Assembly (NCBI RefSeq): GCF_002265265.1
Contig: NZ_NOIF01000020.1
Span: 1-43,185, forward strand
Direction of reading: 5' to 3'
DNA: 43,185 bases
Source: Photobacterium sanguinicancri
GTDB taxonomy: Bacteria; Pseudomonadota; Gammaproteobacteria; Enterobacterales; Vibrionaceae
Of this stretch, positions 1 to 43,185 are shown in pieces; position 1 is the first letter of the stretch, and every line of letters starts with the position of its first letter. The notes beneath the pieces were generated by a model that did not search any database, was not told where the DNA came from, and was given only the letters and a program-made list of their open reading frames with translations. A program made the translations under genes and the position numbers.

Positions 1-77
1 CCCCTTTGTTCTATGATTTCAGTCAAGTCGCTGGTGGACATCCAAAAAAAATTCTGTAAACTTTCAACTAATTCGTA

Positions 78-94
78 AATTGGTAATACCAATT
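78..94. promoter_or_regulatory. PdhR operator (PdhR box)
   Basis: The 17-base sequence AATTGGTAATACCAATT is a perfect inverted repeat (8-base arms, one central base) and fits the known E. coli PdhR box, ATTGGT-N3-ACCAAT. It lies 57 bases before the pdhR start codon, where an autoregulatory operator for pdhR-aceEF is expected. In E. coli, pyruvate releases PdhR from this site. The site is seen directly; its function is inferred from the family. Confidence 0.88.
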
Positions 95-150
95 ACCCGC
101 ATAGCGGACTGGCCTGAAACGCGGTTAAGTATAAGAACGATAAAGATAAA

Positions 151-924
151 ATGACTTATAAACGCATTCGTCAACCTAAGCTCTCTGATGCTATCGAGCA
201 GGAAATAGAGCGATTGATCCTTGAGGGTACCTTATCCCCAGGGCAGCAATTGCCACCTGAACGTGAATTAGCTAAGCAGTTTGATGTATCACGCCCGTCT
301 GTTCGCGAAGCAATCCAGCGCTTAGAAGCGAAAAATCTACTGACTCGCCGCCAAGGTGGCGGCACATTTGTTACAGAAAAACTATGGCAGAGCTTTTCTG
401 AACCCCTGTTAGATTTGTTGGCGGCGCACCCTGAAACTCAGCTAGATTTACTGGAAGCGCGCCATGCGCTGGAAGGACTGGCTGCTTACTACGCCGCATT
501 GCGTGGTAATGAACAAGATTTTACTCGTATCCGTGACTGCCATACACGGATCCAAGAAGCTCAGCAGCAAGGTGATTTACCAGCAGAAGCTGCCGCGGTT
601 ATGCAATACCTGATTGCCGTTACTGAATCGGCACATAACGTGGTATTGCTTCATATCATCCGCAGCCTTGCCCCTATGCTAGAGCAAAACGTATTACAAA
701 ACTTTGAACTCCTAAATCGCCGCCCAGAGGTGGTCATGAAGGTGAGCAAACATCGAGCTGATATTGTGCAGGCGATTGTTTCTGGTGAGCCGATTAAGGC
801 TCGTGAAGCATCGCACGCACATTTGGCTTACATCGAGGAAACATTGTTGGATTTATCGCGTGAAGATAGCAGACGTGAACGCTCTCTTCGTCGGATTCAA
901 CAACGCAAGGATGGGCTGGATTAA
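151..924 (+). CDS. pdhR: Pyruvate dehydrogenase complex repressor PdhR
   Basis: This 257-residue protein belongs to the FadR subgroup of GntR regulators and matches E. coli PdhR (254 residues) nearly end to end. The N-terminal winged helix occupies about residues 8-75 and includes [20 protein letters not shown]. The C-terminal all-helical FCD ligand domain spans about residues 90-235, and the tail has the conserved RRERSLRR. PdhR represses the pyruvate dehydrogenase operon and is released by pyruvate. A perfect PdhR box lies in the upstream region. The ATG at 151 gives the same N-terminus as E. coli, although its ribosome binding site is weak. aceE follows after a 138-base structured leader. 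Confidence 0.96.
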
Positions 925-929
925 TGCCT

Positions 930-1028
930 TCATAACTATAACGAAGGGTATTGACCAGTCGCGACAATATATCAGTCGTCATAACTATCTGATCTCACTA
1001 GAGTCGATAGTTATGATGATTGGTATTA
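930..1028 (+). promoter_or_regulatory. aceE leader: repeated TCATAACTAT motif and long hairpin
   Basis: The pdhR-aceE gap carries TCATAACTAT three times: direct copies at 930-939 and 979-988, and an inverted copy at 1007-1016. The last two form a hairpin with arms 975-989 and 1006-1020 (15 pairs, two of them G-U) around a 16-base loop that can form its own CTC/GAG stem. No U-run follows, so this is not a standard terminator. A left half of a PdhR box, ATTGGTAT, follows at about 1018-1025. Function is unknown; it could be a regulator site, an RNA processing site or a 5' stabilising structure. Confidence 0.55.
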
Positions 1029-1062
1029 AGTTTTGTAGATTATCAACGAAAGGATAGATCGC

Positions 1063-3741
1063 ATGTCTGAAGTCATGAAGAATGACGTTGACGCACTTGA
1101 AACTCAAGAGTGGCTAGAAGCTCTTGAATCAGTCGTTCGTGAAGAAGGTGTAGAACGTGCACAGTACCTGCTAGAGCAAGTACTAGATAAAGCACGTTTA
1201 GACGGTGTAGATATGGCTACGGGCATTACTACTAACTACATCAATACGATCCCAGCAGCACAAGAACCTGCTTACCCAGGTGACACAACACTTGAGCGTC
1301 GTATTCGTTCCATCATCCGTTGGAACGCAATCATGATCGTACTACGTGCTTCTAAGAAAGATTTAGACCTAGGTGGCCACATGGCTTCTTACCAGTCTGC
1401 ATCTGCATTCTACGAAGTATGTTTCAACCACTTCTTCCGTGCGCCAAACGAAGTAGATGGTGGCGATTTAGTTTACTACCAGGGCCACATCTCTCCAGGT
1501 ATCTATTCTCGCGCATTTGTTGAAGGCCGCCTAACTGAAGAGCAGCTTGATAACTTCCGCCAAGAAGTTGATGGTAAAGGTATCCCTTCATACCCGCACC
1601 CTAAACTAATGCCTGAATTCTGGCAGTTCCCAACGGTATCTATGGGTCTAGGCCCTATCTCTGCTATCTACCAAGCACGTTTCCTTAAGTACCTTAACGG
1701 TCGTGGCTTGAAAGATACCTCTGCGCAACGTGTTTACGCGTTCTTGGGCGATGGTGAGATGGATGAACCAGAATCACGTGGTGCTATTTCTTTCGCTGCG
1801 CGTGAGAAACTAGACAACCTATGTTTCCTAATCAACTGTAACCTACAACGTCTTGATGGCCCTGTAATGGGTAACGGCAAGATCATTCAAGAGCTAGAAG
1901 GCCTATTTAAAGGTGCTGGCTGGAATGTGGTTAAAGTAGTTTGGGGTAACAACTGGGATGCGCTACTAGCGAAAGACACTACCGGTAAGCTTCTTCAGCT
2001 AATGAATGAAACTATCGATGGTGACTACCAGACATTCAAATCTAAAGATGGCGCTTACGTACGTGAGAACTTCTTTGGTAAGTACCCAGAAACAGCTGCA
2101 CTAGTTGCAGACATGACTGATGACGAAATCTTCGCACTTAAGCGTGGTGGTCACGAGTCTTCTAAACTGTTTGCTGCGTTCAACAATGCAAAAGAAACAG
2201 ACGGCAAGCCAACTGTAATCCTAGCTAAAACGGTTAAAGGTTACGGTATGGGTGAAGCCGCTGAAGGTAAGAACATCGCTCACGGCGTGAAGAAAATGGA
2301 CATGACTCATGTTCTTCATCTACGCGATCGCCTAGGCCTACAAGACATCCTTTCAGATGAAAAAGTAGCTGAGCTACCATACCTGAAACTGGAAGAAGGT
2401 TCTGCAGAGTACAACTACCTGCACGCTCGTCGTAACGCACTACACGGTTACACGCCTAAGCGTTTACCTAACTTCACGCAAGAATTCAAAGTACCTGAGC
2501 TAGAAGACTTTGCTCCGCTACTGGGCGAGCAGAAGCGTGATATCTCTACCACTATGGCTTACGTTCGTACGCTAAACATCCTTCTTAAAGATAAGAATAT
2601 TGGTAAGAACATTGTTCCTATCATTTGTGATGAAGCACGTACATTCGGTATGGAAGGTCTATTCCGTCAGGTTGGTATTTATAACCCACACGGTCAAGAA
2701 TACACGCCAGAAGATCGCGGTGTAGTGTCTTACTACAAAGAAGCGACTTCAGGTCAGGTACTGCAAGAAGGTATCAACGAACTTGGTTCAATGGCATCTT
2801 GGGTTGCTGCTGCAACATCTTACAGCACCAACGATCTACCAATGATCCCATTCTACATCTACTACTCAATGTTCGGTTTCCAACGTGTTGGTGACATGGC
2901 ATGGCTAGCAGGTGACCAACAAGCACGTGGCTTCCTATTGGGTGCTACTGCTGGTCGTACTACGCTAAATGGTGAAGGTCTTCAGCACGAAGATGGCCAC
3001 TCACACATCATGGCGAACACAGTGCCTAACTGTATCTCTTACGACCCAACGTTTGCTTACGAGCTAGCGGTTATCATGCAAGACGGTATCCGTCGCATGT
3101 ACGGTGAGAACCAAGAGAACGTTTACTACTACCTAACAGTAATGAACGAAAACTACGCAATGCCAGCAATGCCAGAAGGCGCTGAAGAAGGCATCCGTAA
3201 GGGTATCTACAAGCTAGAATCTTACGCAGGCACTGAGTCTGTAAAAGAGCGCAAAGTTCAGCTAATGAGCTCTGGTACTATCATGAATGAAGTACGTAAA
3301 GCAGCTCAAATCCTAAGCGACGACTACGGTGTTGCATCTGACGTTTACTCTGTAACTTCATTCAATGAACTTACTCGTGACGGCCAAGATGCTGAGCGTT
3401 ACAACATGCTGCACCCAGAAGCTGATAAGAAAGTACCTTACATCACAACAGCGATGGGTACTGAGCCAGCAATCGCTGCGACGGATTACATGAAGAACTA
3501 CGCAGAGCAAGTACGTGCATTCATGCCGTCTGAATCTTTCAAAGTTCTTGGTACTGATGGTTTCGGTCGTTCTGACAGCCGTGAGAACCTACGTCGTCAC
3601 TTCGAAGTTAACGCAGGCTACGTAGTAGTTGCTGCACTGACTGAACTGGCTAACCGTGGTGATATTGAAAAATCAGTTGTTGCACAAGCAATTGCTAAAT
3701 TCAACATCGACGCTGACAAGATCAACCCGCTATACGCGTAA
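1063..3741 (+). CDS. aceE: Pyruvate dehydrogenase E1 component (homodimeric type)
   Basis: The enzyme decarboxylates pyruvate with thiamine diphosphate and acetylates the lipoyl groups of E2 in the pyruvate dehydrogenase complex. It has 892 residues, against 887 in E. coli AceE, and is of the same homodimeric type. The thiamine diphosphate/Mg motif starts with GDGEMDEPES at 229-238, followed by NCN at 258-260. Active-site region histidines are visible in LGGHMASY (H106) and QGHISPG (H142). A good ribosome binding site (AAGGA, 1049-1053) precedes the ATG. aceF follows 13 bases after the stop, so the two are co-transcribed. Codon use is strongly biased (CTA, CGT, AAC), as expected for high expression. 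Confidence 0.98.
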   Translation: MSEVMKNDVDALETQEWLEALESVVREEGVERAQYLLEQVLDKARLDGVDMATGITTNYINTIPAAQEPAYPGDTTLERRIRSIIRWNAIMIVLRASKKDLDLGGHMASYQSASAFYEVCFNHFFRAPNEVDGGDLVYYQGHISPGIYSRAFVEGRLTEEQLDNFRQEVDGKGIPSYPHPKLMPEFWQFPTVSMGLGPISAIYQARFLKYLNGRGLKDTSAQRVYAFLGDGEMDEPESRGAISFAAREKLDNLCFLINCNLQRLDGPVMGNGKIIQELEGLFKGAGWNVVKVVWGNNWDALLAKDTTGKLLQLMNETIDGDYQTFKSKDGAYVRENFFGKYPETAALVADMTDDEIFALKRGGHESSKLFAAFNNAKETDGKPTVILAKTVKGYGMGEAAEGKNIAHGVKKMDMTHVLHLRDRLGLQDILSDEKVAELPYLKLEEGSAEYNYLHARRNALHGYTPKRLPNFTQEFKVPELEDFAPLLGEQKRDISTTMAYVRTLNILLKDKNIGKNIVPIICDEARTFGMEGLFRQVGIYNPHGQEYTPEDRGVVSYYKEATSGQVLQEGINELGSMASWVAAATSYSTNDLPMIPFYIYYSMFGFQRVGDMAWLAGDQQARGFLLGATAGRTTLNGEGLQHEDGHSHIMANTVPNCISYDPTFAYELAVIMQDGIRRMYGENQENVYYYLTVMNENYAMPAMPEGAEEGIRKGIYKLESYAGTESVKERKVQLMSSGTIMNEVRKAAQILSDDYGVASDVYSVTSFNELTRDGQDAERYNMLHPEADKKVPYITTAMGTEPAIAATDYMKNYAEQVRAFMPSESFKVLGTDGFGRSDSRENLRRHFEVNAGYVVVAALTELANRGDIEKSVVAQAIAKFNIDADKINPLYA

Positions 3742-3754
3742 GAGGCAATAAAAC

Positions 3755-4590
3755 ATGGCAATCGAAATTAATGTACCTGACATTGGTGCGGATGAGGTTG
3801 AAGTAACTGAGATTCTTGTTAGCGTTGGCGACAAGGTTGAAGAAGAGCAATCTCTGATCACTGTAGAAGGCGACAAGGCTTCTATGGAAGTACCAGCCTC
3901 TCAGGCGGGTATCGTTAAAGAAATCAAAATCGCAGAAGGCGACTCGGTTTCTACTGGCTCTCTTATCATGATCTTTGAAGCTGAAGGCGCAGCAGCACCA
4001 GCTCCTGTAGCTGAAGCGGCGGCACCTGTTGCAGTTCCAGTAGCGGCAGCAGCTGAACTGAAAGAAGTTCACGTACCGGATATCGGTGGCGACGAAGTAG
4101 AAGTTACTGAAATCATGGTAGCTATCGGCGACAGCATCGAAGAAGAGCAATCTCTTCTTACGGTTGAAGGCGATAAAGCATCAATGGAAGTACCGGCACC
4201 TTTCGCTGGTGTTCTAAAAGAAATTAAAATTGCAGCGGGCGACAAAGTATCTACTGGTTCTCTAGTAATGATCTTTGAAGTTGCTGGCTCTGGTGCACCT
4301 GTTGCTCCAGCAGCAGTTGAAGCGCCAGTCGCGGCAGCTCCAGCAGCATCTGCAGCAAAAGAAGTTAACGTACCAGACATCGGCGGTGATGAAGTAGAAG
4401 TTACTGAAATCATGGTTGCTGTTGGCGATACAGTGGAAGAAGAGCAATCTCTTATCACTGTTGAAGGTGACAAAGCTTCTATGGAAGTTCCAGCACCGTT
4501 CGCAGGTACAATTAAAGAAATCAAGATTGCAGCTGGCGACAAAGTGTCTACTGGCTCACTAATCATGGTCTTTGAAGTTGCGGGCGCAGC
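3755..4590 (+). repeat. Three tandem lipoyl-domain coding repeats within aceF
   Basis: The three lipoyl domains, beginning at about 3755, 4058 and 4355, are internal repeats. Domains two and three are almost identical in protein sequence from [13 protein letters not shown] through the GDKVSTGSL region, with only conservative changes, and share long runs of identical bases. Such repeats could recombine to change the number of lipoyl domains. Confidence 0.85.
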
Positions 4591-5632
4591 ACCTGCTCCT
4601 GTTGCAGCAGCATCTGCTCCGGCAGCAGCTCCAGCTCCTGCGGCGGCACCTGCGAAAGCAGCGGCAGCACCAGCAGCAACGGGCGAGTTCGAAGCAAACA
4701 ACGAGTACACACACGCGTCTCCAGTTGTTCGTCGTCTTGCACGTGAATTCGGTGTAAACCTTGCGAAAGTTAAAGGTACTGGCCGTAAGAACCGCATCCA
4801 AAAAGAAGATGTTCAAAACTTCGTTAAAGATGCACTTAAGCGTCTTGAGTCTGGTGCAGCTGCAGCAGGCAATGGCGACGGTTCTGCACTTGGTCTACTA
4901 CCATGGCCAAAAGTTGATTTCAGCAAGTTTGGTGAAACTGAACTTCAGAAACTGTCTCGTATCAAGAAGATCTCTGGCGCTAACCTGCACCGTAACTGGG
5001 TAATGATCCCGCACGTTACACAGTGGGATAATGCAGATATCACAGCGTTAGAAGCATTCCGTAAAGAGCAGAATGCAATCGAAGCGAAGAAAGATACTGG
5101 CATGAAGATCACACCACTTGTGTTCATCATGAAAGCGGTTGCTAAAGCACTAGAAGCATTCCCAGCGTTTAACTCTTCTCTTTCTGATGACGGTGAAAAC
5201 CTAATTCTTAAGAAATACGTGAACGTAGGTATCGCTGTTGATACGCCAAACGGCCTAGTTGTTCCTGTCTTTAAAGACGTGAACAAAAAAGGTATTTACG
5301 AGCTTTCTGAAGAGCTAATGGCTATTTCTAAGAAAGCACGTTCTGGCAAGCTAACTGCATCTGATATGCAAGGTGGCTGTTTCACTATCTCTAGCCTTGG
5401 TGGCTTAGGTGGTACTGCGTTCACGCCAATCGTGAATGCACCAGAAGTGGGTATCTTAGGTGTATCTAAGTCTGAAATGAAACCAGTATGGAATGGCAAG
5501 GATTTCGAACCTCGCCTAATGCTTCCTCTATCACTATCTTACGATCACCGTGTGATCGATGGTGCTGAAGGTGCACGTTTCATTACTTACCTAAATGGCT
5601 GTCTATCAGATATCCGCCGTTTAGTGCTTTAA
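3755..5632 (+). CDS. aceF: Dihydrolipoyllysine acetyltransferase E2 with three lipoyl domains
   Basis: This is the E2 core of the pyruvate dehydrogenase complex; it transfers acetyl groups from lipoamide to CoA. Three near-identical lipoyl domains start at residues 1, about 102 and about 201, with lipoylated lysines in GDKA at K41, K141 and K240. They are joined by Ala/Pro-rich flexible linkers. A peripheral subunit (E3) binding domain lies at about 321-358 and the catalytic domain at about 390-625, with the active-site motif DHRVIDG (H598, D602). The length of 625 and the triple-lipoyl layout match E. coli AceF. It is tightly linked to aceE; lpdA follows after a structured gap. Confidence 0.97.
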
Positions 5633-5648
5633 GGTTTCAATCGCAACG

Positions 5649-5674
5649 TCCATGCCTGAAATGACAGGCATGGA
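5649..5674 (+). promoter_or_regulatory. Hairpin between aceF and lpdA
   Basis: A perfect 10-pair stem, TCCATGCCTG (5649-5658) with CAGGCATGGA (5665-5674), encloses a 6-base loop 17 bases after the aceF stop. The following bases (ATTGTTGTG) are only moderately U-rich. It may be a weak terminator or RNA-end stabiliser that lowers read-through into lpdA. Confidence 0.6.
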
Positions 5675-5703
5675 ATTGTTGTGCAGCTCACAGGCTATGG
5701 CAA

Positions 5704-5758
5704 TTTACTTTTCAGTTTGTTAACACCTCTGTAAACTTGTTGGCTAACTGAAAGTAAA
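5704..5758 (+). promoter_or_regulatory. Imperfect inverted repeat upstream of lpdA
   Basis: TTTACTTTTCAGTT (5704-5717) and AACTGAAAGTAAA (5746-5758) are complementary apart from one bulged base, with 28 bases between them. The repeat lies 58 bases before the lpdA start, in the region expected to hold the separate lpdA promoter. It could be an operator or an RNA structure; I do not recognise it. Confidence 0.4.
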
Positions 5759-5815
5759 AGTAGAACATAAAAGAACATCGCCTGTTAGGGATATAAGACT
5801 TACAACGAGGTCATG

Positions 5816-7243
5816 ATGAGTAAAGAAATTAAAGCTCAAGTAGTGGTATTGGGTTCAGGCCCTGCTGGTTACTCTGCTGCGTTTCGCTGCGCAGATTTAG
5901 GTCTGGACACAGTCCTAATCGAAAAATTCAACACCCTAGGTGGTGTATGTCTGAACGTGGGTTGTATCCCATCTAAAGCTCTACTTCACGTAGCGAAAGT
6001 TATCGAAGAAGCTAAAGCAATGGCTGAACACGGTGTTGTTTTCGGTGAGCCTCAGACTGATATCAACAAAATCCGCCTTTGGAAAGACAAAGTAATTACC
6101 CAACTAACTGGCGGTCTTGGCGGTATGGCTAAGATGCGTAAAGTTAACATCGTTAACGGTTACGGTAAATTTACTGGTCCTAATACGATTGTTGTGGAAG
6201 GCGCAGAAGGTCAAACGACTGTAAACTTCGACAACGCAATCATCGCTGCTGGTTCTCGTCCTATCGAGCTTCCGTTCATTCCGCATGAAGACCCACGTAT
6301 CTGGGATTCAACTGACGCGCTTGAACTGAAAGAAGTACCAGAGAAGCTACTTGTTATGGGTGGCGGTATCATCGGCCTAGAAATGGGTACGGTTTACCAC
6401 TCGCTGGGTTCTCAGATCGACGTTGTTGAAATGTTTGATCAAGTGATCCCTGCTGCAGATAAAGACATCATCAAAGTCTTCACTAAACGCATCAAGAAGA
6501 AATTCAACCTGATGCTAGAGACTAAAGTAACCGCTGTTGAAGCGAAAGAAGATGGTATCTACGTTTCAATGGAAGGCAAAAAAGCACCTGCTGAGCCTGT
6601 ACGTTACGATGCAGTGCTTGTTGCTATCGGTCGTGTGCCAAACGGTAAACTTCTTGACGCTGAAAAAGCGGGCCTTGAAGTTGACGAGCGTGGCTTCATC
6701 AACGTTGATAAGCAAATGCGTACTAACGTACCGCACATTCATGCTATCGGTGATATCGTTGGTCAACCAATGCTTGCTCACAAAGGTGTGCATGAAGGTC
6801 ACGTAGCGGCTGAAGTTATTTCTGGTAAGAAGCACTACTTCGATCCTAAAGTAATTCCTTCAATTGCCTACACTGAGCCAGAAGTTGCGTGGGTTGGTAA
6901 GACTGAGAAAGAAGCGAAAGCTGAAGGTCTAAACTACGAAGTGGCGACTTTCCCTTGGGCTGCTTCTGGTCGTGCAATCGCATCTGATTGTGCTGACGGT
7001 ATGACGAAGATGATCTTCGACAAAGACACGCACCGTGTTATCGGTGGTGCTATCGTTGGTACTAACGGTGGTGAGCTACTAGGTGAAATCGGTCTAGCGA
7101 TCGAGATGGGTTGTGATGCAGAAGATATCGCACTAACAATCCACGCGCACCCAACGCTACACGAATCAATCGGTCTAGCGGCTGAAGTATTTGAAGGCTC
7201 AATCACTGACCTTCCAAATGCAAAAGCAGTAAAGCGTAAGTAA
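5816..7243 (+). CDS. lpdA: Dihydrolipoamide dehydrogenase (E3)
   Basis: This FAD enzyme reoxidises dihydrolipoamide with NAD and serves pyruvate and 2-oxoglutarate dehydrogenases and, in most bacteria, the glycine cleavage system. The N-terminal FAD motif GSGPAGYSAA is followed by the redox disulfide in GGVCLNVGCIPSK (C45, C50). A second GGGIIGLEMG nucleotide-binding motif and the C-terminal HAHPTLHE (active-site His/Glu pair near residue 445) are present. The protein has 475 residues (E. coli 474). An ATG at 5813 is also in frame, but 5816 gives the family N-terminus MSKEIK and better spacing from the GAGG at 5807-5810. The 183-base upstream gap suggests its own promoter. Confidence 0.97.
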   Translation: MSKEIKAQVVVLGSGPAGYSAAFRCADLGLDTVLIEKFNTLGGVCLNVGCIPSKALLHVAKVIEEAKAMAEHGVVFGEPQTDINKIRLWKDKVITQLTGGLGGMAKMRKVNIVNGYGKFTGPNTIVVEGAEGQTTVNFDNAIIAAGSRPIELPFIPHEDPRIWDSTDALELKEVPEKLLVMGGGIIGLEMGTVYHSLGSQIDVVEMFDQVIPAADKDIIKVFTKRIKKKFNLMLETKVTAVEAKEDGIYVSMEGKKAPAEPVRYDAVLVAIGRVPNGKLLDAEKAGLEVDERGFINVDKQMRTNVPHIHAIGDIVGQPMLAHKGVHEGHVAAEVISGKKHYFDPKVIPSIAYTEPEVAWVGKTEKEAKAEGLNYEVATFPWAASGRAIASDCADGMTKMIFDKDTHRVIGGAIVGTNGGELLGEIGLAIEMGCDAEDIALTIHAHPTLHESIGLAAEVFEGSITDLPNAKAVKRK

Positions 7244-7266
7244 TTACCTCGCTGTTTATTGAATAA

Positions 7267-7305
7267 GAAAAAAGCGCCCCTTTAATGAAGAGGGCGCTTT
7301 TTTTG
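7267..7305. terminator. Rho-independent terminator after lpdA, probably bidirectional
   Basis: The stem AAAGCGCCC (7271-7279) pairs with GGGCGCTTT (7292-7300). It is followed by a T-run on the plus strand and preceded by six A residues, so it can also stop minus-strand transcripts from the acid phosphatase gene ending at 7369. Confidence 0.92.
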
Positions 7306-7368
7306 TATCTGATGCTTAGTCCTAAATATGCTTTAACCAGCAAAAATATTCAGTTACTTAGATAGATA

Positions 7369-8082
7369 TTAGTACTGTGAGTCTTTAACGATCTTCTCAC
7401 CATAGATGCCGTTTTGCGGTACTGGTTTGTAGCTAGAAGCCGAGTTACGCATGATACGGATCCCTTCAGCGCCTGCATTACGTGCTGAAATCACATCACC
7501 GTCTGAATCGCCGTAGTACATCTTAATGTTGTTGGCTTTAATGTACTTGGTCTTGGTGTATTCGGTTTTGCTTGAACCTGCAAAGATCACCTTATTCATT
7601 TTCTCAATGCCAAAGGTATCTTTTAGGTATTGAGTTGAAATTTCACACTTAGAGCCCGTACGGCCAGTGATGAAGAAAATGCTATCACCGCGTTTTTGGT
7701 GCATGGTGATCAGCTTCTGGCCCACATCTTTAGGTAGACTGAATTTTTCCCATTCACAGTTCATTTTATCCCAAAATTGCTGAGATTTTAGGTAGCTGTA
7801 ACCATTCGGCGAGAATTGTTGCTGACCACGGTAAAAGCCTGGTGAGCTAAAAAGAACCGTATCATCAATATCAAAGCCGACGGCCATAGGCGGCTTGCCT
7901 TCAAGGCTTTTGGCGATATCTTCAACTGATACCCAATGAAGCTGTGCAGGTTCACCCTGCTGCATGATTTGAACTGAGCTAAAGCCTGCTTCGGTACCCG
8001 GTAATTTAGGGTCGGCAAACGCTGAACCTGATGCGAAAGCACAGGCGAGTAGGGAAGAGACGGCAATTGTAGTGAGTTTCAT
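7369..8082 (-). CDS. aphA: Class B periplasmic acid phosphatase
   Basis: This non-specific phosphatase/phosphotransferase of the HAD superfamily hydrolyses phosphomonoesters such as nucleotides in the periplasm. It has 237 residues, like E. coli AphA. Residues 1-23 are a signal peptide with likely cleavage after AFA. The catalytic motif FDIDDTVLFSSPGF places the nucleophile at D71 and acid/base at D73. The HAD motif II region is FFITGRTGSK and the late acidic motif is YGDSDGD. The gene stands alone, converging on lpdA with a shared terminator. It is unrelated to the PadR-type virulence regulator also named AphA in Vibrio. Confidence 0.95.
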   Translation of the reverse strand: MKLTTIAVSSLLACAFASGSAFADPKLPGTEAGFSSVQIMQQGEPAQLHWVSVEDIAKSLEGKPPMAVGFDIDDTVLFSSPGFYRGQQQFSPNGYSYLKSQQFWDKMNCEWEKFSLPKDVGQKLITMHQKRGDSIFFITGRTGSKCEISTQYLKDTFGIEKMNKVIFAGSSKTEYTKTKYIKANNIKMYYGDSDGDVISARNAGAEGIRIMRNSASSYKPVPQNGIYGEKIVKDSQY

Positions 8083-8273
8083 TGTTTTGTTTTTTAGTTA
8101 TTGATCAAATTGAGATGTAAAACTACCCCTCTGTGACACATTAAAATCTAGCGAGAGTCACAAAATACTAACCGCGTAGCATAATGTTATTTTACCGTTT
8201 TCGCCTATTGACAGTCTTTGTTACTTACAAAGGTGTGATACGTAGTGAGTTGTTGCCCATTAATCGAGATGAT

Positions 8274-8297
8274 AAAAAGGAGAGCCGAAGCTCTCCT
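8274..8297 (-). terminator. Terminator of the broken chemoreceptor gene
   Basis: Read on the minus strand, an 8-pair stem AGGAGAGC/GCTCTCCT encloses a TTCG tetraloop and runs into TTTTTATC. It begins 31 bases after the receptor stop codon. Confidence 0.9.
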
Positions 8298-8327
8298 GTT
8301 ATTTGCATTGTCGTATTCAGGCTAATA

Positions 8328-9863
8328 CTACAGCTTGAAGGTGCCCACCATGCTGTCTAGGCGCTGTGATAGAGCACGTAGCTCTTGGCTTGAATCTGCC
8401 AATTGCGCGGCAGTATCGGCGGTACGTTGGGTGGTTTCGTTGATCTCTTCAATATTGCAGTTAATGTCGTTAACTACGGTTGATTGCTCTTCCGTTGCGG
8501 TTGCAACTTGGGTGTTCATATCTGAAATCAGTGTAATGCGATCAGCAATGGATACTAGTGCTGCCGATGCCTCATCAGCAGCCGACACACCGTCAGAGGT
8601 CAGCTGGCGACTTTGTTGCATCGCGCTAACGGCATCGCTTGCTTCTTCTTGTAGGCGATTAATCATCGACTGAATTTCATTGGTTGAATCTGAGGTGCGG
8701 CTGGCTAAGTTTCGCACTTCATCGGCAACTACAGCAAAACCACGGCCTTGCTCGCCAGCACGTGCCGCTTCAATGGCCGCATTAAGCGCCAGTAGGTTGG
8801 TTTGCTCAGAGATGCCACGGATTGTATCGAGGATGCTGCCGATGGCTTGGGTGTTGTTAGCCAATGAACCAATGACATCGCTCACTTGTGCAACGTCATT
8901 AGATAATTGATTGATGGTATTGCGCGCCTGACCCACCACAGTTTGACCGTTCTGAGTTTCATTTTCGGCATTTTGAGCGGCATCAGCTGCTTGTGCGGCA
9001 TTGCCTGCAATTTCGTTGACGGTTGCTCCCATTTGATTAATGGCAGTCACCACTTGGATAGTGCGGTCACGCTGGCTGTGGCTATTGTCGAGTGTCAGTT
9101 GTGCTTGTGAAGCGACAGCTTCTGCTGCACTACGCAATGCGTTACCTGTTTCTGCGACTTCGCGTACGGAAAGGTGAATCTTACTGATAAAGCCATTAAA
9201 GCCTTGTGATAGTTGAGCAATCTCGTCTTTACCTTCAACGTCAATTCGATGGCGTAAATCGCCTTCACCTTCTCCTAAGTCTTTAAAGGTGGCTGCAAGG
9301 TTAGATATTGGTCGAGTAATTGAGTTAGCCAGCCAAAGTGCGACAAGGGCAAACAGTGCTGCGATCACTAATGTCCATATCATGATCTGCTGGGTGGCTT
9401 TATCGAGTTCGGAGAAAATCTCTTGGTGTGGTACTTCAGCAACCACAAACCAATCCATTGAGGGAATGTAGCTGGTGGCGATAAGAATTTCTTTTCCGTC
9501 GTGGTCGACAGTCGCAAAGTTAAAATCAGTCTTATTGAGGAGCAGCTGACTCGCGCTGGCAGAATATTCAGATTGAAGTGTGGCTTTGCCTAATTTTTGG
9601 GTGTTTTTATGTAGGCGGAACGTACCTTGATTATCAACAAGGTAGATAAACCCTGTTTGCTCAAGGGTAAATTGGTTGATGAAGCTCACCATGCCGTTCA
9701 TCGACTTTGATAAACCCGCTAGGCTACGTCCGTGTGGGCGCTGGTAGTTGAGGAACAGTTTTACTTCACGGTACACACTCAATGATTTTTCCTGACCACT
9801 CGCAACCAGTTTAGTAAACCAACCATTTTCACGGTGTTGACGAGACTCAGTGAAGCTATCCAT
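8328..9863 (-). CDS. Methyl-accepting chemotaxis protein, 3' portion of a broken gene
   Basis: This 511-residue frame encodes most of a chemoreceptor: the distal half of the periplasmic sensor domain, a transmembrane segment ([20 protein letters not shown]), a HAMP domain and a complete signalling domain whose tip is [20 protein letters not shown]. It ends in GTFKL. The frame stays open upstream to 9920 and there encodes [13 protein letters not shown], matching the neighbouring receptor at 10337-12253. The first membrane segment is missing because the 5' part (9901-10122) is in another frame. Relative to the neighbour about 105-110 bases are missing at the junction. Translation from the ATG at 9863 would give a truncated receptor without its N-terminal anchor; more likely this is a pseudogene. 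Confidence 0.85.
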
Positions 9864-9900
9864 CCAGTAAGTACCGGTATGGCGGTTAGCGATAGAGGCA

Positions 9901-10122
9901 TCAATCAGCTGGTATTGCTGCTAATAAGATCGAGATTTCTTTATCTATGCTGCGATTAAATTGCATCAAGGTTGCAGGAAGCTCGGATTTTAGCAATCGC
10001 TGTTCAATCACCTGATGTGCTTGGCGTTGGCTAACAAAACCCACTAATGAGGTCGAGATTAAAATAGCAAAAATAAAGCTAAACGCTAACTTTTGCTTGA
10101 TGGTTAACTGCTTAATATTCAT
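9901..10122 (-). pseudogene. 5' remnant of the broken chemoreceptor gene
   Basis: From the ATG at 10122 this piece encodes a chemoreceptor N-terminus. LTIKQKLAFSF is followed by a hydrophobic segment and SELPATLMQ, aligning with residues 1-64 of the adjacent receptor ([20 protein letters not shown]). After the DKEIS region the homology jumps and the frame ends at a TGA about ten codons later, while the matching downstream sequence continues in a different frame. The pattern is an internal deletion of about 40 codons that also shifts the frame, which a single-base sequencing error cannot explain. Longer upstream starts (to 10149) lack support from the paralogue. Confidence 0.8.
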
Positions 10123-10283
10123 TTGGTATGTTATTAGGATAGTGAGCAATTGCCATACATCATGTACCGACGTTTACCCTTGTTGAACGAGATGCTTCCT
10201 GCGTGACTGAGTTATATTCTGCTGAGTTAATTAATAGAACTGGTCTAGTTGCAATTTATTGCTTTTTTGGTTTGCCAGAGGCT

Positions 10284-10308
10284 AAAAAGGGAAAGCCGAA
10301 GCTTTCCC
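10284..10308 (-). terminator. Terminator of the intact chemoreceptor gene
   Basis: On the minus strand GGGAAAGC pairs with GCTTTCCC around a TTCG tetraloop and runs into TTTTTAGCC. The design is the same as that of the neighbouring receptor's terminator (8274-8297), but the stem sequence differs. Confidence 0.9.
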
Positions 10309-10336
10309 TTTACGTATTGTGTTACCGCGTTATCGC

Positions 10337-12253
10337 TTACAATTTAAAGGTTCCAACCATAGAATCTAGGCGCTGAGATAGTGCACGTAGTTCTTGGCTT
10401 GAATCTGCCAGTTCAGCTGCGGTATCTGCTGTACGTTGGGTTGTTTCATTAATTTCTTCAATGTTGCAGTTAATGTCGTTAACCACAGTTGATTGTTCTT
10501 CAGTTGCGGTAGCAACTTGGGTGTTCATATCTGAAATCAGTGTAATACGTTCAGCAATAGAGACGAGCGCACCAGATGCTTCGTCTGCAGCTGATACACC
10601 GTCTGACGTTAGCTGACGGCTTTGCTGCATGGCATTTACAGCGTTGCTGGCTTCTTCTTGTAGACGGTTAATCATTGACTGAATTTCGTCGGTAGAATCA
10701 GAGGTGCGACTTGCTAAGCTACGAACCTCATCGGCTACGACTGCAAAGCCACGGCCTTGCTCTCCTGCTCGAGCCGCTTCAATTGCAGCATTAAGTGCTA
10801 GCAAGTTGGTCTGCTCTGAAATGCCGCGAATGGTATCTAGGATGCTGCCAATCGCTTGAGTATTGTTAGCCAGAGAACCAATCACATCACTTACTTGTGC
10901 GACATCATTCGACAATTGGTTAATGCTGTTGCGGGCTTGACCAACGACGTCTTGGCCGTTTTGTGTTTCGCTTTCAGCATTCTGAGCTGCATCTGCGGCT
11001 TGTGCGGCATTACCTGCAATCTCGTTTACCGTTGCGCCCATTTCGTTAATCGCGGTAACAACTTGAATGGTTCGGTCGCGTTGGCTGTGGCTATTATCAA
11101 GTGTTAGTTGAGCTTGTGAAGCAACAGCTTCAGCGGCACTGCGCAATGAATTACCCGTTTCTGCTACTTCACGCACCGAATTATGGATTTTGCTGATGAA
11201 ACTGTTAAAGCCAGCAGATAGCTGCGCGATCTCGTCTTTACCTTCAATGTCGATACGGTGACGTAAATCACCTTCACCTTCGCCAAGATCTTTAAATACA
11301 GCGGCAAGGTTGGCGATAGGGCGAGTTACTGAACTGGCTAAAACGATAGCAACAAAAATGAACAAAGCAGCGATACCTAATGTCCAAAGCATGATTTGTG
11401 TTGTTGCTTTGTCTAACTCCGAGAAAGCTTCATGTTTTGGCAGTTCAGCAACCACATACCAATCCATTGATGGAATGTAGCTTGTCGCGACTAAAGTGGC
11501 AGTGCCATTAATCTCGGTTTCAGTGATATTAATATCGTGTTTGCTTAGGATTTTGCGCGATACATTGGCACCATAGAGCTGGTCTAAACTGGTTTTACCC
11601 ATTTTGCTGGTATCTTTATGCAGGCGAACCTGACCTTGTACATCAGCAAGGTATACAAAACCTGTTTGCTCTAGCTGGAAGCGGTTGATAAGGCTAACCA
11701 TGTCATCAAGTGACTTTGATAGGCCAGCCATTCCTTTACCATTCAGTTGCTGGTAATTGATGAATAGTTTGACATCACCATTCTCTTCACGGAAGACATT
11801 GAGCATGCGAGCTTGGTTGCCAGATGTAAAGCCATAGAACCAGCCATCTTGCTGGTGATTCAAGCGGCGTAAAAAGCCATCTTGGTTCCAGTAATCGCCT
11901 GTAGAACGATTGGCTACAGATGCATCGAAAAGTTGATACTGATTTTTGGTGTCATTGAGCAACTGAATTAAATTTTGTTCTTGAGCATTGCTTTGGTCTG
12001 AATTATAAAACTCAAGAATAAAGCGATTTGTTGCTATTTGCTCAGCCGCTGATTGAAGCTGCGAGACTTCTTTATCAATGGCATTACGAATTTGCATTAA
12101 GGTTGCTGGTAACTCGGAGTTGAGTAATCGGTTTTCAACAACAGTGCGAGCTTGATTTTGACTAATAAACCCCACTAAGGCAGTAGAAGCCAGTACGGCG
12201 AGTACCATCGCAAAGATTAGCTTTTGTTTTATGGTTAAACTATTGAATTTCAT
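10337..12253 (-). CDS. Methyl-accepting chemotaxis protein
   Basis: This 638-residue transmembrane chemoreceptor passes signals to the CheA/CheW flagellar array. Segments in order: transmembrane helix at about 11-30, periplasmic sensor of about 255 residues with a Cache-like C-terminal part ([29 protein letters not shown]), second helix at about 286-308, HAMP at about 309-362, and the coiled-coil signalling domain with tip [20 protein letters not shown] at about 477-496. There is no C-terminal NWETF-type pentapeptide for CheR/CheB docking. The ligand is unknown. The signalling domain is very close to that of the broken neighbour, so the two are a tandem duplication. The start lies 51 bases from the divergent phospholipase gene. 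Confidence 0.93.
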
Positions 12254-12304
12254 AAGGCTTAGCTGTTTCTTTTATAGGAATTAGTAGAAGAGTAGAACAC
12301 GAAG

Positions 12305-14617
12305 ATGATAACGAGACTTTTCCCCGCTGCTATTCAGGCTCTACAGCCCAGTTGTTATCTGCCGCTAAAGAGGATTTCTTTAGTTTTATTTGCGTTATTT
12401 TGCAGTTTTATTCATTCCCCCGCTGTATTGGCGCAAGAACGTCTAAAAATAGGTGTTGTTCTTGGTGGCGGCGGGGCTAAAGGTGCTGCTCATATCGGTG
12501 TTTTGCGCGCGCTTGAAGAGATGCATATTCCTGTTGATTATATTGCAGGTACCAGCATGGGAGCCTATGTCGGTGGGCTATATGCGACAGGTATGAGCGC
12601 GAATGAAATTGAATCTTTCCTTGAGACCGTTGACTGGAACAATGGCTACAAAGATCGAGTCGAGCGAAGTGATCGACGAGTACGTGATAAGCAGAAAGAA
12701 GACCGTTTTCAAATTGGCACAGATGTTGGGTTTGATTTTTGGCAGCTGAAAGTGCCGAAAGGCTTTGTTCAAGGCCAAAATATGGCAAAGATACTGCGTG
12801 AAACATCAGGGAATATTGCCGCTAAAGAAAGCTTCGATTTGCTGCCAATCCCTTTTCGAGCGATGGCAACCGATATTGAAAATTTAACATCGGTCGAACT
12901 GAAAAGTGGCGATTTAGTCAGGGCTATGCAGGCGAGTATGTCGATCCCCGCGATTTTGCCGCCATTAGAGTTAGGTGAGCAGTTATTGGTTGATGGTGGT
13001 ATCACCAATAACCTGCCCGTTTCTGTGGTGAAAGCCATGGGAGCCGACATTGTTATTGTGGTGGATATTAGTAACGACTTTAAAGGACGAGATGAATTAA
13101 AGAGTTATTTTGCGGTAATGGATCAGCTAACTGACTTTATGATCCGGAAAAACACTGAGCATCAGTTGAGTTTACTGACTGACAGCGATGTGTTGATTAA
13201 GCCCGATGTCCTCGGGATTTCAACGACAGATGTCACTAAAATGCCTGAGGCTAGTCAGCATGGTTATGACGCAACAATGGCGTTAGCACCACAATTGGCA
13301 TCTTTAGGTAATAGCCGGGATTTTCAAACGTATATTGATAAAAAACAACGTCTTCGCCGTCAGTTAGAACGAGTGGATGATGTGCATGTCGATAGAATTG
13401 AACTCGTTAATGACAGCTACTATTCCGATCAAGTGCTTCTTAATCGCCTTAATTTGCAAGAAGGGCAAGAGCTTAATACCGAACAGTTGGAAGCCGGTAT
13501 CAGCAGCCTCTATGCGCTGGATCGGTTTGAGCGTATTGATTATCACTTGGTCCAAGAAGGGGGACAGAATGTTGTGCAAGTCGATGTACGGGAAAAAAGC
13601 TGGGGCCCTAACTATATCGATTTACGATTCGCCCTCGAAGATGATTTTGATAACGTCACTAAGTATTCATTAGGGATTGGGTTCAATGTCACAGGGCTGA
13701 GTGAATCGGGTGCTGAGTGGCGAACGGAGCTTGAATTTGGCTCGGATAAGCGAGCGAGTACCGAGCTGTATCTCCCTTTCGTCGATGAACAAGAGTGGTT
13801 TGGCTTATTGGGGGCTGAGTACAGTGTAGAGCGCCGTAATGTGCCACTGAGCTTTATTAGTCCTGAGTTACCCGATGAGCGCTTTATTGATCCCGTAAAC
13901 TATAACAGGTTGACCTTAGATGCATCGGTTGGCTGGCAACCGCAGTTATGGCAGGAGTTGAACTTAGGTTATCGTTATATTTCAGGTACAACAGAATTTG
14001 TAAACTTCCCAGAATCAGGCCGACAAAAGCGCCAAAGCTTACAGGGCTATACACGATTTAATTATGACACCCTTGATGATATCGCGATGCCAACACAGGG
14101 TAACTTGCTAATGTTAGAACTCGCAGTGTCTCGTGATGATTTGGAATTTGACGGTAACGGATCTTCTAAAGATGTATCGACCAGTATTGATTTAGTCTGG
14201 AAAGGTGCTTATACCATTGATCGCCATACTTTTGTGGGCAAAGGTGAATATGGAAGAATTGACTCTGACTCGCAATTCCCTTTAGACCCGAAAGAATTAG
14301 GGGGTTTTTTGAATTTATCAGGGGCACCGAAAGGCATTATTGCGGCAAAGAACAAAATATTTACAGCTGCCATCTATCGTTATCGCATTATGGATAATGA
14401 CTTTGGTTTATTTAAATCGCCTGTCTACATCGGTGGCTCGGCAGAATGGGGTGGGGTGTACAACAGCACGAAATTATCGTTATCGGAAATACCGACCTAT
14501 TTTGCTGGCAGTATTTTTACGGGAATTAGTACGCCTGCAGGGCCGTTAATTTTCGCTTATGGTAAAACAGAGCGTAATTACTCTTCATTTTATGTGCAAT
14601 TTGGCGGTTCCTTCTAA
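12305..14617 (+). CDS. Patatin-like phospholipase with outer-membrane barrel (type Vd, PlpD-like)
   Basis: This 770-residue protein starts with a signal peptide (cleavage likely after VLA, residue 43). The patatin lipase domain at about 46-250 has the oxyanion motif GGGGAKG (54-60), nucleophile S84 in GTSMG and catalytic D230 in DGG. A POTRA-like segment spans about 375-430 (RIELVNDSYYSDQVLL to VREKSWGPN), followed by a C-terminal beta-barrel that ends in phenylalanine (YVQFGGSF), as outer-membrane proteins do. This order matches the type Vd autotransporter PlpD, which acts as phospholipase A1. It stands alone, divergent from the chemoreceptor. Whether the lipase domain is released or stays at the surface cannot be read from sequence. 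Confidence 0.9.
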   Translation: MITRLFPAAIQALQPSCYLPLKRISLVLFALFCSFIHSPAVLAQERLKIGVVLGGGGAKGAAHIGVLRALEEMHIPVDYIAGTSMGAYVGGLYATGMSANEIESFLETVDWNNGYKDRVERSDRRVRDKQKEDRFQIGTDVGFDFWQLKVPKGFVQGQNMAKILRETSGNIAAKESFDLLPIPFRAMATDIENLTSVELKSGDLVRAMQASMSIPAILPPLELGEQLLVDGGITNNLPVSVVKAMGADIVIVVDISNDFKGRDELKSYFAVMDQLTDFMIRKNTEHQLSLLTDSDVLIKPDVLGISTTDVTKMPEASQHGYDATMALAPQLASLGNSRDFQTYIDKKQRLRRQLERVDDVHVDRIELVNDSYYSDQVLLNRLNLQEGQELNTEQLEAGISSLYALDRFERIDYHLVQEGGQNVVQVDVREKSWGPNYIDLRFALEDDFDNVTKYSLGIGFNVTGLSESGAEWRTELEFGSDKRASTELYLPFVDEQEWFGLLGAEYSVERRNVPLSFISPELPDERFIDPVNYNRLTLDASVGWQPQLWQELNLGYRYISGTTEFVNFPESGRQKRQSLQGYTRFNYDTLDDIAMPTQGNLLMLELAVSRDDLEFDGNGSSKDVSTSIDLVWKGAYTIDRHTFVGKGEYGRIDSDSQFPLDPKELGGFLNLSGAPKGIIAAKNKIFTAAIYRYRIMDNDFGLFKSPVYIGGSAEWGGVYNSTKLSLSEIPTYFAGSIFTGISTPAGPLIFAYGKTERNYSSFYVQFGGSF

Positions 14618-14797
14618 AGTTATGCGTTGTTATTAATATATAGAAGTGTGAATGTTGTAAAAGATTGGTTGATTTTAAATTTACGTTAAAAGTGGTATGG
14701 TAAATAAACGGTTTTGGCCTCTTCTTGATGCATTTGAATCTGATAAGATTTATCTATATGCGATGTTCTGACAGGGGGGCCAATCACTTCCAAGGAT

Positions 14798-14818
14798 GTT
14801 TAACCGCGAAGGTTGAAC
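14798..14818 (+). promoter_or_regulatory. Hairpin in the acnB leader
   Basis: GTTTAACC (14798-14805) and GGTTGAAC (14811-14818) form an 8-pair stem with one G-U pair around a GCGAA loop, just before the AAGAGGA ribosome binding site. It could affect translation of the GTG start. No known motif is recognised. Confidence 0.4.
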
Positions 14819-14838
14819 CGAAATAAGAGGAATATGTC

Positions 14839-17436
14839 GTGCTTGAAGCCTACCGTAAACACGTCGAAGAACGTGCTGCAGAAGGAGTTGTTCCTAAGCC
14901 TCTCGATGCTGAACAAGTTGCCGCTCTGGTTGAGTTACTAAAAAGCCCACCAGCGAGTGAAGAAGCTTTTCTGTTAGATCTACTTGAAAACCGTATTCCC
15001 CCAGGTGTAGATGAAGCTGCTTATGTCAAAGCGGGCTTTTTGGCTGCTTTAACGCAAGGCGAAGCATCGTCACCTATTGTTTCTGCTGAAAAAGCCGCTG
15101 AGCTGCTTGGCACAATGCAAGGTGGTTATAATATTGAACCCCTGATTGCATTGCTTGACGATGCTGCACTCGCACCCATAGCAGCTAAAGCACTTTCGCA
15201 TACCTTACTGATGTTCGATGCATTTTACGATGTGGAAGAAAAGGCAAAAGCGGGTAACGTCATCGCACAGCAAGTTCTTCAGTCTTGGGCCGATGCCGAG
15301 TGGTTTTTATCTAAGCCAGAATTGGCAGAAAAAATCACATTGACCGTCTTTAAAGTGACGGGTGAAACCAACACTGATGATCTTTCTCCAGCTCCAGATG
15401 CGTGGTCTCGTCCAGATATTCCACTTCACGCCCTTGCGATGCTTAAAAATGAGCGCGAAGGAATTGAACCTGATCAGCACGGCGCAATTGGCCCGATCAA
15501 GCAAATTGAAGCACTCCAACAAAAAGGTCACCAACTGGTTTACGTTGGTGATGTTGTAGGAACAGGATCATCGCGTAAATCAGCCACTAACTCGGTACTT
15601 TGGTTCATGGGTGATGATATCCCGAATGTGCCAAACAAACGTGCCGGTGGCTATGTACTCGGTGGCAAAATTGCCCCTATCTTCTTCAATACCATGGAAG
15701 ATGCAGGTGCACTGCCTATTGAAGTCGATGTTACTGCACTGAACATGGGTGATGTCATTGATGTTTACCCATTCAAAGGTGAAGTGCGTTTACATGGCAG
15801 CGAAGACATTATTTCTACATTTACTCTGAAAACTGATGTCTTGGTTGATGAAGTCCGTGCTGGTGGTCGAATCCCATTGATCATTGGTCGCGGCTTAACG
15901 GATCGTGCTCGCCAAGCGCTGGGCCTACCATCGTCTGACGTTTTCCGCCGCCCTGTCGCTGTGGCTGATACCGGCAAAGGCTATAGCCTTGCTCAAAAAA
16001 TGGTGGGTAAAGCATGCGGTGTTGAAGGCGTTCGCCCTGGCACTTACTGTGAACCAAAAATGACCACGGTGGGATCGCAAGATACCACTGGCCCTATGAC
16101 GCGTGATGAACTGAAAGATTTGGCCTGTCTAGGCTTCTCTGCTGAGCTGACAATGCAATCTTTCTGTCATACCTCGGCATACCCGAAACCGATTGATGTG
16201 AATACTCACCACACTTTGCCTGATTTTATTATGAATCGTGGTGGGGTATCGCTACGTCCGGGTGATGGCGTTATCCACTCATGGCTTAACCGTATGTTAC
16301 TGCCTGATACTGTCGGTACTGGCGGTGACTCGCATACACGTTTCCCATTAGGTATTTCGTTCCCTGCTGGGTCCGGTTTGGTGGCATTTGCTGCTGCAAC
16401 GGGTGTTATGCCGTTGGATATGCCAGAGTCCATCTTGGTGCGATTTAAAGGCGAGATGCAAGAAGGGATCACTCTGCGTGATCTGGTTCATGCCATTCCT
16501 TATTATGCAATCCAGGAAGGCCTATTAACGGTAGAGAAAGCCGGCAAGATCAATGAATTCTCTGGCCGCGTATTAGAAATCGAAGGTGTTGAGCACTTAA
16601 CTGTTGAGCAAGCTTTCGAATTGTCTGACGCCTCAGCAGAGCGAAGTGCTGCGGGTTGTACTGTTAAGCTGTCACCTGAATCGATCACGGAATATTTAAG
16701 TTCTAACGTTGTCATGCTTAAGTGGATGATCGCCGAAGGTTATGGTGATCGCCGTACTATCGAGCGTCGAGTTTCAGCAATGGAAGCTTGGATTGCAAAC
16801 CCTGAGCTGATGGAAGCCGATAAAGATGCAGAGTACGCACATGTCATTGAAATCGATTTAGCCGAGATCACTCAACCGATCCTTTGTGCGCCAAACGATC
16901 CTGATGATGCGCGTCTACTGTCTGATGTGCAAGGTACCGAAATTGATGAAGTCTTCATTGGTTCGTGTATGACTAACATTGGTCACTTCCGTGCAGCCGG
17001 TAAGTTACTTGAGAAGTTTGGTGGTCAACTAGATACGCGTTTGTGGATTGCTCCGCCAACCAAGATGGATAAAGATCAGCTTACCGAAGAAGGTTACTAC
17101 GGTATCTTTGGCCGTGCAGGGGTGCGTATTGAAACCCCTGGTTGTTCATTGTGTATGGGTAACCAAGCGCGTGTTGCTGACAAAGCGACTGTTATCTCAA
17201 CATCGACGCGTAACTTCCCTAACCGTTTAGGTACTGGGGCGAATGTTTACTTGTCATCAGCTGAACTGGCGGCGGTAGGTGCGATTATTGGCCGTATACC
17301 AACCATGGAAGAATACTTAGCGTATGCGAAGCAAATCGATGCGACAGCAGCCGATACATACCGCTACCTTAACTTCCATCGTATGGATCATTACACCAAG
17401 AAAGCCGATGACGTTATCGTACAGACGGCGGTGTAG
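14839..17436 (+). CDS. acnB: Aconitate hydratase B
   Basis: The enzyme interconverts citrate and isocitrate in the TCA cycle with a [4Fe-4S] cluster; family members also act on 2-methylcitrate-derived aconitate and bind mRNA when iron is lost. The 865 residues equal E. coli AcnB. Cluster cysteines fall at C710 (GSCMTN), C769 and C772 (CSLCMGN). The swivel domain precedes the catalytic core in this B-type, as in [11 protein letters not shown] at about 241-251. The start is GTG at 14839, which matches the E. coli N-terminus MLE.YRKHV and follows AAGAGGA. A hairpin precedes the ribosome binding site and a terminator follows. Confidence 0.97.
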
Positions 17437-17465
17437 TTAGCCAGTTAAGCGTTACTAGATAAAGC

Positions 17466-17491
17466 AAAGCCCTCATACTGAGGGCTTTTTT
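17466..17491 (+). terminator. Terminator after acnB
   Basis: AAAGCCCTCA and TGAGGGCTTT form the stem and a T-run follows. On the minus strand TTTGCTTT follows the stem, so it may also serve the convergent glycerate kinase gene, which has no closer terminator. Confidence 0.9.
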
Positions 17492-17574
17492 ACATTGGAA
17501 GATCTTTGTCTTCTCTGTCTCTCTTTCACACGTCAGTGTTGGTTTACTTTTTTACGTTATACAATTTACTTCAA

Positions 17575-18717
17575 TTATTTGTTCAGTAGCCCTAGTTTTA
17601 ATACGCGCGCCACGTTCGCTGATGTTAGTTCCACGTTGACAGCGGCATCGCGTAAAGCCTCTTCTAGTGAAACAGAACGAGGTACAACGCTAAATACGGC
17701 ATCAATACCGTGTTCATGCACCACATGACAATCGTTAGATAGGCAGCCCGCAATCCCCACTACTGGAATACCGAAGGCTTTCGCGCAGCGTGCAACACCA
17801 ATCGGTGTCTTGCCATGAACAGTTTGGCTATCGATGCGACCTTCACCTGTAATAACTAAATCGGCACCGGCGAGTTGTGCTTTTAGATCAACCGCATCCA
17901 TCACAATTTCAATGCCAGGGCGAAGGCTTGCAGAGAATAAACCAATTAACGCAGCGCCAAGGCCGCCTGCAGCGCCTGCTCCCGCGGTATCTTTTACATC
18001 ATTACCCAGCTGTGTTTTGATGAGCTCGGCATAGTGCGCAAGGTTGGCATCTAATTGCTCAACCATTGATGGGCTAGCCCCTTTTTGTGGACCAAAAATA
18101 TGTGACGCACCTTTAGGACCACACAGTGGGTTATCCACATCGCAAGCCACTTCTAGGTTGATCTTCGCTAACCGAGGATCGACGTTATCCATCTTGATGG
18201 TTGCGAGACGAGCAAGTGCACCACCGCCGTAGCCAATTTCTTTGCCTGAAGCATCTAGTAGTTGAACACCCAGAGCTTGGGCCATACCAATACCGCCATC
18301 ATTGGTAGCGCTGCCACCAATTCCCACGATGATATGCTCAACCCCTTGATCTAATGCCGCGATGATTAATTCACCGGTACCGTAAGTGGTTGTTTGCAAT
18401 GGGTTGCGTTGCTCATTGGGTACAAGGTGCAAACCTGATGCTGCTGCCATTTCGATTATTGCTGTTTTGCCATCGCCCATTAGGCCGTAAAACGCATCGA
18501 CCTGTTCGCCTAAAGGCCCAGTTACACGGCACTCAATAATTGAACCCTGGGTTGCATCAACCAGTGATTGCACTGTGCCTTCACCACCGTCAGCCATTGG
18601 CAGTTTATGGTACTCAGCGTTAGGTAACACTTGACGGAAGCCAGCTTCAACAGCGATTGCTACTTCCATTGCCGATAGGCTTTCTTTGTATGAGTCGGGT
18701 GCGATAACAATTTTCAT
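17575..18717 (-). CDS. garK: Glycerate kinase (GarK/GlxK family)
   Basis: The enzyme phosphorylates D-glycerate, in this family usually to 2-phosphoglycerate, feeding glycolysis. It has 380 residues (E. coli GarK 381) and is full-length. Family motifs are MADGGEGTVQSL (41-52) and GGSATNDGG (134-142). Thirteen bases separate it from the upstream permease on the same strand, so the pair forms an operon, with a CdaR-type regulator further upstream. E. coli has two paralogues (garK, glxK), and the symbol here is by family and context only. The ribosome binding site AAAGG lies 11 bases before the ATG. Confidence 0.92.
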   Translation of the reverse strand: MKIVIAPDSYKESLSAMEVAIAVEAGFRQVLPNAEYHKLPMADGGEGTVQSLVDATQGSIIECRVTGPLGEQVDAFYGLMGDGKTAIIEMAAASGLHLVPNEQRNPLQTTTYGTGELIIAALDQGVEHIIVGIGGSATNDGGIGMAQALGVQLLDASGKEIGYGGGALARLATIKMDNVDPRLAKINLEVACDVDNPLCGPKGASHIFGPQKGASPSMVEQLDANLAHYAELIKTQLGNDVKDTAGAGAAGGLGAALIGLFSASLRPGIEIVMDAVDLKAQLAGADLVITGEGRIDSQTVHGKTPIGVARCAKAFGIPVVGIAGCLSNDCHVVHEHGIDAVFSVVPRSVSLEEALRDAAVNVELTSANVARVLKLGLLNK

Positions 18718-18730
18718 AATCTATAAGCCT

Positions 18731-19996
18731 TTAAACGAAGAAACCAAATACACCAAAGATGAGTGTTGAAACAACAGCTATCATCAAGCCCACTGCTGAT
18801 TCATAAGGAATCAGTTTTAAACGTTCTTTAATATCCATGTGTACTGCACCGCCTGTCGCATGGAAGAAACTACCATGTGGCATGTGGTCCATAACGGTTG
18901 CACCGGCATGGATCATTGCAGCCCCAGCAAGTGCGGGTACACCAAGTTCTAAAATTGTGTGACTAAAGACACTGGCTGCCACGGCAGTACCTGCTGTGGT
19001 AGAGGCTGTCGCGAGTGACATCATGGCACCAGAGATAGGTGCAAGTAAGTAAGAGGGAAGACCTGAAGCCGTTAAGACATCGATTAACCCAGATTTTAAG
19101 CCCGAGTTCGCAATGATGCCTGCCAGAGTACCGGTACCCAGTAGCATGACAGCAACAGGTGCCATGCGGTTTAAACCTGACACTGCAAAGTGGTTAGTAT
19201 CACGAAGGCGTCCCATAACTACTGCGCCAATCAGGCCACCAAGAGGTAGGGCAATCAGTGGGTCGACATTAATGCCAGCTAATGGACGCAGTGCCAGTAG
19301 CGCAATCGCAACCAGTGGTGCCACAATTGCTGCACCGAATTTAGGAAGGCGGCTATGGTCAACAGCGACCACTTCATGCTCTTGTACCTTGCTGCCTTTA
19401 TTGACCAGTTTTTTCGCGATGAAGTAAGCGAAGATCATGCCGCACAGGCCAGGAATAACACCTGCAGCCATTACAGATGTTAGGGGCACATTGAAAGCAT
19501 CAGCAGCTGCAATAGCATTGGGATTCGGTGACATCACGTTACCCGCTTTACCACCACCGACCATCGCCAGTAGAATCGCCATTTTTGATAAATCAGCACG
19601 ACGGGCAATGGCCAATGCAATAGGAGCGACGGTAATAACGGCGACATCTACGAAGACCCCAACAGCGGTTAGGATCATTGTTGCGACTGCCAATGCCAGT
19701 AGTGCACGGGTTTCACCGACTTTTTTAACTATGGTTTCAGCGATAGAGGTAGCTGCGCCAGACTCAATCAGCACACCCGCTAGCACACCCGCCGCTAAAA
19801 TACGTAGTACAGCAGTCACGATGCCTTGAGCACCACCAATCATTAATCCAACGGTGTCGGTAAGGGAAACACCACCGACGATACCACCAACAAGAGCACC
19901 AATGATCATGCCGTAAGCTGGCGGAACTTTACGTAAAATAAGTGTGATCGCGACAATCAGTGCTGAGAGTGCGCCAAGGGTGGATACTTCTACCAT
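18731..19996 (-). CDS. GntP-family permease, probably for glycerate or a sugar acid
   Basis: This 421-residue integral membrane protein of the gluconate:H+ symporter (GntP/GntT/DsdX) family has about 12 hydrophobic segments across its whole length. Typical features are VGGGKAGNVMSPNPNAIAAA in the middle and HMPHGSFFHATGG near the C-terminus. The first in-frame start is a TTG at 20041, but the ATG at 19996 (MVEVSTLGAL) begins just before the first membrane helix and fits family lengths better. Lying directly upstream of glycerate kinase and downstream of a CdaR homologue, it probably imports glycerate; this substrate is inferred from context only. Confidence 0.88.
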   Translation of the reverse strand: MVEVSTLGALSALIVAITLILRKVPPAYGMIIGALVGGIVGGVSLTDTVGLMIGGAQGIVTAVLRILAAGVLAGVLIESGAATSIAETIVKKVGETRALLALAVATMILTAVGVFVDVAVITVAPIALAIARRADLSKMAILLAMVGGGKAGNVMSPNPNAIAAADAFNVPLTSVMAAGVIPGLCGMIFAYFIAKKLVNKGSKVQEHEVVAVDHSRLPKFGAAIVAPLVAIALLALRPLAGINVDPLIALPLGGLIGAVVMGRLRDTNHFAVSGLNRMAPVAVMLLGTGTLAGIIANSGLKSGLIDVLTASGLPSYLLAPISGAMMSLATASTTAGTAVAASVFSHTILELGVPALAGAAMIHAGATVMDHMPHGSFFHATGGAVHMDIKERLKLIPYESAVGLMIAVVSTLIFGVFGFFV

Positions 19997-20140
19997 AACG
20001 ATGCGTCCGTACAGAGGCGATTGGGTGCATACCCATCGCAAATTTTAATAAATAGAGGGAGGTTTGTAGGCGGCTACTCTAATCAGTCTGATCGTAATTA
20101 GCTTTGGGCAGGTGACCAAATTATCTAGCAGTAAAAACCT

Positions 20141-20168
20141 CGTATCTTGTGCAGCTGCACAAAATACG
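20141..20168. promoter_or_regulatory. Near-perfect 28-base palindrome upstream of the permease-kinase operon
   Basis: The core TTGTGCAGCTGCACAA (20147-20162) is a perfect palindrome. CGTAT (20141-20145) and ATACG (20164-20168) extend it, with a single mismatched pair (20146/20163). It lies between the regulator's stop codon (20174) and the permease start. It is a strong candidate operator for the adjacent CdaR-type regulator. On the minus strand it is followed by AGGTTTTT, so termination of the regulator transcript is the alternative or an added role. Confidence 0.6.
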
Positions 20169-20173
20169 GTTTT

Positions 20174-21316
20174 TTAGCGGTTGTTTAGTACTGCAAGGTA
20201 AAGGTGGGTTTTGTCTTGTATGTTATTGATATTTAATGAAGTTAATTGTTCTATTTTTTCCATTCGGTATCTGAGCGTATTGCGATGAATATGGAGTTGT
20301 TGGCAGGTTTGAGCTAAATCACAATTTTGGATAAAAAATGTCTTTAAGGTTTTTAGCAGTACACCACGTGGGTCACAGTTTTTTAATTTTTGCAACGGAG
20401 CGCACAATTGCTCGTGTCGCCAAGGATCTTTTTTCAATCCTGAGAGCAACACTGGCAGCATGTAGTCTTGGTAAAACAAGATATTATTATCAGCAATGTC
20501 GGCATCGAGTGTTGCTTGTGCGGTGAGGTAAGATTTTGCCAGCCCTTGCAGAGAGGGGAAGTAGCCGCCTAGTGCAATTTTGATGGTAAAGCTGTTGTCT
20601 TGCGCGACCCGTCTCATTAATTTCTTGGCGCGCAGGAGTTCGGCTTCTTTCGACCAATCATCACCATCGATAGTGATGGGTTTGAGTACCACTACCTCAT
20701 TGAGTGACACCGAGACAATACCGACCAGGTTATCGCGTTCAGGGTGCTCTAATAAATGAACAACTCTTTGTAAATGTTCAAGCGATAGTTGCTGGCCTTT
20801 TGAAGGGAAGACTTTAACGATGGCGGCAATGCGCGGTTGGGATAAGTCCAAATTAAGACGTTCAGCCATGGCGGTTAATTGACTTTCATTGAGTTTACTG
20901 CCATTGACCAACTGCAACACTAACTCTTCACGATGACGTTTATCCCATTGAATTTGTGCCATGAGCGCAGCTTGTTCAACAATAAGCTCAGCGGTCATTT
21001 TGACTAACTCACCGTAATTTCTTACCTCTTCAGGCTTCGCTGAAATACCGATAACGCCAATGACCCGATCATGGAATAAGATAGGAAGGTTGATCCCCGG
21101 TTTTACGCCTTTAAGTTGGTTTGCTGTAGCTTGGTTGATTTCTACAACACGGTTATCGTTGATCGCCAGAATCGCCCCTTCATGACGCTGATTGATGCGA
21201 GATCGATCGCCAGAACCAATAATGCGGCCTTGTTCGTCCATGACATTCACTGAGTAATGAATAATCTTCATGGTGCGCTCAACAATTTGACGAGCAATGG
21301 TGGCATTGAGTTGCAT
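20174..21316 (-). CDS. cdaR: Sugar diacid/glycerate utilisation regulator, CdaR family
   Basis: This transcription factor is related to E. coli CdaR (SdaR), which activates glucarate, galactarate and glycerate genes. The N-terminal sugar-diacid recognition domain covers about residues 1-130, with IIGSGDRSRINQRHEGA and KPGINLPI. A GGDEF-like middle region follows, then a PucR-type C-terminal helix-turn-helix at about 330-358 (CDLAQTCQQLHIHRNTLRYR). The ATG at 21316 (380 residues) begins like E. coli CdaR; an in-frame GTG at 21346 would add ten residues and has no ribosome binding site. It sits upstream of the permease and glycerate kinase on the same strand and is divergent from yacL. Confidence 0.92.
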   Translation of the reverse strand: MQLNATIARQIVERTMKIIHYSVNVMDEQGRIIGSGDRSRINQRHEGAILAINDNRVVEINQATANQLKGVKPGINLPILFHDRVIGVIGISAKPEEVRNYGELVKMTAELIVEQAALMAQIQWDKRHREELVLQLVNGSKLNESQLTAMAERLNLDLSQPRIAAIVKVFPSKGQQLSLEHLQRVVHLLEHPERDNLVGIVSVSLNEVVVLKPITIDGDDWSKEAELLRAKKLMRRVAQDNSFTIKIALGGYFPSLQGLAKSYLTAQATLDADIADNNILFYQDYMLPVLLSGLKKDPWRHEQLCAPLQKLKNCDPRGVLLKTLKTFFIQNCDLAQTCQQLHIHRNTLRYRMEKIEQLTSLNINNIQDKTHLYLAVLNNR

Positions 21317-21424
21317 TCTTGTCTGATTTCCTGAAAATGTGCTCACGACAGTACCAATCTAATAGTGGCGTTGATTGGCGATACAGAAGCCACATTGTAC
21401 GCATGGTTCAAGATGAGGATAGCT

Positions 21425-21793
21425 ATGGATTACGAATTTAAAAAAAATACCTTAGATGGTAGCTATCATGCGGTATTTTCTATGGGTCATGAAGCCCTTG
21501 GCCGCTGGTTAATTGAAGAAGTAGGTAAAGACTTTACCAAAATGGATTCGGTATTGGCGCAAATTGGTGCATTGAAAAATAGTACCCAAGAATGGCGGTT
21601 GATTGGCGATGAGCTAACGTTGAGTCTGCAAGATCATGAAGCGTTGATTCAGGCTAACTTTTTGTTTTCAGAAGATGATGACGAATACGAAGAAGATCTT
21701 CACTTATACGATGAGGAAAGTATGTCGTTATGCGGATTTGAAGATTTCACGCTGGTATTAGAGGCATGGCGAGCGTTTGTGACCCGTTTTTGA
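21425..21793 (+). CDS. yacL: UPF0231 family protein YacL
   Basis: This small acidic cytoplasmic protein has 122 residues (E. coli YacL 120) and unknown function. It starts MDYEF and keeps [14 protein letters not shown] and [14 protein letters not shown], both recognisable from YacL. The start at 21425 is preceded by GAGGA at 21416-21420; in-frame codons upstream to 21365 are not conserved. In E. coli yacL follows acnB directly, whereas here the glycerate module separates them. Confidence 0.92.
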
Positions 21794-21833
21794 TCAACTA
21801 AGGTAAGATCGAGATACCTGCATAGTTTTAGTG

Positions 21834-21866
21834 AAAAAGCCGCACCTTTTTGGTGCGGCTTTTTTT
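21834..21866. terminator. Terminator after yacL; hairpin matches the NtrC site consensus
   Basis: AAAAAGCCGCACC and GGTGCGGCTTTTTTT form a perfect stem with a TTTTT loop, an efficient terminator that works on either strand. The core GCACC-N5-GGTGC also fits the NtrC consensus TGCACC-N5-GGTGCA. It is centred near 21849, roughly 95-100 bases before the start site expected from the sigma-54 promoter of glnK. Confidence 0.93.
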
Positions 21867-21919
21867 ATGTCTGTGGCTGGTGGTTTGTTAAGTGTTTGAA
21901 AGTTAACTGTAAAAAAAGT

Positions 21920-21935
21920 TGGCACGTTGATTGTT
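21920..21935 (+). promoter_or_regulatory. Sigma-54 promoter of glnK-amtB
   Basis: TGGCACG (21920-21926), four bases, then TTGTT (21931-21935) fit the sigma-54 consensus TGGCACG-N4-TTGCA with correct GG to G spacing; the -12 element has GT instead of GC. It lies 47 bases before the glnK start. Together with the NtrC-like site upstream it indicates nitrogen-limitation control. Confidence 0.85.
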
Positions 21936-21981
21936 TATCTAACGTTGTACGCAGCAGCATTCAATGTTTAAGGAGTAAGCA

Positions 21982-22320
21982 ATGAAACTAATTAATGCGA
22001 TTATCAAGCCATTTAAACTTGACGATGTCCGTGAAGCGCTAGCCGATGTAGGTGTTGAGGGGATGACGGTTTCTGAGGTGAAAGGTTTTGGGCGCCAGAA
22101 AGGTCACACCGAATTATACCGGGGCGCAGAGTATCAAGTGGATTTTTTACCCAAGGTTAAGCTTGAAATTGCCACACAGGCTGAAAACTTAGATGCGATT
22201 GTTGAGGCGATAGCGAATGCTGCGCAAACCGGAAAAATCGGTGACGGTAAAATTTTCGTATACGACTTAAATCATGCGGTGCGTATTCGTACCGGTGAAA
22301 CAGACACTGAAGCGCTTTAA
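21982..22320 (+). CDS. glnK: Nitrogen regulatory protein P-II (GlnK)
   Basis: This 112-residue trimeric P-II signal protein senses glutamine and 2-oxoglutarate and controls AmtB and nitrogen regulators. The uridylylation site is Y51 in the T-loop (ELYRGAEYQVDFLPK). The KIGDGKIFV segment near residue 90 is the typical nucleotide/2-oxoglutarate site. It is called GlnK rather than GlnB because amtB follows after 35 bases and the promoter is of the sigma-54 type. The ribosome binding site AAGGAG is strong. Confidence 0.95.
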   Translation: MKLINAIIKPFKLDDVREALADVGVEGMTVSEVKGFGRQKGHTELYRGAEYQVDFLPKVKLEIATQAENLDAIVEAIANAAQTGKIGDGKIFVYDLNHAVRIRTGETDTEAL

Positions 22321-22355
22321 ATAGTTAGGTTAACGGTGATTAGGGGATATAAACC

Positions 22356-23585
22356 ATGGAATTATCAACCACAGTAACTGAGTTGCGTTATGCGCTCGAT
22401 ACTTTTTTCTTTCTAATGTCAGGGGCATTAGTCATGTGGATGGCAGCAGGGTTTGCCATGTTAGAAGCGGGTTTGGTGCGCTCTAAAAATACCACTGAAA
22501 TTTTAACCAAAAATATTTGTTTATATGCCATCGCCTGTACGACTTACTTGGTTGTTGGTTACAACATTATGTATGTCGACAACGGTGAAGGAGGCTGGTT
22601 ACCTTCTATCGGGATGCTGATTGGTAGCCAAGCAGAAGGTGCTGATCACTCATTAGAATCCGACTTCTTCTTCCAGGTTGTGTTTGTTGCAACAGCGATG
22701 TCAGTTGTTTCTGGTGCAGTAGCAGAGCGTATGAAATTATGGTCGTTCCTCATTTTCTCAATCATTTTGACGGCCTTTATTTATCCAATGGAAGGATACT
22801 GGACATGGGGTGGAGGTTTCTTATCAGAAGCCGGTTTTAGTGACTTCGCAGGCTCAGGTATTGTGCATATGGCTGGCGCATCAGCGGCCTTAGCTGGAGT
22901 GCTTTTGCTGGGAGCTCGTAAAGGTAAATACGGTAAAAATGGTGAAATTTATCCGATTCCGGGTTCAAATATGCCGTTGGCAACATTAGGGACTTTTATT
23001 CTGTGGTTTGGTTGGTTTGGCTTTAATGGCGGCTCACAACTAATGGTTTCTGATTTTGAAAACGCAACTGCAGTGGGACAAATCTTCTTAAATACCAATG
23101 CCGCCGCCGCCGCTGGTGCCATTGCAGCACTAGCAGTGTGTAAAACAACGTGGGGTAAAGCGGATTTAACTATGGTGTTGAATGGTGCATTAGCGGGCTT
23201 GGTTGCGATTACTGCAGATCCATTGTCACCATCACCGCTTGCAGCGGTAGCGATTGGTGTTGCGGCTGGTGCATTGGTTGTCTTTAGTATTATTGGCCTA
23301 GACAAAGTGAAGATTGATGATCCAGTTGGTGCTATTTCAGTCCACGGTGTCTGTGGCTTCTTTGGCCTGATGGTTGTGCCATTTAGTAATGCCGATGCCT
23401 CGTTTGGTGCGCAGCTATTAGGTGCTGTCGTTATCTTTGGCTGGGTCTTTGGTGCGAGCTTAGCGGTATGGGCTGTGCTAAAAGCGACCATGGGGATTCG
23501 TGTGACCGAAGAAGAAGAGCTTGAAGGGATGGATACTCATGACTGTGGTGTTGATGCATACCCTGAGTTTGTTAGCGTGAAGTAA
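22356..23585 (+). CDS. amtB: Ammonium transporter AmtB
   Basis: This 409-residue inner-membrane ammonium channel has about 11 membrane helices. Conserved pore residues are D163 and H171 in FSDFAGSGIVHMAGA and the second histidine H330 in ISVHGVCG. The C-terminal tail MGIRV..EEELEGMDTHDCG is the region that contacts GlnK. No cleavable signal peptide is evident, unlike E. coli AmtB. It is co-transcribed with glnK from the sigma-54 promoter, and GlnK binding should shut the pore when nitrogen is plentiful. Confidence 0.95.
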   Translation: MELSTTVTELRYALDTFFFLMSGALVMWMAAGFAMLEAGLVRSKNTTEILTKNICLYAIACTTYLVVGYNIMYVDNGEGGWLPSIGMLIGSQAEGADHSLESDFFFQVVFVATAMSVVSGAVAERMKLWSFLIFSIILTAFIYPMEGYWTWGGGFLSEAGFSDFAGSGIVHMAGASAALAGVLLLGARKGKYGKNGEIYPIPGSNMPLATLGTFILWFGWFGFNGGSQLMVSDFENATAVGQIFLNTNAAAAAGAIAALAVCKTTWGKADLTMVLNGALAGLVAITADPLSPSPLAAVAIGVAAGALVVFSIIGLDKVKIDDPVGAISVHGVCGFFGLMVVPFSNADASFGAQLLGAVVIFGWVFGASLAVWAVLKATMGIRVTEEEELEGMDTHDCGVDAYPEFVSVK

Positions 23586-23624
23586 GTTAAGAAACTAATA
23601 ACATATATTCAGTTCACACCTTTT

Positions 23625-23657
23625 AAAAGCACTGCCAACTTGGCGGTGCTTTTTTTG
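23625..23657 (+). terminator. Terminator after amtB
   Basis: The stem GCACTGCCA/TGGCGGTGC (one T-G pair) with an ACT loop is followed by a run of seven T residues, 40-70 bases after the amtB stop. Confidence 0.9.
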
Positions 23658-23678
23658 TGTTTAATTGTTTCTGCTGAG

Positions 23679-23706
23679 TTGTGTTACTTAAGTGTTGCAG
23701 TATAAT
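23679..23706 (+). promoter_or_regulatory. Probable sigma-70 promoter of fbpABC
   Basis: TATAAT at 23701-23706 is a consensus -10 box, with TTGTGT at 23679-23684 as the -35 box at 16-base spacing. The Fur box lies immediately downstream, over the expected start of transcription. Confidence 0.65.
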
Positions 23707-23715
23707 TAATCGCAT

Positions 23716-23730
23716 TGATAACTGTTATCA
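23716..23730. promoter_or_regulatory. Fur box upstream of fbpA
   Basis: TGATAACTGTTATCA is a perfect 7-1-7 palindrome close to the Fur consensus TGATAATNATTATCA. It sits nine bases after the -10 box, where Fe-loaded Fur would block transcription. This predicts iron repression of the whole operon. Confidence 0.85.
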
Positions 23731-23758
23731 TTTTACTTTGCGTTAAAGGGATGAATAG

Positions 23759-24772
23759 ATGAAAAAGCTGTTAGCTTCGGCAATTTTCTGTGCTTTGGCA
23801 GCACCTCAGGTAGCGACTGCTGCTGAAGAAGTAAACGTATACTCTTACCGTCAACCTTTCCTCGTTGAGCCTATGTTCAACGAATTTACTAAAGAAACAG
23901 GCATTAAAGTAAACGTTAAGTTTGCAAAGAAAGGCTTATCAGAAAAGCTGCAGCAAGAAGGTGAATACAGCCCTGCAGACGTAATCTTAACAACAGATAT
24001 TAGCCGTCTTGTTGAATTGGTAAATAAAGATCTTGTTCAACCTGTTGATAGCAAAGTAATTGAAAGTAACGTACCTGCTCAATACCGTGATAACGATGAT
24101 GAGTGGTTTGCTTTAACCCTGCGCGCTCGTAATGTGTATTCATCACGCGATCGTGTTGGTCGTTTACCGGCTGATTTCGATTATGCAGATCTTGCTGATC
24201 CTGAGTGGAAAGGAAAAATTTGTACCCGTTCTGGTAAGCACCCTTACAACGTTTCTTTGGTGTCTTCGATGATTGCTCATCACGGTGAAGCTGAAGCAAA
24301 AGAGTGGCTAGAAGGCCTAAAAGCAAACCTTGCGCGTAAGCCACAAGGTAATGACCGAGCGCAAGTTAAAGCCGTTAAAGAAGGCTTATGTGATATCGCG
24401 ATTGGTAACAGCTACTACTTAGGTAAAATGGTTAACGACGAAAAGCAAAAGTCGTGGGCTGAAGCGGTATACATCAACTTCCCAGGTCAAAAAGCGAGTG
24501 GCACCCACGTTAACGTGAGTGGCATGGCAATGGCTAAGTACGCACCAAACAAAGAAAGCGCACAGAAGCTGATGGAATTCCTAACGGATGACAAAGCGCA
24601 GCAAATGTACGCAGAAGTAAACTACGAATACCCAGTAAAAGAGGGCGTTAAGCGCTCTGAGCTAGTGGCATCGTGGGGTGACTTCGATGCGGATACACTT
24701 TCATTAGAGAAAGTGGCTGAATACCACAATGCAGCGATTAAACTACTGGATGAAGTGAAGTTTGATCTGTAA
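23759..24772 (+). CDS. fbpA: Ferric iron ABC transporter, periplasmic binding protein
   Basis: This 337-residue FbpA/FutA-type protein delivers Fe(III) to the FbpBC importer. Residues 1-21 form a signal peptide (cleavage after ATA), and mature EEVNVYSYRQ is typical of the family. The iron-binding tyrosine pair is in IGNSYYLGKM (Y219, Y220). A Fur box and promoter lie just upstream and AAAGGG precedes the ATG by eight bases. It is the first gene of fbpABC; a hairpin-terminator in the gap to fbpB probably keeps the binding protein more abundant than the permease. Confidence 0.94.
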   Translation: MKKLLASAIFCALAAPQVATAAEEVNVYSYRQPFLVEPMFNEFTKETGIKVNVKFAKKGLSEKLQQEGEYSPADVILTTDISRLVELVNKDLVQPVDSKVIESNVPAQYRDNDDEWFALTLRARNVYSSRDRVGRLPADFDYADLADPEWKGKICTRSGKHPYNVSLVSSMIAHHGEAEAKEWLEGLKANLARKPQGNDRAQVKAVKEGLCDIAIGNSYYLGKMVNDEKQKSWAEAVYINFPGQKASGTHVNVSGMAMAKYAPNKESAQKLMEFLTDDKAQQMYAEVNYEYPVKEGVKRSELVASWGDFDADTLSLEKVAEYHNAAIKLLDEVKFDL

Positions 24773-24788
24773 TTGCAATTCAATAAAT

Positions 24789-24810
24789 GGGGCGTAAGGC
24801 CCCGTTTTTT
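24789..24810 (+). terminator. Intra-operon terminator/attenuator between fbpA and fbpB
   Basis: GGGGC (24789-24793) and GCCCC (24799-24803) form a stem with a GTAAG loop, followed by GTTTTTT. It probably allows partial read-through into fbpBC. Confidence 0.8.
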
Positions 24811-24933
24811 GTTTTGCGCCAAGTTTATTTCTAATCAGCTATGGTAGCGTGCTACATAGACGAATGAGGGATCATACGTTAAACCAAGTGAGTTAATTAA
24901 ACTGTCTGATTGAGATGTGCTAAGTAGTTGGCA

Positions 24934-26562
24934 ATGAAAGATAAATATATATTCTGGCGAACCAGTAGTTGGGGGCTTTCCCTGCTGCTGGTTTTGCCTA
25001 TTTTGGCGATCTTCGTGACCGCTATGGGTGAAAGCGATGACGTGTTCGCTCACCTGATGAATACCGTAATGGGTACTTATACGGCCAATACTTTCTGGTT
25101 GGTGGTAGGTACGTTATTGCTTGCTTTGTTGTTTGGTCTTCCTTCGGCTTGGATCATGGCGATGTGCCGTATACCAGGTGAAAAAGTACTGCAGTGGTCG
25201 CTCGTGCTGCCATTGGCCATGCCCGGTTATATTGTTGGTTATATCTATACCGACTGGTTTGACTATGCGGGTCCTATTCAAATTTTCCTCCGTGATACCT
25301 TTGGCTGGCAGTCTGTTCATGATTATTGGTTTCCTGATATTCGCAGTTTAGGCGGCGCCTGTTTAGTACTTGCGCTTGTGCTTTACCCTTATATCTACTT
25401 ATTAGCACGTGCTGCTTTTATGGAGCAAAGTGTCAGCTTATTGCAGTCAGCTCGCCTATTACGTTGTTCGCCATGGGAAAGCTTTCGTCGTATTTCACTG
25501 CCGTTGGCGCGCCCTTCTATAGCGGTCGGTATGTCGTTGGTCGCGATGGAAACCTTGGGTGACTTTGGCACCGTGAGTTATTTTGCGGTGAATACCTTAA
25601 CTACGGCGGTGTATGACACTTGGCTGGGGTATTCCAACTTGAATGCGGCAGCTAAGATTTCAGCCATTATGCTGGTGGTGATCTTTTTATTGATCAGTGC
25701 GGAGCGCTTTAGCCGTCGAAAACAAAAGTTATTTCAGCAGCAATTTGAACATGGTGATGATGTTCGTTATACCTTAAGCGGTGCTAAAAAGTGGTTTGCT
25801 GTGATCTGGTGTTGGGGCTTGGTCAGCTTAGCGTTTATCTTCCCGATCCTTCAACTTGGCTATTATGCATTCCATTATTTTGCAGAAAGTTGGACCACAG
25901 AGTTTCAGCAATACAGCATCAATAGTTTGTTTGTTTCCATTGTTGCTGCAGTGATCGCGGTGGGTTTAGCACTAGTTGTGAACTTTTATTGTCGCTTAGA
26001 CGGTCGCTCAAAGACGGCGATTCCAATGCGATTATCGTCATTGGGCTATGCGGTTCCAGGGACAGTTTTAGCTATTGGAGTGATGATCCCGCTAACGTCT
26101 GCGGATCATTTGGTGAATGATTTCGCTCGTGATTGGGGGCTTGGTCGTCCGGGGTTAATTTTCTCTGGCACTATGGTGGCGATTATATTTGCTTTTGTGG
26201 TGCGATTTGCCGCTGTGGCAATCGGCAGTATTGAAAGTAGTCTATCGAAGATCCCACCGTCGTTGGACATGGCATCGAAAACCATGGGCTATGCCTCGAC
26301 AGCCATGCTACGCCGAGTACACTTGCCGTTGATCCGTCGTGGTTGTTTGATTGCAGGTTTGCTGGTGTTCATTGAGTCAATGAAAGAACTGAACGCTGCC
26401 TTGCTATTACGCCCGTTTAATTTTGAAACCTTAGCAACTTATGTATTTAACTTTGCTTCTGATGAGCAGCTTGAATTAGCCGCTTTACCTGCAATTTTAT
26501 TGGTTGTTGTTGGCTTGATCCCTCTGGTGATGGTTAACCGTTCTTTGGAGCAAAAGCACTGA
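24934..26562 (+). CDS. fbpB: Ferric iron ABC transporter, fused permease
   Basis: This 542-residue inner-membrane protein has two homologous permease halves of about six helices each, as in FbpB/SfuB. Each half has an EAA-type loop that contacts the ATPase: ESFRRISLPLARPSI in the first half, and ASTAMLRRVHLPLIRRG in the second. The ATG at 24934 (MKDKYIFWR) is preferred over an in-frame TTG two codons earlier; the ribosome binding site is weak either way. The stop codon overlaps the fbpC start by one base (TGATG), so translation is coupled. Confidence 0.92.
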   Translation: MKDKYIFWRTSSWGLSLLLVLPILAIFVTAMGESDDVFAHLMNTVMGTYTANTFWLVVGTLLLALLFGLPSAWIMAMCRIPGEKVLQWSLVLPLAMPGYIVGYIYTDWFDYAGPIQIFLRDTFGWQSVHDYWFPDIRSLGGACLVLALVLYPYIYLLARAAFMEQSVSLLQSARLLRCSPWESFRRISLPLARPSIAVGMSLVAMETLGDFGTVSYFAVNTLTTAVYDTWLGYSNLNAAAKISAIMLVVIFLLISAERFSRRKQKLFQQQFEHGDDVRYTLSGAKKWFAVIWCWGLVSLAFIFPILQLGYYAFHYFAESWTTEFQQYSINSLFVSIVAAVIAVGLALVVNFYCRLDGRSKTAIPMRLSSLGYAVPGTVLAIGVMIPLTSADHLVNDFARDWGLGRPGLIFSGTMVAIIFAFVVRFAAVAIGSIESSLSKIPPSLDMASKTMGYASTAMLRRVHLPLIRRGCLIAGLLVFIESMKELNAALLLRPFNFETLATYVFNFASDEQLELAALPAILLVVVGLIPLVMVNRSLEQKH

Positions 26563-27599
26563 TGAGTTATGCATTATCTGTCCAAGACCTGACATGCCGT
26601 TATAACGGCCAAGCGGTATTGAAGAACCTTTCTCTACCGGTAGAGCAGAACGAGATTGTTTGTCTATTAGGTGCGAGTGGCTGTGGTAAAACAACCTTGC
26701 TTAAAGCCATTGCAGGTCTATTACCATTAGACTCTGGCACTATGCATATCCAAGGTAGAACCGTAGCGGATACGACCACTTGGCTACCGCCAGAAAAGCG
26801 CAATATCGGTATGATCTTCCAAGATTACGCCTTATTTCCCCACCTGACGGTAGCCGAAAATATAGCCTTTGGTTTACGTGATTGGGATAAAACCCGCGTT
26901 GTTAATAAAATCAACGACATGCTGGAGCTGGTACACCTTACTGGACTTGATGCTCGTTACCCTCATCAGTTATCGGGTGGTCAGCAACAGCGTGTGGCAA
27001 TTGCACGTGCTTTGGCCTGTGAGCCGGATTTAATTTTATTGGATGAACCGTTTTCGAATATTGATACCCAAGTTCGCCATGGGCTGATCAAGGACATTCG
27101 CCGTATTTTCAAAAAGCAGGGTGTAACTGCGATCTTTGTTACCCATAGTCGAGAAGAAGCTTTTGCATTTGCAGATCGTATGGCAGTGATGAACAACGGT
27201 GTTATTGAGCAATTTGGTACATCGACTGAGCTGTATTACCGTCCAAGTAGCCGTTTTGTCGCTGAATTCTTGGGTAGCAGCTCATATTTACCGGCCAAGG
27301 TGCAACAAGATCATCTGGCAACGCCATTAGGTGAAGTTGCCTTAGCCGCCAGCCACCCTTATTGCAATGAAAGTAATGTTGAATGGTTACTGCGTCCGCA
27401 AAACCTGAAGGTTAAACCTGATGAGAGTGGAGAGTGTGTGATCATCGAGCAGCAATTCATGGGTGACAGCTGTCGCTACACCGTTGATCTGCAAGGTCAT
27501 CGCTTGGTGGTGAATTCTAATTTATTACTGCAAGTGGGTGAGAAGGTATCGTTAAGAGTTGAGCCTCATGAGCCTGTCTTGTTTGCCGCGACGGCATAG
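26562..27599 (+). CDS. fbpC: Ferric iron ABC transporter, ATP-binding protein
   Basis: This 345-residue ATPase drives Fe(III) import through FbpB. Walker A is GASGCGKT (37-44), the Q-loop is FQDYALF, the signature LSGGQQQR is at 137-144 and Walker B LILLDEP at 157-163. The C-terminal third is the TOBE-type regulatory domain found in this subfamily, with WLLRPQNLKV. The ATG overlaps the fbpB stop by one base. A terminator follows 55 bases after the stop. Confidence 0.95.
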   Translation: MSYALSVQDLTCRYNGQAVLKNLSLPVEQNEIVCLLGASGCGKTTLLKAIAGLLPLDSGTMHIQGRTVADTTTWLPPEKRNIGMIFQDYALFPHLTVAENIAFGLRDWDKTRVVNKINDMLELVHLTGLDARYPHQLSGGQQQRVAIARALACEPDLILLDEPFSNIDTQVRHGLIKDIRRIFKKQGVTAIFVTHSREEAFAFADRMAVMNNGVIEQFGTSTELYYRPSSRFVAEFLGSSSYLPAKVQQDHLATPLGEVALAASHPYCNESNVEWLLRPQNLKVKPDESGECVIIEQQFMGDSCRYTVDLQGHRLVVNSNLLLQVGEKVSLRVEPHEPVLFAATA

Positions 27600-27654
27600 C
27601 GAGATCAGCGAATCATATTGCGCAGGCTGTTGATGCGCCAATAATGCGGTAAAG

Positions 27655-27685
27655 AAAAGCCGATACGATTAAGTATCGGCTTTTT
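27655..27685. terminator. Bidirectional terminator between fbpC and litR
   Basis: GCCGATAC (27659-27666) and GTATCGGC (27673-27680) form a perfect stem with a GATTAA loop. It is flanked by AAAA on the left and TTTTT on the right, so it can end both the fbp transcript and the convergent litR transcript. Confidence 0.9.
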
Positions 27686-27711
27686 GCATTTTAGCTAAGT
27701 CACTCAGCAGC

Positions 27712-28320
27712 TTATGCTTTGTGGTAAATATTAGCGAGATATTGCTCAGCTTGCTCACGCATCTGCGCCTGATCTGGGTGCAGGTTGGTATGAAGGTAAA
27801 GTACGTAACAAATGCCATGAAGCAGGCCACCAAGCTGTTTAGGATCGCGATCTGCGGTGATTTCACCACTCTCAATGGCTTCAGCAAACATTTCAGTGAT
27901 TTGTTTCAGGCTGTTTTTATTACCTGTGATGAAATGTGGCCAGATGTCGTCACGTACGGAAGTACTCCACTCAAACCATACTTTGATCCAATCTTTTTGG
28001 TCGATCACAGCATCGATTAAGTTATGACTGATACAGGTTAAACGTGCAGATAAGGTTTTATCTGGCTCACCGAGACACTGGTTTAGCAGCAGGTTAAAAT
28101 GATTTTCGACTTGCGACAGGACTTCTTCAACCAGTGCTTCGCGAGTTGGAAAGTAATTGAAAACAGTCGCGACAGAAACATTGGCCATTTCTGCGATATC
28201 GGCATGACCCGCACGGCCAATACCACGTCGAGCGAAAACGTCTAGCGCATAGTCAAGAAGTTGTTGTTTGCGCTTTTCTGGTGATAAACGTGTACGCGTT
28301 TTTTTAGTGATGGTATCCAT
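27712..28320 (-). CDS. litR: LuxR/HapR/LitR-type quorum-sensing master regulator
   Basis: This 202-residue TetR-family regulator is the high-cell-density master regulator of the Vibrionaceae (LuxR in V. harveyi, HapR in V. cholerae, LitR in Aliivibrio/Photobacterium). The N-terminus RTRLSPEKRKQQLLDYAL, then VFARRGIG and the helix-turn-helix ADIAEMANVSVATVFNYF (about 40-57), are diagnostic. The C-terminal ligand/dimer domain keeps WFEWSTSVRDDIWP. It is divergent from hpt, as hapR is in V. cholerae. The leader contains GGCTAGG, complementary to the CCUAGCC core of Qrr small RNAs, and an upstream half LuxR-type box suggests autoregulation. The symbol follows Photobacterium usage. Confidence 0.93.
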   Translation of the reverse strand: MDTITKKTRTRLSPEKRKQQLLDYALDVFARRGIGRAGHADIAEMANVSVATVFNYFPTREALVEEVLSQVENHFNLLLNQCLGEPDKTLSARLTCISHNLIDAVIDQKDWIKVWFEWSTSVRDDIWPHFITGNKNSLKQITEMFAEAIESGEITADRDPKQLGGLLHGICYVLYLHTNLHPDQAQMREQAEQYLANIYHKA

Positions 28321-28333
28321 ATTCGCTTAAATC

Positions 28334-28340
28334 CCTAGCC
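28334..28340 (-). promoter_or_regulatory. Candidate Qrr small-RNA target in the litR leader
   Basis: On the litR strand this reads GGCTAGG, 13 bases before the start codon. It is complementary to CCUAGCC, part of the conserved Qrr core as I remember it. Only seven continuous pairs are visible, so the call relies on the family being Qrr-controlled. Confidence 0.4.
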
Positions 28341-28443
28341 TAAGTATTTATAAAGATTATTTATTTCTTTTGTTCAATAACTGTACAGGAGCAACTTAAG
28401 GGGTTCAAACGAGTTTTAGCCTAAGTGTGTCGTATAATTGACA

Positions 28444-28460
28444 CTATTGATAAAATAACG
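28444..28460. promoter_or_regulatory. Candidate LitR/LuxR binding site
   Basis: CTATTGATAAAATAACG contains TATTGATAAA, one full half of the LuxR/HapR consensus TTATTGATAAATTTATCA, with a poor second half. It lies in the divergent litR-hpt promoter region, where an autoregulatory site would be expected. Confidence 0.4.
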
Positions 28461-28547
28461 TTTGCGTCGAAGGAGTGGTACAATGCATTCCTTTGTGATG
28501 GTTACCTACAGGCGGCTTAGCTTGCAGTCGTACTGATGGAGAGAAAG

Positions 28548-29081
28548 ATGAAGCATACAGTTGAAGTAATGATTTCTGAGCAGGATGTTCAGGCACGTGT
28601 TAAAGAGCTAGGAAAGCAAATTACCGAGCACTATAAAGGGTCAGAAGATTTAGTCATGGTCGGTTTACTACGTGGCTCATTTGTTTTCATGGCTGACTTA
28701 GCGCGTGCTATCGATCTACCGCACGAAGTTGATTTCATGACTGCTTCTAGTTACGGCAATACGATGGAAAGTACGCGTGATGTACGCATCCTGAAAGACT
28801 TAGACGATGATATTAAAGGCAAAGATGTTTTGCTGGTTGAAGATATTATCGATACAGGTAATACCCTAAGTAAAGTTTGCGAAATCCTATCTATTCGTGA
28901 ACCAAACTCAATCCGTATTTGTACCTTGCTTGATAAGCCAGAGCGCCGTGAAGTACACGTGAACGTTGACTGGTTTGGTTTTACGATTCCAGATGAGTTT
29001 GTTGTTGGCGTAGGCATCGACTACGCGCAAAAATACCGCCACTTACCCTTCATTGGTAAAGTGGTTCCACTAGAAGGTTAA
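28548..29081 (+). CDS. hpt: Hypoxanthine phosphoribosyltransferase
   Basis: This purine salvage enzyme makes IMP (and GMP) from hypoxanthine (guanine) and PRPP. The 177 residues from [10 protein letters not shown] match E. coli Hpt (178). The PRPP loop is [13 protein letters not shown] (94-106), and [13 protein letters not shown] is the N-terminal pyrophosphate loop. The ATG at 28548 has GGAGA nearby and the family N-terminus; an in-frame ATG at 28536 would add four residues. It is divergent from litR and ends at a strong terminator. Confidence 0.95.
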
Positions 29082-29096
29082 TCCTGATATCTAGTG

Positions 29097-29125
29097 AAAA
29101 AAAGCGACCATAGGTCGCTTTTTTT
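29097..29125. terminator. Bidirectional terminator between hpt and can
   Basis: GCGACC (29104-29109) and GGTCGC (29113-29118) pair around an ATA loop with seven A residues before and seven T residues after. It can serve hpt and the convergent carbonic anhydrase gene. Confidence 0.9.
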
Positions 29126-29178
29126 GTTTGTCTTGTTTTATTCAAAGCCGTATTTAATGGCTTTGAATCGTCATTATC

Positions 29179-29835
29179 TTACACTTCACTACTTGGAAGG
29201 ATAGATGACATTGCTGCTTGGTAATTGACTTCCAATGATTCGCGGCTAGTGGATGTCATGCCTAAATCACGTAAAACACCATTGTTAATACCGTAGATCC
29301 AGCCGTGAATTTTCACTTTTTGACCACGTTCCCAAGCTTGTTGCATGATGGTGGAGTTACCCAGGTTATACACCTGTGATGCCACATTGATCTCGCACAG
29401 TTTGTTGTCACGCTCTTCACGTGGTAACGCACCAATATCAGAACGGTGCTTTAAATACAGATCGCGAATATGCAGTAGCCAGTTGTTGATTAAACCTAAT
29501 TGTGGGTTTTCAATCGCAGCTGTAACACCACCACAACCGTAGTGACCACATATAATGATATGGCGGACTTTCAGTACGTCGACTGCGTATTGCACTACAG
29601 AAAGACAATTTAAGTCAGTATGAATCACTTGGTTGGCAACATTACGGTGAACGAATAACTCACCTGAATCGAGGCCAGTAAGTCGCTCGGCAGGAACACG
29701 GCTGTCAGAGCAGCCAATCCAAAGGTATTCTGGATGTTGTGATTTTGCTAAGTGGGTAAAGAACTCGGGAGTTTCATCCTTGATATTTTCAGACCAAGAG
29801 AGGTTGTTTGCGAATAATTGCTTAATATCTGCCAT
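29179..29835 (-). CDS. can: Beta-class carbonic anhydrase
   Basis: This zinc enzyme interconverts CO2 and bicarbonate to supply carboxylases. It has 218 residues, close to E. coli Can (220). Zinc ligands are C42, D44, H98 and C101 in [10 protein letters not shown] and CGHYGCGGV, with the D44/R46 pair of the allosteric type. The ATG at 29835 ([11 protein letters not shown]) has AAGG eight bases upstream; the 18 extra codons available to 29889 are not conserved. It is divergent from yadG, with 153 bases between the two starts. Confidence 0.96.
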
Positions 29836-29988
29836 GATTGTGCCTTCTTTGATACATTCCCTACTATACACGTACTTGACTGTTAGCAAATCGGAGTAGT
29901 TAGCTAAAGCCGTTAGTTTTTATTTATAATTCTATCAGCTGCTGCGACGAGCAAATGTTGTAATTTTTTAACACAAAGAGCGCATTAG

Positions 29989-30918
29989 ATGAACGCTTTA
30001 GAAATAAAAAATGTAAACAAAACTTACAAAGGTGGCGTTAAGGCATTGAAAAATATGAGCCTTAATGTCGAAGCTGGCGATTTTTTTGCTTTGCTTGGTC
30101 CCAATGGTGCTGGTAAATCGACAACGATAGGCATCATTAGTTCATTGGTGAATAAGACTTCAGGTGACGTAAAGGTCTTTGGCTATGATTTAGATCGTGA
30201 AGTGGTGGAAGCTAAAAATCACCTCGGTTTAGTGCCGCAAGAGTTCAACTTTAACCAGTTTGAAACGGTTGAGCAGATCATCATAAATCAGGCGGGTTAC
30301 TACGGTGTTGAGCGTGATTTAGCGAAAGAGCGTACTAAGAAGTACCTGACTCAACTCGATTTGTGGGAAAAACGTCATGAGCGTGCGCGTAACCTTTCTG
30401 GTGGTATGAAACGTCGCTTAATGATTGCCCGAGCTTTGGTGCACGAGCCTAAACTGTTGATTCTTGATGAGCCGACAGCTGGTGTTGATATTGAACTTCG
30501 TCGCTCGATGTGGGCATTTCTTCGTAAGATCAACGAAGAAGGGGTAACGATCATCCTCACGACTCACTATCTCGAAGAAGCAGAAATGCTGTGTCGTAAT
30601 ATCGGCATCATTAATCATGGTGAGTTAGTCGAAAATACCAGTATGAAAGACTTACTGAGTAAGCTCGAAGTGGAGACCTTCATTTTAGATGTTAATTTGA
30701 ATGGAAATAAGCCCGAACTCGGTGATGTGAAGTGGCGTATGCCGGATAACCATACTTTAGAGATTGATATTCAAAAGGGAATGGGGCTCAACAGTATCTT
30801 TACTCAACTCACAACCCAAGGTATTGATGTTCTATCAATGCGTAATAAGGCCAACCGTTTAGAAGAGTTGTTTGTCACCTTAGTCGCACAAAGTGAAAAA
30901 CAAGGGAAGCAATCATGA
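29989..30918 (+). CDS. yadG: ABC transporter ATP-binding protein YadG
   Basis: This 309-residue ATPase (E. coli YadG 308) belongs to the ABC-2 export group. Walker A GPNGAGKST is at 37-45, signature LSGGMKRR at 136-143 and Walker B LLILDEP at 156-162. It pairs with the permease YadH, whose start codon overlaps its stop by four bases (ATGA). The substrate is unknown. The order can, yadG, yadH, then pan genes is also found in E. coli. Confidence 0.94.
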   Translation: MNALEIKNVNKTYKGGVKALKNMSLNVEAGDFFALLGPNGAGKSTTIGIISSLVNKTSGDVKVFGYDLDREVVEAKNHLGLVPQEFNFNQFETVEQIIINQAGYYGVERDLAKERTKKYLTQLDLWEKRHERARNLSGGMKRRLMIARALVHEPKLLILDEPTAGVDIELRRSMWAFLRKINEEGVTIILTTHYLEEAEMLCRNIGIINHGELVENTSMKDLLSKLEVETFILDVNLNGNKPELGDVKWRMPDNHTLEIDIQKGMGLNSIFTQLTTQGIDVLSMRNKANRLEELFVTLVAQSEKQGKQS

Positions 30919-31685
30919 GACACCAATACTGGATCGCTTTTAAAAGTTTGATTAGCAAAGAAGTGAGTCGCTTTGCCCGTATTTGGGTGCAAACCTTGGT
31001 ACCGCCCGCAATTACAATGACATTATATTTCATCATTTTTGGTAGTCTGATAGGCAGCCGTATCGGTGAAATGAATGGCTTTAGTTACATGGAATATATA
31101 GTGCCGGGTTTGATCATGATGTCGGTGATCACTAACTCGTATTCTAATGTTGCCTCATCGTTCTTTAGTGCTAAATTCCAGCATAACATTGAAGAGTTAT
31201 TGGTTGCTCCTGTACCTAACTACATCATCATTGCAGGGTATGTTGGCGGTGGTGTACTACGTGGGATCGGTGTTGGCTTTATCGTGACGATTGTTTCACT
31301 GTTTTTTGTTGATCTGCAAATTGCTCACCTTTGGGTGATCATCGCCACTGTGCTTCTGACCTCGATTGTTTTTTCGCTCGGTGGTTTGATCAATGCCGTG
31401 TATGCACGCACCTTCGATGATATCAGTATTATTCCTACGTTTATTCTGACGCCATTAACGTATTTAGGCGGTGTGTTTTACTCGATCAGTTTGTTGCCTG
31501 AGTTCTGGCAAGGAGTGTCAAAACTTAACCCTATTGTTTATATGGTTAACGCCTTCCGTTACGGTTTCTTGGGGGTTTCAGATGTTGGGATAGGCACATC
31601 ATTTGCGGTATTAGCGGCGTTTATCTTAGGCTTATACGCTTTTGCTTACTATCTGATTTCTCGCGGTATTGGTTTACGTTCTTAA
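30915..31685 (+). CDS. yadH: ABC-2 type transporter permease YadH
   Basis: This inner-membrane permease has 256 residues, the same as E. coli YadH, with about six membrane helices. The ABC-2 family segment is LLVAPVPNYIIIAGYVGGG, and the last third has FILTPLTYLGGVFYS. It overlaps yadG by four bases, so translation is coupled. The exported substrate is unknown. Confidence 0.94.
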   Translation: MRHQYWIAFKSLISKEVSRFARIWVQTLVPPAITMTLYFIIFGSLIGSRIGEMNGFSYMEYIVPGLIMMSVITNSYSNVASSFFSAKFQHNIEELLVAPVPNYIIIAGYVGGGVLRGIGVGFIVTIVSLFFVDLQIAHLWVIIATVLLTSIVFSLGGLINAVYARTFDDISIIPTFILTPLTYLGGVFYSISLLPEFWQGVSKLNPIVYMVNAFRYGFLGVSDVGIGTSFAVLAAFILGLYAFAYYLISRGIGLRS

Positions 31686-31715
31686 CGGCTAGCTTGTATT
31701 TATCGAGAGTTGAAT

Positions 31716-31767
31716 AAAAAAGCCCGCTTATCCACCTTTTGTTAAGGGGAGGATAAGCGGGCTTTTT
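31716..31767. terminator. Long bidirectional terminator between yadH and panC
   Basis: GCCCGCTTATCC (31722-31733) pairs perfectly with GGATAAGCGGGC (31751-31762), and an inner CCTT/AAGG pair narrows the loop. Six A residues precede it and five T residues follow, so it stops transcripts from both sides. Confidence 0.92.
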
Positions 31768-31814
31768 ATTGGCTTGAGTTTTACATAAGTAGAACTCGAA
31801 ACTCAGGATAGGTG

Positions 31815-32702
31815 TTACTCAGCTACTTCTGGTGCCGCAACAGGTGCAACTGGTGTTAGCTCAACCACTTGGTTGTCGATCAAGCGTGCTTTACCCAGAT
31901 GTGCAGACATCAGGATAACAGCTTGCTTAGTCTCGTCGCCAACGGGCTGTAATGTCGCTGCATCACGGATGTAGCTTTCATCTGGCTGTAGGCCTGCGGC
32001 ACGAAGTTGATCGTTCGCATCAACCACTAACTCAGAGTAATCAGTACGGCCACCACGCATTTGGCTGCTGATCCAACGCATGGTACGAGCCAGTACAGGA
32101 GCGCGTTGACGTTCATCAACGGTTAAGTACCCATTACGAGAACTTAATGCAAGGCCATCCATTTCACGTACGGTTGGTACGCCAATGACTTCGATGTCCA
32201 TTGCCATGTCTTCTGCCATTTGACGGATAAGTGCTAGTTGTTGGTAATCTTTTTCACCAAAACAGGCAACGTCAGGCTGTACTATGTTAAAGAGCTTGGT
32301 CACTACGGTTGATACGCCACGGAAGTGACCTGGGCGTAGTGCGCCCTCGAGCATTTGTGATAATCCAGGTACATCCACAGACGTTTGGCGATCCAGGCCT
32401 TGTGGGTAAATAACATCCGGTGTTGGTGTGAAAACCAGATCAACCCCTTCACCATTCAGCTTAGCGAGATCCTCATCTAAGGTGCGTGGGTAGTTGTTAA
32501 GGTCGTCTGCTTTATCAAACTGCATAGGGTTAACAAAAATGCTTACCACAACCACATCAGCATGTTCACGTGCTTTGCGAACTAGAGTCAGGTGGCCTTC
32601 ATGCAGATTGCCCATGGTGGGAACAAACGCAATACGACGACCTTCACGACGCCATGTACGTACTTGTTCTCTAATTGGACTAATCTCATCGAATGTCTGC
32701 AT
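31815..32702 (-). CDS. panC: Pantothenate synthetase
   Basis: The enzyme joins pantoate and beta-alanine with ATP to make pantothenate. The 295-residue protein has the nucleotidyl-transfer motif MGNLHEGH (30-37), [16 protein letters not shown] and the LSSRNGYL loop. It is about 12 residues longer than E. coli PanC (283) because of an Ala/Pro/Val-rich C-terminal tail ([11 protein letters not shown]). panB lies nine bases upstream on the same strand, and panB-panC is the classic pair. Confidence 0.96.
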
Positions 32703-32711
32703 TGTTATTCC

Positions 32712-33506
32712 TTACTCAAAAGTATGCTCAGGACCAGGGAAAGTCCCTGCTGCAACCTCTTCAATGTAGCGAGTTACAGCTGCACGCATTTCACCGGTTT
32801 CTGTCAGATAGTTCTTAGAAAAACGCGGAATGTAATTAGCGGAAATGCCGAACATGTCGTGCATTACCAAGATTTGACCATCAGTTGCGTTGCCAGCACC
32901 AATACCAATAACGGGTACTTCAACTGCTTTCGTGATGCGCTCGGCAAGACTTGCTGGCACACACTCAAGTAAGATGATCTGAGCACCTGCATTTTTCAGC
33001 AGAATAGCATCTTTTACCATCTGCTCAGCGTGGTCGGAGTCACGTCCTTGTACTTTATAACCACCAAAAATATTGACCGACTGTGGTGTCAGGCCAAGGT
33101 GGGCACAAACAGGAACTGCGCGCTCGGTCAATTTAGTTACGGTTTCAGCAAGCCAAGCACCGCCTTCTAATTTTACCATGTTCGCACCAGCACGCATCAA
33201 CTCAGCAGCGCTCTCGCAAGCTTGCTCTGGGGTGCTATAACTCATAAATGGCATATCAGCCATTAGTAGAGCATTTGGGCTACCAGCGCGTACACAGCGC
33301 GTGTGGTAAGCAATATCAGCAACGCTGACAGGTAGCGTATCGGGTTTACCTTGTAAAACCATGCCTAACGAGTCACCGACAAGCATGACTGGCATTTCTT
33401 GTTGCTCAAATAGTTGAGCAAAACTCGCATCGTATGCGGTGACAGATGCAAACTTACGACCTTCTTGCTTCCATTTCATCAGGTCATTAATTGTTACCTT
33501 TTTCAT
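32712..33506 (-). CDS. panB: 3-methyl-2-oxobutanoate hydroxymethyltransferase
   Basis: This is the first committed step of pantothenate synthesis: it adds a hydroxymethyl group from methylene-tetrahydrofolate to ketoisovalerate, making ketopantoate. The 264 residues equal the E. coli length. The metal and substrate motifs [26 protein letters not shown] and IGIGAG are all present. It lies between folK (24 bases upstream) and panC (nine bases downstream) in one minus-strand operon. Confidence 0.97.
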
Positions 33507-33530
33507 TGTCTCTCCCTCTTCCCCTGCGGG

Positions 33531-34016
33531 TTAGTCAGTCCAGATGGACAAACCATTACGGTCTACGTCAGCCAGCAGTGTTTGCAACGCTGATTGATCA
33601 GGTAGTACCAAATCAGGGGCTATTTCAGCTAGTGGATAAAGCACGAATTCACGTACTTTCATTCCATAGTGTGGAACGGTTAACCGTTCACAGTGATGTT
33701 CTAGATCACCGTACAAGATGATATCGAGATCCAGTGTTCGCGGACCCCAACGTTCATCTTTACGCACTCGGCCATGTTCTAACTCGATAGCTTGCGTGCG
33801 ATCGAGTAAGGACAATGGTGATAATGTGGTATCAATTGCAACAACAGCATTGATGTAATCGGGCTGATTTTGTGGCCCCATTGGTGTGCTGCTGTAAAGC
33901 GATGAAGCAGCAACAACCTGAATATCAGGCTGCTGCTTTAAGATTTCAATCGCGCTTTTTGCTTGGGCAACAGGTTCACTGAGATTGCTGCCAACAGCAA
34001 TATACGCGCGAATCAT
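33531..34016 (-). CDS. folK: HPPK, 6-hydroxymethyl-dihydropterin pyrophosphokinase
   Basis: This folate synthesis enzyme transfers pyrophosphate from ATP to 6-hydroxymethyl-7,8-dihydropterin. The protein has 161 residues (E. coli 159). The HPPK signature RWGPRTLDLDI at 89-99 and the N-terminal YIAVGSNLSEP are clear. Its ATG overlaps the pcnB stop by four bases (ATGA), so the two are translationally coupled as in E. coli. Confidence 0.96.
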   Translation of the reverse strand: MIRAYIAVGSNLSEPVAQAKSAIEILKQQPDIQVVAASSLYSSTPMGPQNQPDYINAVVAIDTTLSPLSLLDRTQAIELEHGRVRKDERWGPRTLDLDIILYGDLEHHCERLTVPHYGMKVREFVLYPLAEIAPDLVLPDQSALQTLLADVDRNGLSIWTD

Positions 34017-35446
34017 GACGGTTTGGCTTGTGGCTTACGACGACGTTGCTGCGGTTTACGACGGCGTGGACGGCGGCTGCCGCTGCCATCGTTAATTTGT
34101 TGCACCATCTTATTACGGTTGGTGTTGTCACCGTGTTGGAAGTCATTCCACCACTGCGCCAATTCACGAACGTCATCGCCTTCAAAGTTGCTACGCATTT
34201 CTAGGAAATCGTAAGCAGCACGGAATTTTGGATGTTCCATTGCCTTGAATGCACGCTTGCCCGTGCGACGGGTAAAGCGCAGTTGTTGCTGCCAAATATC
34301 ACGCACAGTTGTGGTATGACGACGTGGAATTGCGATGGTTTTCACCTGCTCATCCAGAATGTCATTCGCAGCAACCATGAAGGCATCGTAGTACGATAAC
34401 CCGCTAGTGATCGAAATCTCTTCTGCGCGTGTGGTCATTGGGTACCACAGCATAGCTGCGTACATGAAGGCTGGATTAACGCGCATATCTTTAGCGATAC
34501 GTTTGTCAGTTGCCTTCAAAATGTATGCAATCATCTTTTCAGTGTCGCTGTTTTTATCTTCAGTGAAGTGTTCACTTTGGATAGGAAACAGCTGCTGGAA
34601 TAGATTGTATTCACGCAGCAACTCGTAAGTTGCAAAACCTTGGCCTGATTGCAGTAGCTTTAAGCTTTCTTCAAACAGACGTGCCGCGGGAATATCACGT
34701 AATAGTGTCGACAACTCTTTAATCGGAGCCGCAGTACGCTCTTCAATGGTCATATCCAATTTCGCAGCGAAGCGTGCCGCACGTAACATACGTACTGGGT
34801 CTTCACGGTAACGCGTTTCTGGATCGCCAATTAAGCGAATGATGCGGTCTTCAAGATCTTGTACACCGTTGGTGTAATCGCTGATCGAGTAATCATCAAT
34901 GTTGTAGTAAAGCGCATTGACCGTGAAGTCACGGCGCTCGGCATCTTCATCAATTGAACCGTACACATTATCGCGTAGTAACATCCCTTCCTGATTTTGC
35001 GCAGAAACGGGTTGTTGCTTCTTATTATTACCTGCTTGTGGGGCGGGTTTTGCATCTTCGTGGTGACCACGGAAGGTAGCGACTTCGATAACATCACGGC
35101 CAAATAAAATATGCGCCAAACGGAAACGGCGGCCAATTAGGCGGCAGTTACGGAACAGATCTTTGATCTCTTCAGGCGTTGCATTGGTCGCGATATCGAA
35201 ATCTTTGGGTTGTTTGCCAAGTAAAATATCACGTACACCACCGCCAACAAGATAAGCATCAAAGCCTGCCTTATTTAAGCGATATAGTACTTTCAGCGCA
35301 TTTTCGCTGATGTCTCGACGTGAAATACCGTGCTCTTGGCGTGGAATAATTTGCAAGGTTAGGTCCTCGGTAGTGCGAGTACTGTTCTCAATATTCAATA
35401 CCTTACGGCAAAAGCTGGCGACTCGATTAAAGATAATACACCCCAT
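34013..35446 (-). CDS. pcnB: Poly(A) polymerase I
   Basis: The enzyme adds poly(A) tails to RNA 3' ends and promotes RNA decay. The class II nucleotidyltransferase core has LVGGGVRDILLGKQPKDFDI (66-85). The RNA-binding region is RREDPVRMLRAARF-like (REDPVRMLRAARF), and the C-terminus is a very basic RRPRRRKPQQRRR tail. The in-frame ATG at 35446 gives 477 residues, but E. coli PcnB starts with an AUU codon just before FTRVANFCRKVL. The matching place here is ATT/ATC at 35432-35437, preceded by GGGGTG. The true start is therefore probably non-AUG, and the ATG has no ribosome binding site. gluQ lies 40 bases upstream. Confidence 0.95.
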   Translation of the reverse strand: MGCIIFNRVASFCRKVLNIENSTRTTEDLTLQIIPRQEHGISRRDISENALKVLYRLNKAGFDAYLVGGGVRDILLGKQPKDFDIATNATPEEIKDLFRNCRLIGRRFRLAHILFGRDVIEVATFRGHHEDAKPAPQAGNNKKQQPVSAQNQEGMLLRDNVYGSIDEDAERRDFTVNALYYNIDDYSISDYTNGVQDLEDRIIRLIGDPETRYREDPVRMLRAARFAAKLDMTIEERTAAPIKELSTLLRDIPAARLFEESLKLLQSGQGFATYELLREYNLFQQLFPIQSEHFTEDKNSDTEKMIAYILKATDKRIAKDMRVNPAFMYAAMLWYPMTTRAEEISITSGLSYYDAFMVAANDILDEQVKTIAIPRRHTTTVRDIWQQQLRFTRRTGKRAFKAMEHPKFRAAYDFLEMRSNFEGDDVRELAQWWNDFQHGDNTNRNKMVQQINDGSGSRRPRRRKPQQRRRKPQAKPS

Positions 35447-35486
35447 TTTCGTGCATCGGATTCAACAAACAGCCGCATATCATATA

Positions 35487-36389
35487 TCACAGCACGCCAT
35501 TTTTGAATGCTAGTGTGATAGCGGTCGACTTTGGCAATGTATTATGTTGCCAGTTCTGGACACCCCAATTGAGGATTTCAGCTAAGCTTGCTTGGCCGAG
35601 TGCCTCGGGTGGTGTCATCGCCAAGAAGCGCATTGCAGCCAATAAGGCTGGCTTGGGCTGTTGTTTATCAATGGCGGGCGCATGATTTTGTTTCGATAGC
35701 TTATTGCCATTCTCGGTGACTGCCAATGGTAAGTGCAAGTAGCGTACTTCCGGCTGATTTAATTGACGATAAAGACCAATTTGTCGGCCTGTCGGTTCAA
35801 TTAAATCGGCACCTCGAACCACTTCGGTAACGCCTTGTTCGATATCATCAAGCACGACCGCGAGGTTATAAGCAAATAACCCGTCGCGACGGTGGATAAT
35901 GAAGTCTTCTTGCGCCAGCGAGAGTGGGATCTCGATACGACCATGTAATAAGTCATCAAACTCAGTGATTGGCGCATTCACTTTTAAGCGAACTGCGCAT
36001 CCTTGAGCTGACAAGTGCAAGTCACGGCATGTGCCAGGATAAAAACCACCCGCTTCTTTGATTTGCTTACGCGTACATTGGCAGTAATAAGCGTGTTGTT
36101 CGCTTAACCACTGATCAATCTGGGCTTGATAAGCATCATGGCGTTGGCTTTGATACATCACATCGCCATCCCAATGTAAGCCATAGGCTTCAAGAGTACG
36201 GAGGATATCATCAGCAGCACCGGGCATTTCGCGTGGGGGATCAAGATCCTCCATGCGAACTAACCATTTCCCTTGTTGAGATTTTGCTTGTAAATAGCTA
36301 CCAAGGGCTGCGATTAGAGAGCCAAAGTGCAAAGGTCCTGACGGGGAGGGCGCAAAACGTCCTACATAGCCTTGTGTTGTACTTATCAT
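35487..36389 (-). CDS. gluQ: Glutamyl-Q tRNA(Asp) synthetase
   Basis: This truncated paralogue of glutamyl-tRNA synthetase attaches glutamate to queuosine at the wobble position of tRNA(Asp). It has 300 residues and lacks an anticodon-binding domain. The HIGH-like motif is [12 protein letters not shown] (14-25) and the KMSKS-like motif is NKLSKQN. Zinc ligands C103, C105, Y117 and C121 match those of the E. coli enzyme. It lies between dksA and pcnB, its usual place in gammaproteobacteria; the dksA terminator makes a separate promoter likely. Confidence 0.95.
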
Positions 36390-36550
36390 GCGTTACTTGG
36401 GGTTACCAAAGTCGTTATACCTAAATGAACAACTATCTGATCATTTTCTTAAAAATCACCTACTCACATAGGGATAAGCAAAGAAAATCAATCACATACT
36501 TATTCAGATCGATATGGGCGGTATTGAATGTTCGAATGGTTATAAATGAA

Positions 36551-36572
36551 AGAGGGAGCTAACGCTCCCTCT
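36551..36572 (-). terminator. Terminator after dksA
   Basis: AGAGGGAGC and GCTCCCTCT form a nine-pair stem with a four-base loop. On the minus strand it is followed by TTCATTTATA, a short and imperfect U-tract, so termination may be partial and allow read-through into gluQ. Confidence 0.75.
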
Positions 36573-36597
36573 TCACAGTGGTTGAAATACGTAAGTA

Positions 36598-37047
36598 TTA
36601 GCCAGCCATCTGTTTTTCTTTGATTTCTGCCAATGTCTTACAGTCGATACAAAGATCAGCTGTTGGGCGAGCTTCAAGACGGCGGATGCCAATCTCGATG
36701 CCGCAAGAATCACAGAAACCAAAATCATCATCTTCGATACGTTGAAGCGTTTTCTCGATCTTTTTGATCAGTTTACGTTCGCGGTCACGGTTACGAAGCT
36801 CAAGACTGAACTCTTCTTCTTGAGCTGCACGGTCAACAGGATCCGGGAAGTTTGCTGCTTCGTCCTGCATGTGATTCACAGTACGATCAACTTCTTCACG
36901 AAGCTGGTTACGCCACGACTCAAGAATGACTGTGAAGTGCTTTAGTTGCGCTTCACCCATGTATTCTTCACCAGCTTTTTCCTGGTATGGCTCAACCCCA
37001 GCAATAGCCAGGATGCCTAGCGATTTTTTAACGTTGCTCTCTGGCAT
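36598..37047 (-). CDS. dksA: RNA polymerase-binding transcription factor DksA
   Basis: DksA enters the RNA polymerase secondary channel and with ppGpp controls stringent-response promoters. The protein has 149 residues (E. coli 151). The coiled-coil tip DPVDRA has D69, D72 and A74, matching E. coli D71, D74 and A76. The zinc finger uses C112, C115, C133 and C136. The ATG at 37047 ([10 protein letters not shown]) has AGGAGAC just upstream; 11 extra codons to 37080 are not conserved. Confidence 0.97.
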
Positions 37048-37176
37048 ATAGCGTCTCCTAATATACCTAATAACCGTCACTGGTTAATTTTGGGCGGTAT
37101 CTATAGCAGAAAGGTGTATTGGTGGCAATTGCTGCATATATTCAATTTTATACCATTGTGAAGAAAGCATCATTTT

Positions 37177-37887
37177 TCACGACGGATGACTAAATTCTAT
37201 ACAAGTATGCAATTCGATATCATGCTGGCTCAAGTTAGCCTTATAGCTGATAATTTCGACGCCTGCCTTTTCTGCTTCTTTTATCAATTGGTGATAGTTC
37301 GGGTCTATATGGTGTGCCGCAGCCACATTTTCAATCCCCGAGTGCAAAATAGCGAAAAAAAGTACGGCACGTTGCCCACTCTGTGCGACTTCCATTAATT
37401 CTCTTAGGTGCTTTTGCCCACGAGTAGTCACCGCATCTGGGAAATAACCCTGTCCATTTTCCAGTAATGTCACGCTCTTTACTTCAATATAGCAGGCTGG
37501 TTTAGAGTCATCCTCTAAGAGGATATCTATCCTGCTGTTTTCGCTACCATACTTAACTTCAGTTTTGAGTGATGAATAACCAAGTAATTCTGTGATAGCG
37601 CCCTTGTTTATTGCCTCAACAGCTAACTTATTCGCTTGAATGGTGTTTACACAGATCCAGTCTCCAGCCAATGTTTGGGTGAGCTCCCAGCTATTGGGGT
37701 ATTTTCGTTTCGGATTGTCAGATGTTGAAAACCAGACGGTGCTGCCTGGTTCTGCACAACCTGTCATCGCGCCAGTGTTGGCACAATGGATAGTACGAAT
37801 TTCACCATCAGGCAACTTTATATCAGCTAAAAAGCGTTTGTAGCGTTTGATGAGCAGTGCAGATTGTAATGGCTGAGCAAATTTCAT
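37177..37887 (-). CDS. sfsA: Sugar fermentation stimulation protein SfsA
   Basis: This 236-residue SfsA-family protein (E. coli 234) has an N-terminal OB-like part and a C-terminal nuclease-like part with IDILLEDD and [21 protein letters not shown]. The family was named for a maltose phenotype in E. coli and is suspected to bind nucleic acid; the molecular role is unsettled. The gene sits beside dksA, as in E. coli. It is divergent from hrpB across a 205-base gap in which I see no clear operator. Confidence 0.94.
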
Positions 37888-38092
37888 TGAGCTTCCTGTT
37901 TTTTATTTTTATAGGTCAAGGCACCAAGGTTACCTCTAGCTTGCTAGCCAGCTTAATCCTGATTATCTCAGTGTGATCAAAATCTAGCGTAAAAAGCAGT
38001 ATTTGGTTTATTCGTGCATTTGATCTCTGTAGTAGGTGCCATACAATGATGGCTCATGCCCCGTAATTCAACCATGACACAAGGTTTTTACA

Positions 38093-40561
38093 TTGTCACA
38101 GCTGCCTATTGATGCCGTTATCCCCGATCTTCTTCGCCAGTTGACCACGCACTCACAATTGATCCTCAAAGCGCCACCGGGTGCAGGTAAGTCGACTCGT
38201 TTGCCATTAAGACTATTACAAGCATCGGCAGTCACAGGCAAAATTGTCATGTTAGAGCCGCGTCGGCTGGCGGCCCGTAATATTGCGACTTACCTCGCGG
38301 AGCAGCTGGGTGAAAAAGTCGGGCAGACAATTGGTTTACGTGTACGTGGCGAAACCAAAGTGAGTGCAGCAACACGGTTAGAAATTGTAACCGAAGGGGT
38401 AATGACCCGTATGTTGCAACAAGACCCTGAGTTAGCTGGTATTAGTTTACTGATCTTTGATGAGTTTCATGAGCGCAGTATTCATGCTGATACGGCGTTA
38501 GCATTAGCGCTGGAAGTACAAGAAGCGTTACGTGACGATTTACAGTTGTTAGTCATGTCGGCCACGCTGGATGAACAGGCACTGACTCAATTATTGCCAC
38601 AAGCCAGTTATACCGAATCGCTAGGGCGCTGTTTCCCGGTTGAATATCGCTACCATGCAATTGCCGATGATCGTGACTGGCTCGCAGGGGTTGAGCGTGA
38701 AATTCATCGCTTGCTGAACCAAGAAACGGGTTCAATGTTGGTGTTTTTACCTGGTGCAGGTGAAATTAAACGCTTAGCAGAGCGCCTCATACCCGCTGTG
38801 GCGGCGGATACTGTTATCTGCCCACTCTTTGGTCAACTGAATCCTAAACAGCAGCAACAAGCCATTCAGCCTGCCCTAACAGGACAGCGTAAAGTTGTAC
38901 TTGCCACCAATATTGCCGAAACCAGTTTAACCATTGAAGGCGTACGCTTGGTGGTGGATACCGGCTTAGAGCGCATAGCTCATTGGGATCCCAAAACAGG
39001 GATCAGCCGATTAGAGAAAGTTCGCATCGCGCAATCATCCGCAGAGCAGCGCTCGGGACGAGCGGGGCGATTAGAGCCGGGTGTGTGCTTGCGTTTATAC
39101 AGCGAAGAGTTGCTATCTCGTCAACCTGCGACCCCGCAGCCTGAAATATTACGTGCAGATTTAACCGCATTAGCGATGGAGTTAGCGCAATGGGGATGCC
39201 AAGACGCCGCTGATTTACATTGGCTCGATGTTCCTCCCTCGATTAACTTGCACCAATCTCAGCGGTTGTTACAGCAATTAGGCGCGTTTGATGAGCGTTT
39301 ACAAGTCACAGAGCGAGGCGTGCAGATCCAGCAACTCGGCGCTGACCCTCGCCATGCGGCAATCTTGGCATTTGCTAAACAGCATGGTCCAGCCGCGATG
39401 ATAACCGCTGCAATGTTAGTGGCGGTGTTAGAAGAGCCACCACGTGGTAATCAAAACCCCGATTTACACTTTCAATTAAGTTTGCTGGAAAGTGGTAAGT
39501 TGGCGCGTACCGCTCAGTATTTGCAACGTGCCCAACAGCATTACAGTAAATTAGATAATAAAAAAGTGGCTCGGTGGCAGCTTGAACGTGATTGGCTGGC
39601 GCCTTTACTGGCGGCTGGGTTTCCTGACCGTATTGCTTTATCTCGCAATGGGGATGGTCGCTATCAATTATCGAATGGGCAAGGGGCAATGCTGTCACCT
39701 GATGAACCATTGGCAGATAGTGATGTGTTGGTGGTTGTTGATGTTATCAAAACCCGTCAAGGTGATAGCCGTATATTTTCAGCCGTATCCGCTGACAGTG
39801 ATCACTTACATTCGTTACTGCCTCATCTATTCTATGAGCGCGAGTGGCTTGATTGGGATGATAAAAAAGGGCGTCTAACCGCAGAAACCCATTGGTGCTG
39901 CGGTAAGTTGATACTGAAGCGTCAGCTGCAAGGTGAACCGGACGCGGCTAAAGCCAGCGAAGCGTTACTGAATGCTGTAATGCGAAAAGGGCTGAGTGTT
40001 TTAAATTGGAACGCAAAGGCTGACAGTTTGTTAGTACGTGCTCGCTGTGCAACACAATGGTTACCTGAATTAGCATTACCAGCCATGGATGAAAAAAGTT
40101 TATTAGCAGACGCGGAAATGTGGCTGCTGCCGTACATGAATGGAATGAAAACGTTAAAAGCACTCGCGAAACTGGATGTCGCACAAGCGTTAACGGCACG
40201 ATTAGGTTGGGATAAAGCCCAAGCATTAGACGTGGCGCTACCGACGCATTATCAAGTTCCGACGGGCTCGCGTTACCCCATCCGTTACTTGGTGGGGCAA
40301 CAGCCCGTATTAGCCGTTAAGCTGCAAGAAATGTTTGGCGAGAAACATTCACCACAGCTAGCTAATGGCAAGGTTTCGGTGGTGCTTGAACTGTTATCAC
40401 CAGCCCAGCGTCCGCTACAGATCACCCAAGATCTAGCGGCTTTCTGGCAAGGTTCGTATAACGAAGTGAAAAAAGAAATGAAAGGGCGATACCCTAAACA
40501 TCCTTGGCCAGATGATCCCGCGAATCATGAGCCGACAAAAAAAATAAAGCGACACCTATAG
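38093..40561 (+). CDS. hrpB: ATP-dependent helicase HrpB (DEAH family)
   Basis: This 822-residue RNA helicase-like protein has Walker A APPGAGKST (27-35), SAT-type motif III (MSATLDE), and the HrpB form of motif II, DEFH (123-126). The QRSGRAGR motif VI (AEQRSGRAGRLEPG) follows. The HrpB C-terminal domain is complete, ending with RYPKHPWPDDP. The cellular role is not established. The start is TTG at 38093, which gives MSQLPIDAVIPDLL, like E. coli MSSLPVAAVLPELL; AAGG lies eight bases upstream. mrcB follows after 108 bases. Confidence 0.95.
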   Translation: MSQLPIDAVIPDLLRQLTTHSQLILKAPPGAGKSTRLPLRLLQASAVTGKIVMLEPRRLAARNIATYLAEQLGEKVGQTIGLRVRGETKVSAATRLEIVTEGVMTRMLQQDPELAGISLLIFDEFHERSIHADTALALALEVQEALRDDLQLLVMSATLDEQALTQLLPQASYTESLGRCFPVEYRYHAIADDRDWLAGVEREIHRLLNQETGSMLVFLPGAGEIKRLAERLIPAVAADTVICPLFGQLNPKQQQQAIQPALTGQRKVVLATNIAETSLTIEGVRLVVDTGLERIAHWDPKTGISRLEKVRIAQSSAEQRSGRAGRLEPGVCLRLYSEELLSRQPATPQPEILRADLTALAMELAQWGCQDAADLHWLDVPPSINLHQSQRLLQQLGAFDERLQVTERGVQIQQLGADPRHAAILAFAKQHGPAAMITAAMLVAVLEEPPRGNQNPDLHFQLSLLESGKLARTAQYLQRAQQHYSKLDNKKVARWQLERDWLAPLLAAGFPDRIALSRNGDGRYQLSNGQGAMLSPDEPLADSDVLVVVDVIKTRQGDSRIFSAVSADSDHLHSLLPHLFYEREWLDWDDKKGRLTAETHWCCGKLILKRQLQGEPDAAKASEALLNAVMRKGLSVLNWNAKADSLLVRARCATQWLPELALPAMDEKSLLADAEMWLLPYMNGMKTLKALAKLDVAQALTARLGWDKAQALDVALPTHYQVPTGSRYPIRYLVGQQPVLAVKLQEMFGEKHSPQLANGKVSVVLELLSPAQRPLQITQDLAAFWQGSYNEVKKEMKGRYPKHPWPDDPANHEPTKKIKRHL

Positions 40562-40598
40562 AGAACAACACTCGCACAACAAGGTCTGCGTGCTGTTA

Positions 40599-40614
40599 AT
40601 GCTCTTTTGAGCAT
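40599..40614. promoter_or_regulatory. Small palindromic hairpin between hrpB and mrcB
   Basis: ATGCTC and GAGCAT pair around TTTT. No T-run follows on either strand, so it is not a convincing terminator. It is the only structure seen in the 108-base gap. Confidence 0.3.
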
Positions 40615-40669
40615 CATGATTAATCGCGTCTGAATTTAAACCCGTGGCATAAACCAAAGTTGAAAGAAC

Positions 40670-43099
40670 ATGATGAAGTTATCTATTCGTGAGGCAGCAC
40701 AAGCTCCACGAAGTGGCCCTAAGCGAAAAGCGCCAGCTAAATCTGACGGTAAAGCACCTAAAAAAGCACCGGCTAAAAAAACTGCCACGGGTAAGCGCAG
40801 CCCTAGAAAAAAAAACTCGCGTAAAAAAACAAAAGCTTCATCAAGTTGGTGGCGCAAGCTGCTTGGCTTTGGCGTTAAGCTGACGATTGTGGTGTTTGCC
40901 GTGGTGCTGATGGTCGGGATCTATCTCGATACCGTGGTGAAAAATAAATTTGATGGTCAGCTATGGAATTTACCAGCGGTCGTGTATGGCAGGGTACTTA
41001 ACCTTGAACCCGGTCAAACCGTCACAATTGACGAAGTACGCCGTGAGCTGGATTTATTGCAGTATCACAAAGTGCGCTCGCCGCAACGGGTTGGTGAATA
41101 CTCATCATCGTCCACTCGTATCGAGGTGATCCGTCGTCCGTTTGAGTTTGATAATGGGCTTGAAGGCAAGCGTCATGTGATGCTGACGTTTGATGGAAAC
41201 CAATTGCAAAGCATCCATGAAGTGGGTTCAAAGCGCCAATTGGGCTATGTGCGCATTGAACCTAAAATGCTGGGTATGATTGGTGCGACAGGGCGTGAGC
41301 AGCGGATGTTTTTGCCACGAGAGCAATTCCCTGAAGTGTTAGTAGATGCCTTGTTGGTGACCGAAGATCGTGATTTTTATCAACATGACGGTGTTTCACC
41401 GTTGGCAATTGTACGAGCATTATTTGCCAATATAAAAGCAGGACGCACCGTACAAGGTGGCAGTACGCTAACCCAGCAGTTAGCGAAGAACCTCTTTCTA
41501 TCTCAAGAGAAAACCTTGTGGCGTAAGCTGCGCGAAGCCTATATCGCTTTGATCTTAGATTATCGTTACAACAAAGATCGGATCTTAGAGGCGTACTTGA
41601 ATGAAATTTACCTCGGTCAGAATGGTGGCAAAGAAGTCCATGGTTTTGCCCTTGGTGCGCGTTTGTATTTTGGCCGACCGTTGCAAGAGCTCAGAATTGA
41701 TCAGCAAGCCTTGTTAGTCGGTTTAGTGAAAGGCCCGTCTTATTACAATCCATGGCGTAATCCGGAACGTGCGCGTCAACGCCGTGATTTGGTGCTGCGT
41801 TTGATGATGGATAACGGCATTTTAAACGGCAAGCAATATGAGCTAGCAGCATCGCGCCCATTAGACTTGCAGTCTAAGGCTCGGATCTCCACGCGTCAGC
41901 CTGCATACTTCCAGCAGCTGCAGCGAGAACTGAAAGATAAAGTTGGCGATAAGTTTACGCCAGGTGTGGGCTTGCGCGTTTTCAGTACTTTAGATCCATT
42001 ATCGCAACAAGAAGCGGAAAAAATGGTGAGCACTATGGTGCCACAACTGAACAAAAAGGCGGGGGTAGAGGTAGAAACTGCGATGGTGGCAGTGGATCGT
42101 GTCAGCGGTGAAGTTCGTGCCATGATTGGCGGTAGTCGTCCAGGGTATGCCGGGTTTAACCGCGCATTAGATGCCAGTCGTCAAATTGGTTCATTAGTGA
42201 AGCCCGCGGTATATTTAGCGGCGCTGCGCCAGCCCGAACGTTATACCTTAGCCAGCACCATCGATGACAAACCGATCATGCTTAAAGGCAGCAAGGGTAA
42301 CAATTGGAAGCCGCGTAACTATGATCGTAAATTCCGTGGGCAAGTCCCGCTGTACTACGCGCTCGCTAAGTCGTTAAACGTACCAACAGTGAACCTTGGT
42401 ATGGCTGTTGGTTTGAACGATGTGATCAAGACCATGGAGCAACTGGGCGTAGATCGTAATGAAATTCCGAAATTACCGTCGATCTTATTGGGTTCGTTTA
42501 CGCTAACGCCATTTGAAGTCACTCAGATGTTCCAAAGTATTACCAGTGGTGGTCGTAAAGCTGAATTAACCGCATTACGCTCAGTGGTGGATCAGCAAGG
42601 TATTTTACTTTACCAAAATTACCCTAAAGCGAGGCAGGCTGTTCCGCAGCAAGCGGCATGGTTAACCACCTATGGAATGAAGAATGTGGTTAGTCAGGGC
42701 ACCGCTCGTTTTCTCCAGCCACAGTTTGGTTGGGCGGCCTTGGCTGGTAAAACGGGGACAACTGATAAAAACCGTGATAGCTGGTATGTTGGTGCCGATG
42801 GTCGTGAAGTGGTAACTATATGGGTTGGACGAGACGATAATAAACCAGTGAACCTAACGGGTTCATCGGGTGCACTTCGAATGTATAGTCATTACCTTAA
42901 GTCGCGTCAACCAGAGCCATTGCGCTTATCATGGCCGAGTAAAATCTCGACAGCTAAGTTCCACCGTCAACCTAATGGAACTTTGGGTTTTGATTGCCAA
43001 GGCGAGCAATCACTGCCTGTCTGGGATAATAAGGGGCAACTTAAAGCCCGTTGTGAACCGGGTGCTGGTGGTTGGGTGAAAGATTTATTTACGTGGTAA
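40670..43099 (+). CDS. mrcB: Penicillin-binding protein 1B
   Basis: This bifunctional class A penicillin-binding protein polymerises and cross-links peptidoglycan in the periplasm. The 809-residue protein has a Lys/Ala-rich cytoplasmic tail (1-60), one membrane anchor at about 64-88 and a UB2H-like region where the LpoB activator binds in E. coli. In the glycosyltransferase domain E232 is in EDRDF and GGSTLTQQL follows. The transpeptidase motifs are SLVK (S508), SLN (568-570) and KTGT (694-697). ATGs occur at 40670 and 40673; either is possible, with a weak GAAAG ribosome binding site. It is downstream of hrpB, as in E. coli. Confidence 0.97.
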   Translation: MMKLSIREAAQAPRSGPKRKAPAKSDGKAPKKAPAKKTATGKRSPRKKNSRKKTKASSSWWRKLLGFGVKLTIVVFAVVLMVGIYLDTVVKNKFDGQLWNLPAVVYGRVLNLEPGQTVTIDEVRRELDLLQYHKVRSPQRVGEYSSSSTRIEVIRRPFEFDNGLEGKRHVMLTFDGNQLQSIHEVGSKRQLGYVRIEPKMLGMIGATGREQRMFLPREQFPEVLVDALLVTEDRDFYQHDGVSPLAIVRALFANIKAGRTVQGGSTLTQQLAKNLFLSQEKTLWRKLREAYIALILDYRYNKDRILEAYLNEIYLGQNGGKEVHGFALGARLYFGRPLQELRIDQQALLVGLVKGPSYYNPWRNPERARQRRDLVLRLMMDNGILNGKQYELAASRPLDLQSKARISTRQPAYFQQLQRELKDKVGDKFTPGVGLRVFSTLDPLSQQEAEKMVSTMVPQLNKKAGVEVETAMVAVDRVSGEVRAMIGGSRPGYAGFNRALDASRQIGSLVKPAVYLAALRQPERYTLASTIDDKPIMLKGSKGNNWKPRNYDRKFRGQVPLYYALAKSLNVPTVNLGMAVGLNDVIKTMEQLGVDRNEIPKLPSILLGSFTLTPFEVTQMFQSITSGGRKAELTALRSVVDQQGILLYQNYPKARQAVPQQAAWLTTYGMKNVVSQGTARFLQPQFGWAALAGKTGTTDKNRDSWYVGADGREVVTIWVGRDDNKPVNLTGSSGALRMYSHYLKSRQPEPLRLSWPSKISTAKFHRQPNGTLGFDCQGEQSLPVWDNKGQLKARCEPGAGGWVKDLFTW

Positions 43100-43185
43100 G
43101 TCGATGATAGCTGCTGTACCTGTAGCCAATGCATTCAGAACCAATAAATTGATGTTTATTTAAAAAGATAACGGCTCGTTGAGAG

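Follow-up and report, generated by a model that had tools for sequence, protein, structure and literature searches.

A putative NtrC enhancer site of glnK-amtB within the predicted intrinsic terminator of yacL in Photobacterium sanguinicancri and its relatives

That NtrC controls amtB and glnBK is already known; in a comparative study, the core of the NtrC regulon comprises glnA, amtB, glnBK, ntrB, and ntrC (PMC5343134). In Gammaproteobacteria, the enhancers serving NtrC and sigma-54 at nitrogen genes such as glnA and glnK-amtB read GCACY-N5-RGTGC and lie ~80 to 100 bp before TGGCAC. The palindrome between yacL and glnK described here resembles these enhancers in letters, distance, and the genes it precedes, but differs in that the same site doubles as the predicted core of the intrinsic terminator of the upstream gene. 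The Escherichia coli dyad preceding glnL, by our reading, stands apart from the closest terminator-like hairpin, unlike the fusion seen here. A second relevant system is provided by Neisseria and the Pasteurellaceae, where DNA uptake sequences serve as terminators; as in our case, a short motif under selection at the DNA level has been co-opted as a terminator stem (PMC1852404). Unlike the uptake signals, which are genome wide, the present motif is a single activator site at one promoter with near-fixed spacing. The hairpin shares an A-tract, a G+C-rich stem, and a T-tract with canonical intrinsic terminators but departs from them, including those following amtB at the same loci, in that its inner stem letters and 5-base spacer are conserved. 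A narrow search of open-access full text found no earlier description of an overlap between an NtrC site and a terminator. Within that search, what appears to be new is that an activator's predicted enhancer site forms the stem of a terminator and that this arrangement persists across several genera of one family.

The window analyzed is a 43,185-nucleotide stretch of P. sanguinicancri contig NZ_NOIF01000020.1, and its relevant features are collected in Table 1. The yacL stop and the glnK start are separated by a gap of 188 bp. The yacL product also falls in the NCBIfam PRK05248 group (best E value, 2.2e-61; 205.4 bits against a cut-off of 206), and the glnK product matches PRK10858 and PRK10665, both under the respective cut-offs. 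AmtB exceeds the cut-off of the marine subtype model TIGR03644, while scoring far under that of the E. coli AmtB model. The same genome encodes NtrC (772.5 bits, above cut-off) and RpoN (524.6 bits), and a search for NtrC-related proteins yielded 73 HMM matches, one of them above the cut-off.

Table 1. Positions of genes and predicted regulatory features at the yacL-glnK-amtB locus, numbered from the first letter of the window
Feature	Positions	Strand	Basis and remarks
yacL (UPF0231), upstream gene, reads toward glnK	21425..21793	+	Pfam PF06062, 139.6 bits
Weak conserved NtrC-like site, TGCATAGTTTTAGTGAA	21819..21835	+	Sequence; 2-base overlap with the terminator A-tract
Predicted intrinsic terminator: A-tract, G+C-rich stem, 5-base loop, T7	21833..21866	+	Folding, -23.0 kcal/mol
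Strong putative NtrC site, CGCACCTTTTTGGTGCG, upper part of the terminator stem-loop	21841..21857	+	24.6 bits, glnA-derived matrix
Sigma-54 type promoter, TGGCACGTTGATTGT	21920..21934	+	Sequence; -24 element full, -12 GT not GC
glnK, PII nitrogen regulator	21982..22320	+	PF00543, 115.2 bits
amtB, ammonium transporter, marine subtype	22356..23585	+	TIGR03644, 678.8 bits (cut-off, 514); PF00909
Terminator after amtB (control)	23625..23653	+	Terminator scan; inner stem letters differ among relatives

The original prediction placed a terminator hairpin after yacL at 21834-21866, and it is present at those coordinates. The sequence reads AAAAAGCCGCACC-TTTTT-GGTGCGGCTTTTTTT. Its A-tract (21834-21838) is followed by a 5' arm extending to 21846 and ending in GCACC (21842-21846), the TTTTT loop (21847-21851), a 3' arm that begins at 21852 with GGTGC (21852-21856), and a T-tract (21860-21866) directly after the stem. 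The hairpin begins 40 bases past the yacL stop. Its tabulated energy includes the A/U extension and comes from a hairpin scan with its own thresholds; the surrounding 111-nt stretch folds at -37 kcal/mol (z, -4.63), a value equalled by 1 of 200 shuffles. A simple terminator scan of 21300-24000 listed five terminator-like sites, the yacL hairpin not among them, which we would attribute to pairing of the A- and T-tracts, leaving too few T residues behind the stem. Two other roles for the structure were considered and rejected: a known regulatory RNA, as the three Rfam matches within 21300-22400 all lie well under their gathering scores, and an attenuator of glnK, as the expected sigma-54 start sits 3' of the hairpin.

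The core of the putative NtrC site, CGCACC-N5-GGTGCG, lies 79 bp upstream of TGGCAC in the sigma-54 promoter of glnK-amtB. It had been proposed to fit TGCACC-N5-GGTGCA, and 10 of the 12 named positions agree, the two exceptions being the outermost ones, where C and G replace T and A, a substitution shared with many relatives. For an independent scoring, a matrix was built from strong sites upstream of glnA in the genus, all glnK sequences being kept out; it comprises 16 sites because the glnA promoter pattern used in this analysis missed 6 of 22 regions (a different pattern finds those six, and 21 of 22 overall). By this matrix, the glnK core ranks first among the 17-mers on both strands of the window, the next scoring 12.4 bits, and the glnK site tops its own locus in 94 of 101 family loci. 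The TTTTT loop does not have the A often seen after GCACC at glnA. Across the 5.47-Mb genome, GCACC-N5-GGTGC occurs at 10 places, against roughly 5 expected by chance from simple arithmetic with equal base frequencies and none for a reversed-pattern control. One of the 10 is the glnK site, and another lies upstream of glnA (C17:30983), where the site reads GCACCAAGATGGTGC and the glnA match starts at C17:31190. On the same contig, a TGCACCAACATAGTGCA dyad is found just upstream of a probable ntrB (L279, 921-937), so named because the gene precedes ntrC; a T6 run follows a few bases on, and the dyad is of the site type found upstream of E. coli glnL.

Sigma-54 promoters follow the -24/-12 consensus GG-N10-GC. 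At glnK the -24 TGGCAC is complete, the deviating GT of the -12 element occupies 21933-21934, and an equivalent element is found in 98 of the 101 family loci. Among these 98, the -12 position is T, G, or A rather than C in 97, unlike the promoters in the 22 genus glnA regions that were read, which end in GC; perhaps the non-C residue makes for a deliberately weak promoter at glnK. The palindrome is centered at 21849 and the start would be expected near 21946, giving ~97 bases, within the 95 to 100 originally proposed. The weak NtrC-like site starts 22 bp upstream of the strong one (start to start), and 88 of the 95 family loci having the strong site carry a weak counterpart at an upstream offset of 21 or 22 bp. 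The resulting two-site geometry, ~79 and ~101 bp from the -24 element, matches that of glnA (~79 and ~100 bp): 12 of 16 glnA regions in which the promoter was found have sites at 99-101 and 78-80 bp from TGGCA, two (L115 and L126) have the ~100-bp site only, and two (L116 and L121) have sites at 111 and 90 bp. Several relatives with long yacL-glnK gaps, among L079-L106 (genus codes g3, g7, and g9), show in the alignment one more TGGTGCA block before the weak site, a block that may be a third NtrC site.

To place the locus in the family, one glnK locus was examined per genome, GlnK being present in all 101 genomes drawn. Cut-offs were set by us at -7.5 kcal/mol for the hairpin, six T residues, and a motif score of 26 (25 for order-level loci). 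The NtrC-like motif reaches threshold in 95 of 101 tested intervals, compared with 16 of 5,235 control windows of equal size from the same loci, which are mostly coding. The site lies 76-80 bp from the sigma-54 element in 92 of the 95 loci and 97-99 bp from it in the other three. Six loci have no site at threshold: a contig end truncates L005, whose remainder starts inside such a site, and the site is damaged in L081 and L095 and absent from L102, L110, and L111. Assignment of the core to NtrC, though made from motif and position, is well supported because of the matrix rank, the shared glnA geometry, and the conservation of motif and spacing across the family.

A predicted terminator overlies the site in 64 of the 101 loci, 63 of them with a hairpin of -12.9 kcal/mol or stronger plus a T-tract and one, L083, marginal at -7.9 kcal/mol. 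In a further 31 loci the site is present but has no terminator over it; the spacing is 76-80 bp in 29 of these. The two groups allow conservation of letters to be separated from conservation of pairing. The GCA/TGC letters are invariant throughout the 57 distinct terminator versions and the 31 nonterminator loci, an invariance that is partly by construction, as the site was picked in each locus by motif score, and that is mitigated by the rarity of the motif in the control windows and by the narrow spacing. The following pair is C-G with three exceptions, L015, L020, and L021, which read GCATC; the C is thus kept in 61 of 64 terminator loci. Relatives keeping the stem but losing the GCACC/GGTGC letters, which would have spoken against a shared function, number none among the 64 terminator loci, the comparison being weakened by the choice of sites by motif score. 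The outer pairs behave differently, with pairs 6 to 8 paired in 96-100% of the terminator set, by several pair types, versus 39-52% of the nonterminator set, where observed pairing is 0.44 versus a shuffle mean of 0.39. When changes were counted on the glnK-amtB tree, with L083 and the six siteless loci excluded, core pairs 2 to 4 did not change at all. The pair type switched 9 times at outer pair 6, 9 times at pair 7, and 12 times at pair 8; among 63 rows, one was unpaired at pair 6 and none at pairs 7 and 8. Pairing stood at 0.994 as observed, whereas after shuffling of the 3' letters it averaged 0.777 and reached 0.839 at most.

Pairing in the terminator set is partly by construction, since the set was defined by a hairpin test; this is mitigated by a sorting on T-richness, which ignores pairing. 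All three outer pairs are found in 51 of the 56 loci with at least six T in 8, and in 16 of the 39 with fewer T residues. Of these 16, 11 have a terminator and five T, and 5 (L061, L099, L100, L101, and L105) lack a terminator, so that pairing alone is no mark of a terminator. Terminator state changes at least 7 times over 100 loci as scored and 4 times over the 94 with a clear state, on a quick tree with some long rows and 25 of 98 inner branches open; as the tree is unrooted, gain and loss of the terminator are indistinguishable.

These data bear on the simplest reading of the 31 site-only loci, namely, that the palindrome is an enhancer and nothing else, with the hairpin and T-tract incidental and yacL ended otherwise, e.g., by Rho. 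The existence of such loci, 27 of them having no other terminator upstream of the site by the hairpin scan, and the omission of the hairpin by the simple terminator scan both agree with it. The strong hairpins with T-tracts in 63 loci, the covariation of the outer pairs on the tree, and the presence of all three outer pairs in nearly all T-rich loci do not, and we regard this explanation as improbable.

The converse is that the palindrome is a terminator only, its GCACC/GGTGC letters being accidental in a G+C-rich stem and the likeness to NtrC sites due to chance. Terminators of the form GCACY-N5-RGTGC plus T5 do exist elsewhere: each of 30 genus genomes searched gave matches, glnK terminators included, among the matches listed, and the P. 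sanguinicancri genome has a second place, at C252:5230. When 30 such genus terminators were fetched, one per genome, 12 proved to be at glnK and 18 elsewhere. All 12 at glnK have a TGGCA element 77-79 bp on, in contrast to 0 of the 18 others, among which L158 has a TGGTA-type match at 87; the genes flanking the two inspected, L155 and L170, differ. We take the same-core terminators away from glnK as background. The terminators following amtB provide a control at the same loci, and these lose the letters: over the same 62 loci, inner-stem identity is 0.31 for the amtB terminators, which may be too low as these hairpins are not in register, versus 0.90 for the glnK site, and within the genus (n = 25) the values are 0.45 and 0.93. 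Since, in addition, 31 relatives keep the letters with no terminator there, and a matrix derived from glnA ranks the core first in a geometry common to glnA, chance resemblance is a very unlikely account.

Beyond the family, 20 order-level loci from other families were inspected. Fifteen have a site 78-82 bp from the promoter element, 13 of these with no terminator at the site; three have it at 102-114 bp, one has no site at the threshold of 25, and one has no recognizable promoter element. A terminator at the site is predicted in only two of the 20, L184 (-8.7 kcal/mol) and L188 (-12.8 kcal/mol). By reading of the translation, L188 has a divergent yacL upstream, for which tblastn gave no match; tblastn did match yacL in L183, L191, and L194, each without a terminator at the site. 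Among 80 named loci, many of which are distant or probably paralogous PII genes, element and site occur together in 14. The site lies at 70-111 bp, with no terminator, in loci of Shewanella (two), Colwellia (three), and Arsukibacterium (one), and five of six Photobacterium/Vibrio loci have the terminator at the site, the exception being L199 (Vibrio superstes). In E. coli K-12, a hairpin with a T-run is predicted after mdlB (-14.4 kcal/mol; L197, 153-180, corresponding to NC_000913 472452-472479), and it encloses the NtrC-like dyad upstream of glnK, which is 69 bp from the promoter. Since sites in other families lie at a similar spacing and mostly lack a terminator, the enhancer is probably the older element, with the terminator built or kept around it. 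That some regulator other than NtrC, with a similar dyad, binds the palindrome is hardly credible: although the genome has many NtrC-related proteins, the same motif precedes glnA and the probable ntrB, as NtrC would predict, and E. coli NtrC chose the mdlB-glnK interval in genomic SELEX (PMC8743547).

Presence of the terminator was compared with the distance from the yacL stop to the site. Where a terminator lies at the site, the yacL stop is 26-143 bp from it (median, 49; n = 63), the 143 belonging to the marginal L083; for the 28 loci lacking the terminator in which yacL was located, the distance is 38-58 bp in six and 112-180 bp in 22. This suggests that short yacL-glnK gaps favor fusion of terminator and enhancer. 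On the tree, the comparison comes down to 3 to 4 independent pairs with no significance, and the trend is not independent of ancestry. A replacement terminator upstream of the site is found in 4 of the 31 site-only loci, L086 and L099 (both at -13.0 kcal/mol), L098 (-8.8 kcal/mol), and L104 (-8.6 kcal/mol); L081 and L111, which have no site at threshold, also have a terminator upstream of the site position. Six loci, L024, L056, L062, L063, L092, and L094, combine a short gap with no terminator at the site or elsewhere by scan. With so few independent pairs and replacement terminators, an economy of space remains a suggestion: sharing of bases might save room in the 188-bp gap and exclude yacL polymerases from the glnK promoter.

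The original prediction held that one inverted repeat could act as a terminator in RNA and an NtrC site in DNA, and the letters, spacing, and pairing seen across relatives support it on comparative grounds. We consider it likely that the palindrome is both a promoter-proximal NtrC enhancer of glnK-amtB and the intrinsic terminator of yacL, built from the same bases. The strong site and the weak site upstream of it would form a two-site enhancer for the sigma-54 promoter, and in this lineage the outer G+C pairs, A-tract, and T-tract would turn the bases of the NtrC site into a yacL terminator. As RNA, the repeat is predicted from its structure to fold and end yacL transcripts short of the glnK promoter. 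As DNA, its motif, geometry, and conservation point to docking of phosphorylated NtrC at nitrogen shortage, which would turn on glnK-amtB. The benefit would be insulation of the glnK promoter from yacL polymerases within the compact gap. Mutual interference, raised conditionally in the original prediction, is also conceivable, because the footprint of a polymerase halted at the T-tract would cover the NtrC site. We hold doubtful a putative switch in which NtrC, as a roadblock, would sharpen yacL termination just at glnK induction and the halted polymerase would briefly evict or exclude NtrC; if it operates, yacL transcription would tune the nitrogen response.

The locus offers a comparative case in which one short sequence would be under two separable selections, for the letters read by an activator and for pairing in an RNA hairpin, with relatives in nature that appear to carry both functions or the enhancer only. 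Annotations of terminators and of binding sites may mask one another at such places, and interference between enhancer and termination becomes directly testable by small stem swaps. For these bacteria, the arrangement implies that a compact intergenic gap can combine an insulator and an enhancer.
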